Source: Polyangia bacterium
Lineage (GTDB): Bacteria > Myxococcota_A > Polyangia > Polyangiales > JAUICN01
Length of the DNA stretch: 64,000 nucleotides
Reading direction: 5' to 3'
Assembly (NCBI GenBank): GCA_030427835.1
Contig: JAUICN010000009.1
Location: 1-64,000 of the forward strand
Part shown: positions 1 through 64,000 of the stretch, piece after piece
How the letters are laid out: every line of letters begins with the position of its first letter
How positions within the stretch are numbered: the first letter of the stretch is position 1
Notes under the pieces: generated by a model
Seen by the model: the letters and a program-made list of their open reading frames with translations, nothing else
Databases searched by the model: none
What the model was told of the DNA's origin: nothing
Translations under genes and position numbers: made by a program

Positions 1-130
1 ACGTCAGCGTCGTTTTATGACGCGTCTGGCCCATCGGAAGGCCTGAAAACGACCCAGGTTCGTTTCATCAGAGGTCTCTTTTGCGCAAGAAGTGGATGGT
101 TTTTGCGCGTACCTGGGTTGTTTTGGGAGG

Positions 131-1711
131 TTAGAACTCGTTGGGGGAGGCAGCGTACCAGGCCTGCTCCCAGGGCTTGGGGATGTGGCCTTTTTGGAAG
201 TCTCCGGGCCGTACTCGGGGGAAGGCGGTCGTGAGTGAGCGGTGCTCGTTGGTCCCTGTGCGTTGTCGGAACGCGTCGGTACTGAGTTCGGAGGGGTTGG
301 AGCATCCCGCGGCGGCGATAAGTTCGAGGAAGTGTCGTATGGTGTTCTTGTGATAGTGGTGCACTCGAGTGCGTTTGTCTTCCACCACGAGCCCCCTGTA
401 GAGAGACGCGTCCTGGGTTGCGATTCCCGTGGGGCATGCGTTGTGGTTGCAACGCAGTGCTTGAATGCAGCCTAGCGAAAACATCATGCCCCTGGCTGAG
501 TAACATAGGTCTGCACCAATGCCCATTCGCAAGGCCATGTCGAACCCGTCAATGACGTGGCCGCTCGCGATAATACTCATTCTGTCCCGCAGGCCCGTGC
601 CGACTAGGGTGTTGTGCACGATATGCAGCGCGTCGTACAGGGGCCAGCCGACGTGGTTTGTAAACTCCAGCGGTGCCGCGCCCGTACCACCTTCGCCTCC
701 GTCTACGGCGACGAAATCTGGGTGTTGGTCGGACTCCCGCATGGCTTTGACAATGGCGAACCATTCTCTGGGCTTTCCCATACACATCTTAATACCAATG
801 GGTTTTCCACCGGAGGCCTCACGTAACCGACCGATGAACTGCATCAGCTCCATCGGTGTTTGGAATGCGTTGTGGGAGGGCGGAGAGATCACGTCCTTGC
901 CTTCAGGGACTCCGCGGATGGTTGCGATTTCGAGATTTACCTTTGCGCCCGGAAGAATGCCACCGTGACCCGGTTTGGCTCCTTGGGAGATTTTGATCTC
1001 AATGGCCTTTACGGAAGCCTGGCGCGCCTGGTCTCGAAATTTGTTTTCGTCAAACTTACCATCGGTGGTTCGGCAACCGAAGTAGCCGGTGCCCAGTTGC
1101 CAGATCAGATCTCCGTTGTTTTCAAGATGGTAGGGGCTAATTCCTCCTTCGCCCGTATTGTGAGCAAATCCACCATCCGCTGCGGCACCGTTCAGTGCGC
1201 GGACGGCCGTTGGCGAAAGGGAGCCAAAGCTCATGGCACTGATATTCAGCAGGGATGCCGCGTAGGGCTGCGCGCAGGTATGTTCCCCCAACAGGATTCG
1301 AGGTACGGTGTCCATGGGGCGCTGTGCACGCATGGAGTGTTCGAGCCACAGGTGTCCGTTGCCGTAGTAGTTTTGTTTGGTACCGAACGGAATGGTATCG
1401 GTCACTCCCTTAGATCGCTGGTAAACGACCGAGCGTTGCTCCCTGGAGAACGGTGTTCCGTTGGTGTCTGATTCGATGAAGTATTGTTGGATTTCTGGGC
1501 GAATGGTTTCCAGTAGGTATCTGCCGTGCCCGATGACGGGGTAGTTTCGTAGGATGGTGTGGGTTCCCTGAAACGCGTCGACCAACCCGCGTCCCAATAT
1601 GGGGGCTGTAATGAGGAGTGACCAGAGCACGTGGGGCGTGCAAAACCAAGCCCCCGCCGCGGTGGCAATAAGGACGACTGTGGCGACTAGGAAAAAAAGA
1701 TTGCGAACCAT
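131..1711 (-). CDS. FMN-binding glutamate synthase family protein, membrane anchored
   Basis: A 526-residue protein related to the central FMN-binding domain of glutamate synthase large subunit (GltB), found as a stand-alone enzyme in many bacteria. A hydrophobic N-terminus (about residues 4-40, two short membrane segments) precedes the TIM-barrel. Visible family landmarks are NISAMSFGSLSP, the NTGEGGISPYH segment, the glycine-rich KPGHGGILPG loop, VDGGEGGTGAAP and a Cys-containing CNHNACPTGIAT motif, which in glutamate synthase contributes iron-sulfur ligands. The amidotransferase domain is absent, so it cannot on its own use glutamine hydrolysis; the physiological reaction of these stand-alone versions is not settled. 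It lies 122 bp downstream of the sulfatase-like gene on the same strand. Identity of the fold is secure, the substrate is not. Confidence 0.92.
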   Translation of the reverse strand: MVRNLFFLVATVVLIATAAGAWFCTPHVLWSLLITAPILGRGLVDAFQGTHTILRNYPVIGHGRYLLETIRPEIQQYFIESDTNGTPFSREQRSVVYQRSKGVTDTIPFGTKQNYYGNGHLWLEHSMRAQRPMDTVPRILLGEHTCAQPYAASLLNISAMSFGSLSPTAVRALNGAAADGGFAHNTGEGGISPYHLENNGDLIWQLGTGYFGCRTTDGKFDENKFRDQARQASVKAIEIKISQGAKPGHGGILPGAKVNLEIATIRGVPEGKDVISPPSHNAFQTPMELMQFIGRLREASGGKPIGIKMCMGKPREWFAIVKAMRESDQHPDFVAVDGGEGGTGAAPLEFTNHVGWPLYDALHIVHNTLVGTGLRDRMSIIASGHVIDGFDMALRMGIGADLCYSARGMMFSLGCIQALRCNHNACPTGIATQDASLYRGLVVEDKRTRVHHYHKNTIRHFLELIAAAGCSNPSELSTDAFRQRTGTNEHRSLTTAFPRVRPGDFQKGHIPKPWEQAWYAASPNEF

Positions 1712-1833
1712 GGCTCTATCTTCGAGAAAGGGTGAATGTGGGCCATGGTATCAAAAATCGACCTTGGGAGAGCTTTTTAGATAGGGAAGCGTGGAAATGT
1801 CGCCTGCATGATAGGGGGTTCTCGACTCTGGGT

Positions 1834-3261
1834 TCAGTGCACGTAGCCCAGGGCCTTGAGCTGTTCGAGTATTTCAGGGGTCATGGGTTTGTCGGGTGTG
1901 GAAGGGTTAGAAAACTGGTCGCGCCATTGGTGAAGTTGTTGTTCCAACCCATTGCGTAGCGGAGTACGAATTTGGGAGATGTCCGTCTTTTCTTCCGGGT
2001 CGACCACGAGATCAAACATCTGTGGAAACCAGGTGCCGTCGGTTTTGGGAAACTCGATGTACTTGTGTGTCTGGGTACGAAGTACGTAGGCGAGCCCCCG
2101 TTGCTTGAAAGATTGACCTAGGTTTGTCATCCGAACGGGTTCGGTGCGGCAGTGGGAGTACACGATACGGTTCCAGTCAGCTTTCGTGGGGTGATGGGTA
2201 AGTAGGGGTATCAGGGAGCGACCGTCCATGGGTACAGGAGTTTGTATGCCTAGGGCATCGAGCACAGTGGGGGTCACGTCCACATGGTGCACGAGGGGTT
2301 CCACACGTTGTCGCAGTTGCGCACCTGGAAACCGAAGCACTAGCGGCACGTGTAGTTGTTCCTCGTAGGGCTGCGCGCCGTGGTCGAATTTCCAGTTTCT
2401 TTCCGTGTGGCTTTCCCCGTGGTCGGACATTAGTACGATGATTGTGCGGTCCAAAAGGTTCATCTGGCGGAGGGCTTGCACGACTCGACCCAGTGCCTGA
2501 TCACTTTGGTGAATGTCTGCGTCGTAGCGATCGATGAGTTCCTTGCCCACGTGTTCTGGGATGGGGTGTTGGTTGAGGTCAAATGCGTTGGTCCCGTGGG
2601 TGTGCTTGTTGTGAAAGCTCGTGTACTCGATAATTTCTGGCTTTCGAAAGTGATCGAGGTGATCCAGTTCAGGGAGGTAGGGTTGATGTGGATCAAAGGA
2701 ATGCATAAACATGAAGAAGGGCTTTTTGCTCGTCGCCATGGATCGAAGCCACCGCATGGCGATGTTGGCGGTGTCTGCGGCTGCACGGCTAAACCGAATG
2801 TTGTCTTCATAGGTTCCAAACCCGTGATGGAGACGTGTATGCTTTTTGAGCGTTCCACCGCTGATGAAGGCTGCGGTTTCGTAGCCTTCCTTTTGAAGGA
2901 TGGACCCCAGGGTGTGAGTATTCTTCTTGAGTGATTTTCCGTTTAAAGTGATGCCGTGGTTGTTGGGCCAGAGGCCTGTGAATACGGATGCGTGTGAGGG
3001 TGCCGTATTGGCGTGGGCTGCAATGGCATTTTCGAAAACGATACCCTGTTGCGCGAGCTTGGTGAGTTCTGGTGCGGTATTGCGGTGGTAGCCATAGAAG
3101 GGAAGGTGGTCTGCGCGTGTAGTATCGGTGGATAATACGACCACGTTCCACCGTTGACGGACAAAGTGATTTTCCTTTTGTACGAGGGTCGTTTGTATCA
3201 ACCCGGCGGTCAGCACGAGCCCCAATGTAAACAGGGCGATGGTTCGAAATGTTTGCGACAT
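1834..3261 (-). CDS. sulfatase-like hydrolase (alkaline phosphatase superfamily) with Thr at the nucleophile position
   Basis: A 475-residue protein with an N-terminal membrane/signal segment (about residues 7-27), so it acts in the periplasm or on its membrane face. The metal-binding segment STDTTRADHLPFYGY (Asp46, Asp51) and the second metal motif SDHG (Asp280, His281) are typical of sulfatases. The formylglycine consensus C/S-x-P-x-R is missing: the aligned segment is T86-A-P-S-H, followed by the family-typical ASVFTGLWPNNHG. Without Cys or Ser this site cannot be converted to formylglycine, so Thr itself may be the nucleophile, as in phosphodiesterase and phosphotransferase branches of the superfamily. 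That points away from a classical sulfatase, though many database entries call such proteins sulfatase. Confidence 0.88.
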   Translation of the reverse strand: MSQTFRTIALFTLGLVLTAGLIQTTLVQKENHFVRQRWNVVVLSTDTTRADHLPFYGYHRNTAPELTKLAQQGIVFENAIAAHANTAPSHASVFTGLWPNNHGITLNGKSLKKNTHTLGSILQKEGYETAAFISGGTLKKHTRLHHGFGTYEDNIRFSRAAADTANIAMRWLRSMATSKKPFFMFMHSFDPHQPYLPELDHLDHFRKPEIIEYTSFHNKHTHGTNAFDLNQHPIPEHVGKELIDRYDADIHQSDQALGRVVQALRQMNLLDRTIIVLMSDHGESHTERNWKFDHGAQPYEEQLHVPLVLRFPGAQLRQRVEPLVHHVDVTPTVLDALGIQTPVPMDGRSLIPLLTHHPTKADWNRIVYSHCRTEPVRMTNLGQSFKQRGLAYVLRTQTHKYIEFPKTDGTWFPQMFDLVVDPEEKTDISQIRTPLRNGLEQQLHQWRDQFSNPSTPDKPMTPEILEQLKALGYVH

Positions 3262-3310
3262 GACTAGGGCTGCCTTTCTAGCCCATTTGCCTACGTGGGG
3301 TAAGTATCTT

Positions 3311-3342
3311 CTGCGGGAGCGGCCGCTCTGCGGGAGCGGCCG
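3311..3342. repeat. tandem 15-bp repeat containing a GAGCGGCCGCTC palindrome
   Basis: CTGCGGGAGCGGCCG occurs twice, perfectly, separated by two bases. The overlap of the copies makes the 12-bp palindrome GAGCGGCCGCTC. It lies between two minus-strand genes and might form a hairpin, but no T-run follows it on either strand, so it is not a convincing terminator. Confidence 0.6.
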
Positions 3343-3348
3343 GAAGGG

Positions 3349-3933
3349 TCAGTAGTAAATTTGGGCGCCGAGAAAGGTCCGTAGGCGGTCATTGCCGTTC
3401 CAAAGCATTTGAAAATCGGCACTGATGGCGGTGCCGAAGAACATCATCCGGTAGCTGATTCCAGGGCCCGCAAGTGCGTGGTGCTGTTTGTTGTGGTCGA
3501 TCAATGTGCCCGCTCCGCCGTAGACCCGGAATGCTTCATGAAGGTACATGCCCGCCTTCGCCTGGACCACCACCTCGCGCCAGCCCGCAGGTGTGGAGAG
3601 CCATAAAAGATCGCCTCCAATGAAGGGTGTCCTAAAGGAGGGGTGCAGGTGGTACTCGTAGAGTGCTCCCACCGTGAAGGGCTCCGGGCCGGGACGAAAG
3701 GTGCTTCCCAGGTAGATGCCCACATGGTGCTGCCGGTGGAGGTAGGCCCTGTTTAGGCGAACTTCGTCCTCGGGGCTGGGGCGAACTCCAAACGCCATAA
3801 GAATCCAAACCAGGAGGACACTGACCACGGCCCAGGTATTCCACGGTTGTGGGCCCTGGGTTAGGTGAGGGTGCCCATGGATTTTCTGTTGCGCACCTGG
3901 ATTCGAATGATAGATATTGAAAGTCGTTTTCAT
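3349..3933 (-). CDS. hypothetical protein, probable beta-rich envelope protein
   Basis: About 194 residues if started at the ATG at 3933. One hydrophobic segment (the AVVSVLLVWILMAFGV region) is followed by alternating polar/aromatic stretches such as YLGSTFRPG, GALYEYHLHP and ISYRMMFFGTAIS and a C-terminal Tyr, suggestive of a small outer-membrane or periplasmic beta protein. I do not recognise the family. The assigned start falls inside the palindrome of the divergent operon; an in-frame GTG just before the hydrophobic segment is a plausible alternative. A longer reading from 3981 would overlap the start of the divergent lipoprotein and is less likely. Confidence 0.5.
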   Translation of the reverse strand: MKTTFNIYHSNPGAQQKIHGHPHLTQGPQPWNTWAVVSVLLVWILMAFGVRPSPEDEVRLNRAYLHRQHHVGIYLGSTFRPGPEPFTVGALYEYHLHPSFRTPFIGGDLLWLSTPAGWREVVVQAKAGMYLHEAFRVYGGAGTLIDHNKQHHALAGPGISYRMMFFGTAISADFQMLWNGNDRLRTFLGAQIYY

Positions 3934-3954
3934 TATCGAAAACGGCTTTGCAAT
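3916..3954. promoter_or_regulatory. Fur-like palindromic operator
   Basis: A near-perfect inverted repeat: left arm 3916-3931 (ATTGAAAGTCGTTTTC), loop ATTATC, right arm 3938-3954 (one inserted base and one mismatch). Read on the minus strand, 3937-3919 is GATAATGAAAACGACTTTC, which matches the classical 19-bp Fur consensus (GATAATGATAATCATTATC) at 14 of 19 positions by my count. It lies just upstream of the DUF4856/imelysin/HTTM/TonB-receptor operon, whose families are commonly iron-regulated. Binding by Fur is an inference; the inverted repeat itself is directly visible. Confidence 0.6.
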
Positions 3955-3979
3955 ATTTGATTCGAGGGAGATGGGTGAC

Positions 3980-5458
3980 ATGGGTACTGGAAGAGGTTTT
4001 TTGCTCTGGCTGATGGTGTTGGTCCTAGGAACCGCCTGCGGATCCGAACAAGATGGGGTGGGGAACTACCTTTTCGATAGCCGATACGTGGACGGAGAAT
4101 CGAGTGTGGCCCATGGGGGGCAGACCACACGGCATATTCTTGTGTTGGATTTGACGGGGGAAATGGCGCGCATTTCCGCTGGGGTGTTGGACGGCACGAT
4201 TTCTCCCGACCAGTTTGATGAGGGCGGGGAGGTGCTCGCTGTGATGAATGCCTTTTTCCGTGAAGGTGCAGGAAGTTTGGGTACACGGGGCCTGCCAGGG
4301 CTCTTGGACGACGGAGACTCCCTTTGCCAGGCTTCCTATGGGGACCTTTCCGATGCTCGATTGGTGAACAAGGTCGCCGGTGAGGATGATGTGACCGACC
4401 ACAGGGATTGGGACGGGGACGACGAGGGAAGTACAGGGCCTGCGTTCGCCGGGTGGACGGATTCTACCGTGTTTTTAGGGAGCGGTGCCATCGCTGCTGG
4501 CGTGGGAGATACGCCTGTGAACTTGATGGATGCCCTGTTCACCACATTTGAGGCGCAGGTGCGTGCCTGTGCTTTGGACAACAACGATTGCCCCAGGGAT
4601 GGCGATGGCAACGGGTTGCCCTTGTATGTGACCCCTCAGGGCCTTGATTTGCGTCAGCTTGTGCAGAAGGTTTTGATCGGTGCCCTCCAGTTTAGTCAGG
4701 GTGCGGACGACTATTTGGATGGGGACGTGGAAGGCAAGGGGTTGCGTGCCGAACACACGGTACCCGCGGAGGACGGGGCGGCCTACACTGCATTGGAGCA
4801 CGCGTGGGATGAGGCCTTTGGTTACTTCGGTGCCGCGGTGAACTATGGGGCTTACACCGATGATGAGATCCGGGGGAGTGATGGGCGTGAGGGGTTTTCC
4901 CGTGGATACAACGATGTGAACGGGGACGGTTGTATCGATGTGTCGTCGGAGATCAATTTTGGTGTGTCCGTCAACGCGGCAAAGCGGGACGTCGGGTCCA
5001 CTACGGGTACGGATTTCACCGGAGAAGCGATGGCTGCGTTCCTGGGAGGTCGGCGGCTAATCGCATCGATTGATGGCCCATTGTCGGAGACCCAACAGGT
5101 GGCCCTTGGGGTGTACCGGGATACCGTGCTGGATGCCTGGGAGATGTCCATCGCTGCCACGGTGGTGCACTACGTGAACGATACGCTTGGGGATCTCGCC
5201 GCTTGCGGTACCGATGGTTTTGACTTTGCGGATTACGCCAAGCACTGGAGTGAGTTGAAGGGGTTTGCGTTGGGCTTGCAGTTCAACCCCCGATCGCCGG
5301 TGGGTACCCAGGACTTTGATGCGGTGCACATGGGTATTGGGGATCGTCCCGTGCTGTGCGATGGGGGTGTGGATGACTATCGGGCGGCCCTCGAGAATGT
5401 GCGCAATATCTTGCAAGGCCTGTACGGAATGGAAGCGGACGATGTTGCAAACTGGTAG
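3980..5458 (+). CDS. DUF4856 domain lipoprotein
   Basis: A 492-residue lipoprotein; the lipobox is LGTAC with Cys20. The start at 3980 is chosen because GAGGGAG lies 9 bases upstream and the signal peptide then has normal length; earlier in-frame starts at 3917 and 3971 are less well placed. The segment YLFDSRYVDG...HGGQTTRHILV and the alpha-helical body containing SFGYFGAAVNYG-like and SRGYNDVNGDGC elements fit DUF4856, a family that sits beside imelysin genes. Its role is unknown but genetic linkage suggests a surface or periplasmic partner of the imelysin and TonB receptor in metal acquisition. It overlaps the imelysin gene by 17 bases, indicating coupled translation. Asp/Glu-rich overall, with DGDGNG and DVNGDG loops that could bind calcium. 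Confidence 0.85.
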   Translation: MGTGRGFLLWLMVLVLGTACGSEQDGVGNYLFDSRYVDGESSVAHGGQTTRHILVLDLTGEMARISAGVLDGTISPDQFDEGGEVLAVMNAFFREGAGSLGTRGLPGLLDDGDSLCQASYGDLSDARLVNKVAGEDDVTDHRDWDGDDEGSTGPAFAGWTDSTVFLGSGAIAAGVGDTPVNLMDALFTTFEAQVRACALDNNDCPRDGDGNGLPLYVTPQGLDLRQLVQKVLIGALQFSQGADDYLDGDVEGKGLRAEHTVPAEDGAAYTALEHAWDEAFGYFGAAVNYGAYTDDEIRGSDGREGFSRGYNDVNGDGCIDVSSEINFGVSVNAAKRDVGSTTGTDFTGEAMAAFLGGRRLIASIDGPLSETQQVALGVYRDTVLDAWEMSIAATVVHYVNDTLGDLAACGTDGFDFADYAKHWSELKGFALGLQFNPRSPVGTQDFDAVHMGIGDRPVLCDGGVDDYRAALENVRNILQGLYGMEADDVANW

Positions 5459-6668
5459 CCGCCGCTTGCTGCCGAAGGTCCTGTTGGCGAGTGGCCTGTG
5501 GATGGGTTGCCTAATATCGTGTTTCCTTTTGGGATGCTCCAAGGGAGGTGGATCCACCGCACCCGAGTCTGCTATTCGTCTGCAAGCCGCGCGCCAACTG
5601 GGGGAGTTTGTGATCCTTCCTGCCTACGGGGAGTTTTCAAATGCATCCGACGCTCTCGCATTTACCCTAACCACCTACGCGTCGGATTTGAGTGAGACCA
5701 ATCGGACCGCGGCTGAGGAGGATTGGCACCGGGCCATGGACGTCTGGCAGCGTGTGGAAGTCATGCAGGTGGGGCCGCTTGGATCCATGACAGAGGTGGT
5801 GGGTGGCTTGGACCTTCGGGATGAAATCTACCCCTGGCCGTCCCTGAACCTATGCGCGGTGGATCAAATGACCTTGGATGGGGTATCAGGCGTGGACGAC
5901 CTTCGTGATGCGCCGGTGAATGCCAGGGGTTTGGGGGCCCTGGAATATCTGCTGTTTGTGGAAGATTCGGACAACCGCTGTTCACCGCTTGCGCCGATTA
6001 ACGTGGATGGCAGTTGGGATGCCCTTTCGGATAGCGAGGTGTTGCAGCGCCGGCTGAACCTTGCGGCGTTGATGGCAGAGCTGGTCAGTGATTACGCAGA
6101 TACCCTGGTCGCACTGTGGGGCACATCCGCTGTGGACGGCGCGTTCGTTCAAGAGTTTCAGAACCCGAGTGGTTCTAGCGCCGGGTACGGTTCGGCCCAG
6201 GAGGCCTTGAACGGCATTTCGGACGCCATGTTCTACGTGGATACGGAAACCAAGGATATGAAGATCGGGGAAGTGGCCGGCCTCACCTCCTGCGATACCG
6301 ACACGTGCCCGGATGCGAGGGAGTCACGGTTTGCGAATCGATCGAAGGAGCACATTCGGCAAAACCTTGTTGGGTTTCGTTCCCTCTTTTTTGGGGGGGA
6401 GCCGGGGAGTGACGGAGTTGGGTTTGACGACCTGTTGGATGACATGGGCGCATCGGACTTTCGACAATCCATGGGTACACACATTGATGGGGCAATCGCT
6501 GCGGTGGATGCCATCGACGGCACGTTGGTGGCGGCCCTGGGCGATGACCTGCAGTCCGTGCGTGACGCCCACTCGGCCATCCGCCTCATGACCGATGATT
6601 TGAAAACGATGTTTCTATCGGTGTTGGATTTGGAAGCGCCTAACCGTGCGGCCGGCGACAACGATTGA
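5442..6668 (+). CDS. imelysin family lipoprotein
   Basis: A 408-residue lipoprotein (lipobox FLLGC, Cys32) of the imelysin / M75-like family, periplasmic or surface helical-bundle proteins linked to iron uptake. Two family landmarks are visible: DVWQRVEVMQVGPLG (residues 100-114, the W-x-x-x-E-x-x-Q-x-G-P region) and ARGLGALEYLLF (161-172), which occupies the place of the GxHxxE motif. The histidine of that motif is Gly here, as in several imelysins of DUF4856-linked operons, so a peptidase activity is unlikely. The start at 5442 lies within the end of the preceding gene and gives a good lipoprotein signal. The next gene starts on the stop codon (TGATG), so the pair is translationally coupled. 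Confidence 0.9.
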   Translation: MLQTGSRRLLPKVLLASGLWMGCLISCFLLGCSKGGGSTAPESAIRLQAARQLGEFVILPAYGEFSNASDALAFTLTTYASDLSETNRTAAEEDWHRAMDVWQRVEVMQVGPLGSMTEVVGGLDLRDEIYPWPSLNLCAVDQMTLDGVSGVDDLRDAPVNARGLGALEYLLFVEDSDNRCSPLAPINVDGSWDALSDSEVLQRRLNLAALMAELVSDYADTLVALWGTSAVDGAFVQEFQNPSGSSAGYGSAQEALNGISDAMFYVDTETKDMKIGEVAGLTSCDTDTCPDARESRFANRSKEHIRQNLVGFRSLFFGGEPGSDGVGFDDLLDDMGASDFRQSMGTHIDGAIAAVDAIDGTLVAALGDDLQSVRDAHSAIRLMTDDLKTMFLSVLDLEAPNRAAGDND

Positions 6669-8170
6669 TGCTGGGCCTTTTTCGCCGCAGAGCGGCTTAC
6701 CGCTTCAAACCGACCCTCGAAGTATGTCTCAATACGTCTTCGCGCCGGTTTTGCAGGGGCGCACGCTCTGCGACGAAAAATGCTTCTGCATCTGGGAGAG
6801 CGGCTTACCGCTTTGTTTGCTCCCCTGGTGAATCGGTGGATGGGGCGTCGTTGGCGGTGTTTCGGATGTTGTTTGGGCTGTTGATGTTTGGCAGCACGGT
6901 GCGGTTCATGGCCCTGGGTTGGGTGGACCGGTGTTATGGGGAGCCCACGTTTTTCTTCAAGTATTGGGGTTTTGCATGGGTACGTAGTTTTGATGTGTCG
7001 GTCATGTACGCGCTTTTCGGTGTGGTGGCCCTTGCGGCCTTGGGGATGGCGATTGGGCTATTTTACCGCTGGTGCGCGGTGGTGTTCACGTTGGTGTTTA
7101 CCTACGTGGAGCTCATTGATGTGACGAACTACCTCAACCACTATTACCTGGTGAGCCTGTTGGGCGTGCTGTGTTGCTTGCTGCCCCTGGACCAGGTGGG
7201 CTCGTTGGACGGGTGGCGCAGGCGGCGACGGGGCATTGAAACCGGTGCCACAGTCCCGAAAAGGGCACTCTCATTGCTGCGATTTCAGGTGGGGGTGGTG
7301 TACCTGTTTGCGGGTTTGGCGAAGCTCGAGCCCGACTGGTTGCTGCATGGGCAACCCCTGGGAATTTGGTTGGCATCTCGCTCTGAGGCGCCGATGATGG
7401 GTGCGGTGGGGAACCTTCCCTACGCGGCCTTGGTATTTTCTTGGGCAGGGTTTGTGCACGACCTGTTGGCCCCGTTTCTTTTGTCCCACCGTGTCACACG
7501 TCGCTGGTTTTTTCCGGTGCTGGTGCTGTTCCATGGAGGCACGTTCCTCCTGTTCAATATTGGGATCTTCCCCCTGTTGATGCCAATTTGCGCCCTGTTG
7601 TTTTTTGAACCGGGTTTTCCACGTCGCCTATTGAAGCCAATGGGGTGCGGTGTTTTGCCTTCTCCTTCCGCACCCCTGGAAACCAAAAAGAGGAACGGAC
7701 CACACCAATGGTTTGTTGGCGCGTGGATGTTGTTGCAGGTGTTGGTACCCCTGAGAACGCACCTCTATGGGGGGAATGTGCTTTGGCATGAGCAGGGCAT
7801 GCGTTGGAGCTGGCGTGTGATGCTGCGCGAGAAGAACGGTTCCATCACGTACCGAGTACGATCCTCGGCGTGGCAGGGGGAACGCCTGGTTTCACCACGT
7901 CGCTATTTGACGTCTCACCAGGAACGTGAAATGTCCGGCCAGCCTGACATGGTGCTGCAGCTTGGAAAACACGTGGGGGAGCAAGCCAAGAAACGTGGCC
8001 TTCAGGACGTGCAAGTATTTGTGGACGCGCTGGTATCCCTCAATGGGAGACCTGGTGCTCCCATGATCGATCCTTCGGTGGATTTGATGACCGTACGTGA
8101 CGGTGTGGGATTGGCCGGCTGGATCTTGCCCGCCCCGAAGGGGCCGCCGCTTAGGTGGAGGGCACCATGA
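6668..8170 (+). CDS. HTTM domain membrane protein (vitamin K-dependent gamma-carboxylase-like)
   Basis: A multi-pass inner-membrane protein of the HTTM family, distant relatives of vitamin K-dependent gamma-carboxylase. The domain begins near the ASLAVFRMLFGLLMFGS segment and runs through several hydrophobic helices including YLNHYYLVSLLGVLCCLLPLD and FQVGVVYLFAGLAKLEPDWL, the latter characteristic of HTTM. HTTM genes frequently sit between imelysin and a FecA-like TonB receptor; the biochemical role is unknown. The ATG at 6668 overlaps the imelysin stop as TGATG and gives 500 residues, but this adds about 56 unusual residues before the domain, with an in-frame duplication (RAAYRF). A GTG at 6836 preceded by GGTGA is an alternative start. 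The stop overlaps the next ATG as ATGA. Confidence 0.88.
   Translation: MLGLFRRRAAYRFKPTLEVCLNTSSRRFCRGARSATKNASASGRAAYRFVCSPGESVDGASLAVFRMLFGLLMFGSTVRFMALGWVDRCYGEPTFFFKYWGFAWVRSFDVSVMYALFGVVALAALGMAIGLFYRWCAVVFTLVFTYVELIDVTNYLNHYYLVSLLGVLCCLLPLDQVGSLDGWRRRRRGIETGATVPKRALSLLRFQVGVVYLFAGLAKLEPDWLLHGQPLGIWLASRSEAPMMGAVGNLPYAALVFSWAGFVHDLLAPFLLSHRVTRRWFFPVLVLFHGGTFLLFNIGIFPLLMPICALLFFEPGFPRRLLKPMGCGVLPSPSAPLETKKRNGPHQWFVGAWMLLQVLVPLRTHLYGGNVLWHEQGMRWSWRVMLREKNGSITYRVRSSAWQGERLVSPRRYLTSHQEREMSGQPDMVLQLGKHVGEQAKKRGLQDVQVFVDALVSLNGRPGAPMIDPSVDLMTVRDGVGLAGWILPAPKGPPLRWRAP
6689..6813 (+). repeat. pair of 17-bp direct repeats, 108 bp apart
   Basis: AGAGCGGCTTACCGCTT is present at 6689-6705 and again, identically, at 6797-6813. 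Each copy is itself imperfectly palindromic (AGCGG...CCGCT). The spacing is 36 codons, so both encode RAAYRF if the HTTM gene starts at 6668. The repeats may instead mark a non-coding spacer between imelysin and HTTM. Confidence 0.65.
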
Positions 8171-10455
8171 AGTTTTGGGGTGTCTCGGTTCCTGTTGTTT
8201 CTGTGCTGTGCATTGGTGGGTTGTCCTATGCCCAGGAGGGTGAACCGCGGGAACGTGAAAATCAGGAAGCTGAACCCAGGGATGATGGGTGGATGTTGGA
8301 TGCGGTGGCCGTGGAGGCCGTGGCCGTGGACCCACACGCAGGTGGCGTTGCTGTGGTGGACGGTATTCGATCCCTGGGAGCGACCTCCCTGGTGACCGAG
8401 CAGGATCTAGAACAGGCGAACTACTCGGATCCTAACCGTGTGCTTTATCAGGTGCCTGGGGTCACCGTACGGGAGGAGGATGGCTTTGGGCTGCGCCCCA
8501 ACATCGGTATTCGTGGGGTGGATTCGGACCGGAGTAAAAAGGTGACACTGATGGAGGATGGGGTGCTGTTTGCGCCCGCTCCCTACTCGGCGCCTGCGGC
8601 GTATTACTTCCCCTCCATGGGGCGTGTGGTGGGCGTGGATGTGTACAAAGGTGCATCCACGTTGTTGTATGGTCCTGCCACGGTGGGTGGTGCGGTGGAT
8701 TTGCGGACGCGATCGATTCCTGAAACGGGGCAGGGGGCGCTGAACTTGGCCCTGGGCCGATTCGGGTCCAGGCGCGTGAATGCTCACATCGGTACCGGCT
8801 GGTCCTGGGGTGGTTTTGTTCTGGATGTGGCGGACATGGGCAGCCGTGGTTTTAAGACCCTGGATGTTACAGATGGGTTTACGGGGTTTACGCGCGATGA
8901 ACTGGTGTGGAAGGGGCAAGTGCACACCCCGCTCGATCGCGCGGTGGTGCACCGCGTGGGCGCAAAGATAGGTTACGGTTGGGAGCAATCCCGGGAGTCC
9001 TATTTGGGTCTTGAGGATGGGGACCTGAACCAGGATCCGAACCGCCGCTACGCTGCGGGACAGCGGGATCGAATGATCTGGCGCCGGTCACAAATCAACC
9101 TCCGCTACGAACTGGATACGGCGGTTTCAAACACACGGGTTGTGCTTTACAGAAACGATCTGGATCGGACCTGGCGGAGATTGGATCGGTTTCGGGACGG
9201 GCCTTCGCTGGTGGACACGTTACGGAGTCCGAGTGGTGTGCGGGAGGTGTACTACAACGTGCTCACGGGTACCCAGGATTCCGCCTCAGTATTGGACCCG
9301 GCCCAGGATCAGGAGGATCTCATTGTTACTAGCAACGAACGCACGTTCGTTTCCCGTGGGGTGCAGGCCACCCACCGAACAGAATTTGACGCCATGGGTG
9401 CGTTTCACGAAGTGGAGGTGGGCGTACGCCTGCACAACGACAGTGTTCAGCGCAATCACACGGAGCGAGGGTACCGAATGAGCGCTGGGCGATTGTCTTC
9501 GGATGGGCAATCCCAGGTTCAGGCCCGGGATGATTTGGGTGAGGCCACAGCGCTTTCAGCCTATCTATCCTACTTGCTTGAGATCGGGCGGTGGACGTGG
9601 GTTCCCTCGGCACGCACCGAGAGAATCTGGACAAGGTTTGAGGACGTTTTGGCGGTTGCGGAAACGGATCGAATCCAGCAGGTGTGGCTTCCTGGGATGC
9701 GGCTGCAACTGGATCGTGGAATGCCCTGGTCATTTTTCGGGGGCGTTCACCGCGGGTTTGCACCGGTGACCCCAGGGCAGGATAGGGCAGTGGATCCAGA
9801 AACGAGCTGGAACTACGAGTTGGGCGCCCGGTTGGACGTCCCGTTGGACGACGGTGGATGGACGGGTGAAGCCGTGGCGTTCGTGAACGACTACGGCAAC
9901 TTGTCAGGGCAATGCACCACGTCTTCGGGGTGCGGTACGGATCAGCTTGGGGAGCAGTTCAATGGGGGTGAAGCCCTGGTGTGGGGGCTTGAGCTTGCGT
10001 TGGCAAAGACGTTGGAGTTGAGCCATGGCCATCGGTTGACGGGCCAGGGGTCCTACACCTGGACCCGGGGGCAATTCGATACCGATTTTTCTTCCGACAA
10101 TCCCCTGTTCGGTGATGTCAGCGTTGGGGATAGGCTTCCTTATCTACCTGTGCATCGGGGGCAGCTGAGGGCCCTGTGGGAACAGGATAGGCTTTCGGCT
10201 GGGCTGGGAGCGACGGTGGTGGGCGAAATGCGTGAGCAGGCGGGGCAGGGTGAGCCTGAACCCGGGGCGCTTCCCTTGACGGATCGCTACGTACTGATGG
10301 ATGCCCAGGTTCGCGTTCGTGTGGGGGATCGTACCGAGTTCTCCTTGCGGGGTGAGAATCTTCTTAACCAACAGCCGATTGTGGCCCGACGCCCCTTCGG
10401 TGCTCGTACGGTACACCCCTTGCAAGTATGGGTGGGCATGGGTGTCGAGCTGTAG
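8167..10455 (+). CDS. TonB-dependent receptor, FecA-like
   Basis: A 762-residue outer-membrane receptor for TonB-energised uptake. The signal peptide ends at SYA (about residue 26). The plug domain carries SLVTEQDLEQANYSDPNRVL, PGVTVREEDGFGLRPNIGIRG, EDGVLFAPAPYSAPAAYYFP and YKGASTLLYGPATVGGAVDL, the arrangement seen in FecA-type receptors for ferric citrate and related chelates. The remainder is a beta-barrel rich in WELGA and FxxxRTERIW-like strands, with a C-terminal VWVGMGVEL strand. The ATG at 8167 overlaps the HTTM stop by ATGA and has GGTGGAGGG ahead of it. As last of the four uptake genes it is the likely transporter served by the DUF4856 and imelysin lipoproteins. Ligand not deducible; iron is favoured by context. 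Confidence 0.93.
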   Translation: MKFWGVSVPVVSVLCIGGLSYAQEGEPRERENQEAEPRDDGWMLDAVAVEAVAVDPHAGGVAVVDGIRSLGATSLVTEQDLEQANYSDPNRVLYQVPGVTVREEDGFGLRPNIGIRGVDSDRSKKVTLMEDGVLFAPAPYSAPAAYYFPSMGRVVGVDVYKGASTLLYGPATVGGAVDLRTRSIPETGQGALNLALGRFGSRRVNAHIGTGWSWGGFVLDVADMGSRGFKTLDVTDGFTGFTRDELVWKGQVHTPLDRAVVHRVGAKIGYGWEQSRESYLGLEDGDLNQDPNRRYAAGQRDRMIWRRSQINLRYELDTAVSNTRVVLYRNDLDRTWRRLDRFRDGPSLVDTLRSPSGVREVYYNVLTGTQDSASVLDPAQDQEDLIVTSNERTFVSRGVQATHRTEFDAMGAFHEVEVGVRLHNDSVQRNHTERGYRMSAGRLSSDGQSQVQARDDLGEATALSAYLSYLLEIGRWTWVPSARTERIWTRFEDVLAVAETDRIQQVWLPGMRLQLDRGMPWSFFGGVHRGFAPVTPGQDRAVDPETSWNYELGARLDVPLDDGGWTGEAVAFVNDYGNLSGQCTTSSGCGTDQLGEQFNGGEALVWGLELALAKTLELSHGHRLTGQGSYTWTRGQFDTDFSSDNPLFGDVSVGDRLPYLPVHRGQLRALWEQDRLSAGLGATVVGEMREQAGQGEPEPGALPLTDRYVLMDAQVRVRVGDRTEFSLRGENLLNQQPIVARRPFGARTVHPLQVWVGMGVEL

Positions 10456-10479
10456 ACTAGGCTGTGCTAGTTCTGGTGG

Positions 10480-11817
10480 ATGGAGGAGCGACCCGAAGTT
10501 TCGGCGATTGAGGCCCTTGCGCTACGTCGGTTGATTGCGCTTCGGTGGTGGGCGGTGCTTCTTGGCGGAGTTGGGGGAGCGGTCGCCTGGTGGATGGATG
10601 TGGTGAGCGCCGGCCCTGTGGTTCTCTGGGTGCCGTTGTCGATTCTGGTGGCGAGCAATGTGGCTCTGTCCCGCTGGGTGGGAGCTCAGGTTTCTGAAAC
10701 GGTGCTTGTGGGAGTGCTGGTGCTGGATGCGGCCGTGCTCACCGTGGCCCTGTGGAACACGGGCGGTGCGTCGAACCCCTTTACGGTGCTTTACATCGTA
10801 GAGGTGGCCGTGGCCGCCCTTGTGCTCCGCGCCCCCTGGTCCTGGGTGGTGACCGCGGGGGCCGGGCTTGGTTACGGGCTACTCTTTGTGCTTCCGGGTT
10901 CAACAGATGGTTCCGGCCACGGGATGCCGCACCATGGTATGGAACATCACGCGACTGCACACCAGGCGACTGCACACCAGGCGACGGGGTACCAGGGCAT
11001 GGAACAAAGTGGTGTGGTAGCGTCGTTTGAGACCCATTTGTACGGCATGTTGGTCGCCTTTTCCGTTGCAGCGGTGGCGATTCTTGTGGTGGTGCAGTGG
11101 TTGGTACGGGATCTTCGGCAACGGGAGCACGCGTTGGAGAGTGCCCAACAAGCGGCTTTTCGTGCCAAGCGTTTGGCGGCGGTCAGTGCCATGGCGGCAG
11201 GTGCCGCCCACGAACTGGGAAGCCCCCTGGGTACGCTTAAGCTGATCTCTTCTGAGTTGATAGGGATGGTGGATCAGCCGACGGATCGGTTTTGCAAAGA
11301 AGTGCGGCTGTTGGATCAGGAGGTGGACCGTTGCCAGAACATTCTCTCCCAAATGGGGATTGAGGCGGGTCAGCTTCATGGAGAGCCCCCGGGGAGGATT
11401 CAGGTGTCCGACTTGGTTGGCCGGGCCATGGCGGGCACAACGGACGGTACGCGTGTTGTGCCTACGCTTCCTGAGGAGGGTGTGGAGTTGCGAATTCCCG
11501 TTCAGGCCATGGTTCGGGCACTTACCAACCTGTTACAAAACGGTTTGGATGCCTCTGGGTCAGAGCAAGAGGTTGCCCTTCAGGTGGAAGTGGATCCTGA
11601 TCGGGTGCGGTTTGTGGTGCTGGATTCGGGTCGAGGGATGGCACCTGGGGTTCTGGCACGGAGCCGTGAGCCATTTTTCTCCACCAAGACACAGCATCGG
11701 GGCATGGGTTTGGGTTTGTTTGTGGTGCAGAGTCTCGCCGATCACCTGGGTGGTGAGTTGATGTTGAATTCTAGTGTGGGCAAGGGCACCCGTGCTTGTT
11801 TGGGGATTCCGCGGTGA
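10480..11817 (+). CDS. RegB/PrrB-type redox sensor histidine kinase with His-rich periplasmic loop
   Basis: A 445-residue membrane histidine kinase. Six membrane helices occupy roughly residues 20-208. RegB hallmarks are present: the quinone-site motif GGASNPF (95-101) after helix 3, the H-box AAHELGSPLGTL with His244, and DRCQNIL with Cys285, which aligns with the redox-active cysteine of RegB. The C-terminal ATPase domain has DSGRGM and GMGLGLFVV. Between helices 5 and 6 (about 141-186, predicted periplasmic) there is an extra segment with seven histidines and several Met within about 30 residues, partly a repeat of HQATA; this is unlike standard RegB and suggests metal binding. It starts 24 bp after the TonB receptor and its stop overlaps the regulator gene (GTGA). 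Confidence 0.9.
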   Translation: MEERPEVSAIEALALRRLIALRWWAVLLGGVGGAVAWWMDVVSAGPVVLWVPLSILVASNVALSRWVGAQVSETVLVGVLVLDAAVLTVALWNTGGASNPFTVLYIVEVAVAALVLRAPWSWVVTAGAGLGYGLLFVLPGSTDGSGHGMPHHGMEHHATAHQATAHQATGYQGMEQSGVVASFETHLYGMLVAFSVAAVAILVVVQWLVRDLRQREHALESAQQAAFRAKRLAAVSAMAAGAAHELGSPLGTLKLISSELIGMVDQPTDRFCKEVRLLDQEVDRCQNILSQMGIEAGQLHGEPPGRIQVSDLVGRAMAGTTDGTRVVPTLPEEGVELRIPVQAMVRALTNLLQNGLDASGSEQEVALQVEVDPDRVRFVVLDSGRGMAPGVLARSREPFFSTKTQHRGMGLGLFVVQSLADHLGGELMLNSSVGKGTRACLGIPR

Positions 11818-12434
11818 GCACCTCTGAAGCAAAGCCACGCCAGGTGCGTGTGTTGGTTGTGGAAGATGATCACGTGTTCCGTGAGCGTCTGGTCTATTCT
11901 TTGGAACGGTGCGGCCACAGGGTAGTGGCCACTGGAACTGCGGGGGACGCGCTAGGCTACGCGCAGCGGCATCCTGTGGATCGTGCCATTGTGGATTTAC
12001 GGCTTCCCGATATGGGTGGACTTGAACTCGTGCCCCGCCTGCTCGAATGCCGACCCACATTGCAAGTGCTCGTGCTCACCGGATACGGGAGCATTGCCAC
12101 GGCGCTTGAGGCGGTGCGACTGGGTGCGGGTCACTACCTGACCAAGCCAGTCACCGCGGAGCAGATTGAGGATGCCTTTGCGCAGATGGATGAGGGCCCT
12201 GCGGATGGGAATTCTGCGGACGGGAATTCTAGGAGCGGGGATCCAGCGAGTGGAAATTTTGCTGGGACTGAGATGGATACCGGTGATGTTCCATCCCTTG
12301 CGAGGGTGGAGTGGGAGCATATTCAGCGGGTGCTGCAGGATTGTGGTGGAAATATTACCCATGCGGCCGAGCTTTTGGGGATTCACCGGCGTTCCTTGCA
12401 ACGTAAGTTGCAGAAGTTGCCGTCGCGTCGGTAG
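11814..12434 (+). CDS. RegA/PrrA-type response regulator
   Basis: A 206-residue two-component regulator starting at GTG 11814, which overlaps the kinase stop. The receiver domain has the acidic pair in VVEDDHVF, the phospho-acceptor Asp in AIVDLRLPDMGG, and the Thr/Lys switch residues (VLTGYGS, LTKPV). The C-terminal Fis-type helix-turn-helix (NITHAAELLGIHRRSLQRKL) is that of RegA/PrrA/ActR. The linker between domains is longer than in classical RegA because of an in-phase 15-bp repeat encoding ADGNS twice followed by degenerate copies. It is presumably phosphorylated by the preceding kinase and may control the upstream uptake operon, the neighbouring envelope genes, or respiration genes as in purple bacteria. 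Confidence 0.93.
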   Translation: MSTSEAKPRQVRVLVVEDDHVFRERLVYSLERCGHRVVATGTAGDALGYAQRHPVDRAIVDLRLPDMGGLELVPRLLECRPTLQVLVLTGYGSIATALEAVRLGAGHYLTKPVTAEQIEDAFAQMDEGPADGNSADGNSRSGDPASGNFAGTEMDTGDVPSLARVEWEHIQRVLQDCGGNITHAAELLGIHRRSLQRKLQKLPSRR

Positions 12435-12457
12435 TGCGGATGTTCGTGGTCTGCGGC

Positions 12458-13312
12458 TCAACGAACGTAGTTGAGCCAGAGTTGGGCTGCCACATCGTAG
12501 TTTCTGGTTGCGGTGACGGGAATGAGGGGGCCTCCTTCGATGGACCAGTTGGAGTTCAGGAACCTTCGGATTGTGGGAGCCACTTGCAGCGTGGTGGATC
12601 CTTCCCTTGGAAGGTTGGCGATGGGTTGGGTGGGGCTACGCAGGTGGGTTTGGGCAAAGAGCTGTACGTTAAACCCCAACGCTGGGCGAGCTTCCGAAGT
12701 GAACAGGGGGGTCCAGGTTGCGCCGTAGTTGATTCGAAGACCTGCATTGCCCCGTGGAGCACCTTCCACTCCTAGGGTCCAGGTAACTCGGTGTCGGGGC
12801 GCAAGGGTGTGAATCAGGTTTGTGGTTAGGCGTGTCCAGGGATTCGGTTGGGTCGAAAGGTTGTGTGCGACCCCCGGAGCGATGGCTTCGGCCCAATAAG
12901 CCACGTGTAGGGATGGGGACCATGGGTGTTGCAAGCCAATACCTAGGCTTGGATCCAGGGAGCGGGTTTTGGCTTCGTTTGTGGATTGCCACGTGTGTGG
13001 AACCGTGGCGACCGCGCTCCAATGGGGTGTGAGAGCGATGGCTGCACTCCACTGGGCTTGGTAGGTTCCTGTTCTTTGTGACGGGCTGTTGCTTGTACCC
13101 AGGGAGCCCCAGGTCCCCCATCGCAGTTGGTAGGGTGTGCTGCGGGACGTGTGCCCTGTGGTGAGGGCCATGGGTGACCCAATCCCCGTGGCCGTGGGGA
13201 GACCCGTGAGTGGCGCGCTGGGTACAGGAATGGGGTCGCCATGGTGGGCGTTCGAGACCGGGGCCCAAGTCAACCATGCGGCGAAGAAAGCTATGGCGCT
13301 GGCGCGTACCAC
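12458..13312 (-). CDS. outer-membrane beta-barrel protein, possible metal-linked
   Basis: A 284-residue secreted protein with a signal peptide cut around SNA, leaving a mature N-terminus HHGDPIPVP. The rest alternates strands and turns (YQLRWGTWGSLG, YQAQWSAAIALTPHWSAVATVPHTW, LRINYGATWTPL, ALGFNVQLFAQTHL, YDVAAQLWLNYVR), a pattern of an outer-membrane beta-barrel such as the transporter/porin-like families seen beside copper or zinc genes. It converges with the regulator gene, 23 bp apart. An exposed His-His at the mature N-terminus can coordinate copper or nickel, and the adjacent sensor has a His-rich loop, so a metal connection is plausible but unproven. Family not named with certainty. 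Confidence 0.7.
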   Translation of the reverse strand: MVRASAIAFFAAWLTWAPVSNAHHGDPIPVPSAPLTGLPTATGIGSPMALTTGHTSRSTPYQLRWGTWGSLGTSNSPSQRTGTYQAQWSAAIALTPHWSAVATVPHTWQSTNEAKTRSLDPSLGIGLQHPWSPSLHVAYWAEAIAPGVAHNLSTQPNPWTRLTTNLIHTLAPRHRVTWTLGVEGAPRGNAGLRINYGATWTPLFTSEARPALGFNVQLFAQTHLRSPTQPIANLPREGSTTLQVAPTIRRFLNSNWSIEGGPLIPVTATRNYDVAAQLWLNYVR

Positions 13313-13400
13313 GGTGCCGTTTATGGAGGTGGTGGTGTTCGGGCACCATGTGGCATTTTGTCGCCGTGCGGTTCAGGGCTTTTTGGTCGGCCTCTCCTGG

Positions 13401-13676
13401 TTATGGTCCTGCGGGAAAGAAGCGAGCGAGGAACTGTACGAGCACCAGAATGGGAACGAGCAACGCGGCCATGGGAGTGAGCAGCGATAGGAACGGGTAG
13501 AATCCCGTGGGGAGGAAATCCAACTGCATTTCCGTAATGGCTTTGTACGGTCCGCTGTAAGTCACCATCCAATAAATAGGAGGAACCACGCCTGCCAACA
13601 GGAGTGGGCCTCGGATCCAACCAGGAACTCGGGTCGATCGGTTCCGGATGCGTTCAAAGGTTTCGGGCAGGGACAC
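13401..13676 (-). CDS. small hypothetical membrane protein
   Basis: A 91-residue protein from a GTG start with two predicted membrane helices (GPLLLAGVVPPIYWMVTY and FLSLLTPMAALLVPILVLVQF). No recognised family. It lies 88 bp upstream of the outer-membrane protein gene on the same strand and could be cotranscribed with it. Confidence 0.55.
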   Translation of the reverse strand: MSLPETFERIRNRSTRVPGWIRGPLLLAGVVPPIYWMVTYSGPYKAITEMQLDFLPTGFYPFLSLLTPMAALLVPILVLVQFLARFFPAGP

Positions 13677-13752
13677 CGCGCAAGTGTACCCGAGCGGGCT
13701 TCCATGGTGAAGCCTCTCGAATGTCTATTGTGTTGCTCCCTGGGGAACAGCA

Positions 13753-14574
13753 CTATTTGGAGATGGATGCGGTCCAGGATCCTTCGATGCAGAGGGAATC
13801 CGGTGTACGGGTGTTTTCTCCCGTGAGCGGGTGGGAGGGATCGCTGGCGATACTAAATGTACCGTGGGGGAGGTTGATCTGAGTCTTTACAACTACCCGT
13901 GCGCCGAGGGCTTGATTGTTGCACTCGAAATCCAAGATGATGTGGCCGCTGTCGTTGAAGTCCCAGTTGGCGCATAGGTGTTTGGTGGATAGCTCTTGAA
14001 GCATGGGCGGGTTTGAACTGCGGCTATTGCTACCGGTACAGGTGCTGGCTAGGGTTTTCGGAGCACCGTCGCCACAGAAAACCTCCACAATGGCTGTGCC
14101 GTAGGTCCAGGTGTAGTCCCAGTCAAAACGTACGGAAGATCCGGTGGCGCCCAGGTTGGGAAGATCGATGGCCCAGGCGAACTTGTCGTCGTGCTCAAAA
14201 CGGGTTGATTGGGAAACCATGGCTGCACCACTTGCGGGGGCGGTGACGTCGCCAAGTTCAACGGGGGTGTTCCAGTTGCCGCCCGAGGGATCGGTTTTGT
14301 CGCACATGCACACTCCCACGTTGTTGCCGTCGTTGAGGCAGCTTTTTCCTCGAGTGCAATCTGGAGTACAGGTCACTGCGACAACCGCGGCATCTCCGGC
14401 ATCCACGGAACTGTCTGTTACGGAGCCGTCATCTATCATTCCAGCGTCCACCGTGATGTTTGGAGTGCCTGAGCTTCCGGATCCTCCACAGGCCACAAGT
14501 GCGGCCACAGGGGCCATAAGCAGGCCAATTTGAAGGGTGGAAAGCAGCAGTTCTTTGGAACGGGTCATCATCAA
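13753..14574 (-). CDS. DAG-linker lipoprotein, paralogue of the next gene
   Basis: A 273-residue lipoprotein (lipobox ALVAC) followed by a low-complexity Asp/Ala/Gly/Ser linker (VDAGMIDDGSVTDSSVDAG), a hallmark of myxobacterial-type surface lipoproteins. A Cys-rich segment (CTPDCTRGKSCLNDGNNVGVC) resembles an EGF- or thrombospondin-like disulfide knot. The C-terminal domain shares with the neighbouring protein the blocks DLPNLGATGSSVRFDWDYTW, ASTCTG, FNDSGHI-LDFEC, LPHGTF and TRTPDSLCI. Function unknown; export and surface location are inferred from the lipobox. Downstream of its paralogue with a 147-bp gap, so probably a tandem duplicate. Confidence 0.85.
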   Translation of the reverse strand: MMMTRSKELLLSTLQIGLLMAPVAALVACGGSGSSGTPNITVDAGMIDDGSVTDSSVDAGDAAVVAVTCTPDCTRGKSCLNDGNNVGVCMCDKTDPSGGNWNTPVELGDVTAPASGAAMVSQSTRFEHDDKFAWAIDLPNLGATGSSVRFDWDYTWTYGTAIVEVFCGDGAPKTLASTCTGSNSRSSNPPMLQELSTKHLCANWDFNDSGHIILDFECNNQALGARVVVKTQINLPHGTFSIASDPSHPLTGENTRTPDSLCIEGSWTASISK

Positions 14575-14708
14575 GTAAGCCTAGCTCATATCCTGAGGAA
14601 GGAAAATGATGCAGTGCGGCGCGCAGGATAGGCTGGTGTGACCATATTTGTAGGATTCCAGCTCTGGCGGCATGTGGTTCTGTTTGTTCTGTGGGGTTTT
14701 CTGACCAA

Positions 14709-14728
14709 GGGCATTTTCTCACTACTGG
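14709..14728 (-). repeat. 20-nt dispersed motif, copy 1
   Basis: On the minus strand this reads CCAGTAGTGAGAAAATGCCC and spans the stop codon (TAG) of the lipoprotein gene. It matches the copy at 26134-26153 at 19 of 20 bases, both in the same orientation and each beside a minus-strand lipoprotein gene. The role is unknown. Confidence 0.5.
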
Positions 14729-15573
14729 GTGAGCGAGAGATAGGCTGCCCATCTTCCGTCGATGCATAGGGAATCGGGTGTTCTCGTGGGTTGACCGGCG
14801 AACGGGTGTGTCGGGTTTTTTACCTGGAAGGTGCCATGGGGGATATCGAACTTTGTTTTTAGTACCGCGGTGACGCCGTCTTCAGGGAACTCGCACTCGA
14901 AATCCAAGAAAATGTGTCCCGAGTCATTGAAACCTAGGGTTGTGCAGGAGTGGGTGAGGGAACCCACGGTAAGGTATGGATCTGCTCCGAAACGGTTTTT
15001 GGTGCCCGTGCAGGTCGATGCGGATGTCTTGAGTAGGCCCCTGTTGCATCGGATTTGAATCTCGGAGTTGCCATAGGTCCATGTGTAGTCCCAAATGAAG
15101 CCCACAGAGGACCCTGGTCCCCCCAGGTTGGGGAGATCCAGGGACCAGCCGATGGAGTTGTCGTGTTCAAACCGAACGGGTTGTTCCACGATTCGCGTGG
15201 TGCCCGGCTGTACAGTGAAGGTGCCGACCGGGTCGGGCGTGAGCCAGGTGCCCGCGGAGGAGTTGCATTCGCAGATCCCAAAGTTGTCCCCGTCGTTGTC
15301 ATCCACGCAATCTCGGCCACGCGTGGTGCAGTCGTAGTCGCAGGTGAGTGCCGTGAGCGCCGCGTCCACAGCACCGTCGACTGTGGCGTCGACAGCACCG
15401 TCGACTGTGCTGTCCTGGAGGCCAGCAGCGTCCCCGGAAGCATCCCCCAATCCACCGTCATTGAGATTTCCGGCATCTAGGGGGCCGCCTGGGCTGGGCT
15501 TGCTTGAGCCATCACAGGCCAGGAGGGAGATGCTGATCAGAACAAGGGCAATGGAATTCAAATGTGAGCGCAT
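14722..15573 (-). CDS. DAG-linker lipoprotein, paralogue of the preceding gene
   Basis: A 283-residue lipoprotein (lipobox SLLAC, about residue 20) with an extended linker rich in DAG, DGG and a near-exact repeat of VDGAVDAT encoded by 24-bp units. A Cys-rich knot (CDYDCTTRGRDCVDDNDGD) and the same C-terminal domain as its neighbour follow, with shared blocks DLPNLGGPGSSVGFIWDYTW, ASTCTGTKNR, FNDSGHIFLDFEC, IPHGTFQV and TRTPDSLCIDGRW. The two proteins keep spacing and Cys positions, so disulfides are probably conserved. No function can be assigned. Confidence 0.85.
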   Translation of the reverse strand: MRSHLNSIALVLISISLLACDGSSKPSPGGPLDAGNLNDGGLGDASGDAAGLQDSTVDGAVDATVDGAVDAALTALTCDYDCTTRGRDCVDDNDGDNFGICECNSSAGTWLTPDPVGTFTVQPGTTRIVEQPVRFEHDNSIGWSLDLPNLGGPGSSVGFIWDYTWTYGNSEIQIRCNRGLLKTSASTCTGTKNRFGADPYLTVGSLTHSCTTLGFNDSGHIFLDFECEFPEDGVTAVLKTKFDIPHGTFQVKNPTHPFAGQPTRTPDSLCIDGRWAAYLSLTQ

Positions 15574-15692
15574 ATGCCCCTGGATCTAGCGCCAAAGACG
15601 GCCTTCAGCCAGTTGAGTCTCTTTTTCTCCATATTTTGAGGATCTCTGCCCCTGCTTAAAACGATTGATATGTGAGTCCTTCTTCGGCGCGT

Positions 15693-15725
15693 GTGACCTG
15701 GGGCCCTGTTGCCCCGGGAGGTCAC
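15693..15725 (+). other. hairpin in the pdxJ leader
   Basis: GTGACCT...GGGGC is followed, after CCTGTT, by GCCCC...GGGAGGTCAC, giving a 12-bp stem with a 3-base bulge, 18 bases ahead of the pdxJ start. It might act on the leader transcript or be part of a longer N-terminal reading; no T-run follows, so it is not a simple terminator. Confidence 0.4.
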
Positions 15726-15743
15726 CGGGTCAACACTGGGGTC

Positions 15744-16487
15744 ATGGCTGTGAAGTTGAGTGTCAACGTGAACAAGATCGCTACGTTGCGAAATGCGCGG
15801 GGGGGCAGTGAGCCGTCGGTTGCGCTGTTTGCGCGCCGGGCCCTGCAGTTTGGTGCCCATGGGATTACGGTTCATCCACGGCCCGACGAGCGGCATATTC
15901 GCGCGTCCGATGTGCACGTCCTTGGGAAGATGCTTCAGGAGAATGAGTTTCAGGGACGGGAGTTCAACATCGAGGGGTATCCCGATGATCGGTATCTGAA
16001 TCTTGTGGAGGAGGTGCGCCCCACCCAGGCGACGCTTGTGCCCGACGGCCCTGATGTGTTGACGAGCAATGCGGGTTGGGATGTGGTTGGCCAGCGGGCG
16101 ATGTTGCAGGGCGTGGTTGCGCGGATCCAGGCCATGGGGGTTCGGGTATCGCTTTTTGTGGACCCTGAAGTTTCGCAGGTGCGTGCTGCGAAGGATGTGG
16201 GGGCCGATCGAATTGAGTTGTACACGGGGCCCTATGCTGAAGCGTTTGCACATGGGGAAACGGAAGCTTCCTACGACCGGTACGTGAAGGCCGCTTCCTG
16301 CGCGGTGGACGTTGGCGTTGGCGTAAATGCGGGGCACGACCTGGATGTGGAAAACCTTTGGTTGATCAAGGATTTGCCGGGTATCGAGGAAGTGTCCATA
16401 GGCCATGCGCTGGTCTGTCACGCTTTGGTTGTTGGGTGGGAAGCTGCCATCAAGGCCTATCTTGATGTGCTTTCCCCTGTGTCCTAG
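15744..16487 (+). CDS. pdxJ: pyridoxine 5'-phosphate synthase
   Basis: A 247-residue cytoplasmic TIM-barrel enzyme that condenses 1-deoxyxylulose 5-phosphate with 3-amino-1-hydroxyacetone 1-phosphate to pyridoxine 5'-phosphate in vitamin B6 synthesis. Diagnostic segments are LSVNVNKIATLRNARGG at the N-terminus, HGITVHPRPDERHIR (catalytic His/Arg region), EFNIEGYPDD, VRPTQATLVPD, VSLFVDPE, RIELYTGPYAEAF, VGVNAGHDLDVENL and EVSIGHALVCHAL. The ATG at 15744 gives the usual family start; an upstream in-frame extension exists but contains the hairpin and lacks conservation. Divergent from the lipoprotein genes and convergent with sspB. Confidence 0.97.
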   Translation: MAVKLSVNVNKIATLRNARGGSEPSVALFARRALQFGAHGITVHPRPDERHIRASDVHVLGKMLQENEFQGREFNIEGYPDDRYLNLVEEVRPTQATLVPDGPDVLTSNAGWDVVGQRAMLQGVVARIQAMGVRVSLFVDPEVSQVRAAKDVGADRIELYTGPYAEAFAHGETEASYDRYVKAASCAVDVGVGVNAGHDLDVENLWLIKDLPGIEEVSIGHALVCHALVVGWEAAIKAYLDVLSPVS

Positions 16488-16510
16488 GCGCCCCTGTTGG
16501 CTGTATTCAC

Positions 16511-16549
16511 TTCACGGTGTCTGCTTCACGGTGTCTGCTTCACGACGCC
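16511..16549. repeat. 14-bp tandem repeat 3' of sspB
   Basis: TTCACGGTGTCTGC is repeated at 16511-16524 and 16525-16538, with a partial third copy from 16539. It lies just beyond the stop codons of the convergent pdxJ and sspB genes and contains no terminator-like T-run. Confidence 0.7.
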
Positions 16550-16551
16550 GT

Positions 16552-17181
16552 TTATTTAACCACCCGTAGGTAGGGGGGGAGTGCTTTGCCCTTGGGTGTG
16601 GTGGGTTTGCGCATGAGCGGTGCTGTATGTTCGTCGGGGTGGTCCGAGGAGGGCTTGTCAGAAGGGGCTTGCTGGCCTTCGCCCTCGAAGACTTGAAGGG
16701 CTCCTCCGGGGGTGGGTTGGGGTGCTTCAAGTGGTGCGGCTGCTGGGTTCGCCACGTGTGGGCTTGCCAGGGGAGATCGTGGTGTTGGTGTTTCCTGAGA
16801 GTCTTGGTTGGACAGTTCTGGATCGTGCCTGCCGAACTCGCGATCGACCTCGTGGGCGATTTCGTCGGGGAGGTCTTCGGGCCAGACCATGCCACGACCG
16901 TCTTCTCCCACGAGGGCGAAGACGTGCTTCCAGGGGACACGGCAGGTGAAGGGAGCGCGGTTGAACGATAGGGTGCCGAACACGCCTTTGTCATCGATGC
17001 GGAGATCGGGAATAGGTACGGGCATGTCCAGGCCGACCTGCAGTACCAACTGGGGCTGGTCCTTGAGCCATGGAGGCACCTCCACCTCTTCCCGGCGTGG
17101 GTCCATGTGAACAAAGACACTTCCACGCAGCAACAGTGCGCGCCCCACGTCCTTCTTGGATGGTAGTTCCTGCTCCGCCAT
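16552..17181 (-). CDS. sspB: SspB, ClpXP adaptor for ssrA-tagged proteins
   Basis: A 209-residue cytoplasmic adaptor that binds ssrA-tagged or other substrates and tethers them to ClpX. The substrate-binding fold covers roughly residues 10-105, with LLLRGSVFVHMDPR, VPPWLKDQPQLVLQVGL, GTLSFNRAPFTCRVPWKHVF and GMVWPEDLP. A long Pro/Ser-rich flexible tail leads to PPYLRVVK at the extreme C-terminus, which is the ClpX-docking (XB) peptide, nearly the same as the LRVVK ending of E. coli SspB. The tail is longer than in E. coli. The tmRNA of this organism is 9 kb away, encoding the tag this protein would recognise. Confidence 0.93.
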   Translation of the reverse strand: MAEQELPSKKDVGRALLLRGSVFVHMDPRREEVEVPPWLKDQPQLVLQVGLDMPVPIPDLRIDDKGVFGTLSFNRAPFTCRVPWKHVFALVGEDGRGMVWPEDLPDEIAHEVDREFGRHDPELSNQDSQETPTPRSPLASPHVANPAAAPLEAPQPTPGGALQVFEGEGQQAPSDKPSSDHPDEHTAPLMRKPTTPKGKALPPYLRVVK

Positions 17182-17372
17182 AGCCCTGTGCGCAGTCTGG
17201 CTCGGAGAGCCCCTATGCGCCAGGTATCAATGAGTCTCTGAGTTCCCCCCTAGGGGTATCCTTGCCGTATCTCTTGTGGTAGCGGTGTCTGCAGCGATTA
17301 TTGAACGCTTTTCCAAGTTTCTGCAATGGGTGGCGAACCTTGCTAGGTTGACCAAGAGATGGACAACAAATC

Positions 17373-18560
17373 GTGAATGTTGCTGTGGTTGGTCTGGGGT
17401 TTGCGGGGAGTGCACTTGCTTTGGCACTGTCGCGGCGTGGGCATACTGTAACTGTCTACGAGCAGGCTGTTGAACCGAGCCCGATTGGCGCGGGTATTTT
17501 GATCCAACCCACGGGTATGCATGTGCTGAAGCGGTTGGGGTTGCTTGACGCTTGCCGAGAGCGGGGGGCCGTCGTGGATCGGCTGCGCTGTCGAACGGCC
17601 CGTGGAGCCACGCTGTTTAACCTCCCGTATGGAAGTTTGCGAGAAGATTTACACGGCCTCGGCATGCATCGAGGATCCCTCTTTGAGGTTTTGTTCGGGG
17701 CGCTTCAACGTACCGATGTGGACATCAAGACGGGGGTCGAGATCGTGGATGTTCAGGGCGGTGGCTTGCTCTTGGATGCGTCAGGTAGGGGGTTTGGGCC
17801 CCACGACCTTGTTGTTGTGGCGAATGGCGCGCAATCGAAGTTGCGCTCTTCGGCGTCCTTGAGTTGCCGTGCCACGCCCTATCCCTGGGGGGCGCTCTGG
17901 TTTGTGGGCTCGGACCCGAACGGCGTGTTTGACGGTGAGCTCGCCCAGGTGGTTCAGGGGACCCGGCGCATGCTTGGATTTTTGCCAAGTGGAAGGGACC
18001 CTGCGGGGAACAGGTGCGTGAGTCTATTTTGGAGTGTGCGCGTGGATCGGGCTCAAACCGTATCTGCCGACCTGCCAAGGCTGCTAGGGACAATTCGATC
18101 CTATGAGCCCCGCAGTGAATTCCTTCTGGAACAGATTCGATCGCCTGGGGATTTGCTGTGCGCACGTTACGTGGATGTCAGAATGGGGCGGATACGCGGT
18201 GCAAACCTCGTGGTGATTGGGGACGCGGCCCACGCGACCAGCCCCCAACTGGGACAGGGAACCAATCTGGCGTTGATGGATGCCATCGCCCTGGCGGACA
18301 GGATTGGCAAGGGCGCTGTCACAGGGGCCGTATTGGCTGAGTACGTGAGTAGCAGGCGACATCACGTAAAATACTACCAGTGGGCAAGCCGCTGGCTGAC
18401 GCCAGTGTTTCAGTCGGGCCTATCCTGGCTTGGCCCCATTCGGGATCGACTGTTGCCGCTCGTGGGGCGGTTCAAGTGGTTGCAGCGACAAATGCTGTTG
18501 ACCTTGGCTGGCGTGAAGCGGGGACTCTTTCGCAAGTCACTGGGTTTGCCTGAGTTGTAG
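17373..18560 (+). CDS. FAD-dependent monooxygenase (UbiH/PHBH-type)
   Basis: A 395-residue flavoprotein hydroxylase starting at GTG 17373. The dinucleotide fold VVGLGFAGSALALAL (GxGxxG) is at the N-terminus, the RGSLFEVLFGAL segment follows, and the second FAD motif GDAAHATSPQLGQGTNLALMDA is near residue 288. This is the class-A flavin monooxygenase pattern (4-hydroxybenzoate hydroxylase, UbiH, kynurenine 3-monooxygenase). The substrate cannot be told from sequence. The C-terminus contains the first unit of an 18-bp tandem repeat (GLPEL). Separated from sspB by a divergent gap of about 190 bp. Confidence 0.9.
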   Translation: MNVAVVGLGFAGSALALALSRRGHTVTVYEQAVEPSPIGAGILIQPTGMHVLKRLGLLDACRERGAVVDRLRCRTARGATLFNLPYGSLREDLHGLGMHRGSLFEVLFGALQRTDVDIKTGVEIVDVQGGGLLLDASGRGFGPHDLVVVANGAQSKLRSSASLSCRATPYPWGALWFVGSDPNGVFDGELAQVVQGTRRMLGFLPSGRDPAGNRCVSLFWSVRVDRAQTVSADLPRLLGTIRSYEPRSEFLLEQIRSPGDLLCARYVDVRMGRIRGANLVVIGDAAHATSPQLGQGTNLALMDAIALADRIGKGAVTGAVLAEYVSSRRHHVKYYQWASRWLTPVFQSGLSWLGPIRDRLLPLVGRFKWLQRQMLLTLAGVKRGLFRKSLGLPEL

Positions 18561-18596
18561 GGTTTGCCTGAGTTGCAGGGTTTGCCTGAGTTGTTG
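18543..18596 (+). repeat. three tandem 18-bp repeats spanning a stop codon
   Basis: GGTTTGCCTGAGTTG plus a variable triplet is repeated three times: TAG in the first unit (18543-18560), CAG in the second and TTG in the third. The first unit carries the stop codon of the monooxygenase gene; the others are in frame with it and would extend the GLPEL tail if the stop were read through. Confidence 0.8.
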
Positions 18597-18749
18597 GGGT
18601 TTCGCTTCGGACACTTGGCGCACAGGGGAAGCACTGCTCGCGTGCGTTGATGAGATTGCGCTGCTTTGTGGTTCGGCACATTCGATTTACGATGGAGGGA
18701 ACCGCTTCGTGTTCTTGACCCCCGCCTTGCTTGTGTTCAGGTTTGAAGT

Positions 18750-19409
18750 GTGTTGGGGCCAGGTTCTTTCTATTTGCTGTTTGGTATGGCTCTTCTCTCC
18801 GTGTTGATAGCGACGTTGGTCATTGTTGCCTGTCGGAGCTGGAAGGTGGGGGTGATTGTTGTTACGTGGCTTGCCCTAGTGTCCGGGTTGTCTTGGTACG
18901 GCGTGCTTGATACGTATGTTCCGCCGCGACCGCTGTTTGTGCTTCTGCCAACCTTGGCAGGATTTTTTCTGTTGATTCGGCTCTGTGGTACGTCGTTGTG
19001 TGCGATTCCAATTGGGGTGTTGGTCGGTGTTCAGGCGTTTCGAATCCCCGTGGAGCTATTGATTCACCGGGCTGTGATGGAGGGTGTTGCTCCTCCTCAA
19101 ATGACCTGGTTCCCTGGGCTCAACTATGATGTGGTAACCGGTGTTTCGGCGTTGCTGCTGGCTCCTGTTGCAGGACGGTTGCCCCGTTGGGTGCTGCACC
19201 TCTGGAATGGCATGGGGCTTTGTTTGCTTGCCTGGGTCGTGTTTGTGGGTGTGCTGTCTTTGCCGACCCCTTTGCAGCAGTTTAAACCCGACAATACTTG
19301 GATTGCGTTCTTTCCCTACATCGGACTTCCGGTTGTATTGGTGAGTACAGCGTTGCTTGGTCACCTTGTTTTGCTAAAGAAACTAAGAAGTACCGCACGT
19401 CCAACTTGA
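18750..19409 (+). CDS. hypothetical multi-pass membrane protein
   Basis: A 219-residue protein with about six or seven hydrophobic helices covering nearly its full length (for example YLLFGMALLSVLIATLVIVA, LFVLLPTLAGFFLLIRLC, YIGLPVVLVSTALLGHLVLL). The conserved-looking central block FRIPVELLIHRAVMEGVAPP and WFPGLNYDVVTGVSALLL resembles an uncharacterised family of membrane proteins seen in Bacteroidota and other phyla. Codon choice and the T-rich sequence differ somewhat from the highly expressed operons nearby. No function can be assigned. Confidence 0.75.
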   Translation: MLGPGSFYLLFGMALLSVLIATLVIVACRSWKVGVIVVTWLALVSGLSWYGVLDTYVPPRPLFVLLPTLAGFFLLIRLCGTSLCAIPIGVLVGVQAFRIPVELLIHRAVMEGVAPPQMTWFPGLNYDVVTGVSALLLAPVAGRLPRWVLHLWNGMGLCLLAWVVFVGVLSLPTPLQQFKPDNTWIAFFPYIGLPVVLVSTALLGHLVLLKKLRSTARPT

Positions 19410-19658
19410 GATGATTGGGAGTTTGTTCCCTGCAGATTCTGTTATCCAATGCCATGGCTTTGCCCGCTTTGGATGGAAGTTTAGGTGTCGTTGCTCTTGC
19501 ACTCGAGATCCTGAAATGTACTCGGTCTCAAGGTTTTTTGGGGGGTTGAGTTTTGTGTTGGAATGGGTTTTTCCAGGTGCTGGCGTGGGCGGGTTGTGGT
19601 GCGACGGGGACGACTCAGAAGTGTTTCGAAATGGAACGGCTTCAGCTAGGATTCAACA

Positions 19659-20324
19659 ATGATGGTGAAAGAAGTGTTGGAGACGCTGAAATCCCTGGGC
19701 GACCCATCGGTATGTACTTGCAACGTAAGGAATGGTGCGAGTAGCGATCACTTTGGTGTCAAGTTGGGTGATATTCGTAGGGTTGCAAAAGAGATCAAGA
19801 CAAATCACGGGCTGGGTATGGAGCTCTGGAAAACTGGGATTATTGATGCCCGGCTGTTGGCTATCTTGCTGATTAAGCCGAGGGCTCTGTCAGTTCGTGA
19901 GTTGGATGGGATGGTGCGTTCCGTTTCCGTTTCGCAGGTAGCCGACTGGATGAACGCGTACGTCGCAGAGAAGCACCCCGACAAAGAAACGTTACGCGAA
20001 AAATGGATGGAGGATAGGGCACCGTGGGTGGCGCGCGCAGGATGGGCTCTGACTGCGAAACGGATTGCGAAGAATCTGGATGGGATCGATCTGACGGAGC
20101 TATTGGTTCGTATCGAATCGTCGATGGCGCACATTGCACCGGAGGTACAGTGGACCATGAATAGCACGCTTGTGGAGATTGGTATCCGGGCTCCACAATA
20201 TCGTGACCGTGCGATTGCCATTGGAGAAAAATTGGGGATCTATCGCGACTACCCGGTTTCCAAAGGTTGCACTTCGCCTTTTGCACCGATTTGGATCAAC
20301 GAGATGGTGCGCAGACAGGCCTAG
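19659..20324 (+). CDS. DNA alkylation repair protein (AlkD-like)
   Basis: A 221-residue all-helical HEAT-like repeat protein of the AlkC/AlkD superfamily, which removes alkylated bases. Visible features are the N-terminal VLETLKSLGD, FGVKLGDIRRVAKEIKTNHGL (typical of AlkD-like proteins), VADWMNAYVAEKH, the WVARAGWALTAKRI block with tryptophans that face DNA in this fold, and the C-terminal YPVSKGCTSPFAPIWINE. The last motif is typical of a widespread AlkD-like subgroup whose repair activity has not been tested in most members. A strong hairpin with T-run follows about 100 bp downstream. Confidence 0.85.
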   Translation: MMVKEVLETLKSLGDPSVCTCNVRNGASSDHFGVKLGDIRRVAKEIKTNHGLGMELWKTGIIDARLLAILLIKPRALSVRELDGMVRSVSVSQVADWMNAYVAEKHPDKETLREKWMEDRAPWVARAGWALTAKRIAKNLDGIDLTELLVRIESSMAHIAPEVQWTMNSTLVEIGIRAPQYRDRAIAIGEKLGIYRDYPVSKGCTSPFAPIWINEMVRRQA

Positions 20325-20421
20325 GGCAACCCCAGCGTAACCAAACTCAATGCTTTGCCTATCAGTACCTTTGAGGTGCCAATGAAGGGCGCTCCATCAA
20401 CCAGTGTTCTGAGTTTTTCCT

Positions 20422-20446
20422 GGGAGCGATGGGATCGCTCCCTTTT
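20422..20446 (+). terminator. rho-independent terminator-like hairpin
   Basis: GGGAGCGAT-GGG-ATCGCTCCC followed by TTTT: a perfect 9-bp stem with a 3-base loop and a short T-run. It would end transcription of the AlkD-like gene. Its loop contains the ATG (20429) that is the only ATG start for the following gene, so the structure could also hide that start. Confidence 0.7.
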
Positions 20447-21454
20447 CGTGGGAGCTTCCGTTGTGGGCGAGGCATAGCAGGATCACTCCGTGAAGTTCAG
20501 TTGGTCACGGGGGCCACGGGGTACGAGGGGAGCTACGTGTGCCCGGCGCTGAAGGCCGCTGGTTATTCCGTGCGTAGATCGTCGCGTTCGCCATCCCGTG
20601 CACGGGCACGCTTTGGTGGGGATGACTGGGTGGAGCTTGATGTTGACAAGCCTGAGACCCTTGCCGAGGCCATGGAGGGGTGCAGCGCGGCGGTGTATCT
20701 TGTTCATTCTGTCGCCACATCCTCTGACTACCCCGAGAGAGAAGCCCTCGCGGCGACAGCGTTTTGTGCCGCAGCCCGAACGGCTGGGGTCCGTAGGATT
20801 GTTTACCTAGGTGGCACCCGACCGGAAGGGCGCCCTTCACGGCATTTGGCGAGTCGTCTACGGACCGGCGCGATTCTTCGTGAGCAGTTTGAATCCACGA
20901 TCGAGTTGCGCGCAGGGCTTATCATTGGGGTGGGTGGGAGCAGTTGGTATATGGTTCGGGATCTGGCCAACCGGTTGCCCGTCATGGTGTTGCCGCAATG
21001 GCTTCGCCACAGTTCATGGCCCATTGGTATCGATGACGTGGTTTTGGCCATTGTAAGCGCTGTTGGATCCGACGGTAGGGGTTCAGCAGCGTACGACCTC
21101 CCGGGCTCTGAGCGGATCGAGCATCGGGACCTGATTCGGCATGTGGCGAGCGCACTGGGGAAGCACCCTCTGCTCTTTGGAGTTCCTGTCGTGTCCCCAC
21201 GTCTTTCGAGCCACTGGATTGCACTGACAACACGGGCGACCCTAGCTTTTGCACAGGAACTTGTGGAAGGTTTGCGAAGTAACCTCGAACCTACCCTTCC
21301 CCCATTTTGGAACACTCATCCAGGACTTGCCGCTGAATCACTTGAGTCGGTGGTTCGGCATGCGGTGGACGACGAGAAGGGCTCTTTTCCGAGTCTCCAT
21401 GCGCTGCAGCGTATCCGCGCGCGATTGCACTCGTGCGGATTGCGAGAGCCCTAG
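20429..21454 (+). CDS. NAD(P)-binding epimerase/dehydrogenase-like protein
   Basis: A protein of up to 341 residues with a Rossmann fold of the atypical short-chain dehydrogenase / NmrA-like group. LVTGATGYEGSYVCPAL is the TGxxGxxG-type nucleotide site; VELDVDKPETLAEAMEGCSAAVYLVHS and GVRRIVYLGGTRPEG follow as in DUF2867-linked oxidoreductases. The catalytic Tyr-x-x-x-Lys is not evident. The start is uncertain: the ATG at 20429 lies inside a terminator-like hairpin and adds about 25 residues with no resemblance to the family, while the fold would start near a TTG at about 20504. Substrate unknown. Confidence 0.8.
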   Translation: MGSLPFRGSFRCGRGIAGSLREVQLVTGATGYEGSYVCPALKAAGYSVRRSSRSPSRARARFGGDDWVELDVDKPETLAEAMEGCSAAVYLVHSVATSSDYPEREALAATAFCAAARTAGVRRIVYLGGTRPEGRPSRHLASRLRTGAILREQFESTIELRAGLIIGVGGSSWYMVRDLANRLPVMVLPQWLRHSSWPIGIDDVVLAIVSAVGSDGRGSAAYDLPGSERIEHRDLIRHVASALGKHPLLFGVPVVSPRLSSHWIALTTRATLAFAQELVEGLRSNLEPTLPPFWNTHPGLAAESLESVVRHAVDDEKGSFPSLHALQRIRARLHSCGLREP

Positions 21455-21464
21455 GTTCGATCCT

Positions 21465-21962
21465 CTATTTGGAAAACTTGTTCCAGAACTTCTCCAGGGC
21501 GATTTTCGCGGAGGACGCATCCACAAGGGGTTCGCGTGTTGACATGAACAACAAGAAGCGATTGACGGCCAGCGATTGCTTCTTGGACAGGGTGTGAAAG
21601 CGGACTCTGCAATAGTCATTGATCGATTTGCTGTTGCCAAGCATGAACGTGTAGATGGTTTGATCGACGGTCATGCTTTTGGATGTTTCGTGGTTGCGCA
21701 GGGACCATTCCATGTACCGAGGAATGTAGTATCGCCAACTCACCGGATCAAAATGGCTAATGGCATCTCCGCACTGTTCGATGTCCTTGTCGGGAACGTC
21801 TTCCCATCGGGATTCGTTATCTAGACGTCTGGCTTTCTTACGGGCTTCTAGGGTGCCGTATTTGTCGATGACTTCCGCTTCGTGGATCGTGATTTCTCCC
21901 CGCCCCACACCTTCGAATGCTTCGCGAATGGCGTCTATGGTTTCGTTGAGGCTAGTTGTCAT
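21465..21962 (-). CDS. hypothetical protein, DUF6714-like
   Basis: A 165-residue soluble, mostly helical protein. The layout, with an N-terminal AIREAFEGV segment, DIEQCGDAISHFDPVSWRYY and IPRYMEWSLRN in the middle and a C-terminal ALEKFWNKF, resembles the DUF6714 family of short proteins often found in polymorphic-toxin or immunity neighbourhoods. The family assignment is from pattern memory and is tentative. Convergent with the epimerase-like gene, 10 bp apart. Confidence 0.6.
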   Translation of the reverse strand: MTTSLNETIDAIREAFEGVGRGEITIHEAEVIDKYGTLEARKKARRLDNESRWEDVPDKDIEQCGDAISHFDPVSWRYYIPRYMEWSLRNHETSKSMTVDQTIYTFMLGNSKSINDYCRVRFHTLSKKQSLAVNRFLLFMSTREPLVDASSAKIALEKFWNKFSK

Positions 21963-22094
21963 GTTGACCTTCGCATGGGACTTGTGGTGCTGGTCTAGGT
22001 GCCTCGGTGCTGGAGCTGAGCATATGCAGGACCCTGTCGAGGATCACGATGTCAAACGTTTCATCGGAGTGGTAGTCGGTCATGCTTGGATAGT

Positions 22095-22583
22095 TTACTC
22101 CTTGCCTGGGTACGTGAGGTGCAGATCGTCGAATGACCTGAATCTGTGGAGTTCAAGGGTATCGAACTCGTCGGAGTTGGTTGTGGTCACCACACCAAGA
22201 TGCTTCAGCGCAGCGTTTATGGGCCCTATTTTCCCCGATGTTGGTGCCATTACTTCTGTTCGACCTCGGTACACCGCGGCGGCTTGAGTCCCGTCGCCAC
22301 CAAAATAGTCTGTTTCCATGATTGCGAAGTGCGCTTGAGCGCTCGTGGCAATGACGATGTCATGGACTACTTTTGCATTGAGCATTGGAACTTCTGCGAC
22401 GTTTTCCGGGTTGTTTAACCTTTCAGCCCAGTGATCGACATACTGAGCTGTAAGAGGGAACAGCGTGATCTTTGTAGTGGGAGAAGCTTTCCCACTAAGT
22501 GCAATGGGTTTTAGATCGTAGGATTCTGCAACCTCAAGAGAGAAGTCCCCACAAAGGAGAATGGCCGAGATTGCGTGGCTCAT
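22095..22583 (-). CDS. hypothetical protein, unknown function
   Basis: A 162-residue soluble protein with no membrane segment. Notable stretches are VVHDIVIATSAQAHFAIMETDYFGGDG and RGRTEVMAPTSGKIGPINAALKHLGV. No family recognised; size and composition would suit an immunity-type or housekeeping small protein. Its ATG overlaps the stop of the 57-residue upstream reading by ATGA, which supports both being translated together. Confidence 0.6.
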   Translation of the reverse strand: MSHAISAILLCGDFSLEVAESYDLKPIALSGKASPTTKITLFPLTAQYVDHWAERLNNPENVAEVPMLNAKVVHDIVIATSAQAHFAIMETDYFGGDGTQAAAVYRGRTEVMAPTSGKIGPINAALKHLGVVTTTNSDEFDTLELHRFRSFDDLHLTYPGKE

Positions 22584-22753
22584 ACTTTCAACGCCAAATT
22601 AGCAGAGCGACGTTTTTTGGGAAGGAGTTTTCTGTCGGTGCGGATGACGTCCGGTGTTCTGGGTTTGGCCTGGTAGCCATAGGTTCGCTGGTTTTTCGCA
22701 AAACTTCTGTCGATGACGAAGCATAGTAGGAGCGCTTCGTGAAGTTCGGTCAT
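22580..22753 (-). CDS. small basic hypothetical protein, coupled to the next gene
   Basis: A 57-residue, strongly basic reading from ATG 22753 (TELHEALLLCFVIDR then Arg/Lys-rich KLLPKKRRSANLALKV). It overlaps the downstream gene's start as ATGA, the main reason to consider it real. A longer in-frame reading extends upstream but runs antisense through the start of the divergent membrane protein. It could be a short leader peptide or a decayed gene fragment. Confidence 0.35.
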   Translation of the reverse strand: MTELHEALLLCFVIDRSFAKNQRTYGYQAKPRTPDVIRTDRKLLPKKRRSANLALKV

Positions 22754-22841
22754 GGTGAAGCTGTCAGCGGTTGACCTGTTGTTCCCGCGTATCAGACTTG
22801 GTTGTGTTTTGTTCGGGGTGAAGGAACTGAGGTGAGCACGC

Positions 22842-23216
22842 ATGTCTGGACTTCGTATTGTGGGGTTTGTTTTGGCGGTGGCTGGCGCGGTTGCCGCGGT
22901 GTTCCCTGGCTGGTTTGGGCCTCTTACTGGGGGGCATGAGCTGCCGGTTGATGTCTTTAGTGCGGTCGAGCGCCGGGTTCGTGGAGGAATGGTGCTTGGA
23001 GTGGGTTTGGCGTTCATCGCCGTGAACGCGCTTCGCCCCTGGTCAATGAGCATCCCTACGATGGTCTTCTATTTCATGGCTGGTGCGCTTGCGGCGCGCC
23101 TTCTCGGGTTGCTCGTCGATGGCGCCGTTCCGAAGCAGTGGCTGTTGGTTGCCGTGGAGGGTGTCGTGATGGCTTTGGCCGCGTTCTGGTTGTGGCGCAG
23201 CAGCGAATCCTCCTAA
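22842..23216 (+). CDS. small four-helix membrane protein, DUF4345-like
   Basis: A 124-residue inner-membrane protein with four hydrophobic helices (LRIVGFVLAVAGAVAAVFPG, GGMVLGVGLAFIAVNAL, MVFYFMAGALAARLLGLLVD, WLLVAVEGVVMALAAFWLW). The arrangement, with Arg-Gly-Gly before helix 2 and AARLLGLLVDG in helix 3, looks like DUF4345. No function known. Confidence 0.7.
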   Translation: MSGLRIVGFVLAVAGAVAAVFPGWFGPLTGGHELPVDVFSAVERRVRGGMVLGVGLAFIAVNALRPWSMSIPTMVFYFMAGALAARLLGLLVDGAVPKQWLLVAVEGVVMALAAFWLWRSSESS

Positions 23217-23307
23217 TGTTGCGTGGAGCAGTCCGGCGTAGCGAAACGCTCGCAACGTCCACATCCCTTCAAAAAGAACTCGCCAATCTCCGTGATCATG
23301 CGCCGTC

Positions 23308-23496
23308 AAAACCTACCAAAACCACATCCTCAACTTCTTCAAGGCCCGTGTCACCAACGGTGTCGCCGAAGCGGTCAACGGCGTCATTCAGTCCGTCAAA
23401 CGTGCGGCTCGCGGATTTCGTAACCTCCACAACTTCAAAATCGCCATCCTCTTCCACACTGGAAAACTTAACCTCTACCCCAACCTACCCACGTGA
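23308..23496 (+). pseudogene. ISL3-type transposase remnant (C-terminal end)
   Basis: In this frame 62 codons before a stop encode the C-terminus of an ISL3-family transposase: HILNFFKARVTNGVAEAVNG, VIQSVKRAARGFRNLHNF and KIAILFHTGKL. TNGxxEaxN and KRxaxGfRN are the conserved end of the DDE domain. An in-frame TGA lies just upstream (23293-23295) and no N-terminal part, second catalytic residue or flanking inverted repeat can be recognised. The 425-bp gap between the flanking genes otherwise holds nothing identifiable. Confidence 0.7.
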
Positions 23497-23640
23497 TTCC
23501 CGGAAGAGCCTTCAGAATAGAGTCCCAGGGCACCCACAGGGCGTTTCGAAGTCAAGGTGGCGTGAGGTAGGCGGCACTTTTCGGGACTCGTCACCTGCAG
23601 CGCCCGGCGTACTTCAGACCAGGCAAACTAGGCCAAGCCG

Positions 23641-23952
23641 CTATGCATCGGATTTTTGGATGCCCTTTTTCCCAAGAACCCAGCCGATGGCGCCCGTTGC
23701 AAGCAAGGCCGTTCCAACCACAAACCACGCTCCCGCGGAAAAAACGAGGTTCGTGCCGAACTCGATCACGGCGGCGAGCAAGTCTTCCGGGTGGTTTGTC
23801 AAGTATTCGCGTCGCGCTTGAAAGTACGTGCTTTCTCCAATATTTTGTATGCACCAGTAGAACGTGGTGACCGATCCAACCATCAGTGCGATTCCTACGC
23901 TCATGGCCATGATTGCAAACCTTTGGGCCCGAGTACGTTTTTGAAATACCAT
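23641..23952 (-). CDS. small hypothetical membrane protein
   Basis: A 103-residue protein with two membrane helices (FAIMAMSVGIALMVGSVTTFYW and LVFSAGAWFVVGTALLATGAIGWVLG) separated by a charged loop. Basic N- and C-termini suggest both face the cytoplasm. Family not recognised. Confidence 0.6.
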   Translation of the reverse strand: MVFQKRTRAQRFAIMAMSVGIALMVGSVTTFYWCIQNIGESTYFQARREYLTNHPEDLLAAVIEFGTNLVFSAGAWFVVGTALLATGAIGWVLGKKGIQKSDA

Positions 23953-24016
23953 TTGTGAACGGTATTCTATCTATCAGCACGGGGACCGCACTACTGAATT
24001 TTGATGGAAGTGCGCA

Positions 24017-24559
24017 ATGACCGCTGGGCACGTTTGTATTGCAATGAGGTTGGATGGATTTGTGACCCACATCGACCAAGGTCTTGACTGGCTGATGAAG
24101 CAGAAGACGGAAGGTGAGGTACATGGTTTGAACGCGTTCATGGACAGCGTGGGTGGAATCCTCATGGGCCGAGGCTCATTTGAAAATGTTTTGAAGTTCG
24201 AAGAATGGCCCTACACGAAACCCGTGATCGTCATGAGCAAGGCCCTCACGCCTGAGGACATTCCTGAGACCCTCGAAGGCAAGGTTAGGTTGACGCAGCT
24301 CGACCCGGTGGAATTGATGCATTTGCTGGACGGCGAAGGTTGGTCCCGCGCATATGTCGACGGCGGTAGGGTCGTTCAATCCTTTGTCCGACTCGGATTG
24401 ATTCGAGATTTCGTGCTGACGACGATCCCCATCCTGATTGGTGATGGAGTTCGACTGTTTGGCGAGATTGACCGGGACATCGATCTGGAGTTGCTCGGTT
24501 CCAGCTCCTTCAAGTCCGGCCTTCTTCAGACCCACTACCGGATTGCAGCCAGTGACTAG
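24017..24559 (+). CDS. dihydrofolate reductase / RibD C-terminal domain family protein
   Basis: A 180-residue single-domain reductase of the DHFR/RibD-C superfamily. Visible landmarks are HVCIAMRLDGFVTH at the start, GGILMGRGSFENVL, KPVIVMSKAL, a YVDGGRVVQSFVRLGLIRDF segment (nucleotide-binding GG) and the closing VLTTIPILIGDGVRLFG. These stand-alone proteins are NADPH-dependent reductases of unknown substrate and are not the housekeeping FolA. Good start with no competing upstream ATG. Confidence 0.9.
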   Translation: MTAGHVCIAMRLDGFVTHIDQGLDWLMKQKTEGEVHGLNAFMDSVGGILMGRGSFENVLKFEEWPYTKPVIVMSKALTPEDIPETLEGKVRLTQLDPVELMHLLDGEGWSRAYVDGGRVVQSFVRLGLIRDFVLTTIPILIGDGVRLFGEIDRDIDLELLGSSSFKSGLLQTHYRIAASD

Positions 24560-24647
24560 GTGAGAATTCGGCGAGAGCCACATCTTTCCTGGAACTCCTT
24601 CTCCTCGGTCGTCGCATCGGCTGTGTGGGATGAAAAGTGTGACCTAT

Positions 24648-26102
24648 CTACTTCATGTTCTCGCGGAGTTTCTCAATGAGTGTGATTTCGGCGGTGAGTG
24701 CGTTGTCCGTGAGTGCTTTGGCTTCTATGCGTAGATAGGTGAGTAGTGTGTCCAAGATGGCCGTGGCGGTGCTGGTGTCGCCATCATGGTACGTGTCGAT
24801 AGCGGTGATCATACGTTCTGCTTGGTTCACAAGTGTCACCGCTTTTCGAATGCCGGTCCCCTCAAAATAGGTATGGTTCTCGGGTAGGGATTCCCGGGTG
24901 TATCGGATTTCCTGGGGAACTTCCAAGTCCCCCGACACACCGTGGGCCGTTTCGGGTTGGTAGTTCAGGGATACGTTTCCTAGGGAGGTGCTCGTTCCTG
25001 TGCCCGCGTTTCGGCGTAGTCGGACCACGATGGCTCCGCCCCGGCGGCTGGGAAAGGCCGTTGCTGTTTCAAGGTGGGTACGCGGCTCTCCGTGCTGGTC
25101 GCCAGGGATGCCAAATACACGGTCGACCTCAAATCCGTCGGATACCGTGAGACCTAGCTGCAAGTCGTAGGCGATGGGTGAAAGCATGAAGTCCAACTCG
25201 TGATCGAAGAATGTTTCAATCTCCCTTAGGTTGCTGGCGTAGTAGTAGGCGCCACCCCGTTCCTGGCTCAGCCTATCTGCCAGGTTGTGGTCAAAGGGAA
25301 GGAGTACACCAAGAAAGGTAAGCCCAATGCGCTCCGTTGCACCTTCTTGAACCGTTTTGCTGAAGGCATCCGTTCCCTCTGCGTTTACCTGCGGGTATCC
25401 GCAAGAAAGAACGATGACCCGCCTCAAACGTGCAGGGTCGTTGCCACCCCCACGAACCTCGGCGTAGGCTCGCTTAAGGCCTGCAGCGAGATTGGATGAA
25501 CCGCGGGCCTGAATCTTGCGAACGTTTGATTTTAGGGTTTCTCGATCGCCGAGAGGGCCGAAGGGCTGAATCTCAGTGACGGACCTGTTGAATGCGAGAA
25601 TGCCAATGCGATCGCTGTCCTGTAACTGATCGATGATGCTGGTAACGGCTTCATTGGTTTCCTCCATATCGATGGACATTGGGCTCGAGCGGTCGATGAG
25701 AATGACCACGTCGGCAGGGGGTCGTTCATAGGCGTCGGTAGAGGTTGCAAGCGCACTTCGCACGCCGAGTTGAACCCACCATGCCTCTTCCCCTGTTTCG
25801 AGCGAGGGCGCGATTCCTAGGGCCGGCCGAACGCATAACATTGAATCACAGGGTGCCCCCGTGGATGGAATGTCGTGCTCGCTGAGCAGCCCCTCGACGG
25901 TCACGGTAGAGGATTCGGGCACAGTTCCGGATGTGATCAGTTTACGAGCATAGGCGATGTCCTGGGCTCCACCTGGTGTGGCCCCAATGTCGCCTGGCCC
26001 ATAGCTGCTGATATCCCCATCGTAGTTGCAGCCATAGCCAATTAGGAGTGCCGTGTTCAAAAACAATAGGGACCAGCCAAGTGAGTGCTTTGTGTGTTCC
26101 AT
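24648..26102 (-). CDS. von Willebrand factor A domain lipoprotein with degenerate MIDAS
   Basis: A 484-residue lipoprotein (lipobox IGYGC, Cys25) resembling YfbK-like VWA proteins. The VWA domain runs from about residue 131. The metal-ion-dependent adhesion site is degraded: the DxSxS motif reads D137-R-S-S-P, the usual Thr is in a GSSNLAAGL context (Ser202/203), and the third-site Asp (normally in LTDG-P) is Cys234 in LSCGYPQ. Metal-dependent ligand binding is therefore doubtful. A C-terminal helical region (MITAIDTYHDGD onward) follows an Ig-like beta segment. The start at 26102 (ATG) is preferred to a GTG three codons earlier. Confidence 0.88.
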   Translation of the reverse strand: MEHTKHSLGWSLLFLNTALLIGYGCNYDGDISSYGPGDIGATPGGAQDIAYARKLITSGTVPESSTVTVEGLLSEHDIPSTGAPCDSMLCVRPALGIAPSLETGEEAWWVQLGVRSALATSTDAYERPPADVVILIDRSSPMSIDMEETNEAVTSIIDQLQDSDRIGILAFNRSVTEIQPFGPLGDRETLKSNVRKIQARGSSNLAAGLKRAYAEVRGGGNDPARLRRVIVLSCGYPQVNAEGTDAFSKTVQEGATERIGLTFLGVLLPFDHNLADRLSQERGGAYYYASNLREIETFFDHELDFMLSPIAYDLQLGLTVSDGFEVDRVFGIPGDQHGEPRTHLETATAFPSRRGGAIVVRLRRNAGTGTSTSLGNVSLNYQPETAHGVSGDLEVPQEIRYTRESLPENHTYFEGTGIRKAVTLVNQAERMITAIDTYHDGDTSTATAILDTLLTYLRIEAKALTDNALTAEITLIEKLRENMK

Positions 26103-26133
26103 GCTCAACACGAATAAGCATGTTCTGTGCCAT

Positions 26134-26153
26134 GGGCATTTTCTCGCTACTGG
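26134..26153 (-). repeat. 20-nt dispersed motif, copy 2
   Basis: Minus strand CCAGTAGCGAGAAAATGCCC, one mismatch from the copy at 14709-14728, here in the leader of the VWA lipoprotein gene between it and the tmRNA gene. Confidence 0.5.
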
Positions 26154-26347
26154 ATGATTGTGGCTGAGGCCGGATGTGCCAACAGCCCTAAAAACACGAC
26201 ATGAATGTCACTGTTGTTGTGAAACTCCGGGAGGCGGCTATGCCGCCGCGACAAGGGGCCCCGCTAGGCATGTGGGGTGCGGTAGCTCCGGCGGTTCCGC
26301 ATGGAACCGTACAGTGAGGGGGATCGAGTCGGGGACTTGTTCCCGCG

Positions 26348-26374
26348 AGAAAGGGGAACCTCGAAAGGTTCCCC
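26348..26374 (-). terminator. terminator downstream of ssrA
   Basis: On the minus strand a 9-bp stem GGGGAACCT / AGGTTCCCC with loop TTCG (26374-26353) is followed by TTTCT. The stable UUCG-type loop and position 10 bases past the 3' end of tmRNA fit an intrinsic terminator for ssrA. Confidence 0.75.
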
Positions 26375-26384
26375 CAAAAGGCAG

Positions 26385-26740
26385 TGGAGGCGCCGGGAGT
26401 CGAACCCGGGTCCGGAAACGGTCCACAATAGCGTCTACGTGTGTAGTTCGTGATTTGATATCACCGAAACTTGCGCCCACGAACAGGCTCGCACTTCGGC
26501 TATCAACCCTTGATCTCATTCACCCCCGGGTTGCGCTTGGGTGAACCAGCCAGTTCAAATGACGCCTCCACAAAAAGCACTGGCAGGCTTCCTGTTTCGA
26601 CGGCCGCTAGCTATGCAGCTAGAGCGGCAGTTGCGTTGTTATCGTTCGCAGTTACGAGTCCCTGGAGTATTTGCGCCGTTCCAAGGCCGGCGTACACGCA
26701 ACCATTGCTTCAACGTCCCCGTCGAAGCCAATTCGCCCCC
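26385..26740 (-). ncRNA. ssrA: transfer-messenger RNA (tmRNA)
   Basis: About 356 nt. The 5' end GGGGGCGAATTGGCTTCGACGG (split here: GGGGGCG acceptor strand, then the conserved GGCUUCGACGGG block) pairs with CGCCTCC at the 3' end, and the T-arm GGTTCGACTCCCGG with the TWC-type loop precedes it. The discriminator A is followed by CTG, so CCA is not encoded. The tag reading frame is 26649-26611: resume codon GCG, then AAC GAT AAC ..., giving ANDNNATAALAA before TAG; with the alanine carried by tmRNA the tag is A-ANDNNATAALAA. The C-terminal LAA is the ClpX signal and the N-terminal AANDN the SspB-binding part. It rescues stalled ribosomes with SmpB. A terminator follows. Confidence 0.95.
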
Positions 26741-26801
26741 AAATTGTCAATGAGCCAGTAGCAAGTGTAGGCCCGGCAGGCAATTGTGCCATCGGAACGG
26801 C

Positions 26802-28205
26802 CTAGTATTCTGGGTAGGCCGTCCAGCCGCTGGTCCAGTTGGTGGTGGCGCCGGGTTCGAAGGCGCCGGCGTAGGTGGCTGTGGTGTCTCCGAAGCTTGG
26901 GTCGGCAAACGTTGGGGTGGCCTGGCCGTTTAGGGCGGTGTTGGCGGGTACCAGGTTGGGGGTGCTGGGGCTGGTGTCGCCCAATATGGGGTCCGTGCCG
27001 ATGGTGTTGCTTGCCACGGGATCTTCGATGACGGCCTGTTCGTCAAACCCCATGTCGTCGTTGTCGTCTCCGATTTCGGCCGGGTATGCGCCGTTGTTGA
27101 AGAAGAAGCTGTGTTCGATGCTGATCATGGTGGGCCATTCATTGAATAGGTCCACCTGGGAGGCCCGTAGGTCCACGGGTTCGGAGCCAAAGTTCATGAT
27201 GAGGAAGTTGCGTAGGGTACCGCGCATGCCCTCGCGCAATACCATGCCGCGGGTATCCGGCGTGCCTACCATGGTCACGTTGGAAAGGGTGGGGTGGGTG
27301 CGGGGTTCGGCGTCTTCATCGCTGCCGAGGTTGTCGCACTCGATGGCACTGTCGCCCACGCCTGGGATTTGATGGAGGACAAGAAACTGACCCTGCCCAC
27401 GCCAGCCGAGATCACAATCCAGGGAGTCGTCGGAGGCGCCGCTGACGACCAGGTGATCGATGTTGGCGGTGCCTCCAAAAAACTCGACCCCGTCGTCCTT
27501 TGCACGGTGGACTTGGATGTGGCTGAGTGTGGTGCCGGATCCGCATCCCGCCACGGTGAGCCCGTTGAGTTCGTTGTCGGGGCTGAGCTCCGCACCGGCG
27601 TACTCAATGCGTACGTACTGCAGGTCGCCGCAGCTCGAGGTGTCGTCACCGCCACCAAAGAGTCCACGGCTGTCGGCCACGTCGAGACCCTCAAGCCGCC
27701 CTTCCAGAAACCCGGGAGCGTCGCACACCCCAGGGGTTCCTGTGTCGCCATCACCAGAACAGGAGCCGCTGTTGATGGTGGCGGAACCCAGCAGGGCCAG
27801 GCCCGCCCAGTCGCCTGTGATCCGTGTACCCGCGGGATTGCCGGAGGTGAAAACGATGGGGTTGATGGCGGTGCCGACCGCATTGAGTGACGCGCCACGG
27901 GTGACGATGAGGGTGGCCTCCTGTGAACCGGCCGTGTCTCCAAATATTGTGGTTCCAGGTGCGATGGTGAGCGTGGCGTTTCGGGTGATGTGGATCCTCC
28001 CGGACAGCGCGTAGAAGTTGCAGCTCCAGGTGGTGTCTTCTGTGATGTCCGCAGAGACAATGACTTCGGTGTCGCAGCTGCCCATGTCGACGGGTCCAGT
28101 GGTTCCATTCGGATCGCTGGTACACGCGCCCACGGCGACCCACGTGAGGCCAAAAGCCACCAGGTTTCGTGTGCGGGGTCGTGTCGAACTACGCATGGGT
28201 GTCAT
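26802..28205 (-). CDS. secreted right-handed beta-helix-like lipoprotein paired with TonB receptor
   Basis: A 467-residue exported protein; the signal peptide ends in a lipobox-like VAVGAC (about residue 26). ATG 28205 is chosen because AAAAAGGA lies about 9 bases upstream and the signal peptide follows directly. The body contains repeated short beta-strand turns (ITRNATLTIAPGTTIFGD, LIVTRGASLNAVGTAINPIVF, LQYVRIEYAGAELS, GLTVAGCGSGTTLSHIQVHR, DHLVVSGASDDSLDCD) typical of a parallel beta-helix, and a C-terminal YAGAFEPG--NWTSGWTAYPEY motif seen in surface proteins encoded beside carboxypeptidase-regulatory-domain TonB receptors. It starts 19 bp after the receptor stop and is the last gene of the Pho-box operon. 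Function unknown; a substrate-capturing surface partner is the likeliest role. Confidence 0.85.
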   Translation of the reverse strand: MTPMRSSTRPRTRNLVAFGLTWVAVGACTSDPNGTTGPVDMGSCDTEVIVSADITEDTTWSCNFYALSGRIHITRNATLTIAPGTTIFGDTAGSQEATLIVTRGASLNAVGTAINPIVFTSGNPAGTRITGDWAGLALLGSATINSGSCSGDGDTGTPGVCDAPGFLEGRLEGLDVADSRGLFGGGDDTSSCGDLQYVRIEYAGAELSPDNELNGLTVAGCGSGTTLSHIQVHRAKDDGVEFFGGTANIDHLVVSGASDDSLDCDLGWRGQGQFLVLHQIPGVGDSAIECDNLGSDEDAEPRTHPTLSNVTMVGTPDTRGMVLREGMRGTLRNFLIMNFGSEPVDLRASQVDLFNEWPTMISIEHSFFFNNGAYPAEIGDDNDDMGFDEQAVIEDPVASNTIGTDPILGDTSPSTPNLVPANTALNGQATPTFADPSFGDTTATYAGAFEPGATTNWTSGWTAYPEY

Positions 28206-28224
28206 GGGGTGGTTTCCTTTTTCG

Positions 28225-31173
28225 CTAGTAGTCATAGGAAAAACTGATGCTTGCGGAGGCACCGGGGTGAATGCGTTGGGTGAGAAAGTTTCCCTGTCGG
28301 TAGTCCCGGGTGTCAAAGAGCAGATTGTTGAGCTTGAGTTTGAGTTGGGTGTGCTCAGAGGTATCCCAGCCGGCGACCAGGTCCAGGGAGTGGAAAGGTT
28401 GCTTTTTGATGTGGGGGAGAATGGTGTCGTTGACTCGCGTCCCCACGTCGGTGATTTGTGCCCCGGCCACGTTGTACGCCATGGCCAGGGACGCCCGAGT
28501 TTCAGGGTCGTGATATCGCAACAACAGGTTGAGGACGTAGGGTGAGGTTCCAAAAAGCGCGCGGTTGTCCTGTACGGCACCTGAGAGTGCGCGGGGGAGT
28601 TGCACCTTGGAAGAAATGAGGGCGAGATTGGTGTCGAGGGTGATGTTCTTGAGTGTATCGTGTACACGCCTGAGGCTCAGCCGGAGTTCCAGTTCGGTAC
28701 CCACGTTGCGTGCGCTACGGGCGTTGATGAACTGGGCGTCGTAGTTGTCGGGGTTGAGGATTTGCAGTTCGATGGGGTTGATGAAGTATTTGTAAAATCC
28801 GGTCACCGCGAAAATCTCGCCTTCCCCAAGGAACCACTCCCAGCGGAGGTCCATGTTGTGAATGCGTGTACGTTCAAGATCCGGGTTTCCCTGGACGTTG
28901 CGATCCCGAAGGAAATCGTAGTACTGGTAGGGGGCGAGCTCGCGGATTTGGGCGCGGCCCACGGTGGCCCCGTAGGTGGCGCGAATCACCATGGAGTCCT
29001 TGATGTCGTACTTGAGCGCGACGGCGGGAAGCACGTCCACGTTGGTGCTTGACGTTCGGCTCGTCTCCGGGTCGGTGGCGACGCTCTCTGAGGAAAACGG
29101 GCTTTTGGATTGAACGTTCTGTTCGAAGACTTCGGTGCGAATACCCGTGGAGGTGAAAAGTCCACCGGTGATGGGAGTCTCGATCATGGCAAACCCGGCG
29201 TAGAGGGTCTGCCGGGAGGTGTAGCTGTCGTTGGGACGGGTGAACTCACGAATACGGGTGAGTGTGCCGATGGCGTTTTCGCTAAAAAGATCTTCGACGG
29301 GAGCCTGGTACAGGCTTTGATCGGTGTTGCGTGGGTCCTGGAGGAAGCGAAAGCGTCGGTTGAGGAAATCTCGCCCTGAGGTGCGCGTGCGGCCGCCCAC
29401 CGTGCCCCAGGCCTCGGCCCATAGGGGGAACCGTAGGTCAAACGTGGCTCCCAGGTCGGTTTGGTTGAGGTCGCTGAAGAATCGTTCGCCGGAGTTGGCC
29501 TTTTCAAGCCACCGAAACTGGCCACCCTGGGATCCGTAGGTGACAGACCGTCGGTCGGGCTCGGCTCGTCTTGCGGCGGCCGCAAAGCCGCTCCAACGGA
29601 GGCGTAGGCGTGTGTTGCCGAGGTTTCGGTGGTCGCCGAGCAGCTGACCGAAGGCGAGCGTACGGGTGAGAAACTGCAGCTGCCAACGTTCGATTTGTTC
29701 CCCGGTGGCGAGTTCGCCGTTGACACCGGATTGGACTTGGGTTTCGTCTGACATGGTTTGGTTGAACATGCCGAGAGCGGTGATGGAGTGCTCGGTGCCT
29801 AGGTCCAGGCTTGTGGTGGCTAGGGCGCCCAGTTGGGCTTCGTCGATACCCCGTTCCAGTTTGTAGTCATTGAAGGTGGCGAGTGATCCGTCTTCGGTCA
29901 GTGTGGGCCTGGGTCGACTGATGCCCACTTCTCGAATGCTGTTGTAGTCGTACCCCAGGGTGGCCATGTAGCCGAGGCGTTTTTGCCCGCTGAAGGTTTT
30001 GGAATCACCCACGGTGAGCCCTAGTCCCATGCGAGGAAGCGCGGTGGTGCGTTGGTATTGCCAGGTATTCTCGAAGAGTTCTCCTGCGGCTTCGATGGCT
30101 TCGAAGCTCTGGTAGGGGCCGTGGCGGCTGATCTTAACCCTTTGATCGGGAATGCCGTTTGGGATGGCACGGGTGCCGTCGTCAAACCCGAGGGCATCGA
30201 GGGAGCCGCCTTCGTAGTTGAGGCGCGACCGAAAGGTGGAGAGGCTGTTGAAACCAAGGGTGGTGCCAGTCTTGAGCGTGAACTCCTGGGGAAATGTGAC
30301 GGTGTGGATGTTCAGGAGTCCGCCGGAGAAGTCGCCTGGGAGATTGGGCAGGAATGCCTTAGAGAGGTTGAGGCTGTCGATGACGCTTGTGGGAAAGAGA
30401 TCAAGATCGACGCCAGGAACGTCGGGATCGGTGCTGGGCACGGCGACACCGTTGAGAAGCACGCGGTTGTAGCGCCCGCCCAGGCCACGCACGATGAGCT
30501 GACTTCCTTGCATGGAAACGCCGGCCACACGGGAGGCGGCACTTCCGGCATCGCTTGCGCCCTGTTGGGACATTTGTTCGGAGCCAACGCCCTCACCAAT
30601 GCCGCTGGATTGGCGCCGCAGTTGATCCTGGGCTGCACGGGTGGAGGTGTCGGCACGGTAGAAAACCTCCACCTCTTCCACGTGTACGTCCCCTTCATCC
30701 AGGGGAGTTAACCGAAGGGTGAGAGAGGTGAACTCGCCCGGGCGAATGCGCACACCTGGGATGCGCGCTTCACGGTGACCGTCGTTGTAGGCCCGTAGGG
30801 TGTAGCGGCCGGGAGGGGCCACCAATCGATAGGTGCCGTCCGGTTCGGTGATGACGGTGTAGGTTTGGGTGGCCCGGGTGTTGGATTCTTGGGAACTGGT
30901 TTCCTGGGAACTGGTTTCCTGAGCACTGGGTGCCTGGGGCCCCTGGGGTTGTGCAATGACGGGTGCGTGCCCTAGCCCTTGGTTGTTTGTGCGGTCCACC
31001 ACGGATCCTTGCAACCCGCTCTGTGGCCGAGCTTCGTGTGGCTGGGCTTCGTGTGGCTGGGCTTCGTGTGGCTGGGCGTAGGTGGGTTGATCAAGAGCGG
31101 GTGAGAAGATGACGCCTGCGGCGATCCATAGGGAAGGCAAAGGAGAACGTGTGTGTGGGAGTGGAGTTCTCAT
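28225..31173 (-). CDS. TonB-dependent receptor with N-terminal carboxypeptidase-regulatory-like domain
   Basis: A 982-residue outer-membrane receptor. After a signal peptide (to about PTYA) comes an Ig-like carboxypeptidase-regulatory domain (GSVVDRTNNQG ... TEPDGTYRLVAPPGRYTLRAYNDGH), then the plug (GASDAGSAASRVAGVSMQGS, QLIVRGLGGRYNRVLLNGVAVP, DLFPTSVIDSLNLSKAFLPN, LPGDFSGGLLNI) and a large barrel ending in the aromatic SISFSYDY. Two low-complexity in-frame repeats sit near the N-terminus: AQPHE three times and SSQET-type units, both from 15-bp DNA repeats. The domain layout is that of large SusC-unlike receptors for nutrients such as phosphorylated or polymeric compounds. It is 39 bp downstream of exbD and in the operon headed by a Pho box. 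Confidence 0.93.
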   Translation of the reverse strand: MRTPLPHTRSPLPSLWIAAGVIFSPALDQPTYAQPHEAQPHEAQPHEARPQSGLQGSVVDRTNNQGLGHAPVIAQPQGPQAPSAQETSSQETSSQESNTRATQTYTVITEPDGTYRLVAPPGRYTLRAYNDGHREARIPGVRIRPGEFTSLTLRLTPLDEGDVHVEEVEVFYRADTSTRAAQDQLRRQSSGIGEGVGSEQMSQQGASDAGSAASRVAGVSMQGSQLIVRGLGGRYNRVLLNGVAVPSTDPDVPGVDLDLFPTSVIDSLNLSKAFLPNLPGDFSGGLLNIHTVTFPQEFTLKTGTTLGFNSLSTFRSRLNYEGGSLDALGFDDGTRAIPNGIPDQRVKISRHGPYQSFEAIEAAGELFENTWQYQRTTALPRMGLGLTVGDSKTFSGQKRLGYMATLGYDYNSIREVGISRPRPTLTEDGSLATFNDYKLERGIDEAQLGALATTSLDLGTEHSITALGMFNQTMSDETQVQSGVNGELATGEQIERWQLQFLTRTLAFGQLLGDHRNLGNTRLRLRWSGFAAAARRAEPDRRSVTYGSQGGQFRWLEKANSGERFFSDLNQTDLGATFDLRFPLWAEAWGTVGGRTRTSGRDFLNRRFRFLQDPRNTDQSLYQAPVEDLFSENAIGTLTRIREFTRPNDSYTSRQTLYAGFAMIETPITGGLFTSTGIRTEVFEQNVQSKSPFSSESVATDPETSRTSSTNVDVLPAVALKYDIKDSMVIRATYGATVGRAQIRELAPYQYYDFLRDRNVQGNPDLERTRIHNMDLRWEWFLGEGEIFAVTGFYKYFINPIELQILNPDNYDAQFINARSARNVGTELELRLSLRRVHDTLKNITLDTNLALISSKVQLPRALSGAVQDNRALFGTSPYVLNLLLRYHDPETRASLAMAYNVAGAQITDVGTRVNDTILPHIKKQPFHSLDLVAGWDTSEHTQLKLKLNNLLFDTRDYRQGNFLTQRIHPGASASISFSYDY
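31022..31078 (-). repeat. 15-bp coding tandem repeat (QPHEA)
   Basis: GCTGGGCTTCGTGTG units on the plus strand, three nearly identical 15-bp copies, encode AQPHE repeats at the mature N-terminus of the TonB receptor. A second 15-bp repeat at about 30885-30925 encodes SSQET units. Both keep the reading frame, so copy number can change without breaking the gene. Confidence 0.75.
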
Positions 31174-31212
31174 TTAGGAAGCGGTTGTGGGGCGCAGGGG
31201 GTGAGCGAGGTG

Positions 31213-31668
31213 TTATTGGAGAGGGTCGGTCATGACGGCGATGTGGGCGGCACCGCCACCACGGGCCATGTCCATCACTTGCATGGCGCGTTGGAACGGC
31301 ACGTTGTCGCTGGCGTCGAAGTAGACCTTGCGTTCTCCTTGGGCGACGAGCATGCGTTGCAGCCGGGGGGCGAAGGATGGATCGGCCAGGACATCCTGGT
31401 TGATTTGGATCTGGCCCTTGGCGTTGACGGTGATGACAATGGGTGGCGGATCATCGGTTTGGGCTGTGGGTGGTGGCTCGGTTTCGGTGGGTTTCTTGGG
31501 GATATGGATCCAGAAGTTTTCGGAAAGCATGGGCATGACGACCATGAAGATGATGAGCAGCACGAGCACCACGTCCACCAGGGGGGTGACGTTCATTTCA
31601 GGGTGGGCGCGCCCCTTTTTCCCCCTACCATTTTTGGGGCCGCCGCCTGCCTGTGTGTCCATGGCCAT
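31213..31668 (-). CDS. exbD: ExbD/TolR-type biopolymer transport protein (second copy)
   Basis: A 151-residue ExbD with the N-terminal basic segment, MNVTPLVDVVLVLLIIFMVVMP (the single membrane helix with the functionally essential Asp in PLVDV), and a periplasmic domain ending PFQRAMQVMDMARGGGAAHIAVMTD. A proline-rich stretch (ETEPPPTAQTDDPPP) follows the helix. It is one of two adjacent ExbD paralogues; 3 bp separate it from the first. Together with ExbB and TonB it uses the proton gradient to energise the neighbouring receptor. Confidence 0.93.
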   Translation of the reverse strand: MAMDTQAGGGPKNGRGKKGRAHPEMNVTPLVDVVLVLLIIFMVVMPMLSENFWIHIPKKPTETEPPPTAQTDDPPPIVITVNAKGQIQINQDVLADPSFAPRLQRMLVAQGERKVYFDASDNVPFQRAMQVMDMARGGGAAHIAVMTDPLQ

Positions 31669-31671
31669 GGG

Positions 31672-32127
31672 TTAGGGCTCCTGTGTCGCGGTGGCGGTGC
31701 GTTTGTTGACCCGCAGGGAGACCCCCGGGAAATGAACCTGCTGCACGGTTTTGTAGACGCCGCGCACGTGGGCGTAGGGAACGCTTTCATCGGCACGGAT
31801 GACGAGTTTGCGGTGGGGCTCGTTGTGACTGGCCACCCGTAGGGCGGCGGTGAGCTGACCGTCGGTGAGGGCGTGTTCAGTGAGCGCCTGATCGTCGAGG
31901 TGGATCCTTCCCTGTTTTGTAATGGAGAGGATGAAGGGGTCCACGTCGTTGGACTTGGCGTTGTCCGCATTGAAGACGCCGGGGATCTCAATGGGCACAC
32001 CCTGGGTGATGGCTGGTAACACCACCATGAAAATGATGAGCAGTACGAGCACCACGTCCACCAGGGGGGTGACGTTCATGACGGGGCGCGGTCGTTGGCC
32101 GGTGTTGCGTCGGGAAAGGCTTGCCAT
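31672..32127 (-). CDS. exbD: ExbD/TolR-type biopolymer transport protein (first copy)
   Basis: A 151-residue ExbD with MNVTPLVDVVLVLLIIFMVVLP, the same helix and Asp as its neighbour, and a periplasmic domain (ILSITKQGRIHLDDQALTEHAL ... RKLVIRADESVPYAHVRGVY). The two ExbD proteins differ mainly in the periplasmic half, which suggests a heteromeric ExbD pair within one complex, as in some myxobacterial and Xanthomonas TonB systems. It follows exbB by 11 bp. Confidence 0.93.
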   Translation of the reverse strand: MASLSRRNTGQRPRPVMNVTPLVDVVLVLLIIFMVVLPAITQGVPIEIPGVFNADNAKSNDVDPFILSITKQGRIHLDDQALTEHALTDGQLTAALRVASHNEPHRKLVIRADESVPYAHVRGVYKTVQQVHFPGVSLRVNKRTATATQEP

Positions 32128-32138
32128 GGCGGAAGGAG

Positions 32139-32948
32139 TTAGGCGCTGACCGCGGGCTGGCTGACCACCGGAGCGTTGGGTTCGTTGGTTGTGCTGGAAA
32201 GGATTTCCTTGATGTCCGAATGGAGAGGGTGCTCGCTGACGTTTGTTGCCCTTTTTGTTTTCTGTTCGTTGTCACTAGAAACCGATGAGGTTTCCAGTTG
32301 ATCCACAAGTTCGCTAGAGGCGTTGCCCAACAGGGCTTCGTACTTGGCAATGCGGGTGCTCAGCGCGTTGAATATGAGCACCGATGGGATGGCCACCATG
32401 AGGCCGAAGCCAGTGACGATCAGGGCCTCGGCGATGGCGCCCCCAATGGTGCCGATGCCCTGGGAGCCCTCCTGGCCGAGCAGGCGAAAGGCGTTGAGAA
32501 TACCGAGTACGGTGCCGAGCAATCCGATAAAGGGTGCGGTGGAACCGGTGGATGCAAGTATGTTGAGGCCCCGGTGGAGTTGTTCGCTCAGGTTTTCGCC
32601 TTTTCGATCCAGGGCGCGGCGAGCAAGCTCCACGGATTTTTCTTTGCTGTGCCCCTCTGCGATTCTGCGGGTGAAGGTTTTTACGCCAACGGTGATGAGG
32701 CTGCCCAGCTGGCTGTTTTGATGGGCTTTCTGTTTGCCGAGATGGAGTACGCCTTCGAAATCGCAAGAGGCCAATAGGGGGCTGACCGGTTGCGCGAAAC
32801 GTTTGGAGGCGCGGTACCCGGTCCACAGGACGATGAGGCGGTCGACCACGACTGCCAGGCTTGCAAGTGCTTGTAGGCTGAGCAGGACAACCACCCCACG
32901 TACGAGGGGGTTCATGTGGGTCCAGGTTTCGAAAATATTGATGTCCAT
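32139..32948 (-). CDS. exbB: ExbB/MotA/TolQ-type proton channel
   Basis: A 269-residue inner-membrane protein. The start at 32948 is preceded by AGAGGA and gives the usual ExbB N-terminus (FETWTHMNPLVRGVVVLLSL, helix 1). Helices 2 and 3 carry the family core LNILASTGSTAPFIGLLGTV, LGILNAFRLLG and GGAIAEALIVTGFGLMVAIPSVLIFNAL. The C-terminal tail is longer and polar (SSVSSDNEQKTKRATN). Forms the proton-conducting pentamer with ExbD. Begins 56 bp after tonB. Confidence 0.95.
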   Translation of the reverse strand: MDINIFETWTHMNPLVRGVVVLLSLQALASLAVVVDRLIVLWTGYRASKRFAQPVSPLLASCDFEGVLHLGKQKAHQNSQLGSLITVGVKTFTRRIAEGHSKEKSVELARRALDRKGENLSEQLHRGLNILASTGSTAPFIGLLGTVLGILNAFRLLGQEGSQGIGTIGGAIAEALIVTGFGLMVAIPSVLIFNALSTRIAKYEALLGNASSELVDQLETSSVSSDNEQKTKRATNVSEHPLHSDIKEILSSTTNEPNAPVVSQPAVSA

Positions 32949-33004
32949 GGGTTCGATCCTCTTGGTGTGTTCTCTTTGGTGTGTTGTCGTGTCTCGTTGA
33001 TTGC

Positions 33005-33733
33005 CTACGCTGTGGTGGGGCGAAAAATGAAGCGGCGCCGAAAGGGGTAGGGGATGGGTGTGCCGTCCGGGAGTTGGGCGGGTTCGAACTGTTGCTGTTG
33101 GGCGCAACCGAGTACAAGGGCGTCGTCGATGAGGGGGTGGGATTGGAGTACGGTTGCGTGGGTGACGCGGCCGTCGGCGTCGACGAGTACACGTATTTCT
33201 ATACGGATGGTGGCGGCCTGGCCGTGTAGCGTGGTGGGGATTTTAGGTGCGTGGCAACCCGCAACGAACCTAGGCTTGCGTACGGTGCTCTTGGTTGGCC
33301 GTCGTCCTGGATTCGGATCCACATCCTCTACCTCGACGTAGGGACCGGTTCCCTCGCCGTCTTCTGTTCCGTCGGTAAACCCTTCAAGGGGGCCCGTGTC
33401 GCCGGCTTCCACGAGCTGCCCTTCTGCTTCTTCGGGTCGTTCGTCTGGAATCGTGGTGGGGGGTTGTAAATTGCGATTTTTTGCGGCCTTGCGTCGGGTT
33501 CGTGGTGTGCGGATCTGGGGGTCAGGGGCCTGGGGCGGGGGTGGGGGGATATCGATGGAGGCAAACTCCACGGGTATGTCGGGCTCTTTTGGGCCCATCA
33601 CCGCGTGGGCCGTGGCGATGGCCGCGGTAATCCCAAGGGCAACGATTGCAAAAAGAACCGAGGAGATGGCCATGGAAACGCCCATGCGTTTTCGGCCACC
33701 GGCCTCCTTGGCATTGTCAAAGTCTTCAAACAT
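33005..33733 (-). CDS. tonB: TonB energy transducer
   Basis: A 242-residue TonB. A short cytoplasmic N-terminus is followed by one membrane helix (MAISSVLFAIVALGITAAIA), a proline-rich stretch (DIPPPPPQAPDPQ) and acidic linker, and the C-terminal TonB domain (ATIRIEIRVLVDADGRVTHATVLQ, SHPLIDDALVLGCAQQQQFEPA, PIPYPFRRRFIF). Cys residues at GCHAPKIP and LGCAQ may form a disulfide. ATG 33733 is preferred over a longer reading from 33814, which would pass through the Pho box. First gene of the receptor operon. Confidence 0.9.
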   Translation of the reverse strand: MFEDFDNAKEAGGRKRMGVSMAISSVLFAIVALGITAAIATAHAVMGPKEPDIPVEFASIDIPPPPPQAPDPQIRTPRTRRKAAKNRNLQPPTTIPDERPEEAEGQLVEAGDTGPLEGFTDGTEDGEGTGPYVEVEDVDPNPGRRPTKSTVRKPRFVAGCHAPKIPTTLHGQAATIRIEIRVLVDADGRVTHATVLQSHPLIDDALVLGCAQQQQFEPAQLPDGTPIPYPFRRRFIFRPTTA

Positions 33734-33762
33734 CCGACTGGGATTCTGTGTATTCGGAGTTT

Positions 33763-33780
33763 GTGACAGCTTGATGACAG
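33763..33780 (-). promoter_or_regulatory. Pho box upstream of the tonB-exbBDD-receptor operon
   Basis: On the minus strand the sequence reads CTGTCAT-CAAG-CTGTCAC: two 7-bp CTGTCAx repeats with a 4-bp spacer, the textbook PhoB half-site arrangement. A further GTGACA/TGTCAC element lies just upstream. About ten bases downstream is TACACA, a possible -10, then the tonB start. The region is shared with the divergent lipoprotein gene, which could also respond. PhoB control is inferred from the match. Confidence 0.75.
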
Positions 33781-33986
33781 CCGTGTCACGGCACGGGAAC
33801 CATTTGGAAATCACCCATGTTTTCTAGGGAATTGTGGTGTTTGAGCCACAGAGGTGTGTGGTCGATTCCACGGGAAAGGCGATCTCCCAGCTGAATTGCC
33901 TTGGTTTTCTTGTGGGTACGGTTGTTGCTGTGCTCCTTATTGTGGTTTCGGTTACATCTAGGTTTCTGGCTGTTGTTGTATTTGCC

Positions 33987-35309
33987 ATGGGTGCCACTGG
34001 TACCATGGGTGCGACTGGGTGCGGTGTGGCCGCTCCGGTGATGATCCTGTGTGTGGGATTGTCCTCTGTGGGCTGCGGGAGCGTCAGTCCTCAGGTGGAT
34101 GTTGTTGTGGATCCAGACACGGGAGCGAGGGAAAGGGGTGACACACAAGGGCAGGCGTTGGATGAACGTGATTTGTTGGAATCGGTGTTGTGCACGGAGA
34201 GGCAACCCTGCTCGGTTGCTCACCTTCACGATGCGGGGATGGATGCCGAGGGGCGCCACCTATTTGTGGCTGACGTGTTGCTGTCGGCTGTGGACCACCC
34301 CCGGGCACGTGATCGTGCGGCTGCGTTGGGAGGCGACTGTGCTCGGGTTTCCTGGGAGGCGGTGATTGTGCGCGGCGGTGAGATCGAATCCACGTGGCCC
34401 CTGGTGCAGGCATGCAATGACGGATACGGCGCGCGGGGGATGGGAGAGGATGTGGTGGAGGTGGGGCCCAATGTATTTGTTCACGATCGGGTGGGCGGAA
34501 GCAGTTGGATATGGAGCGAACACGTCGAGTTGCAACTGTCTCCGTTTCGGGTTGTAGGGCAAGGAAGCCACGGTGAGTGGCTGAATGGTTCGAATTTGTC
34601 AGACTTGCGATATCAGCCCCAGGACTTTGATTTTCGTGGCATGTGGTTTTCTCCCGACTGTGGAGAAGTGCCCTTGCACCCGCTGGAAGATGGCCACGGG
34701 GAGTTTTCTTGGCAATCGGTTCCGTGGGTATCCGTGGATGAAGAGTGGACGTTTGCGCAATGGCGTTCGATTCCCTTGGGGGAGTGTGGTGCGCCCATGG
34801 ACGGGTTGCCCGTTCGTGCTTTGGTGACGTCGCAGCGGGATCTGTTTGTGGAGTTTGCGCCGAATGTTCGCGGTGCGCTTGGGGTTCACATGGCTGGAGA
34901 ACGACCGAGTTACCAACAACACTGCGTGCAACCAGGGGATTTTTCCCCGGTGCAGAGATGGGCGTTCTCTGCGCCCCTTGGGAACGTGTTGGAGGTGAAA
35001 GGCCAGGCCTACCAGGAAACGCCGAAAGTGGTGGTTGGGGATATGGTTGATGGTGAACGTGTCCGTTGGAAACTCGCCCTTCCTTTAGGTGTTGGGACCC
35101 TGTCACTCGCATGGACGGGCCAGGATGGCGTGATGTCAGGCACGAGCACCTTTGGCGAGGGTGGTGCGTCGCCCGATGTACGCGGCTTGGGGGATCTAAA
35201 AGAAATGCCTTACACACCAGGTTGCGTAGTGGAGGGAGGCCGGTTGGTTGCTCAACCTATTGTGCTGCCGCGTTCTACCGAACCCCTGGTGCGGGGCTGG
35301 TGGGATTGA
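33987..35309 (+). CDS. hypothetical lipoprotein
   Basis: About 440 residues if started at ATG 33987; the signal peptide then ends at a lipobox LSSVGC. The reading frame is open further upstream to 33834, which would add an unlikely second hydrophobic segment. Near the start an 18-bp repeat encodes MGATGT/MGATGC. The mature protein is Trp- and Cys-containing and probably beta-rich (SWIWSEHVELQLSPFRVVGQ, WKLALPLGVGTLSLAWTG), with no recognised domain. It is divergent from tonB, sharing its control region, which suggests a part in the same process. Confidence 0.65.
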   Translation: MGATGTMGATGCGVAAPVMILCVGLSSVGCGSVSPQVDVVVDPDTGARERGDTQGQALDERDLLESVLCTERQPCSVAHLHDAGMDAEGRHLFVADVLLSAVDHPRARDRAAALGGDCARVSWEAVIVRGGEIESTWPLVQACNDGYGARGMGEDVVEVGPNVFVHDRVGGSSWIWSEHVELQLSPFRVVGQGSHGEWLNGSNLSDLRYQPQDFDFRGMWFSPDCGEVPLHPLEDGHGEFSWQSVPWVSVDEEWTFAQWRSIPLGECGAPMDGLPVRALVTSQRDLFVEFAPNVRGALGVHMAGERPSYQQHCVQPGDFSPVQRWAFSAPLGNVLEVKGQAYQETPKVVVGDMVDGERVRWKLALPLGVGTLSLAWTGQDGVMSGTSTFGEGGASPDVRGLGDLKEMPYTPGCVVEGGRLVAQPIVLPRSTEPLVRGWWD

Positions 35310-35318
35310 TGTGTTCTA

Positions 35319-36329
35319 CTACGAAGCTAGGGTGCCAATGTGGAGGAGGGCGTCGCCGGCGTGCACGATGGGGGTTTGCAGCATACCGATGACGATACCG
35401 TCGGCGGGGCTTCGAATGTTGTGTCGACCGAGGTTGAATGCATCGGTGACAAGTGCCAGGTCGTCACCTTTTGAGATGCGTTCGCCTAGGGCGACAGCCG
35501 GTTGAAATATGCCTCCAAATTTTGCGCGCACCCAAAAAGAACGGTCGCATACCACGCTGGGCGCACGACTCGGCCGGACGTAGCCAGGCGAGGAACCCTT
35601 CGGTTTCCCTTTCACCATTTTTAAGGTTTGTAGTACACGCATGGCACCGTCGTGCCCCGCTTGAATGATGTGTTCGTCGAAGCGATGGGCTTCGCCTCCT
35701 TCAAAGAGAAGGTATGGGATATTTTGTTGGGCGGCGGCGTGGCGCAGGGATCCTGCGCGAACTTTCGAATGAACAAGAAGAGGGGCGGCGAATGCGAGAG
35801 CGAGTGACCGTGTGCTTTTGTCTTCGAGATCGATGCGCACCTGGGCCACATTGGAACGACCCCCTGATCCTGTGTGAAAGTCCATGCCGAAGGAGCTCCT
35901 GGATACGATCTTGGTGGTGAGAAGATGGGCCAGGCGCCCCGCCAGGGATCCATTTTTGGACCCCGGAAACGATCGGTTCAGGTCCCGTCTGTCAGGTAGG
36001 TACCGGGATTCGGCGAGCACCCCAAAAACGTTGACAATGGGAACAGCCAGGATGGTTCCACCCAGTGTTGCAGGATCGATGGTTACGAGAATGCGACGGA
36101 CGATTTCGATGCCGTTGAGTTCGTCGCCGTGGACTGCCGCACTGATCCAGATGGTGGGCCCAGGATGAGATCCGTGTACCACAGAAACCGGAAGTGATAG
36201 CCAACCTCCTGAGGGAAGTTTGGAGACAGGGATTTCAATTTGAAGCGTCTTCCCGGGCAGGATGTCTACCCCTTCAAAGAAGAAGGGTGGGGCTTGTTTA
36301 GGCTTTGACACGGTCTTTCTTTTTCCCAT
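35319..36329 (-). CDS. succinylglutamate desuccinylase/aspartoacylase-like zinc carboxypeptidase
   Basis: A 336-residue M14-related enzyme of the AstE/ASPA family, which cleaves N-acyl amino acids or peptide-like bonds at a zinc centre. Zinc ligands are visible in [10 protein letters not shown] (HxxE) and the later MDFHTGSG His; the substrate-binding DLNRSFPG motif and catalytic [11 protein letters not shown] Glu follow. A C-terminal beta domain ends [14 protein letters not shown] 36329 overlaps the rimK end by 32 bases. In this operon it might trim glutamate or acyl tails added by RimK, but this is inference. Confidence 0.9.
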
Positions 36330-37200
36330 CTTGGCCGTATTTTTCGATGTACTCGATGACCTGACCGGCAACATCGATTCCCGTGGCTTTTTCAATTCCC
36401 TCAAGGCCGGGTGAAGAGTTTACTTCCATGACGACAGGCCCGTGGTTGGAGCGAAGCATGTCGACACCCGCCACGCCAAGTCCAAGTGCTTTGGCGGATC
36501 GCACAGCGGTGCTACGTTCTTCTGGGGTGAGGCGAATTTTTTTGGCTGTGCCTCCCTGATGCAAGTTGGACCGGAACTCTCCTTCCGGGCCCTGTCGGAT
36601 CATGGAAGCGATGACTTTTCCGCCGATGACAAAAGCTCTCAGATCGGCACCTTTGGCTTCCTTGATGAACTCCTGCACGAGGATGTTTGCGTCCAACTGT
36701 TTGAACGCCCCGATCACCGATTCTGCGGCCTTATTGGTTTCTGCAAGCACGACTCCCACACCCTGGGTGCCTTCGAGAAGTTTTACGATTAGCGGAGCTC
36801 CTCCCACGACTTCGATGAGGCTTTCAATGTCCTTGGGTGAACGGGCAAAGCTTGTGACGGGGAGGCCGACGCCTTCCGCTGCAAGGATTTGCAGCGCACG
36901 CAATTTGTCTCGGGACCTGGAAATGGATTGGGAGCTGTTGGCGGAGAATACGCCCATCATTTCGAACTGTCGTACTACGGCTGTGCCATAGAACGTCTGT
37001 GATGCCCCTATTCTGGGAATGATTGCGTCAAAACTGAGTGCCTCGGTGCCGGTGAGAACTTGGGGGCGGTGTGTGGTGATGTTCATGTAACATCGTGAGT
37101 AGTCTACCACGGTGACATCGTGCCCGCGTTGCTGTGCGGCCTGCTTGAGACGGGCGGTGGATACGAGGGATGCTTTTCTGGATAGGATTCCAATTTTCAT
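36298..37200 (-). CDS. rimK: RimK-type ATP-grasp ligase
   Basis: A 300-residue ATP-grasp enzyme like RimK, which adds glutamates to the C-terminus of ribosomal protein S6. Landmarks are the N-terminal [40 protein letters not shown], the ATP-grasp core [51 protein letters not shown] and the Mg-binding [13 protein letters not shown]. Its ATG overlaps the stop of the upstream protease gene. Full length for the family. Confidence 0.95.
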
Positions 37201-37673
37201 GGTGTCTGCTTTCTTTTCTTTTGTTTAGATTGGACCGCTCGGCCGCACAGGAATGATTTTCCGGGATCGATAATGCAACGATTTCGGGTGGCCTCCCGGC
37301 CCAATAGGAAGCGAAAACCCATGTCGGAACGCCCGGTAAGGGTGATGTCAATCGGCCAACGATGGGCTCCAAGGGCAAGTGTGGTTCGGATGACTACCCT
37401 CAGCTCACTTTTCCCGTTGGAACTTCGTACGTGCCGTTCGTCAATAATAGGCGCTCGGCATATCACGCTGTTGCGCACGGAACGTTGATCGGGATGGACC
37501 TCAAACTGAACCCATGGAGTGTTGTTCTGTCTGAACGATTCAATGTCCACTGCATGCAGTGATGAGGTTCTGGCACCGGTATCTATTTTGGCCTTCATGG
37601 CTTGAATATGGAGGTCAGGAAGACTCACCCATTCCCGCCACCCAATGGGCATGGTATCGATCGATGTTTTCAT
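37197..37673 (-). CDS. rimB: RimB-like retropepsin-type aspartic protease (ATP-dependent zinc protease family)
   Basis: A 158-residue protein of the family long annotated ATP-dependent zinc protease and now recognised as retropepsin-like. The catalytic loop [13 protein letters not shown] (Asp31-Thr-Gly) is clear, followed by [24 protein letters not shown]-type strands and [10 protein letters not shown]. In Pseudomonas RimB cleaves the glutamate tails made by RimK. Its stop overlaps rimK (ATGA) and its start is 6 bp after corA, so the three belong to one operon. Confidence 0.9.
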
Positions 37674-37679
37674 GGGTGG

Positions 37680-38777
37680 TTACAGTGCATCCTTGCGTTT
37701 GGATGAGAGTGACCGATCCTGATTTCCTATCCACCCTTTTCTACGAAAATAGATAAAAAGGCCTATCCCCATCGCCGACATCACACCCCACAGGGTAGGG
37801 TACGCCCATGGATGCTTGAGTTCGGGCATGTGTTCAAAGTTCATTCCGTAGACACCCGCGATGAAGGTCAGTGGAATGAAGATACTTGCCATAATGGTGA
37901 GCACTTTCATTACCTCGTTGGTGCGGTTGCTCTGCACGGAGAGGTAGGTGTTCATCAATCCGCTTACCACCTCACGGTGGGATTCCAGAACCTCCACGAG
38001 TTGATACACATGGTCGTAGGTATCCCGGAAATAGACTTGGGCTTGCTCGGTGAAGAAGGGGTTGTCATCGCGAACGATGGAGTTGAGCATGTCTCTTGTG
38101 GGCCATAGGGATCGCCTGAGTTGAAGGAGCGTACCCTTCACCCGGTTGATTTCGGAAAGATGTTCGACAGACGGTTGATCGATGATTTCTTGTTCGAGGT
38201 CTTCCAGTTCCTCACCCAGTGTTTCCAGAATAGGGAAATAGCCATCGACGATGGTGTCGATGATGGCGTAGGCGAGGTAGTCTGTTCCTGACTTTCGGAT
38301 ACGTGTGTTGTTGTCTCTGATGCGTTTGCGGACGGGATCGAGAATGTCACCCAGTCGCTCCTGAAAGGTGACGACCGCGTCTTCCGTGATGACCAGCGAG
38401 ACCTGTTCTACGTCAAGGTGATGGGTGGCGGCGTCGAACTGCATCATTCGTATGACCAGAAACTGGTGATCGGGGTACAGTTCGCTCTTGGGGCGCTGGG
38501 GTACGTTGACCACATCCTCCAAAGCGAGGGGGTGAATATTGAACTGGTTTGCGAGTTCCCAAAGAGTGGCTTCGTCACCCAGGCCGCGGACGTCCACCCA
38601 GGAGGTGGCACCGGACCGATGTAGGGTACCGATTTGACTGGAGTGCACTTCGGCGTTTTCATCCAGAAACTCCGCGCTGTAGCACATGGTTGCGATGACC
38701 GGTGGCGTTGCGTCGGCGGGGATGGCAAGGGTACCGGGCCTTGCTCCAATGGGTGGTTTTCGTTTCGTGTAGGCCAT
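37680..38777 (-). CDS. corA: CorA magnesium/cobalt transporter
   Basis: A 365-residue divalent-cation channel. The large cytoplasmic funnel domain (WVDVRGLGDEATLWELANQF, LALEDVVN) is followed by two C-terminal helices; the signature YGMNFEHMPEL closes helix 1 and the KRKD-like basic tail follows helix 2. First gene of an operon with rimB, rimK and the aspartoacylase-like gene. Magnesium supply and S6 modification both bear on ribosomes, a possible reason for the grouping. Confidence 0.95.
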   Translation of the reverse strand: MAYTKRKPPIGARPGTLAIPADATPPVIATMCYSAEFLDENAEVHSSQIGTLHRSGATSWVDVRGLGDEATLWELANQFNIHPLALEDVVNVPQRPKSELYPDHQFLVIRMMQFDAATHHLDVEQVSLVITEDAVVTFQERLGDILDPVRKRIRDNNTRIRKSGTDYLAYAIIDTIVDGYFPILETLGEELEDLEQEIIDQPSVEHLSEINRVKGTLLQLRRSLWPTRDMLNSIVRDDNPFFTEQAQVYFRDTYDHVYQLVEVLESHREVVSGLMNTYLSVQSNRTNEVMKVLTIMASIFIPLTFIAGVYGMNFEHMPELKHPWAYPTLWGVMSAMGIGLFIYFRRKGWIGNQDRSLSSKRKDAL

Positions 38778-38904
38778 GTTGCTTCCGTTGAGGGTAGGGT
38801 TGTCCAGTGGTGCGTACCGCTGCCTTACTACATGGGTGTGCGCCTATTGTGGCATAGTCGGGTGAGAGCGTTTTTGCTATTGGAAAGGAATGCGTCGGTG
38901 AACC

Positions 38905-40089
38905 ATGCATCTTGACCCTGCCATGTTGACGGTGGTGATTGTCGTATTTTCTGTTCTGGTGGTGGCCATGGCCCTTCAGATGCTGCGGTTACCTTCTGTG
39001 GTCGCTTACATCGTGGCGGGTGCGGTGATTGGTCCTTCGGGCCTGGGTGTGGTGAGCGATTCCGCCATGGTGGAGCGCATGGGCTCCTTTGGGGTTGTAT
39101 TGCTGCTGTTTTTCGTGGGGATGGAGGTTTCTCCACAGTCGCTTGCGAAAAATTGGCGGGTGCCGGTGCTCGGGACGTTGCTTCAGGTGATTGTGAGCGT
39201 GGGGGTGGCCGCGTTTATGGGTTGGAGGTTGTCTTGGCCCGTGGGGCGGATGGTGCTTGTGGGGTTTGTGATCAGTTTGAGTAGTACGGCGGTGGTTCTC
39301 AAGATTCTTGAGGATCGTGGGGCCATGTCATCCCGTTTCGGATTGAACGCTGTGGGTGTATTGCTGGTTCAGGATGTTCTGGTGGTGCCCATGCTGGTGG
39401 TTGTGGGCGCTCTTAGTGGCGATGGGGCTTCTGCCGAGCAGATGATTCGGCAGTCTGTGGGTGCGGTGGTGATTGCGGGCATGGTGGGTTTGCTCATGGT
39501 CAAGAAGCGGATTCATTTGCCGTTTGCCAAGTTCCTCTCACGTGATCAGGAGCTTCAGGTATTTGCGGCCTTGTCCCTATGTTTTGCTTTTGCCGCGTTC
39601 ACGGGCGTACTTGAGTTGTCTGCCGCGCTGGGTGGTTTTGTGGCGGGCATGTTGGTGGGGGGAAGTGAAGAAACGGAATGGGTGCATGAGAGCCTGCACC
39701 CTTTTCGTGTGGTGTTCGTGTCTCTGTTCTTCTTGTCGGTCGGGATGTTTCTTGATGTGGGTTTTTTGTTTGAACACATCGGTGTTGTGCTGACCGTGGT
39801 GCTTGCCGCTTTGGGTACCAATACCCTGGTCAACGGAGTGACCTTTCGAATGCTTGGAGAGCCCTGGCGAGCGAGCTTTTTTAGCGGGGCGTTGCTCGCT
39901 CAAATGGGGGAGTTTGGATTTTTGCTCGCGGCCATGGGGCGGGATGCGGAGATTGTTACGGAGTATGGCTTTCAGTTGGTCGTGACTGCCATTAGCGTTT
40001 CGCTGGTGCTTAGCCCTGTTTGGATCGCCGCTGTGGGAGCGCTTCTTCGCGTGCCGCGTGAGTCCATACGTGATTCGATGGTGGGTTAG
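38905..40089 (+). CDS. CPA2-family cation/proton antiporter (KefB-like membrane domain)
   Basis: A 394-residue membrane protein with about 12 helices. Characteristic segments are VVAYIVAGAVIGPSGLGVV, LLLFFVGMEVSP, SLSSTAVVLKILEDRG (TM4-5), LVQDVLVVPMLVVVGAL (containing the transport Asp) and FLSVGMFLDVGFLF. No RCK/TrkA-N regulatory domain is present after the membrane part, so gating must come from elsewhere. Divergent from corA; convergent with mscS (4-bp overlap of ends). Confidence 0.92.
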   Translation: MHLDPAMLTVVIVVFSVLVVAMALQMLRLPSVVAYIVAGAVIGPSGLGVVSDSAMVERMGSFGVVLLLFFVGMEVSPQSLAKNWRVPVLGTLLQVIVSVGVAAFMGWRLSWPVGRMVLVGFVISLSSTAVVLKILEDRGAMSSRFGLNAVGVLLVQDVLVVPMLVVVGALSGDGASAEQMIRQSVGAVVIAGMVGLLMVKKRIHLPFAKFLSRDQELQVFAALSLCFAFAAFTGVLELSAALGGFVAGMLVGGSEETEWVHESLHPFRVVFVSLFFLSVGMFLDVGFLFEHIGVVLTVVLAALGTNTLVNGVTFRMLGEPWRASFFSGALLAQMGEFGFLLAAMGRDAEIVTEYGFQLVVTAISVSLVLSPVWIAAVGALLRVPRESIRDSMVG

Positions 40090-40973
40090 GCTTGTTTTAG
40101 GGGGCCCTGTTTTGAGAGGGCCTGGGTCACCGGAGCATCGAAATGCACATCGAGCTGTGGGAACGCGATGGTGATGCCCTGCTCTTTGAGCGCGTCCCAT
40201 ACGGCGTGGTGCAAATCAGAGATGACAGGTCGCCAGGTCCATGGCCCGTCAATCCAAATGCCCATCTCAAAGTTTACCGAGTTGTCTCCAAACTCTTTCA
40301 TCATGACAAAAGGCTGTCGCCCTTGCAGTTTCCAGTTGCTCTGCATGTGGTCGACCACAGACTCGAGGGTGCTTTGCACCAGGTCCATGTTGGAGTCGTA
40401 GGCCACGCCAACGCTGATTCGAACCCGATAGTCTGGGTTGCCAAGGGTGTAGTTTTTGACTGTGGATTGGATGAGTGCGGAGTTGGGGACGATCATGTTT
40501 TCGCCATCGCGGGTTTCGACAATCGTCGCCCGAATACCCATTTTAGTCACCCGTGCAATGACGCCTTCGATCGAGACGACGTCGCCGGGCTTGATGCTGC
40601 GTTCCACAAGAAGAATCACCCCGGAGACGAAGTTCTGCGCAATGCTCTGCATGGCGAAGCCGATGCCGACCGCGAAGATCGCGCCCGCCGCGAAGAGTGC
40701 GCTTAGATTGATACCAAGGGTTTGGATGGCGATGCTGAATCCGATGAGCAGGGCGGCGTAGTGCAATAAACGTGCAACCGCCCTGGATGAGCCCTCGTCC
40801 TGAACCCCCCGGTATTTGAACGCCCGTTTGACGGTTCGTCGTGCGATGTGGGAGGCCGCAAGGGTGACTAGAATGATCAGTCCCACGGAAAACAGCGTGG
40901 CGACGCTCACCGGGGTACCCGAAATCTCAAACAGGGTAATGTTTAGGGCGTCTTTGAGATGTGTGACAACCAT
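40086..40973 (-). CDS. mscS: MscS-family mechanosensitive channel
   Basis: A 295-residue small-conductance mechanosensitive channel. Three membrane helices (ATLFSVGLIILVTLAASHIA, AVARLLHYAALLIGFSIAIQ and the pore helix ALFAAGAIFAVGIGFAMQ with SIAQNFVSGVILLVER) are followed by the beta domain GDVVSIEGVIARVTKMGIRAT and the MSCS signature IVPNSALIQSTVKNYT. Protects against osmotic downshock. Confidence 0.94.
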   Translation of the reverse strand: MVVTHLKDALNITLFEISGTPVSVATLFSVGLIILVTLAASHIARRTVKRAFKYRGVQDEGSSRAVARLLHYAALLIGFSIAIQTLGINLSALFAAGAIFAVGIGFAMQSIAQNFVSGVILLVERSIKPGDVVSIEGVIARVTKMGIRATIVETRDGENMIVPNSALIQSTVKNYTLGNPDYRVRISVGVAYDSNMDLVQSTLESVVDHMQSNWKLQGRQPFVMMKEFGDNSVNFEMGIWIDGPWTWRPVISDLHHAVWDALKEQGITIAFPQLDVHFDAPVTQALSKQGPLKQA

Positions 40974-40991
40974 GGTGGGATCGTTGTACCC

Positions 40992-41621
40992 CTATGGGGA
41001 TTTGCGGTCGAGGTGTGAAGTGTCGTTGAAGCGCAGGACCTGGGGTTGGGTGTGGTTGTAGTCGAGTACGGTGACGGAGGTGTTGGCCACCTTGCCGAGT
41101 TTTTTGGGGCGTGTTTCGGGCATGCCTAGGATGGAGCACACCAGACTGTGAATGACGCCCCCGTGGGTGACCACAAGCACCCGGGCGTTGTGACCCATGC
41201 TTGCCTGGAGCTCGTCAGCGGCGGTCCGTACACGGGTGCGGAGATCGGCCCAGGATTCCCCTCCACCGATTTTGGTGGTGTCACTACCGGCGATGAGCGC
41301 CTGGACTTCTTCTGGAAACCGTTCTGCGGTTTCTGCGTAGGGAAGCCCTTCCCATTGGCCCAGATCGATTTCTCGCCACCGGGGGTCGAGCACATGTTTC
41401 CAAGGGAGGGCCTGTGCGGTTTGCACGCAGCGGGTGAGGTCAGAGCAGACGATGTGGTCAAAGAGGTCCACTTTACCGGACTCAAGTTCAAGCACGAAAC
41501 GTTCTCCAAGACGCTTGGCCTGGGTGTTTCCCTCATCGGAGAGGTTGGAGTTGCTCTGACCTTGCCAGGTTCCCCGTACGTTGGATTCAGATTCTCCGTG
41601 ACGGACGAGGGTGAGCTCCAT
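40992..41621 (-). CDS. histidine phosphatase (phosphoglycerate mutase-like)
   Basis: A 209-residue branch-1 histidine phosphatase: MELTLVRHGESESNVRGTWQ supplies the RHG catalytic motif, with SDLTRCVQTAQ, REIDLGQWEGLPY and the second catalytic His in VTHGGVIHSLV. Similar to GpmB/CobC-type phosphatases; substrate not assignable. Just upstream of mscS (18-bp gap) on the same strand. Confidence 0.93.
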   Translation of the reverse strand: MELTLVRHGESESNVRGTWQGQSNSNLSDEGNTQAKRLGERFVLELESGKVDLFDHIVCSDLTRCVQTAQALPWKHVLDPRWREIDLGQWEGLPYAETAERFPEEVQALIAGSDTTKIGGGESWADLRTRVRTAADELQASMGHNARVLVVTHGGVIHSLVCSILGMPETRPKKLGKVANTSVTVLDYNHTQPQVLRFNDTSHLDRKSP

Positions 41622-41670
41622 GGGACCGATGTAGCCCCGTCTCAGGAGGATGCAACGCTTGGATCAAAAA

Positions 41671-42645
41671 CTACATGCACTGGTACGCGGTGAGGTCCCG
41701 CTGCGTTACCGCGAGCACAAAGTGGGTTCCTGCGGGGTCACGGTAGGGGTAGAGATCGTACACTTGGCCGGCCGAGAAATTCAGCAAGCAGGTGTGATCC
41801 GTGGCGTCCAATACGCCGTCGTGGTTGTGATCCAGAATGAATCCCCAACGGCTGCCAGGGGGAGCAATGTCATCCGGGGTACCCACTGTGGGCACCTCGT
41901 CACCGCGCATGGTGGTGCGTGAGCTTCCAAGTAGATCGCCAAGGGTGCCCATGCCGTTGGTGTACCAGAGCCCAAGGGCGCCATTTTGACCTCCGGTCCA
42001 GTTACCAAGCCCGGGGGCCGCGTAGATGGCCCGGAGAGATGCATCGGCACTGGTGCGGTCGTTCCATTCTTCGGTCACGTACTGAAACGCAATCCCGTTG
42101 GGTTGGAGAATGGAATTGATGTCTCCGTACACCACCAGTGTGTTTTCGGTGTTGGCGTCGATTTGAAGAGAGGTGCTACCGAGGGCACCCGAAGCGTTGG
42201 TGACGTTGAGGTTGTGGTCGCCCGCGTTTACCACCGCGTAGTCGCTTATTTTCTGGGGTCCGATCCCCTGGAAAGCGGTGGGGTTGGTCCCTGCGATGTT
42301 GGCGGAGATACTCATACCCGCGCCGTGAAGAAGATGGAGAATGCGCAGCTTGGCGAGCTGGGGCACGACGATGGCGGAGTCGTTCATTCCGGTGTCGGTT
42401 ATTCCTGTGTCGGTGCTGGAGTCGATGACGCCGCCCTCCAGGTGAACCTCGCCGGAATCGGGTGGGCCTCCGTCCTGGGAGGCGTCTGCCGTGTGGGCGT
42501 CGACCCCTGCGTCCAGTGTCTGCCCCTTGTCCGAGGATCCACCGCACGCGGCCACGCCAGCGGCGAATAGGGAGGCCCCAAGGAGGGTGCAACCCGCCCG
42601 GAAGAACGTTGAAATGCTGGGTTTACGGCTGGATAAGTAAGTCAT
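41671..42645 (-). CDS. DUF4397-like lipoprotein with DAG linker
   Basis: A 324-residue lipoprotein (lipobox GVAAC). ATG 42645 is chosen because GGAG lies 7 bases upstream, better than ATG 42657 or 42693. The linker is Asp/Gly/Ala/Thr-rich (LDAGVDAHTADASQDGG, STDTGITDTGMNDS). The domain AKLRILHLLHGAGMSISANI ... DYAVVNAGDHNLNVTNASGA ... NTLVVYGDI resembles DUF4397, an Ig-like surface domain. A DHNHDGVLDATD calcium-type loop occurs near the end. Function unknown. Confidence 0.82.
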   Translation of the reverse strand: MTYLSSRKPSISTFFRAGCTLLGASLFAAGVAACGGSSDKGQTLDAGVDAHTADASQDGGPPDSGEVHLEGGVIDSSTDTGITDTGMNDSAIVVPQLAKLRILHLLHGAGMSISANIAGTNPTAFQGIGPQKISDYAVVNAGDHNLNVTNASGALGSTSLQIDANTENTLVVYGDINSILQPNGIAFQYVTEEWNDRTSADASLRAIYAAPGLGNWTGGQNGALGLWYTNGMGTLGDLLGSSRTTMRGDEVPTVGTPDDIAPPGSRWGFILDHNHDGVLDATDHTCLLNFSAGQVYDLYPYRDPAGTHFVLAVTQRDLTAYQCM

Positions 42646-42858
42646 TGAACGCTCCATTTGCGGAAAAACTAGCTGAATCCTGGGGTGACTCAAGTGGACC
42701 TGAAATTCTGCTTTTTATCTGTGCGGCAGAATTTTATTTTACGCACGCTTGACCTGGGTTCGGCTCGGTGGAGCGTCCCCGCCTGTGTGATTCTTTCCCC
42801 AGGCTTTTTGGGGCAGGTTTTTTTAGGCTGGAGTGCGGGTTTCGGTCACACTGGGCGG

Positions 42859-44094
42859 ATGGCCCATTTGCCCCCAGTGGAACGGATGCTTTCGGAGCTT
42901 GTGGCGGTGCCGTCGGTGAGCAGTGTGGACGCGCGCCTGGATCAATCGAACCGCGGTGTGGTGGATCGGTTGGCGGGTTGGTCTGAAACGCTTGGGGCGC
43001 GTGTGACGGTTGAAAAGGTCACGGGCCCGTTGGCAGCCGGTCGTGCGGACATGTGGAACCTGATGGCCTCCTGGGGGCCGGACATGCCGGGCAGGGGGTT
43101 GGTGTTGTCGGGGCACACGGACACGGTGCCCTTTGACGACCGGCCTGCAGCCCAGGGTGGTTGGAAAAGCGATCCGTTTGCGGTGACCCCAGTCCAGGAC
43201 GGGGCCGCACTTGCTGGCTTGGGAACCGCGGACATGAAAGGTTTCTTTGGGGTGGCGCTGGATGTGATGTCCAGGGTTTCAGCCGATCGATTGCGACAAC
43301 CCGTGACCTTGCTTGCCACGGCCGACGAGGAGTCCTCCATGGCGGGGGCCCGTGCCCTGATGGATGGGGGGTTGCCCCTGGGAGATTGGGTGGTGGTGGG
43401 GGAACCCACGGGGCTTGTGCCCATTCACAAGCACAAGGGCATTGTGAAGGACCGCATTGTGCTTCGGGGCAGCTCTGGCCACAGCAGCGATCCACGCCTG
43501 GGCCGTAGTGCCCTTGAGGGCATGCGAGAGGTGCTCAACGGGATCGATGCGTTTCGTACTGAAATCCAGGCAAAGTTTCGGGACGTGGATTTTGATCCCC
43601 CGGAGCCCACCGTGAACCTGGGGACGATTCATGGCGGGGATGCCCCCAATCGGATCTGCGCCGAGTGTGAACTGAAAATTGACATACGGTTGGTGCCCGG
43701 CATGGACTCGGAGGCCATGCGCCAGGACCTGCGGGGCCGAATTGCCGCCATTGCAGGCAGGCTTGGCCTGGAGGTGGAGTTCCATGAGATTTTTGTGGAA
43801 CCTCCCTTTGCGGCCAAGGTGAACTCGCCTCTTGTTTCCACGGCTGCTTCCCTGAGTGGTGCTGAGCCTGCCTGTGTGTGTTTTGGAACAGAAGCCCCAT
43901 TTTTTCGTGCCATGGACATGGACGTGGTGATCTGGGGGCCGGGGGATATTCGTGTGGCCCACCGGGTGGATGAGTTTGTGGAGCGGGCAACCCTATCGCG
44001 GGCGGGTGAGTTGCTGGGCGGTTTGCTGCATCGTTTTTGTGTGGAGGAGCAACCCGTGGAAACTGCACGACAGGTATTGGGAGGGCAACCATGA
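42859..44094 (+). CDS. argE: acetylornithine deacetylase
   Basis: A 411-residue M20 zinc hydrolase removing the acetyl group from N-acetylornithine in linear arginine synthesis. Signature segments: VAVPSVSS at the N-terminus, LVLSGHTDTVPFD (first metal ligand), GLGTADMKGFFGV, LLATADEESSMAGARALM, VVGEPTGLVPIHKHKG, SGHSSDP and TVNLGTIHGGDAPNRICAECEL, then a conserved His in VIWGPGDIRVAHRVDEFV. ATG 42859 gives the normal start. The stop overlaps argA (ATGA), a natural pairing since the acetyl group recycles. Confidence 0.95.
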   Translation: MAHLPPVERMLSELVAVPSVSSVDARLDQSNRGVVDRLAGWSETLGARVTVEKVTGPLAAGRADMWNLMASWGPDMPGRGLVLSGHTDTVPFDDRPAAQGGWKSDPFAVTPVQDGAALAGLGTADMKGFFGVALDVMSRVSADRLRQPVTLLATADEESSMAGARALMDGGLPLGDWVVVGEPTGLVPIHKHKGIVKDRIVLRGSSGHSSDPRLGRSALEGMREVLNGIDAFRTEIQAKFRDVDFDPPEPTVNLGTIHGGDAPNRICAECELKIDIRLVPGMDSEAMRQDLRGRIAAIAGRLGLEVEFHEIFVEPPFAAKVNSPLVSTAASLSGAEPACVCFGTEAPFFRAMDMDVVIWGPGDIRVAHRVDEFVERATLSRAGELLGGLLHRFCVEEQPVETARQVLGGQP

Positions 44095-45437
44095 CGGAAA
44101 GCCTGGTTTCGGACCCCAAACGGTTTGCGTCGCTTTTTCGGGTGGCCGCACCCTACTTGCACGCCCACCGCGGCCGCACGTTTGTGTTGCATGTGTCCGG
44201 GGAGTGCGTGGCTTCGGATGGCTTTGGGGCGATTGCCCAGGACCTGGCCATTCTTTCGACGCTGGGGATTCGGCTTGTGTTGGTGCACGGTGCGCGACCC
44301 CAGATTCACGCACGTCTTGTGCAGGCGGGGGTGAACTCGGAGGTGCACGGCGCGCGACGGGTGACCACGCTGGAGGAGTTGCGCCTTGTGTTGGAGGCGG
44401 TGGGGGCGGTGCGCACCCAGGTGGAGTCGGTGCTTTCCATGGGTGCGGCCAATACGCCCATGGCCGGGGCGCGACTTCGGGTGGCCGGAGGCAACTTTGT
44501 GGTGGCCCAACCAGTGGGCATTATTGATGGCGTGGATCACGGTGCCACGGGCGAAGTGCGGCGCGTGGACCGGGAGGGCATTGTGCAGCAGCTGGATCAG
44601 GGGTCGGTGGTGTTGTTGTCCTCTGTGGGCTTTTCCCTGACCGGCGATGTGTTCAACGTGAGCTCTGTGGAGGTGGCTTCCGCTGTTGCGCGCGGGCTGG
44701 GCGCCGACAAACTCATGTTCCTTGGGGAAACCGAGCACGTGGCCCATGTGGAAACCGTGTTGGGGCATGCATTGCCCCACGAGATGACGCCGGAGGAGGC
44801 GTTGGAACTCTCCCAGGCGCTTCCCGCTGAAGCTTCCGAGGTGGTGTCCATGCTGATGTGTGCCGCAAAGGTGTGTGACCAGGGGGTTCCCCGTGTGCAT
44901 TTGGTGGATCGGCAGGTGGACGGCAGTTTGCTGTTCGAACTGTTTACCCGGGACGGAATGGCACTGATGGTGAGTACGGATCCGTTTGAGGGTATTCGCC
45001 CGGCGACCCTGGAAGATGTGGGCCCTGTTCTCGAGTTGCTTGCGCCCCTGGCGGAGCGGGGGGTCCTGGTGCGTCGACCCCGGGAGATCCTGGAAACGGA
45101 AATCGGCCAGTTTGCGGTGGTGGAGCGGGATCGAACGATTTTGGGCTGTGCGGCCCTCCGGTGGGCTGAAGTGGATGGCGTAAAGGTGGCGGAGATCTAT
45201 TCCGTTGCGGTGGATCCCGCGGATCGGGGAGCCGGGCGTGGGTCTAAGTTGCTTGCCTGGGCGGAACAGCGGGCCCGGGAGGGCGGGGCCCACCGGTTGT
45301 TTGCCCGAAGTACACAGACGTTGCAGTGGTTTCGGGATCACGGGTTTGGCCGGGTGACGGTGGAGGCCTTGCCCGGATCCTGGGTGGCCCTGGCGGATCC
45401 GGAACGGAATTCTGCGGTGTTGGCGAAGGATCTGTAG
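44091..45437 (+). CDS. argA: N-acetylglutamate synthase
   Basis: A 448-residue enzyme (E. coli ArgA is 443) making N-acetylglutamate from acetyl-CoA and glutamate. An amino-acid-kinase-like domain (FVLHVSGECVASDGFGAIAQDL, RLVLVHGARPQIHARL, GGNFVVAQPVGIIDGVDHG) is followed by a GNAT acetyltransferase domain (IRPATLEDVGPVLELLAPLA ... EIYSVAVDPADRGAGRGSKLL). The ATG overlaps the argE stop and has GGGAGGG 7 bases upstream. Likely feedback-regulated by arginine through the kinase-like domain. Confidence 0.95.
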   Translation: MTESLVSDPKRFASLFRVAAPYLHAHRGRTFVLHVSGECVASDGFGAIAQDLAILSTLGIRLVLVHGARPQIHARLVQAGVNSEVHGARRVTTLEELRLVLEAVGAVRTQVESVLSMGAANTPMAGARLRVAGGNFVVAQPVGIIDGVDHGATGEVRRVDREGIVQQLDQGSVVLLSSVGFSLTGDVFNVSSVEVASAVARGLGADKLMFLGETEHVAHVETVLGHALPHEMTPEEALELSQALPAEASEVVSMLMCAAKVCDQGVPRVHLVDRQVDGSLLFELFTRDGMALMVSTDPFEGIRPATLEDVGPVLELLAPLAERGVLVRRPREILETEIGQFAVVERDRTILGCAALRWAEVDGVKVAEIYSVAVDPADRGAGRGSKLLAWAEQRAREGGAHRLFARSTQTLQWFRDHGFGRVTVEALPGSWVALADPERNSAVLAKDL

Positions 45438-45508
45438 ATCTGGCGTTTTCTGCGGTGTTTCCCTGTTGGGGGGAACGTGAGCGCTTGCCCAGGGGTGGGG
45501 AGTCGCCC

Positions 45509-47365
45509 ATGGTCGCCGGTGCTGTGAAACACATGGAACTGGATACGGTGCTCGGCAACTTCGAGCGGGTGGCGGAGCGTTACAATCACGGGCTGACGTT
45601 CGTGAAAGACGGTTCTCGCAAGGATGGGGATCGGGAGGTAACGGTTTCCTACCCTGAGTTGCTTACCCGTGGGCAAGGGGTGGCTGCGGCGTTCCAGGCC
45701 CGTGGGCTCAGGGCGGGGGATCGGGTGGCCGTGGTGTTGCCGGATCCCGAGGCGTTTGTGACCACCTTTGTGGGCCTGTTGTGTGCCGGTGCGGTGCCGG
45801 TGCCCATGTACCCGCCGCTGGGTGTGGGGCAGCTGTCGGGGTATTTGGAGCACGCGCGGCACATCGTGGGTACGGCCCATTGCACCTATTTGGTGACTAC
45901 CTCAGACATCCGTGCGGTATTGGGTACGCTGGGTACTTCGGTGCCGGGGCTCAGGGGTTTGCTTACGGTGGAAGAGTTGCGTGCGGGCATTGACGCATCG
46001 GCCTATGTGCGGCCGGATGTTGCCGCCGACGACACGTGCTTCATTCAGTTTACTTCGGGGTCGACCGCAAACCCGAAAGGCGTGGAGGTAACCCAGGGGA
46101 ACCTGGTGCACAATGGGCGGGCCATTCAACTGGAGGGGCTGAATGTGGATCCCGACGTGGATCGGGGGGTGAGCTGGTTGCCGTTGTTTCACGACATGGG
46201 TCTCATTGGCTTTTTGCTGTCGCCGATTCAGCTCGGTATCCCGGTGACGTTGATGTCGCCCATGCGGTTTCTAAGGCGCCCCATGACGTGGCTTGAAACG
46301 ATTACCAAGCACCAGGCGACCATGACCTACGGGCCCAATTTTGCGTACGGTCTTGCGGCCAAACGGGCCCGGGAAAAGGATATTGAGTCTCTTGACCTGT
46401 CACGCCTGCGCGGTGCCGGTTGCGGGGCAGAACCTATTCAGGCCAATACCCTACGCCGCTTTGCCCAGGTGTTTGGCCCCTGTGGCTTCGATGAGAAAGC
46501 GTTTGTGTGTAGCTACGGCATGGCGGAAAGCACGCTTGCGATTTCCTTTGCCTGGGGGATCCCCACCGACACGGTGGAATCTGAATCCCTGTGGTCCGAG
46601 GGCGTGGCCAAACCGGTCACCGTTGCGGATGCGGAGGTCGCTTTAGAATCTGCTGAATCGTCTGGCGAGTCTTCTGCCGGTTTGCCGCCAGGAGTGCTTG
46701 AGATCGTGGGGTGTGGGGGTGCGTTTAAGCATCACGAGATTCGCATCGTCGGGGGCGGTGGCGAAGGCGTTGAGGTGGGCGAGCGGCAGGTGGGTGAGAT
46801 CCAAGTGCGGGGGCCCAGCGTCATGGCGGGCTATTTTGAGCTCCCGGACAAAACTGCGGAAACCGTGCTTGAGGGAGGGTGGCTGCGTTCGGGAGATCTT
46901 GGGTACATGGCGGATGGAAACTTGTTCATCTGCGGCCGCGCCAAGGACGTGATCATCCTGCACGGTAAGAACTACTATCCCCAGGATCTGGAGTGGGCGG
47001 CCAATCAGGTGCCTCGGGTTCGAACGGGCAATGTGGTGGTGTTTTCTGCCCACAAGCCTAACCTGGATCGGGAGGCTGTGGTGGTGGTGGCGGAGACCCG
47101 GGAGTCCGACGACAGGGACGGCATTGCAAGCGAGATTCGGCAGACCATCCAGAGTCAGGTGGGATTGACCGTGGACGACGTGACGCTCGTGGAGGCAGGG
47201 GTACTGCCCAAAACCTCGAGCGGAAAGGTACAGCGGCGTAGGACTCGAGCCCTTTGGGAAGAGGGGGGGCTCCATCGTTCCCAGGGGGATGGAAAACTCA
47301 AAGTTGCGGCCCAACTGGTGGAGTCCCAACTGGCCCACCTGAAACTCCGTATTTTTGGGCGTTAG
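45509..47365 (+). CDS. fatty acyl-AMP ligase (FAAL)
   Basis: A 618-residue adenylate-forming enzyme. The core motif FTSGSTANPKGVEVTQGNLV, the WLPLFHDMGLIGFLLSPI segment, CSYGMAEST and RSGDLGYMADGNLFICGRAKD are present; the length and the loop after the A5 motif suit a fatty acyl-AMP ligase rather than an acyl-CoA synthetase. ATG 45509 has AGGGGTGGGGAG ahead. No adjacent acyl-carrier protein or polyketide gene is seen, so the acyl acceptor is unknown. 71 bp after argA, possibly cotranscribed. Confidence 0.92.
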   Translation: MVAGAVKHMELDTVLGNFERVAERYNHGLTFVKDGSRKDGDREVTVSYPELLTRGQGVAAAFQARGLRAGDRVAVVLPDPEAFVTTFVGLLCAGAVPVPMYPPLGVGQLSGYLEHARHIVGTAHCTYLVTTSDIRAVLGTLGTSVPGLRGLLTVEELRAGIDASAYVRPDVAADDTCFIQFTSGSTANPKGVEVTQGNLVHNGRAIQLEGLNVDPDVDRGVSWLPLFHDMGLIGFLLSPIQLGIPVTLMSPMRFLRRPMTWLETITKHQATMTYGPNFAYGLAAKRAREKDIESLDLSRLRGAGCGAEPIQANTLRRFAQVFGPCGFDEKAFVCSYGMAESTLAISFAWGIPTDTVESESLWSEGVAKPVTVADAEVALESAESSGESSAGLPPGVLEIVGCGGAFKHHEIRIVGGGGEGVEVGERQVGEIQVRGPSVMAGYFELPDKTAETVLEGGWLRSGDLGYMADGNLFICGRAKDVIILHGKNYYPQDLEWAANQVPRVRTGNVVVFSAHKPNLDREAVVVVAETRESDDRDGIASEIRQTIQSQVGLTVDDVTLVEAGVLPKTSSGKVQRRRTRALWEEGGLHRSQGDGKLKVAAQLVESQLAHLKLRIFGR

Positions 47366-47443
47366 TTGTCCTACTCCATGGGGTAAGCGTCTGCCGCTGA
47401 GCCCCTGGCCGTGGGTCAGTGCCAGTGCTAGGTGTAGGGGCTT

Positions 47444-49900
47444 ATGAGCACTCGCCACCATGTGTCCACAGTGGATTCTGCCCCAGCGAAGGGCATCGAC
47501 GTGGATCAGGTTGTTCAGGAAGAAGAGAAGGTGCTCGCCCGGGTGCTGCGAACCGTGGACTCCAAGCGACTTGAGACCGTGAAGGTTCGGCAGAACTACG
47601 ATTCCCAACTCATCGCCTTGCGCGATCAGATCAACGAGGCGCGGATTGAGGATGTGCCCCCGCTCATCGAGGAAATGGAGCGGCTCCAGGCCGTTGCGAG
47701 TCGCCGGGAGCAGGTGGTGGACGGCTGGGTCGACGGTGCTTCTCCCTATTTTGGTCGCATGGTGCTCGAAGAAAACGATCGACGTCGAGAAGTGCTCATT
47801 GGCAGGAGCACGTTTCTGGATTCCCGTACGGGCGTGCGCATTGTGGACTGGCGTGATGCGCCGGTGAGCCGCCTCTACTACCGCTTTGAAGAGGGCGATG
47901 ATTACGAAGAAGAGTTTGGTGGGCGCGAGGTGGAAGGGGAAATCCTTGTGCGTCGTAACCTCACTATTGCGGAGTCGGAACTTCGACGCATTTCCACCCC
48001 CCAGGGGCAACTGCTGAAGTCATCCAAGGGATGGCGTGCCCTGGATCAGGACGCGTCTCGCCTTACTGGCGGGCAGGGGTCTGCCATGCGCGCGGAAAGC
48101 CATCATCGGCCGCAAAACTATTCGCACCATTCGGATCGGTCGGGTTCGGGGGATCGACATCAACGTCAGGGGCGTTTGGGGATTGGCCATGATGGGGGCG
48201 GCCGTGAGGAGAAGTTTCTTCCCGAGATTGCGGCACTCATCGACCCACGCCAGTTTGAGCTGATCACCGCACGTGACTCGGGGCTTGTGGTGATCCAGGG
48301 CGGGGCTGGTAGCGGAAAGACCACCATCGGTTTGCACCGCATGGCCTATCTGGCCTACCAGGATCGTCGCAGGTTCACTTCGGATCGCATGTTGGTCATG
48401 GTGTTTAACGACGCCCTCGCTCGGTACATCTCTCGGGTGCTCCCTGCACTTGGGGTGGCCGGGGTTATGGTCACCACGTTTGCCCGTTGGGCCCACCGTC
48501 TCCGTGTGTCCCATGTTCCGAATCTTCCCACCACCTACGAGGAAGATACGCCGGTGACGGTGACGCGGATGAAGAAAAGCCCGGCCATGCTTCGGTTGGT
48601 GGATGCCTATGTCCGCCAAATGGAAGCCCGGGTGCGTGTTTGGTTGGAAGAAGCCTGTGCCAGTGTGTCTGGGGGGGAAACGTCCGCCCGTGCAGTGCTT
48701 GAGCATTGGGACAAGAACGCCGGGGCACCGCTTGGGATCCAGTTGTACCGCCTGTCCCAATGGATGGGCTCCGATGCATCCCGCAGCCAAGTTGGCGGCG
48801 CCCACAAACTTGCGGTGCAGCGTGCCCTGGAAAAGGGCCGCGCGTTGACTACTGACCTTGTGGGGACCTGGGCGGAGTTGTTGACCGATCGCGGCCAGTT
48901 GGAGCAGGTGTTTTCAAAACACCTTCCAAACGAGTTTAGCCAAGCCGAGTTTGATGAGTTCCATCGTTGGTGTGTGCGGCGATGCGCGGAGGTGACCGCA
49001 TTCCACGAGTACACCACCACCGGTGAGGAAGAGAACGCCGAGGAGGATGAATCCCTGGAGGGGGTGGATGGCGTTTCGGAACGGCCGGTGGCCATGCTTG
49101 ACCCTGAGGACGACACGTTGCTGCTTCGTTTGGTGCAAGCGTTGCAGGGGCAGTTGCGTCGTCGCAAGGAGCCGCTGTCCTATGAGCACGTGTTTGTGGA
49201 TGAGGCCCAGGACATGAGCCCCATGGAGCTTGGAGTGGTGTTGGGTACGGCGTCTAAGCGGCAGAGCATTACCCTGGCGGGCGATGTGGCCCAGCGGTTG
49301 CACATGGACAATGGGTTTTCGGATTGGAATACCGTGCTCAAGGATCTGGGGCTGGATCATGTTCAGGTGGAGCCCCTGAAGCTGACCTATCGGTCTACGG
49401 CGGAGATCATCGAGTTCTCCAACGACGTGCTGGGTCCCTTGCAAAATGAACATCCCGGGGAGGCCACCCGGCATGGGGCGCCCGTGGAGCTGTTTCAGTT
49501 CACCCACAATGGGGAGGCGGTGGCGTTTTTGGGCGAAGCCCTTCGTGCCCTGGTGCAGGCGGAGCCCCTGGCGTCCGTTGCGGTGGTCTCTCGCTATTCG
49601 GAACAGGCGGATACGTATTTTGCCGGCCTACGCAACGCCGAGGTGCCGAACCTTCGTCGGGTCGCCGATCAGGACTTTAAGTTCAAGCCGGGTGTGGATG
49701 TGACGGACGTGCGCCAGGTGAAGGGCCTGGAGTTTGACTACGTGGTGCTCGTAGAAGTGTCCGAGGCTAGCTACCCCGTGCAGGATGAGGCCCGCCACCT
49801 GCTGCACATCGCTGCGACTCGGGCGGCCCACCAGCTGTGGATTTCCTCCACCGGAAAGCCCTCGCCGCTACTGCCCCAAGTTCTTCGTGAGCAGTCGTAG
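47444..49900 (+). CDS. HelD-like UvrD/Rep-family helicase
   Basis: An 818-residue superfamily-1 ATPase. The N-terminal region SPYFGRMVLEENDRRREVLI, VRIVDWRDAPVSRLYYRFEE, EGEILVRRNLTIAESEL matches HelD, the RNA-polymerase recycling factor. Walker A is GGAGSGKTTIGLHR (286-299), Walker B HVFVDEAQDMSP, motif III LAGDVAQRLH, motif IV-VI regions LTYRSTAEIIEFSND and VRQVKGLEFDYVVLVE. A His/Ser/Arg-rich low-complexity insertion (about 217-252) interrupts the domain before Walker A. In Bacillus HelD removes RNA polymerase from nucleic acid; the same role is likely here. Confidence 0.85.
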   Translation: MSTRHHVSTVDSAPAKGIDVDQVVQEEEKVLARVLRTVDSKRLETVKVRQNYDSQLIALRDQINEARIEDVPPLIEEMERLQAVASRREQVVDGWVDGASPYFGRMVLEENDRRREVLIGRSTFLDSRTGVRIVDWRDAPVSRLYYRFEEGDDYEEEFGGREVEGEILVRRNLTIAESELRRISTPQGQLLKSSKGWRALDQDASRLTGGQGSAMRAESHHRPQNYSHHSDRSGSGDRHQRQGRLGIGHDGGGREEKFLPEIAALIDPRQFELITARDSGLVVIQGGAGSGKTTIGLHRMAYLAYQDRRRFTSDRMLVMVFNDALARYISRVLPALGVAGVMVTTFARWAHRLRVSHVPNLPTTYEEDTPVTVTRMKKSPAMLRLVDAYVRQMEARVRVWLEEACASVSGGETSARAVLEHWDKNAGAPLGIQLYRLSQWMGSDASRSQVGGAHKLAVQRALEKGRALTTDLVGTWAELLTDRGQLEQVFSKHLPNEFSQAEFDEFHRWCVRRCAEVTAFHEYTTTGEEENAEEDESLEGVDGVSERPVAMLDPEDDTLLLRLVQALQGQLRRRKEPLSYEHVFVDEAQDMSPMELGVVLGTASKRQSITLAGDVAQRLHMDNGFSDWNTVLKDLGLDHVQVEPLKLTYRSTAEIIEFSNDVLGPLQNEHPGEATRHGAPVELFQFTHNGEAVAFLGEALRALVQAEPLASVAVVSRYSEQADTYFAGLRNAEVPNLRRVADQDFKFKPGVDVTDVRQVKGLEFDYVVLVEVSEASYPVQDEARHLLHIAATRAAHQLWISSTGKPSPLLPQVLREQS

Positions 49901-49918
49901 CTCTTCAGAACGGCTAGA

Positions 49919-50019
49919 TTGACCCCTAAGTCAAAATAGCCGCGACCAAATTGACCTCTAGGTCAAAATAGACGCGTCCGAATTGACTTTTGGGTCAAAA
50001 TGGCCGTATTTTGACCTGT
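49919..50019. promoter_or_regulatory. array of 32-bp-spaced palindromes ahead of a COG1373 ATPase
   Basis: Three palindromes of the form TTGAC-N6-GTCAA start at 49919, 49951 and 49983, exactly 32 bp (about three helical turns) apart: TTGACCCCTAAGTCAA, TTGACCTCTAGGTCAA, TTGACTTTTGGGTCAA, each followed by AAAT. A half-site TTGACCTGTG lies at 50011 and overlaps the GTG start at 50018. The fixed spacing puts all sites on one face of the helix. They look like operators, perhaps bound by the gene product itself or a linked repressor. Confidence 0.7.
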
Positions 50020-51151
50020 GCGTTATGTGGAACCTCATATCCTTCGGGATCTGGAAAAGAAGATGGTGTTTTTGGGTGGCCCCAGGCAATCGGGGAAAAC
50101 CACTGTGGTTAAACGGGTTTTGTCACAATCTGCCACAGGAAAGTACTTCAACTGGGACTACGACGAGCACCGCCAGCAAATTCAGAAGAAGGTTTGGGGT
50201 GTCGATGACAAGCTCATCGTTTTTGATGAGCTTCATAAACACCCTCGTTGGAAGAGTTGGTTGAAGGGTGTCTACGACGTTCAGAAGGACCACCATCAGT
50301 TCTTGGTGACAGGGAGTGCGCGGCTTGATGTGTACCGAAAAGGGGGAGACTCCCTGTTTGGTCGTTACCACTACTGGCGTTTGCACCCGTTTACGTTGTC
50401 GGAGCTGCCCAAAGGAATGTCTGGTGAAGATGGATTGAATCGTCTGATGACGGTGGGTGGGTTTCCTGAACCGTTTCTTGACGCTGATGAAAGGCAAGCT
50501 CGTCGGTGGAGGAGGGAACGGTACGAACGGGTACTGCGCGAAGACATTCGTGATTTGGAGAACGTGCGCAATCTACAGACCTTGCGACTGTTTGTGGATC
50601 TGTTGCGCCAAAGGGTAGGTGGTTTGGTGGTGCTCAATAACCTTGCACAGGAGCTGCAGGTGGCTCCCAAGACTCTTAAAAGCTGGCTGGAGTTGCTTGA
50701 ACGGATGTATCTGGTTTTTGTGGTTCGGCCCTGGTCGCGTCAGGTGCCGAGAGCCGTGCTTAAACCTCCAAAAGTATATTTTTTCGACAACATGGATGTG
50801 CTTGGAGACGAAGGTGTGCGTTTTGAAAACCTGGTGGCTACCCATTTGCTCAAGCACATTCAGTTTCTTGAGGATCTTACGGGACACTCCTATCAACTGG
50901 CCTACGTCAGAGATAAGGATGGGAGGGAAGTGGACTTTGTGGTGGTGAGGGACGGACAGGTGGTTGCTTTGGTGGAAGCGAAACTGGGTGATAAGTCTGT
51001 GTCTCGTTCCTTGAGGTACTACGCGGAACGTTTGCAACCTCAGCATGCTGTGCAGGTGGTGTGGGGGTTGAGGGATCCGATCAAGGACGGAAAACTGTCC
51101 GTGTTGCCACCCTTGGACATACTCGGGCGGCACGATTGGCTTAGCCCCTGA
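50018..51151 (+). CDS. AAA ATPase, COG1373 / DUF4143 family
   Basis: A 377-residue ATPase. The N-terminal AAA_14 domain has Walker A FLGGPRQSGKTTVVKR, Walker B LIVFDELHKHPRW and the sensor VTGSARLDVYRKGGDSL; the C-terminal DUF4143 half shows LVVLNNLAQELQVAPKTLKSW, PKVYFFDNMDVLG and the nuclease-like YVRDKDGREVDFVVVRDGQ with EAKLGD. This family (hundreds of paralogues in some genomes) has an unknown role and is often laterally transferred. GTG start at 50018, overlapped by the last repeat of the palindrome array. Confidence 0.92.
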   Translation: MRYVEPHILRDLEKKMVFLGGPRQSGKTTVVKRVLSQSATGKYFNWDYDEHRQQIQKKVWGVDDKLIVFDELHKHPRWKSWLKGVYDVQKDHHQFLVTGSARLDVYRKGGDSLFGRYHYWRLHPFTLSELPKGMSGEDGLNRLMTVGGFPEPFLDADERQARRWRRERYERVLREDIRDLENVRNLQTLRLFVDLLRQRVGGLVVLNNLAQELQVAPKTLKSWLELLERMYLVFVVRPWSRQVPRAVLKPPKVYFFDNMDVLGDEGVRFENLVATHLLKHIQFLEDLTGHSYQLAYVRDKDGREVDFVVVRDGQVVALVEAKLGDKSVSRSLRYYAERLQPQHAVQVVWGLRDPIKDGKLSVLPPLDILGRHDWLSP

Positions 51152-51156
51152 GGCGC

Positions 51157-51672
51157 TCAGTCCATGAGGCGGCTTAGGCGGGGGGGGAGGGCGGCCTTGA
51201 GTTGCATTTGGCCTGGGCGGGGGTTGCCCTCTAGCCACAGCATGGTGCCCTTTCGAAAGGGAAACGCGTTGGCCGCCCGCTTGTTTGCAGTGAGGTAGAT
51301 TGCGGCGATCTCACGTATCCAGGGTTCGTGCCCTACCCAGGCGACGTCGTCTTCGACCAGGGTCTGGGTGACGGGTTTGGATCGGAGTAGGGCGGGTGTG
51401 GGAGCTTCGGCGAGCCAGGATTGCTCGGTGGTGGTGGGCGCTTCGGTTTCCACGGTGATGGGCATGAGTAGCTCCGCCGTTTGTACGGCCCGTACCAGGG
51501 GGCTGTGGTGCACGTGATCGAGCACAATCCCAGCACTTTCCAACCCCTCCACCACGGATGCAAAACGGGTGCGGCCCTTTTCGCTGAGGGGGCGTGCGCG
51601 GTCCAAGGACGGATCCGATGGGGGCACTGCGGCGGCATGGCGAAACAGGTAAAGATTCACGGGGCGGATCAT
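51157..51672 (-). CDS. sixA: SixA-type histidine phosphatase
   Basis: A 171-residue protein; NLYLFRHAAAVPP provides the RHG-like catalytic motif (RHA), LSEKGRTRFASVVEGL, HHSPLVRAVQTAELL and the second His in VGHEPWIREI fit SixA, which dephosphorylates histidine phosphotransfer domains. Convergent with the ATPase gene. Confidence 0.88.
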   Translation of the reverse strand: MIRPVNLYLFRHAAAVPPSDPSLDRARPLSEKGRTRFASVVEGLESAGIVLDHVHHSPLVRAVQTAELLMPITVETEAPTTTEQSWLAEAPTPALLRSKPVTQTLVEDDVAWVGHEPWIREIAAIYLTANKRAANAFPFRKGTMLWLEGNPRPGQMQLKAALPPRLSRLMD

Positions 51673-52006
51673 GGCCGATCAGCGGATTGGGGCAACGGAG
51701 TTTTCTCCACGGGTTGCCTGGGTTGCGTGGATTCATGTAGTTTCTGTTGCACAGGGATTTTTAGGGTGTAATAGTCCCGACGTTCGAAAAAGACCGCGGT
51801 TAGACGGGCCTCCGGGTCCCGTCCCAGGGTCGACATAGGGGGTTCTGGGGCAGTGGTTCAACTGCACAGGACTTAAGGATCTGCTCCGATGGGGGGTGCT
51901 TGGTTTCTCCCACAGGATCCACGTTGAGAGGATTCTCCTAGGGAGAACTCTTCATGGGCGCCCTGCCTGCCGCCGATTGAGACCTTTACTTACTTCAGAG
52001 TTGCAC
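51673..52006. other. 334-bp intergenic region without recognised gene
   Basis: Divergent gap between sixA and the SNF2 helicase. An open frame of the helicase extends upstream to 51896 but encodes nothing family-like. A short inverted GAGAGGATTCTCC...GGGAGAACTCTTC element near 51928-51950 could form a hairpin; nothing else was found. Confidence 0.4.
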
Positions 52007-55000
52007 GTGGAATCCCAAACTGAATCAAATGAACCCGAGGTTGCTGGTCTGGCGGAGGGCGAGATCCATGGCCCCAGGACCCCACTTCGTGAGTTTGCAT
52101 CGACCCTTTCCGATCGCGCTATCCAGCGCGTTGTGGGAGGAAATGCCTTCCTTCGGGGACGGATTTACGCCCGTCGTGGTGCGATTGAGGAGTTTGATGG
52201 TCGATCGGACAGTGCGACTGCGAAGATCTCAGTTCGCAATGTGGATGAGCCCTACCGTATGGAGGTTCAACTCGATCCGGAACACAAGGTGGTCTCCAAA
52301 TGTTCCTGCCAGGCATGGCGTGGTCCCACGGGCCACTGCAAGCACGTGGCGGCGTTGCTGGTTGCGCTTCGGGATAGGGAACGTCCACCCCGCCGCAAGG
52401 ATACGGAAGGGGAGTCTTCCAGTGCAGGCCAGGGCCGTGGGGGGCAAAAGCGCTCAGGGGGCAGCGCTGGGGCCAAGAGTAACGGTGCTGCCGCCCGTGT
52501 GAAAGGTACCGTGGAGGTGGTGGGTAGCCACGGCACCACAAGCATGACGGTGGTAGGTGGGACGGCCACGGCGGGAGCCTCTGGTGTGGTGACACCGGGC
52601 GGCAAGAGGCGTCGCACCCGTCGCCGCCGTAAGGGCGACTCCACCAAGATGGAGGTGGGGACCACCGCCAGCAAGGATCGATCGGGCTGGGATGCCTGGC
52701 TTGGGGCGGAGGCCCACCTTAAGGCCTATGCATTTGACTACCGGTTGGCGGTTCGCGCGGCGTCCATTGCGGTAACACCGGTGCTTGCGGGGACCCGATC
52801 GGCGGTGCCCATTGGCGATGCACTTTCAAGTTCCAATACGGTGCCCGCGAGCGAGCGGTCGGTGTTTCGGGCCCTGTCTCGCCATGCCCCCCGGGGCCAG
52901 GCCACTGTGGCGGAGTTGCGCGGCGAAGAAGCCGCAGAACTCATTGGCGCCCTGAGAAATCGCAGCGTGTTGTTGGAGCCTGCCTCCATGCATTTGCGGT
53001 TCATGGACGAACCCCTTCGTCCGTCGCTTGAGTTGGATACGGTGCAGGGGGACTCGGTCCGTGTTCGGGTCATGTTCTCTTCCGGAAGCCGGAGGTTCTC
53101 TCTTTCTCAGGGGGCCTGGTTTGAGGGCACGCCCGGTTGGCACATCGATACGTCCGAAGGTATCGCGCGGCCCCTCGCGGAAGCCGTGACGCCGGCCTGG
53201 TTGCAACACTTGTATCGTTCCCCTGCGTTGGTCATGCCCATCGCGGACCTTCCTGGACTATTGACCGAGTTTTTGCCGCGGGTGGCCACGTCCCTTGGGG
53301 CGGAGTTGCCAAGCCTTTCGTCTGTGGCGGAAGTGGTGGACGCGCGTCCGTACTTTGCCATCAAGGCCACCGGAGACATTGTGGGTGCCCAGGTTCGCGT
53401 CATGGTGACCTATGCAGAGAGCGAGTTCCCGGTCCCGGTGGATGGGGTTCCAGTTCCGCTGGCGTTTTTTCCTCCGGAGCAGGACGGGGAGTTGCCCCGG
53501 GTGGTGCGTCGTGATGTGGGTGCCGAGATGGGTGCCGTGCAGCTCTTGATGAACCTGGGTCTTGAGGTTTCCGAGTCTGGCGAAGAACTGGTGGCCCAGG
53601 GCGATGGGGCGGTTGCGTTTTGGACGGATGGCCTTGGTGAACTCCCCGAGGATTGGGATCGCTACATTCCAGATGATTTGGTGGGTGTGACCATTCGCAA
53701 CGATACCGTGACACCTCAAATGCGCGTGTCTTCTGGGGTGGACTGGTTGAACCTGGACATGACGTTTGACGCCGGTGGCGTGGCCGTGGACGAGAACGAG
53801 TTGCGCGAGTGCTTGGAAAAGAACCGTCGCTTGGTAAAACTGGAGGATGGCACCTACGCTCCGATTGAGCAGGCCCAGGTGGCGGAAGCCATGTCGCGCA
53901 TGGCGGAACTGGTGGCCTCTGCGGGAGAAAAGAAAAAACTCCCCCTAAGCCAGGCCGGCCGTGTGCAGGATTTGCTTTCCCTTGTGGATCGGGCGGCCGT
54001 GACACCCAAGGCCAAGGCCCTGTTTCAAAAGCTGGAAGACGTGGGTGACATTCCCACGGTGCCCAAGCCTCGCAAGTTGCAGGCCACGTTGCGCGACTAC
54101 CAGAAGAAGGGGTTCAACTGGTTGGTGTTTGTGCACCAGTTGGGCAGTGGTGGAATCCTGGCCGATGACATGGGTCTCGGTAAGACCGTGCAGACGATTG
54201 CATTGATGTTGTGGGCCAAGTCCAAGGCGAAAGCCCACGCGTTGAACGTGGTGGTGGCGCCCACGTCTGTGGTGCCCAACTGGCAGCGTGAGATCGAGAA
54301 GTTTGCGCCTTCACTGACGACGGTTATGTGGCAGGGGCCCCAGCGTTTTGATCTGGAGGACGAGGTGGCAGAGGCGGATGTGCTGATCACGAGTTACGCG
54401 CTTCTCCGACGGGACGAGGAGTTCCTTTCTAAACTTGGGATTCGGTACGTTATTCTTGATGAGGCCCAGCACATCAAGAACCCCTCCAGTGCCACGGCAA
54501 AGGCGGCCAAGAAGCTTTCGTCGGAACGCCGTTTGGCCCTCACCGGTACGCCCATTGAAAACCGCCTGAGCGAGTTCTGGTCCATCATTGATTTTGTTTC
54601 CCCCGGATTGCTTGGTTCCCTGAAATCCTTTGAGGAGAAGTACGCGCGGCCCATCGATCGTGGGGATGACAAGGCGGCCGAACGGCTTCGTAAGATCATT
54701 CAGCCTTTTGTGTTGCGTCGTACCAAGTCTGAAGTGGCGCCCGAACTCCCTGAGAAGATTGAACAGGAGATGGTGGTGCCCCTGGAGGAGGAGCAGTCCA
54801 AGCTCTACCAGCAGATCACGCGGGAGACGCGCAAGAGTGTGTTGAGCGAGGTGGAGAAGAAGGGCATTAGCAAGTCCCAGATTCAGATTCTGGCGGCGTT
54901 AACGCGGTTGCGACAGGTGGCCTGTGACCCCCGCTTGATGAAACTCCCTGGCAAGGAATGGGGCGACGAAGAAAGCGGGAAGCTCAGCGCGCTGCGTGAG

Positions 55001-55480
55001 ATTGTGCAGGAGGCCGCCTCGGGGGGTCACCGGGTTCTGATTTTCAGCCAGTTTGTGGAGATGTTGAAGATCATTCGCAACGCCATGGAAGAGGATGGTA
55101 TTGCCTACGAATACTTGGACGGCAGTACCAAGGACCGCTCGGAGCGGGTGGACCGATTCAACTCGGATGAAAGCCTGACGGTGTTTCTCATCTCGCTTAA
55201 GGCGGGTGGTACTGGCTTGAACCTGACCGGCGCCGATACCGTGGTGCACTTTGACCCCTGGTGGAACCCGGCGGTGGAAGACCAGGCCACCGACCGTGCC
55301 CACCGCATCGGGCAAACGAAGGTGGTGTCTGTCTACCGACTCATTGCCCGCGGCACGGTGGAGGAGAAGATCCTCAAGCTCTCCGAAAAGAAACGCTCCC
55401 TGGTCTCCAACGTCCTCAGCAGCGAAGGCGCCCCGCTCAAGGGCTTGACCAAGTCGGATTTGGACAGCCTGTTTAGTTAG
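52007..55480 (+). CDS. SWIM zinc-finger SNF2-family helicase
   Basis: About 1157 residues from GTG 52007 (start uncertain, no ATG nearby). A SWIM zinc finger (KCSCQAWRGPTGHCKH, CxC...CxH) near residue 100 is followed by a low-complexity Gly/Ser/Arg/Lys linker ending GKRRRTRRRRKGD, a large bacterial SNF2-associated region, and the SNF2 ATPase: ILADDMGLGKTVQTIALM (motif I), VVVAPTSVVPNWQ (Ia), VILDEAQHIKN (II), LTGTPIENRLSEFWS (III), then helicase-C motifs RVLIFSQFVEML, LISLKAGGTGLNLTGAD and HRIGQTKVVSVYRLIA. A HepA/RapA-like DNA or RNA polymerase remodeller. Full length for the family. Confidence 0.93.
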   Translation: MESQTESNEPEVAGLAEGEIHGPRTPLREFASTLSDRAIQRVVGGNAFLRGRIYARRGAIEEFDGRSDSATAKISVRNVDEPYRMEVQLDPEHKVVSKCSCQAWRGPTGHCKHVAALLVALRDRERPPRRKDTEGESSSAGQGRGGQKRSGGSAGAKSNGAAARVKGTVEVVGSHGTTSMTVVGGTATAGASGVVTPGGKRRRTRRRRKGDSTKMEVGTTASKDRSGWDAWLGAEAHLKAYAFDYRLAVRAASIAVTPVLAGTRSAVPIGDALSSSNTVPASERSVFRALSRHAPRGQATVAELRGEEAAELIGALRNRSVLLEPASMHLRFMDEPLRPSLELDTVQGDSVRVRVMFSSGSRRFSLSQGAWFEGTPGWHIDTSEGIARPLAEAVTPAWLQHLYRSPALVMPIADLPGLLTEFLPRVATSLGAELPSLSSVAEVVDARPYFAIKATGDIVGAQVRVMVTYAESEFPVPVDGVPVPLAFFPPEQDGELPRVVRRDVGAEMGAVQLLMNLGLEVSESGEELVAQGDGAVAFWTDGLGELPEDWDRYIPDDLVGVTIRNDTVTPQMRVSSGVDWLNLDMTFDAGGVAVDENELRECLEKNRRLVKLEDGTYAPIEQAQVAEAMSRMAELVASAGEKKKLPLSQAGRVQDLLSLVDRAAVTPKAKALFQKLEDVGDIPTVPKPRKLQATLRDYQKKGFNWLVFVHQLGSGGILADDMGLGKTVQTIALMLWAKSKAKAHALNVVVAPTSVVPNWQREIEKFAPSLTTVMWQGPQRFDLEDEVAEADVLITSYALLRRDEEFLSKLGIRYVILDEAQHIKNPSSATAKAAKKLSSERRLALTGTPIENRLSEFWSIIDFVSPGLLGSLKSFEEKYARPIDRGDDKAAERLRKIIQPFVLRRTKSEVAPELPEKIEQEMVVPLEEEQSKLYQQITRETRKSVLSEVEKKGISKSQIQILAALTRLRQVACDPRLMKLPGKEWGDEESGKLSALREIVQEAASGGHRVLIFSQFVEMLKIIRNAMEEDGIAYEYLDGSTKDRSERVDRFNSDESLTVFLISLKAGGTGLNLTGADTVVHFDPWWNPAVEDQATDRAHRIGQTKVVSVYRLIARGTVEEKILKLSEKKRSLVSNVLSSEGAPLKGLTKSDLDSLFS

Positions 55481-55631
55481 TTCGGCTGTGGGTCGCGGTA
55501 TCCCTTGTTACGGGTAGTGTCGCGGGCCCGGTGCGTCGGCCGATTTTGGTGGGTTACTTGGGTAGCCGGTGGGTGACGTTTTTATGAACCGATTGCTGGG
55601 CTTCGACATGGTTTTGTGAAGTGTTTTGGTT

Positions 55632-55647
55632 TGGCACAAACCCTGCT
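55632..55647 (+). promoter_or_regulatory. possible sigma-54 promoter
   Basis: TGGCACAAACCCTGCT matches the -24/-12 consensus TGGCAC-N5-TTGCW in spacing and in all but one core base. The predicted +1 is near 55657, only a few bases before the ATG at 55660, so if used the transcript would be leaderless or the true start codon lies at 55702. No activator-binding site was recognised. Confidence 0.4.
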
Positions 55648-55659
55648 TGTCAGTGAGCC

Positions 55660-56886
55660 ATGTCTACTTGGTTGCGTGGTGGTGCGTGTTTGGGTTCTTT
55701 GATGGGGATGATCGTTTTGGCGGTTGGCCTGGTGGGGTGTTCATTTGTACCCGCGTCGAGTTCCAGTGAGAAAGGTACGTCGAAGCCCCAGGATTGTGTG
55801 GATGTTCTGGGTGCGTTGGATTCTGCGATGTTGCGCGAAGTTCAGGGCGACATGGAATGGATGTTTTCTTCTACTGGGCCGGAATCACTTGCGTTGGAAG
55901 TGCAGGAAAAGCTGTCGAAGTTCAGGAGGCTTTCCAGGGGAGCGGCGGTGGAGGTGTATTCCGCCCAGTGGCGTGACCTTGCGTTTCCATCCCGTGTGGT
56001 GACCGAAGAGCAGGCACGTACTCTTGAGTACCCTTGGGAACTTGGCGTTCAGGTTGGGGACACGGGGTATGGCTACCGGGTATGGTTTGTTCCCGGAGGA
56101 ACGGACAATGAGGTTGATGTCGTCGAATATCGAGTGCGCGATTCAACGGTGTTCGAGGTTCGTCAATTTGAACAAGGGAGTGACTTTTTTGAACTGCACG
56201 CGTGCACGATGGAAGATATCCCCACGGGCGAGGAGGCGTCCCACCGATTGAAAGTTTCGGTGCGACAGGTTGGGATGGCCCGAGATATCCCAGAGGATAC
56301 GAAGTTGCAGTCCCTGGTGAATGGGCTCCTTGCCTTACGGGCGTTTGCCTTCGTGGGCCTTTCAGAGTTGGGTGTGTATGCGCTTCGAGGTTTTGGGACC
56401 CTTAAGGAGCTTGTGCTCTCGGATTCTGGCGTCACGGACAGAGCTGCTGCTGCCATCGCGAAGTGGTTGCCGCATCTTGAGGCTCTTGAAATCCCAGGGA
56501 GTCTCGTGGGTGACGGCGGTTTGGCTGTGCTTTGTCGTAAACTCACGTCGCTTCGGCGGCTGGATTTATCTCGAACTTCGGTGACGAGCCTTGGTGCCAA
56601 TAGGATCCCTTCCTTCAATCCGGGTATTGAGCATTTGTCCATGGTGAAAACGCATGTGAACAATGATTTTGCCCGCCGTTTGTCGGAAACAACGATGCCC
56701 ACGCTTAGCTGGCTCGATTTATCTCGAACTAAAATCACAGGGTTGGGCGCGAAACAGTTGGCTCAACTGGATACTCCCGAGTTGAAGTTCCTATTTTTGG
56801 AAGGTCTTGATCTCGACTACGCTACCCGGTTGGTTCTTGGGCAGGCACACCCGGATCTGAACGTGCTTTCGTTTGAAGAGGACTAG
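55660..56886 (+). CDS. leucine-rich repeat lipoprotein
   Basis: A 408-residue lipoprotein (lipobox VGLVGC, Cys27). The C-terminal half is a run of leucine-rich repeats (LKELVLSDSGVTDRAAAAIAK, LEALEIPGSLVGDGGLAVL, LRRLDLSRTSVTSLGANRI, LSWLDLSRTKITGLGAKQL), each about 24 residues and of the RI-like type. The N-terminal half has no recognised domain. Possibly a surface interaction protein. Ends convergent with ykgJ, overlapping by 4 bases. Confidence 0.85.
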   Translation: MSTWLRGGACLGSLMGMIVLAVGLVGCSFVPASSSSEKGTSKPQDCVDVLGALDSAMLREVQGDMEWMFSSTGPESLALEVQEKLSKFRRLSRGAAVEVYSAQWRDLAFPSRVVTEEQARTLEYPWELGVQVGDTGYGYRVWFVPGGTDNEVDVVEYRVRDSTVFEVRQFEQGSDFFELHACTMEDIPTGEEASHRLKVSVRQVGMARDIPEDTKLQSLVNGLLALRAFAFVGLSELGVYALRGFGTLKELVLSDSGVTDRAAAAIAKWLPHLEALEIPGSLVGDGGLAVLCRKLTSLRRLDLSRTSVTSLGANRIPSFNPGIEHLSMVKTHVNNDFARRLSETTMPTLSWLDLSRTKITGLGAKQLAQLDTPELKFLFLEGLDLDYATRLVLGQAHPDLNVLSFEED

Positions 56887-57230
56887 ACTCGTTCGATGTG
56901 GAAGTCGCGGCGGAACTCGAAGCATTGGGGGCTGCCTTTTTGGAAGTCCCTGCAGGTGGTTCCGCGGATGTCGTAGATTTGGCAGGCGTGGGGGCTGTGC
57001 GGGGTGCTGAGGTGCACGCAGCTGCCGTCCGGGTGGGTGGCAAAGGCTGCCTGCCCAAAGTGGCCGGGTTGGATGGCCTGGGCGATGTCTTCCCTGCCGG
57101 CCTGCCTCCACCGCAGGAGGTCCTCTTCGGGGATGAGAATGCGGCCGTCGTGGCCGGTCCTGCAGCAGGCACCGCAGGTAAGGCAGTCAAGGCCCGATTG
57201 GGCTGGGTATGTTGAATCGGCGGTCGCCAT
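56883..57230 (-). CDS. YkgJ family cysteine cluster protein
   Basis: A 115-residue protein with the Cys pattern of YkgJ: CLTCGACCR near the N-terminus, then CVHLSTPHSPHACQIYDIRG (split), TTCRDF and QCFEF. Eight or so conserved Cys suggest a bound Fe-S or Zn cluster; no activity is known for the family. ATG 57230 is chosen over an upstream start at 57278 that would run into the divergent gene. Only 28 bp separate its start from the divergent TPR gene. Confidence 0.87.
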   Translation of the reverse strand: MATADSTYPAQSGLDCLTCGACCRTGHDGRILIPEEDLLRWRQAGREDIAQAIQPGHFGQAAFATHPDGSCVHLSTPHSPHACQIYDIRGTTCRDFQKGSPQCFEFRRDFHIERV

Positions 57231-57258
57231 TGGCCTGTGGGTGAATATACTGCGGGGC

Positions 57259-58980
57259 ATGAAGAGTCCATCCCCCACCTTTGCGGATCAAACCTGTGTC
57301 CACTGTGGTGCTGAGTTTTTGCGAGATTCGGCGGAACCCGAGCGTTGCCCCCAGTGTTTAAGGGTGGGAGGGGCTGTGGATGCACCTGGGTCACGCCGTG
57401 GGGGCAATATCCGTGGTGGAGCGCGCCGAACGTGGATACGTGGATTGGTTCTGGTGGGCCTGGCGGTTGTGGCCATGGTTGCGGGGATTCGCATTCTTCT
57501 TGGGGATGGATCCGGTGCCCGTATTCGCACGGTGCTGTCTGTGGCGGAGGAAAAGGGGATCGAGCTTCCCGAAGGATGGGAGGAGAAATTTTCCTGGAAA
57601 GGCGTGGCGGATCGATTGAGTTCCCAGGGGTTGGAACGCCAAGCCACGGGGGAGGCTTTGATTGCTGCTGTGAGGTCCTGGTTGAAGGACTCGCCGGTAG
57701 AGCCCTGGCGTTTGAGCAAGCCTGTGGCGCGCCCGTTGTTTTCAATGGACGATGTGGTCAAGCAATTGGCGAAGGGTGACGGTGCGCAGCTTTACCCTCT
57801 TGAGGTGGCCACGGTGCTGGCCTGGTACCTGGGTACGGAAGAGATACCCGTACGGGTGGGTGAGCGCCTGGGGGTGCGGGATGGGACTCCGGTGGATCCC
57901 TCGGGGGTGATCGGTCGGTATGTGCTTGTGGTGGGGGATTCCAAGACCGTAGTGGATCCGTTTGCTCCTGGGGATGAGGTGGCTGCAAAGGATGTGCGCG
58001 TGCTTGAGGACACCCAGGTGTTGGGTGCCTGGATGGGTTTGCATGGCGCTCGGTCCTTTTTTGGTCGGGGGGATGTTTCTTCCTGTGTGCGCTGGTCGGA
58101 TCGATCGTTGAAGTTGGATTCCAGGTCCGCCACGGTTCGGGGGTTGCGCGGGCAATGCTTGATGCGCGTGAGTGGTCCGGATGAGGGCCTTCGGGAGATC
58201 GATGTGGCCCTGAACCTGCAACGGGATGCACCACGGCTGCGTTTCATGGCGGAGGGTGTGCTTTTAGGGGTACCGCCGGACTTGAACCGAGCGGTCGTGT
58301 TTGTGGATGAGGCCCTTGGTTTGGCACCCAACTACGCGGAGCTGCTTGCCGTTCGTGCCAATCTGCATTTGGCCCGAGGAGAAATCGGCCAGGCACGGCC
58401 CCTGATCGAACGTGCCGCTCGATTGGCGCCCGATGCCCTGGGTGTGCCGCTTGCCCGCGCGCAGCTGAGTATTCAATCGAAGGACATGGCTTCCGCCATT
58501 CGGTTTGCGAAACAGTCTACCGAGGTGCAATCCCACGACTGGAATCGGAGAATGGCGGCTGCGGCCATTCTGCGCATGGCGGGTGACTACGATTCCATGC
58601 GCAAGGAAGCTCGCGCCATCCTAGGGATGGTGCCAGGTGCGCAAAAATCCAGAGTGGAGCAGATGATCAAACAGTTCCTCGGGCCCACCGCGCTCGATGA
58701 TACTTTTGGGCAGGGCGATTCTTTCGCAGAGGGTGACTCTTTGCAGGATGCCCCATCTCGAGGTGATTCGTTGCATGGTGATTTGTTGCAGGGCGACTCC
58801 CTGGGAGACCTGGACTTTCCATCGGACGATGGCCTTTCCCTGGGATCGGGCAACAGCAATGACGACCCCAGCTCCCGCCGGGGCCCCTCCCTGTTGGATG
58901 ACGACCTCAAGCTCGAAGGCTTTGGCAACTCTGGTGGCGGTCCCGGTAGCTTCCGCCTATCCGACCCGTCAGCGGAGTAG
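57259..58980 (+). CDS. zinc-ribbon, membrane-anchored TPR protein
   Basis: A 573-residue protein. An N-terminal zinc ribbon (CVHCGAEF ... CPQCLRVG) is followed by a membrane helix (LVLVGLAVVAMVAGIRILLG), an unassigned transglutaminase-like central part (MDDVVKQLAKGDGAQLYPLE, VATVLAWYLGTEEIPVRVGE) and tetratricopeptide repeats (from about 290; RSLKLDSRSATVRGLRGQCL, EALGLAPNYAELLAVRANLH, ERAARLAPDALGVPLARAQL). The C-terminus has acidic GDSL/GDSF repeats (GDSFAEGDSLQD, GDSLHGDLLQGDSLGD). Cytoplasmic ribbon with periplasmic TPR is inferred. A plausible zinc-sensing or assembly factor. Confidence 0.82.
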   Translation: MKSPSPTFADQTCVHCGAEFLRDSAEPERCPQCLRVGGAVDAPGSRRGGNIRGGARRTWIRGLVLVGLAVVAMVAGIRILLGDGSGARIRTVLSVAEEKGIELPEGWEEKFSWKGVADRLSSQGLERQATGEALIAAVRSWLKDSPVEPWRLSKPVARPLFSMDDVVKQLAKGDGAQLYPLEVATVLAWYLGTEEIPVRVGERLGVRDGTPVDPSGVIGRYVLVVGDSKTVVDPFAPGDEVAAKDVRVLEDTQVLGAWMGLHGARSFFGRGDVSSCVRWSDRSLKLDSRSATVRGLRGQCLMRVSGPDEGLREIDVALNLQRDAPRLRFMAEGVLLGVPPDLNRAVVFVDEALGLAPNYAELLAVRANLHLARGEIGQARPLIERAARLAPDALGVPLARAQLSIQSKDMASAIRFAKQSTEVQSHDWNRRMAAAAILRMAGDYDSMRKEARAILGMVPGAQKSRVEQMIKQFLGPTALDDTFGQGDSFAEGDSLQDAPSRGDSLHGDLLQGDSLGDLDFPSDDGLSLGSGNSNDDPSSRRGPSLLDDDLKLEGFGNSGGGPGSFRLSDPSAE

Positions 58981-58998
58981 GTTCTCTGAAGGAACCTA
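58978..58998. other. hairpin at the 3' end of the TPR gene
   Basis: TAGGTTC-TCTGAAG-GAACCTA, a 7-bp perfect stem that starts on the stop codon. No T-run follows on either strand, so it is at best a weak or rho-assisted terminator between convergent genes. Confidence 0.4.
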
Positions 58999-59039
58999 AG
59001 AGTAGTTACGCGGATTGCTGGGTTGTGCCGGTCGTTAGG

Positions 59040-61046
59040 CTAGGAGCCAGGATTGCACAGCGGGCGTTGCTTGTGTTGGGTGGGGTTGGGGGTGATTTGG
59101 TAGGGGAGGATGAGGTCGAGGGGGCCGTTTGGGTTGGGCCATTGCATTTGGGTGAGGTGTTCTTGTACGCAGACGGTGAACCGTGGGGTGAGTAGTTCGT
59201 CTTGGATGAAGCAGTGGGTTTGCAGTTGCCCCTGGGTGGGGTTCTGGGGGTGGGGGGCAATGCGTACGGCCACCTGGAGGTTGCCGCGGGGGTGGATCCA
59301 GGTGATGGGTTGTTCAAAACAGGTTTGAATGTGTGCCCCTAGGGATTGATGAAGCTCCCGGGCCTGGTTGGCGGAGAGGTTTCCATCGGTGGTGCCCATT
59401 TCGTTGGGTGGATTTGGGAGGCCTGCGGGGCAGGCGGAGATGCGGGTGTCGGGGGTGGCCCGGGGGAGTTGAATGCCCTGGGGCGCTGCGGCCGCGATGA
59501 CTGTGTGGGTGCCCTCGGTGCTTGATAGGTGCTTGAGCAGTTGTTGTACGTGTTGAAACCCTGTTTCGCCGGTGGCGAGCACGACCTGCAATCCTGGGAT
59601 GGAACTCGAGGTTTCCAACCGGGATAGGGTTTCGCTTTCGGTGACCTGTGTCTGTGAAATGGTTCGACGGGTGAAGATGGGGTGATCGGGATCGGACTGT
59701 CCTACCACCCACAGCACAAGGTCTGTGGTGGGATCGATGGACCCGGGAAAGGCGGTGATGCCAATGAGGGTGAGCGTATCCTGGGCGGACGCACCGTGGG
59801 CTGTAGTGCTTTGGGCTGCGGGGCTGCCGAAGGCGCCCCACCGGGTGAGAAGCACAACTTGGCTTGCCCGGGCCGCGCGCACCATGATGGCGCCGTCGGG
59901 CTTGGGCACCGGGTGCATGGCCACGGCGGTCTCGCCCACAAACTGGGTTCCCTCGGATGGGCTCTGTTGAAAGAGGCAGCCAGGCGCCGTGTCTGCCAGG
60001 GTCTCAAATTTTTGGTCCAGGGTGGCCAGGTTGCGAATCACCTCAGCCCAGGGTGTGTGGGTGCCCAGTTGCCGTAGTTGTTGTTCGGAGGGGTTCCAGT
60101 CTTGCACGGAGAGGGAAGTGGTTTCGTTGGGGTCCACAGGCGAGCTGTCCGAGTTCCCAGATGTGGTTTCTGATCCATTTGTGGTTTTTGATTGGGCCGT
60201 TGATCCCGTGTTGGCCTGCCCAGCATCGGCCCGGTGGCAACCCGTGAGGGAGGCCGAGAAGAGCAGTAGTGCGCCAGAGGCGGTGAGGATTTGATGCCAA
60301 AGGGTGTTGCGAGAGCGCTCGGCCCGTACCCGCGCGGAGGGTGCAGCGTGGTCCGCACAGGAGAATGGAACTAGGTTGGTCATGGCTAGGGTTGAACTTG
60401 CACCCATGCTTTCCTTGAGTGTCTTTAGGGTTTTGGCGAGTTGGGAGGGGGCGATTTTGTCGGCCTTGGTGGCCACGGGGATGACGGTTGCGGGTGACTC
60501 TGCAAGGAACTCGAGCAGGGTGCGGTCGTCCTTGGAGAGATCGCGACGAATGTCGAACAGGGCCACCACCGCGCGTAGCGTCCCTCGCTCCAGGAGAATG
60601 GATTCCACCAGGTGAGCCCATTGGTTGCGTTCTGTTTTGCTTCGTTGGGCGTAACCGTAGCCCGGGAGATCGATGAACTGCACTGCCGTTTCAGGTTGGG
60701 CCAGCTCCACTAAAAATGCGTTGGCCCCTCGGGTGCAACCTGGGGTGCGGCTGGTGCGCACGAGCTTTCGTCGCTCGGTGAGTGCGTTGATGAGGGAGGA
60801 CTTGCCCACGTTGGATTTGCCCACGAACGCGATCTCTGGGTGCAGGGGTGCGGGGAGCTGATCGAGTTCTGTGGCCGCGGCGAGAAACCGTGCATCCCGA
60901 ACGCGAATTTCCTGGGGCTGCTTTTGTTGCTCCGCGTGTTTGCCAGGGGGTTGTTGAGGGGGCTTTTTCTCAGAAGTTTTCTTGGGAGATTTGTGGGTTC
61001 GTTTCCGAGGTGACTTGGGGCCTGGCTTTTTATTTGGGGAGGTCAT
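59040..61046 (-). CDS. engB: EngB (YihA) GTPase fused in frame to an AgmX/PglI-like lipoprotein
   Basis: A single open frame of 668 residues. Residues about 50-258 are EngB, the ribosome-assembly GTPase: G1 GKSNVGKSS (76-84), G3 DLPG (126-129), G4 TKAD (193-196), a G5-type FSC (228-230) and the usual EngB ending NTLWHQIL. A Lys/Pro/Gln-rich extension (1-48) precedes it. Directly after, GALLLFSASLTGC (258-270) is a hydrophobic stretch with a lipobox, then a Ser/Thr/Gly linker and a C-terminal domain resembling AgmX/PglI proteins (LHQSLGAHIQTCFE, VAVRIAP, TVCVQEHLTQMQWP). An internal ATG at 60407 preceded by AAGGAAAGC could start the lipoprotein separately. Follows murJ by 9 bp. Confidence 0.85.
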   Translation of the reverse strand: MTSPNKKPGPKSPRKRTHKSPKKTSEKKPPQQPPGKHAEQQKQPQEIRVRDARFLAAATELDQLPAPLHPEIAFVGKSNVGKSSLINALTERRKLVRTSRTPGCTRGANAFLVELAQPETAVQFIDLPGYGYAQRSKTERNQWAHLVESILLERGTLRAVVALFDIRRDLSKDDRTLLEFLAESPATVIPVATKADKIAPSQLAKTLKTLKESMGASSTLAMTNLVPFSCADHAAPSARVRAERSRNTLWHQILTASGALLLFSASLTGCHRADAGQANTGSTAQSKTTNGSETTSGNSDSSPVDPNETTSLSVQDWNPSEQQLRQLGTHTPWAEVIRNLATLDQKFETLADTAPGCLFQQSPSEGTQFVGETAVAMHPVPKPDGAIMVRAARASQVVLLTRWGAFGSPAAQSTTAHGASAQDTLTLIGITAFPGSIDPTTDLVLWVVGQSDPDHPIFTRRTISQTQVTESETLSRLETSSSIPGLQVVLATGETGFQHVQQLLKHLSSTEGTHTVIAAAAPQGIQLPRATPDTRISACPAGLPNPPNEMGTTDGNLSANQARELHQSLGAHIQTCFEQPITWIHPRGNLQVAVRIAPHPQNPTQGQLQTHCFIQDELLTPRFTVCVQEHLTQMQWPNPNGPLDLILPYQITPNPTQHKQRPLCNPGS
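60402..60417 (-). promoter_or_regulatory. internal ribosome-binding site within engB
   Basis: Minus strand AAGGAAAGC-ATG (ATG at 60407-60405, residue 214 of the fusion). The AAGGA core is correctly spaced for initiation. It would produce a 455-residue protein whose first 57 residues reuse the EngB C-terminus as n-region and hydrophobic core of a lipoprotein signal ending at Cys270. Confidence 0.45.
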
Positions 61047-61055
61047 GTGTTGTTT

Positions 61056-62654
61056 TCAGTTGCGCTTGAGGCGGCGATTGAATGCTCCCAGCAGTTCCTT
61101 GGATTCTTCCACGCGGATCATCTGGGCTGTGCCTATGTAGAGCATGACCCACCCCAGGACCATGGCGAATAGGACGGAGACACGCATCCAAAGGGGGGTG
61201 CTGGGGATCCAGGGGATCCAATCCTTTGCGACATATGCGAGGATGGCGGCGGGTGTTGTGGCCACGGCGTGGCGGAGCACGGCTTTTGGAACCGAGAGGT
61301 TGATGGCCCCGGGAATGTGCCGCTTGGTGAGCATGAGTAGGGTGATGAGCTGTGCGATGGCTCCGGCTGTGATGGCCATGGCGAGGCCCTGGGTGCCGAT
61401 GGAGAAAAGGGTGCCCCAGGCGACCAGGCCAAAGATGATCAGATTCACAATGGCCCCCACCACCGGGCTGCGCGTGTCCTGGTGGGCGTAGAAGATGGGT
61501 ACGGTGGTTCGGCAGGTGGCCACAGCCAGGATCCCCAGGGCCATCCAACGTAGGGTGAGTGTGGTCTCGTGAACGTGCGCCTCATGGAATGCACCATGCC
61601 CAAATAGGGTGGCCACGATGGGTTGGCTGAGGATCCAGAGGGCGGCGGAGGAAGGTACCGCCAGGAACGCGGTGAGTTTGAGGTTCTTGCGGAACGCCTG
61701 GCGCAGGCCATGCCGGTCATTTTTTGCCCGAAGGGCACTCAGTGCAGGAAGGGAAGCGGTGGCGATGGCAAGGGCAAACATGCCCTGGGGGATCTCCACC
61801 AGGCGTTGGCTGTAGTAGAGGTAGCTTTGGGCGCCCTCGGGGAGGTAGGAGGCCAGTAGACGCGCGAGCAGAATGTTGATTTGGTAGACGGCACCGCCAG
61901 CGATGAGCGGCACCATGAGTTTCAGGGCACGGCGTACATGGGTGTCGGTTTTTCCGTTGTAGAGTTGTTTCCAGACGGACCAACGGGGCCATGCAAGCAA
62001 CCCGGTGGTGCGGAGGGCGGGTGCCTGTACCAGTACGTGCAGGGTTCCCCCGAGGAGGGCGGCCCAGGCCAATACCTGAATCCCCTGCTTTGGGTCCATG
62101 GTGGTGAGTGCGGAGAAGAGCGCCGCGCCGATGAGGCATAGGTTGAGAAAGGCAGGGGCAAAGGCGGGCGGAGCAAAGCGATGGTGGGCGTGCAGGCCGC
62201 CGGTGAAGATGGCGGCAAAGCCCATCAAAAAGAGATAGGGAAAAAGTACGCGCGTGAGTTCCACCGTGGTTTCAAATCGATCGGCGGTGTAGCCCGGGGC
62301 ATAGAGCTGTACGATCCAGGGGGCACCCATGCTGCCCGCAATACTCAGGGCCAGCAGTACCACCACCATGACGGCCATGAGGCCACGAAAAAACGCACGG
62401 GCCTGTGCCGCGCCCTGCTGGTGTTTGACCTCGGTGTACACGGGAATGAGTGCGGCGGACACCGTGCCCTCGGCGACGATGGCCCGAAAGGTGTTGGGTA
62501 TGGTGAAGGCCACGAAGAAGGCGTCGGTGAGGGCCACCGGAAAGCTTGCGGCTAGGGCCACGTCACGTGCGGCTCCCAGGACCCGGGAGGTGAGGGTGCC
62601 GCTGGCAACAGTGGCGGCGCGGCGTGTGACCGCCTGGGAGGAGGATGGGCTCAC
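61056..62654 (-). CDS. murJ: lipid II flippase MurJ
   Basis: A 532-residue inner-membrane protein of the MviN/MurJ family with about 14 helices. Characteristic segments are [40 protein letters not shown] (the PNTFR-type motif), [12 protein letters not shown] and the [22 protein letters not shown] segment. GTG 62654 overlaps the tdh stop (GTGA). Flips lipid II for peptidoglycan synthesis. Confidence 0.95.
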
Positions 62655-63706
62655 GGGATGGATTGGGTTGCGGGGGTGCTTGCACCCCATTCAAGCAGGA
62701 CTTTCCCGCAGTCTCCAGAGGTCATGACCTCAAATGCACGTTCGAAGTCGTCCGCGGGGAACCGGTGGGTGAGCACGGGGGCAATGTGGAGGCCGCTTTG
62801 CAACATGCTGGACATCTTGTACCAGGTTTCGAACATTTCCCGACCGTAGATTCCCTTGAGCGCCAGCCCCTTGAAGATGACCTGGTTCCAATCGATGGTG
62901 ATGTCGGATGGCGGAATGCCGAGCAGGGCCATGCGGCCGCCGTGGTTCATGGTTTTCAACATGGTTTGTAGGGCGGTGCCGTTGCCGCTCATCTCCAGGC
63001 CCACGTCGAATCCTTCGGTCATGCCCAGGGCGTTCATGGCGTCGTGCACGGACTCGGTTTGTACGTTCACTGCCCTGGAGGCCCCAAGCTTGCGGGCGAG
63101 GTCAAGGCGCATGTCATGGACGTCTGTGATGACCACGTGCCGCGCACCCACGTGCTTGGCCACGGCCACCGCCATGATGCCAATGGGGCCAGCTCCGGTG
63201 ATCAGCACATCTTCGCCCACAAGATCAAAGGCCAGGGTGGTGTGTACGGCGTTGCCCAGGGGATCCAGAAAAGACGCGATGTCGTCGTTGATGGCGTCCG
63301 GGAGTTTGAAGGCGTTTCCGGCGGGAATGCAAAGGTACTCAGCGAAGGCACCGTCCCGTTGGATTCCGAGGCCCACGGTGTTTCGGCATAGGTGGCGCTT
63401 GCCCGCCCGGCAGTTGCGGCAGTGACCGCAGGTCATGTGGCCCTCGCCCGAAACCCGGTCGCCAACCTGAAAACCTTCCACGTGGCTGCCCACTTCCACC
63501 ACGTGCCCACAGAACTCGTGGCCGGTGATGGTGTCCAGGGGGACGTTGTTCTGGGCCCACTCATCCCATTTGTGGATGTGAAGATCGGTGCCACAGACGG
63601 CGGTTTTGTGGACCTGCACCAATAGATCGTTGGGCCCTGCGGTGGGAATGGGACGATCTTCCATCCAAAGTCCCGGTGCGTTCTTCGCTTTGACGAGTGC
63701 TTTCAC
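62651..63706 (-). CDS. tdh: L-threonine 3-dehydrogenase
   Basis: A 351-residue zinc-dependent medium-chain dehydrogenase converting threonine to 2-amino-3-ketobutyrate (E. coli Tdh is 341). Landmarks: [20 protein letters not shown] at the start, the catalytic zinc ligands [16 protein letters not shown] (split), [12 protein letters not shown], the structural four-Cys zinc loop [15 protein letters not shown], and the NAD site [19 protein letters not shown]. Start at GTG 63706, which begins the family N-terminus and has GGGAG upstream. Overlaps murJ by 4 bases. Confidence 0.94.
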
Positions 63707-63758
63707 GATGGGGACGGTACTCCCGATTGATGGGCCGACAAGCCGTGCCCTTTGGGCT

Positions 63759-63814
63759 GGACTCACGGGCGTGGATTCACCAGCTCGGACTCACGGGCCT
63801 GGAATCATGGGCTA
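63759..63814. repeat. 14-bp tandem repeat upstream of tdh
   Basis: Four degenerate 14-bp units beginning GGACTCACGGGC: exact at 63759 and 63787, diverged at 63773 and 63801. The period equals that of the repeat beside sspB. The last unit overlaps the stop codon of the partial gene at the right edge. Confidence 0.6.
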
Positions 63815-64000
63815 GGGCAGGTTTGCAGATCTTCAATCCACGCTCGTAGCAGGGCGCTTCCATTTGGGTCGGTGATGGAAACTCCAATGGGGGGCATTCG
63901 GTAGGGGAACATTTCATTCACGCGTACAAGGAGGCCAGATTGTTCTGGGTCTCCCGGGGTGATTCTGAATAGGCTGCTGAAGCCCGCAAACTCCATGGGG
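63805..64000 (-). CDS. C-terminal end of a cytochrome-c-like / heme-linked secreted protein (partial)
   Basis: Cut by the window edge; about 64 residues are seen. The segment PGDPEQSGLLVRVNEMFPYR, MPPIGVSITDPNGSALLRAW, IEDLQTCP is the typical ending of secreted proteins with a C-terminal cytochrome-c-like or DUF-type domain (RMPP-type motif with a D-x-x-x-x-x-LL-x-x-WI end). Which enzyme it ends cannot be determined from this window. Confidence 0.6.
   Translation of the reverse strand, partial: PMEFAGFSSLFRITPGDPEQSGLLVRVNEMFPYRMPPIGVSITDPNGSALLRAWIEDLQTCPSP

Follow-up and report, generated by a model that had tools for sequence, protein, structure and literature searches.

The RegB-type kinases of this phylum recurrently carry, between membrane helices 5 and 6, a loop of variable length that is rich in histidine and methionine, and the loop of the kinase studied here is an instance of this family feature and no one-off graft tied to the neighbouring operon. 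RegB/RegA is a textbook redox system, and to our knowledge no metal role has so far been assigned to the periplasmic side of RegB. For the regBA pair of the window (the whole stretch of 64,000 nucleotides that was analysed) we tentatively favour, at a confidence short of even, a RegB-type redox system in which the His/Met loop and His186 would bind metal, copper being the best candidate, and in this way modulate the kinase.

The regBA pair and the operon in front of it

Table 1. Features of the window in the region of regBA (positions of the window; all on the + strand)
Feature	Position	Strand	Remarks
DUF4856 protein	3917..5458	+	First gene of the upstream operon; profile match
Imelysin-family (Peptidase_M75) lipoprotein	5400..6668	+	Start approximate
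HTTM / vitamin-K-dependent carboxylase-like (VKGC) membrane protein	6665..8170	+	
TonB-dependent receptor, siderophore-type	8155..10455	+	Ends 24 bp before the kinase start
RegB/ActS/PrrB-like membrane histidine kinase	10480..11817	+	ORF 10480-11814, 445 aa; HATPase_c and HisKA (Pfam)
GGASNPF quinone-site motif	10762..10782	+	Residues 95-101, between helices 3 and 4
Helix 5-6 loop, predicted periplasmic	10891..11028	+	About residues 138-183; 7 His and 3 Met
Perfect 15-bp tandem repeat inside the kinase loop	10951..10985	+	2.3 copies, 100% identical; encodes ATAHQ-ATAHQ-AT
His186, HLxGM motif	11035..11037	+	Periplasmic end of helix 6; alignment
H-box AAHELGSPL	11203..11229	+	Autophosphorylation His
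Cys285	11332..11334	+	Counterpart of the RegB redox-box Cys (R. capsulatus Cys265); alignment
RegA-type response regulator	11814..12434	+	Receiver and Fis HTH, Cys177 kept; 4-bp overlap with the kinase gene
15-bp tandem repeat in regA	12199..12230	+	Interdomain linker (receiver to HTH)

The kinase shows the sequence hallmarks of RegB, namely a predicted six-helix membrane domain, the GGxxNPF motif, the H-box AAHELG(S/T)PL and the redox-box cysteine, and its preliminary description as a RegB-type kinase with both redox features is borne out (Table 1). Cys285 stands in the context QEVDRCQNILS, which fits the DRCxxIL pattern (DRCQNIL), and matches the redox-box Cys of RegB/ActS in the alignment; a cysteine occupies this position in 62/69 kinases from the order, 18/20 from the wider phylum and 13/13 from Proteobacteria. 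The histidine of the HLxGM motif is found at the position of His186 in 66/69, 14/20 and 8/13 of these aligned rows, respectively. In R. capsulatus, both quinone and the oxidation of Cys265 regulate RegB (PMC9147068).

The ActS/PrrB/RegB model NF033792 was the best NCBIfam model for the kinase, and its cut-off of 350 bits was reached neither by the window protein (166 bits) nor by two other homologues from the phylum and a homologue from Azospirillum linked to cytochrome bo3 oxidase (cyo) genes (194-243 bits). Since these other homologues also score below the cut-off, the kinase is, as judged from sequence, a member of a divergent branch of the RegB family and not an equivalog. The partner regulator, in which a receiver is joined to a Fis-type HTH with a Cys before the HTH, reached 134 bits with the ActR/PrrA/RegA model NF033791, below the cut-off of 250; its Cys177 aligns with the Cys of ActR/RegA and is kept in 38/57 RegA rows. 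The window pair thereby resembles the group 1 systems of Alphaproteobacteria (RegB/PrrB/ActS with RegA/PrrA/ActR) in its six-helix kinase with GGxxNPF, H-box and redox-box Cys and in its regulator with a Fis-type HTH and a conserved Cys, and differs from them in that both proteins stay below the curated cut-offs. It differs also in the loop, which has 44 aa and seven His, as opposed to 13-14 aa and 0-1 His in RegB/ActS of Azospirillum and Sinorhizobium. The presence of senC beside regBA is a further trait of group 1, and no SenC/Sco match was obtained among the flanking ORFs scanned in the window. The genome of the window (3.3 Mb, 98% complete) contains a single RegB. A search for close relatives in genome contigs gave two weak kinase matches only, and a plasmid search for kinase homologues gave no match at E 1e-20 and alphaproteobacterial RegB when relaxed to E 1e-9.

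A second group of RegB-like kinases was encountered at the end of cyo-SURF1 operons on alphaproteobacterial plasmids (L180, L206, L207, L208 and L213), and the member tested, L180, was below the RegB equivalog cut-off. The cyo-linked kinases share the RegB architecture and, in L180, L183 and L205, an HLxGM-type His together with one to three loop His, whereas in most of them the loop is an unexpanded 14-19 aa and the neighbours are oxidase genes instead of metal-uptake genes.

The kinase gene had been placed directly downstream of a metal-uptake operon, and its position is confirmed, as it begins 24 bp behind the imelysin/TonB-receptor operon. A search for intrinsic terminators in 10300-12700 gave hits at the consensus level only, none of which lies between the TonB receptor gene and regB. 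Probably, regB and regA are co-transcribed with the upstream DUF4856-imelysin-HTTM-TonB-receptor operon, and the RegBA pair probably controls it. Neighbouring operons of this imelysin type are usually linked to iron; a literature search on imelysin with HTTM gave no paper in the collection searched.

DUF4856 is present in 30/183 genomes of the order, and RegB is adjacent in two of the about 30 DUF4856 operons of the order (20 loci and L041 were read), i.e. in the window and in G030 (L041). In G030 the DUF4856 and imelysin genes, whose products are 58% and 49% identical to those of the window, are divergent from regBA, and shortly after imelysin the contig breaks off. At five other DUF4856-imelysin loci (L146, L150, L151, L154 and L158) the TonB receptor has a gene for a non-RegB histidine kinase close by; the one scanned, at 15112-16707 of L158, is PAS-type. 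The neighbourhoods suggest that the DUF4856-imelysin operon repeatedly recruits a kinase.

The loop across RegB-type kinases

The loop of the window kinase (GSTDGSGHGMPHHGMEHHATAHQATAHQATGYQGMEQSGVVASF) comprises 44 aa with seven His, three Met and no Lys or Arg. The segment singled out in the preliminary description, 10915-11010 (residues 146-177), lies within it, and the observation of a His- and Met-containing loop between helices 5 and 6, built in part by a perfect 15-bp repeat, was confirmed. Hydropathy predicts six membrane helices, and Lys/Arg at positions 4, 16, 17, 22, 65, 117, 210, 213 and 215, nearly all of those within the first 240 residues, share one side of the membrane, so that loops 1-2, 3-4 (with GGASNPF) and 5-6 on the opposite side are predicted to be periplasmic; the placement proposed earlier is thus supported as a prediction. 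In a single-sequence AlphaFold2 model of low confidence (pLDDT 45), which served for helix positions and the coil only, helices span residues 9-42, 46-66, 73-94, 100-117, 120-137 and 178 onward, and residues 138-177 form coil. At the kinase's own His frequency the chance of at least seven His in 44 aa is 4e-6, and by a rough estimate a few such His-rich stretches are expected per whole proteome by chance, so that the significance of the loop rests on enrichment at the level of the family, where the richness in His and Met is well beyond chance.

The loop region is present in 69/69 RegB-like kinases of the order, with a length of 2-71 aa (median 16). In these proteins His makes up 16.8% and Met 5.0% of the loop, compared to 1.8% each in the remaining sequence, and at least one loop His occurs in 62/69 kinases, at least five in 16/69 and none in 7/69. 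The loops of 20 homologues from the wider phylum contain 14.0% His and 8.4% Met, and those of 13 proteobacterial plasmid homologues 5.9% His. Long loops (at least 25 aa) have a His fraction of 15.9% versus 16.2% in short loops. Copper-type His/Met motifs are seen in loops from other families, as in MDHGAMDHGAMGHSAMGH (L185), HDMMNHGAMNHQMMDHSM (L186) and HMGMEHAGHEGHGM (L195). With His-bearing loops in most relatives of the order and likewise in further classes of the phylum, the loop can no longer be regarded as an addition peculiar to the window kinase.

On a tree of 102 kinases constructed with the loop columns left out, which has several long end branches and cannot tell gains from losses, the ten most His/Met-rich loops (at least eight His plus Met) give ten label changes, with a shuffled mean of 9.7, and the long His/Met-rich loops are clearly scattered over this tree. 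A tie between the loop and the imelysin operon was rejected. Long loops occur without the operon, reaching 71 aa with 10 His in one kinase and 52 aa with 7 His and 8 Met in another, and the operon-linked loop of G030 is short (20 aa, 2 His, 2 Met), so the loop does not track the upstream operon in the alignment. Among relatives with the same operon the loop is to this extent variable, with the qualification that G030 belongs to another family. At L045 a YtkA-like lipoprotein with HDGHDGHDGHDG repeats is encoded just 3' of regA (8004-8588), and the RegB loop of this locus is also His-rich.

RegB loci beside mbnP and mbnH

A homologue of MbnP (PF20243) was located near regBA in 11 of the 40 RegB loci compared, most of the 11 also having MbnH (MauG-like); the imelysin-only loci of this context comparison all lacked it. 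Order-wide, 30/112 RegB loci have MbnP at a distance of at most 10 kb (1.3-7.2 kb from start to start), where about 0.23 would be expected on an assumed 8-Mb genome; these loci cover 16 genera by group codes, with ten of the 30 coming from one genus. The weaker RegB-like loci G047 and G051 show the same adjacency. In G030, the DUF4856-imelysin genes, regBA, an outer-membrane-like gene, mbnP and mbnH are assembled within about 9 kb (714-8965 of L041), and MbnP and MbnH of this genome as well as those of the window's genome exceed the NCBIfam cut-offs TIGR04052 and TIGR04039, respectively. The pair adjoins regBA in about a quarter of the RegB loci of the order and lies elsewhere in the window's genome, which has one mbnP-mbnH pair on contig C19 (8199-10290 of L239), flanked by neither a RegA nor a RegB homologue. 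The gene at 12458-13312, 3' of regA in the window, was examined as a candidate for the outer-membrane protein that typically accompanies RegBA-mbnPH, and this found no support.

All of the 17 MbnP-adjacent kinases have at least two loop His, versus 41/52 of the other RegB (Fisher p 0.054), and a higher loop His count beside MbnP was not significant (Mann-Whitney p 0.40), these p-values being descriptive as the rows compared are related to one another. The lack of a significant rise in His weighs against a tight functional tie of the loop to mbnP. On a plasmid of Methylosinus sp. C49 (L184, 12570-20269), a RegB-like kinase and a regulator with c-type cytochromes adjoin the methanobactin (mbn) operon.

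The title of Manesis et al. 2021, cited in PMC9426467, attributes copper binding by MbnP-type proteins to kynurenine, and in the early survey of Kenney and Rosenzweig the pair is conserved far beyond the methanobactin producers, with an unclear role there (PMC3621798). Our literature searches for a link between RegBA and MbnPH, and for RegB with myxobacteria and copper, gave no paper in the collection searched. The preliminary description proposed a merger of metal and redox sensing in one protein and regarded it as not described before. The general idea is backed independently by the adjacency of RegB to MbnP/MbnH, which does not extend to the proposed link with the upstream operon. The combination of copper and redox in RegBA is known from R. 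capsulatus, in which RegA binds copper and forms a copper-promoted disulfide at Cys156 (PMC9147068). The two systems are alike in the link of RegBA to copper and redox and in the conserved Cys before the HTH, whereas copper acts on the cytoplasmic regulator in R. capsulatus and the candidate site of the window pair is periplasmic and on the kinase.

Metal binding by the loop and competing readings

Setting out from the observed gene order, motifs, predicted topology, His/Met enrichment in the family, recurrent loop expansion and regBA-mbnPH adjacency, we propose that the unstructured loop and His186 probably bind a periplasmic transition metal, most likely copper. Occupancy by the metal would shift helix 6, which is continuous with the dimerisation/H-box helix, and this shift would modulate the kinase jointly with quinone at GGASNPF and oxidation at Cys285. 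RegA~P would in turn adjust the neighbouring uptake operon as well as genes of respiration.

Nearly equal in standing to metal binding is the reading that the kinase is an ordinary RegB sensing quinone and oxidation only, its loop being a neutral or weakly constrained linker grown by slippage and maybe binding metal weakly. Because a similar 15-bp repeat is present in the regB loop and in the regA linker, the latter being longer in the window than in most relatives, slippage expansion has acted in both, and the perfect repeat shows that slippage is by itself sufficient to extend the loop, as it has extended the regA linker. This low-complexity composition, the wide range of loop length and the His-free loops of some relatives speak for a linker and count against a metal site, and the His content beside MbnP, which is not significantly increased, points in the same direction. 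Against a neutral linker stand the specific His/Met richness of the loops across the phylum, which the regA linkers of these loci do not share, the conservation of His186 in the order, and the recurrent location of RegB loci next to mbnPH.

We consider it unlikely that iron or the status of ferric complexes, and not copper, is what the loop senses, a reading that would fit the imelysin/FecA-like operon upstream with its siderophore-type TonB receptor and the same DUF4856-imelysin genes beside regBA in G030. The iron-linked type of this operon and the location of mbnPH on another contig are counted against copper in the window. Most DUF4856-imelysin operons of the order, however, have no RegB nearby, several have another kinase, and RegB homologues whose loops are richest do not have the operon; the small number of operons with an adjacent RegB is counted against the metal-binding loop as well. 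RegB loci are instead repeatedly found beside the copper-family pair mbnPH, and His/Met-rich motifs are characteristic of sites for Cu(I)/Ag(I). Least probable of all is a loop that, in place of a metal site, forms a sensor of pH or protons or serves to dock a partner protein in the periplasm; the many His, the lack of Lys/Arg and the apparent disorder of the loop in the low-confidence model would suit this, but pH sensing leaves the Met enrichment beside His and the copper-gene neighbourhood unexplained.

Returning to metal binding by the loop, a copper input into redox sensing by the RegB kinases of this phylum is plausible on sequence grounds. That the whole branch is a dual-input system is a more doubtful extension: a fast-evolving His/Met loop would read copper, the quinone motif and Cys would read redox, and the pair would control mbnPH in many species and the imelysin/TonB-receptor operon here. 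Should the loop indeed read copper, the availability of oxidase metal and the respiratory redox state would be joined in a single protein. The RegBA-mbnPH neighbourhood would further provide a candidate regulator for the mbnPH pair, which is widespread outside methanobactin operons, and the broader interest lies in a branch of redox kinases that combines a recurrently His/Met-rich, predicted periplasmic loop with a neighbourhood of copper genes.

Follow-up and report, generated by a model that had tools for sequence, protein, structure and literature searches.

The window, by which we mean the whole 64,000-nucleotide stretch of DNA analysed here, carries on its minus strand an uninterrupted frame of 668 codons (61046..59040), the translation of which has its sole stop at the far end. 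Read in order, this frame encodes a complete EngB GTPase, a signal-peptide core with the lipobox LTGC (Cys270), and a lipoprotein with an AgmX/PglI-type C-terminal domain. An earlier note on this DNA had described EngB as running without a stop into a lipoprotein, and the frame is as it was described there. The features of the locus are listed below.

61056..62690, minus strand: murJ, the upstream gene of a conserved murJ-engB pair, 9 bases before the fusion (Pfam MurJ, 344 bits; murJ-engB order in many relatives)
59040..61046, minus strand: EngB-lipoprotein fusion, one open frame of 668 aa, frame 0 being the best-coding frame across the whole joint
60903..61046, minus strand: basic, proline-rich N-terminal extension of EngB, aa 1-48, ahead of the family match, which begins at aa 48-52
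60273..60902, minus strand: EngB/YsxC GTPase domain, aa 49-258 (TIGR03598, PDB 1sul and other EngB structures, alignment, model)
60405..60407, minus strand: possible internal start ATG (aa 214) with AAGGA 4 bases before it, a site no better than chance
60381..60383, minus strand: second in-frame ATG (aa 222), without a ribosome site
60240..60290, minus strand: hydrophobic segment and lipobox, ILTASGALLLFSASLTG, aa 253-269, overlapping the end of the last EngB helix, with cleavage expected before Cys270
59043..60239, minus strand: mature lipoprotein part, aa 270-668, with an S/T-rich linker and an AgmX/PglI (TonB-C-like) C-terminal domain at about aa 540-660 (orthologues, NF033768 in 14 orthologues, model)
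57004..58980, plus strand: TPR protein, convergent neighbour, in the same place in relatives
56883..57278, minus strand: CxxCxxCC (YkgJ-like) gene, conserved neighbour, used in the synteny survey

The mechanical start of the TPR gene (GTG 57004) overlaps the opposite CxxCxxCC gene, and the true start probably lies at about 57250 or further on. At 55660-56886 lies a leucine-rich-repeat protein with an N-terminus that reads as a lipoprotein signal (LAVGLVGC).

The EngB half

In those bacteria where it has been studied, EngB binds the ribosome, acts in its assembly and is essential. The S. aureus protein, YsxC, binds the 50S subunit, and ribosome assembly depends on it (PMC2811118). The NCBIfam model TIGR03598 (EngB/YsxC/YihA) matches aa 52-229 of the window protein with 175.3 bits against a cut-off of 124.45, and the best solved relative of this half is YsxC 1sul (E 7e-31). 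Translation and alignments show that all the GTP-binding motifs are present (G1 GKSNVGKSS, G2 TPGCT, G3 DLPGYG, G4 TKAD, G5 PFSC). Residues 49-258 are like other EngB proteins in matching the family model and carrying these motifs; unlike them, the window protein has a 48-residue basic N-terminal extension, a 10-residue insertion after G5 and no stop after the last helix, and carries a fused membrane segment and lipoprotein. The extension (60903-61046) is also lysine-rich, and the coding signal is weak over its first 30 codons. The insertion falls in the stretch after the G5 motif, SCADHAAPSARVRAERSRNTLW (60305-60362), which is without the TGxG typical of most relatives. The EngB of one relative (L016) likewise has no TGxG, and as frame 0 is still the best-coding frame, we dropped the missing motif as a sign of a frameshift. 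A second engB that could rescue the cell was also considered and rejected, as the genome was found to hold one copy only.

The last helix of EngB is RNTLWHQILTASG, which in an alignment with 23 relatives lines up with their C-terminal ends, e.g. ALWKRILSVSSI. The earlier note gave LWHQIL (codons 60302-60287) as the point where family proteins end. The alignment bears this out with some slack, as the relatives end there plus up to ~20 further residues. An early ending after the last helix is the usual habit of EngB and lies outside the family model; in the window, there is no stop until after aa 668.

The joint and the lipoprotein half

Past the last EngB helix, the frame continues into ALLLFSASLTGC, a signal core with a lipobox, and then into a 399-residue protein. 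The lipobox pattern [LVI][ASTVI][GAS]C is found behind the hydrophobic core as LLLFSASLTGC, with Cys270 at codon 60239, so that a lipobox-bearing hydrophobic segment does follow EngB directly, as claimed earlier. Its cysteine is expected within ~15-40 residues of a start and here lies at position 270 or, counted from the possible internal starts, at 57 or 49. AlphaFold2, run with 23 sequences, gave a confident GTPase with a last helix at 236-257 and a further helix at 259-269 at low confidence; the pLDDT of the final EngB helix is ~84-93 up to aa 260, and the helix continues into the signal core. The suggestion that the hydrophobic signal draws on the end of the C-terminal EngB helix is thus supported both by the alignment and by the helix continuity in the model.

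In the same model the C-terminal domain of the lipoprotein part (~540-655) is mostly confident and the middle of this part is not. Of the 183 other genomes of the order, 18 carry a stand-alone relative of the lipoprotein, with 23-31% identity over the part that matches, and class genomes outside the order's own gave no match. To judge by the names borne by relatives (Sandaracinaceae, Polyangiaceae or Myxococcales), this order is probably Polyangiales. When the window copy was aligned with 14 stand-alone orthologues, 16 columns were invariant, several cysteines among them. NF033768, the AgmX/PglI C-terminal domain, is matched by 14 of these 15 sequences at E <= 0.01 (best 1.6e-13), the exception being the window copy at 12.4 bits against a cut-off of 40. 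The AgmX/PglI label that the earlier note attached to this domain is therefore not significant for the window protein alone and holds by way of the aligned orthologues. Like a stand-alone lipoprotein with this domain (myxo_SS_tail), aa 270-668 align over their length and have the conserved cysteines and an RQRxxC-type end, and in several relatives the stand-alone gene is a neighbour of engB; unlike it, the window copy has no start codon or signal peptide of its own, its signal core is fused to EngB, and it scores below the NF033768 cut-off.

An alternative reading is that the lipoprotein half is no longer exported or functional and that EngB simply carries a tolerated tail. The lipobox is far from any N-terminus, and the lipoprotein gene is undetectable in most genomes of the order, suggesting that the lipoprotein is dispensable. 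Against this, the frame stays open for another 399 codons with normal codon bias, the cysteines are conserved and the signal core is intact, all of which speaks for ongoing selection, and we regard a dead tail as very unlikely. Both halves are intact: EngB has every G motif, and the lipoprotein keeps the 16 invariant columns, including the cysteines, common to the 14 orthologues.

Gene order in relatives and the origin of the fusion

In the relatives that have both genes at one locus, engB and the lipoprotein gene are separate. Two loci (L081 in G007 and L035 in G038) have the order engB, START-like gene, reversed MepA-like gene and lipoprotein, with engB and the lipoprotein gene co-oriented. 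At a third (L036 in G053), the co-oriented pair is separated by a reversed mepA-like gene plus one other. The fourth (L109) has engB, mepA, lipoprotein, TPR gene and YkgJ-like gene, which is the window order plus mepA, with mepA alone found in between. The START and MepA names are our reading of the sequences and not the result of a family search. The gap from the engB match to the lipoprotein match is 961 to 1799 bases at these four loci and minus 27 in the window, where the two profile matches overlap. At L100, L102, L107, L108, L113, L117, L122, L131 and similar loci, forming one large group, no lipoprotein was found, and engB and the TPR gene are immediate convergent neighbours.

Since the window has the order of these relatives without the intervening genes, the fusion most likely arose when these genes were lost. 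The ancestral order would have been murJ, engB, one or two further genes (among them a reversed mepA-like one) and a co-oriented lipoprotein gene. With the intervening DNA lost, the codons of the last engB helix would have come to run in frame into the signal core and lipobox of the lipoprotein. Loss of that segment would also be the reason why engB is left without a stop and the lipoprotein without a start.

The fusion is known from one metagenome-assembled genome (MAG), the sole member of its family in the genome set. EngB was matched in 168 other genomes of the order, and none of the matches listed continues into the lipoprotein; the same joint was not seen among the matches listed for the 183 other genomes of the order, a set that may omit very near genomes. 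Scans of genome contigs and viral contigs likewise gave no EngB-lipoprotein joint. Occurrence in a single MAG, with the two genes separate in all relatives seen among the matches listed, would also be expected if the frame came from an assembly or sequencing error and the genes were separate in the living organism, and the departure of EngB from its family after G5 (the insertion and the absent TGxG) could be read in the same way. The earlier note had held that clearly separated homologues would mark the frame as a sequencing error. They are indeed separate; yet the joint is co-linear with relatives and the coding frame continuous, which points to a fusion by gene loss and not to a base-calling error.

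Several further observations bear on this point. Stepwise codon log-odds across residues 181-280 are best for frame 0 throughout and negative for the other two frames. After LWHQIL, the next stops in both other frames come ~240 bases downstream and neither frame resembles an EngB end, so a single indel would give neither a tidy EngB end nor two tidy genes, and we rejected a frameshift or missed stop on these two grounds. Were a single substitution to restore a stop, the lipoprotein would still have no start close by. A chimeric contig was rejected on the co-linearity of the two flanks with relatives: murJ upstream and the TPR and CxxCxxCC genes beyond stand as they do there, which together with the coding signal of frame 0 makes a chimera or an indel unlikely. 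It is improbable that a false join would by chance have kept both the last EngB helix and the signal core in frame, and the MAG is 98% complete and 0% contaminated. Homologues of both genes that intervene in L081, which would be the missing ones, sit elsewhere in the assembly (START-like, E 7e-43, on C3; MepA-like, E 5.5e-24, on C1). Taken together, these data make an error an unlikely source of the fusion. The START-like homologue of this genome adjoins a frame that weakly matches the lipoprotein profile, at 40 bits (L096:6903-8262; G000:C3, ~166902-168261).

One polypeptide or two products

The earlier note further proposed that an internal start would let the same DNA encode a second product, its signal peptide made from the EngB C-terminus. 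Only two in-frame ATG, GTG or TTG codons lie between the GTPase core and the lipobox, ATG 60407 and ATG 60383, and either could yield a separate lipoprotein besides the full-length fusion. Both are followed by basic residues and by the hydrophobic core. In Salmonella, in-frame starts are documented to yield N-terminal proteoforms, and a signal peptide is what distinguishes some of them (PMC11005335), which we count in favour of such a gene within a gene. The proposed AAGGAAAGC-ATG at 60407 is present, with AAGGA at 4 bases and a duplex of -5.2 kcal/mol; among the ORFs of the window, only 14% have a first start that reaches this value. An equal or better site, however, is found at 23% of the 364 internal in-frame ATGs in the window. 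As the first ATG of the fusion has no ribosome site, ribosome sites say little here. An internal start would give a signal peptide of 56 or 48 residues, as opposed to roughly 18-35 in most orthologues, and the candidate start is seen in a single genome. With a chance-level site and an abnormally long signal peptide, the second product finds no positive support, and we think its existence doubtful.

We instead consider it probable, if by no great measure, that this is a real gene fusion via loss of intervening DNA whose product is one polypeptide, with EngB inside and the lipoprotein domain exported. Against it stand the occurrence in a single MAG and the position of Cys270 outside the usual lipobox limit (about the first 40 residues). 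In such a polypeptide EngB would stay cytoplasmic and aa 253-269 would act as an internal signal crossing the inner membrane. The hydrophobic core has the basic stretch RVRAERSR on its EngB side. Under the positive-inside rule, basic residues on the inside fit an N-in, C-out segment; RVRAERSR would remain inside and the lipoprotein domain would be exported. The genome encodes LspA (PF01252, one hit) and Lgt-family proteins (PF01790, two hits), and Lgt may lipidate Cys270 while LspA may cut at Gly269/Cys270. After such a cut, EngB would be left with a short membrane tail and the lipoprotein would be freed.

It had been argued that a cytoplasmic ribosome-assembly GTPase cannot easily also be a lipidated envelope protein. 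Proteins of the ToxR/CadC type are bitopic, with a cytoplasmic N-terminal domain, one membrane segment and an exported C-terminal domain. The contradiction is weaker than stated, given that this topology is known, and the window protein would resemble the type if the proposed N-in/C-out arrangement with one hydrophobic segment is right. It differs in that its N-terminal domain is a ribosome-assembly GTPase and its segment ends in a lipobox. If cleavage occurs, a second likeness would be to Bradyrhizobium FbcH, a polyprotein cut at an internal signal sequence, as one gene would give two products split by signal-peptide processing. Here the protease would be signal peptidase II (LspA), and the halves are functionally unrelated. 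A literature search on polyproteins and internal lipoboxes returned no pertinent match.

It is possible, and we put this forward tentatively, that the only EngB of this organism is a membrane-spanning precursor with an internal lipobox, a possible cleavage site of signal peptidase II, in which case the supply of the two halves would be coupled 1:1 and ribosome maturation would be tethered, at least briefly, to the inner membrane. The locus illustrates how a fusion may arise by the loss of intervening genes, with the last helix of a domain doubling as part of a signal sequence. If the proposed arrangement is true, it would offer a natural example of a signal-peptidase II polyprotein, and an organism whose only EngB copy is joined to a membrane segment and exported domain would put to the test how freely an essential GTPase can be located.
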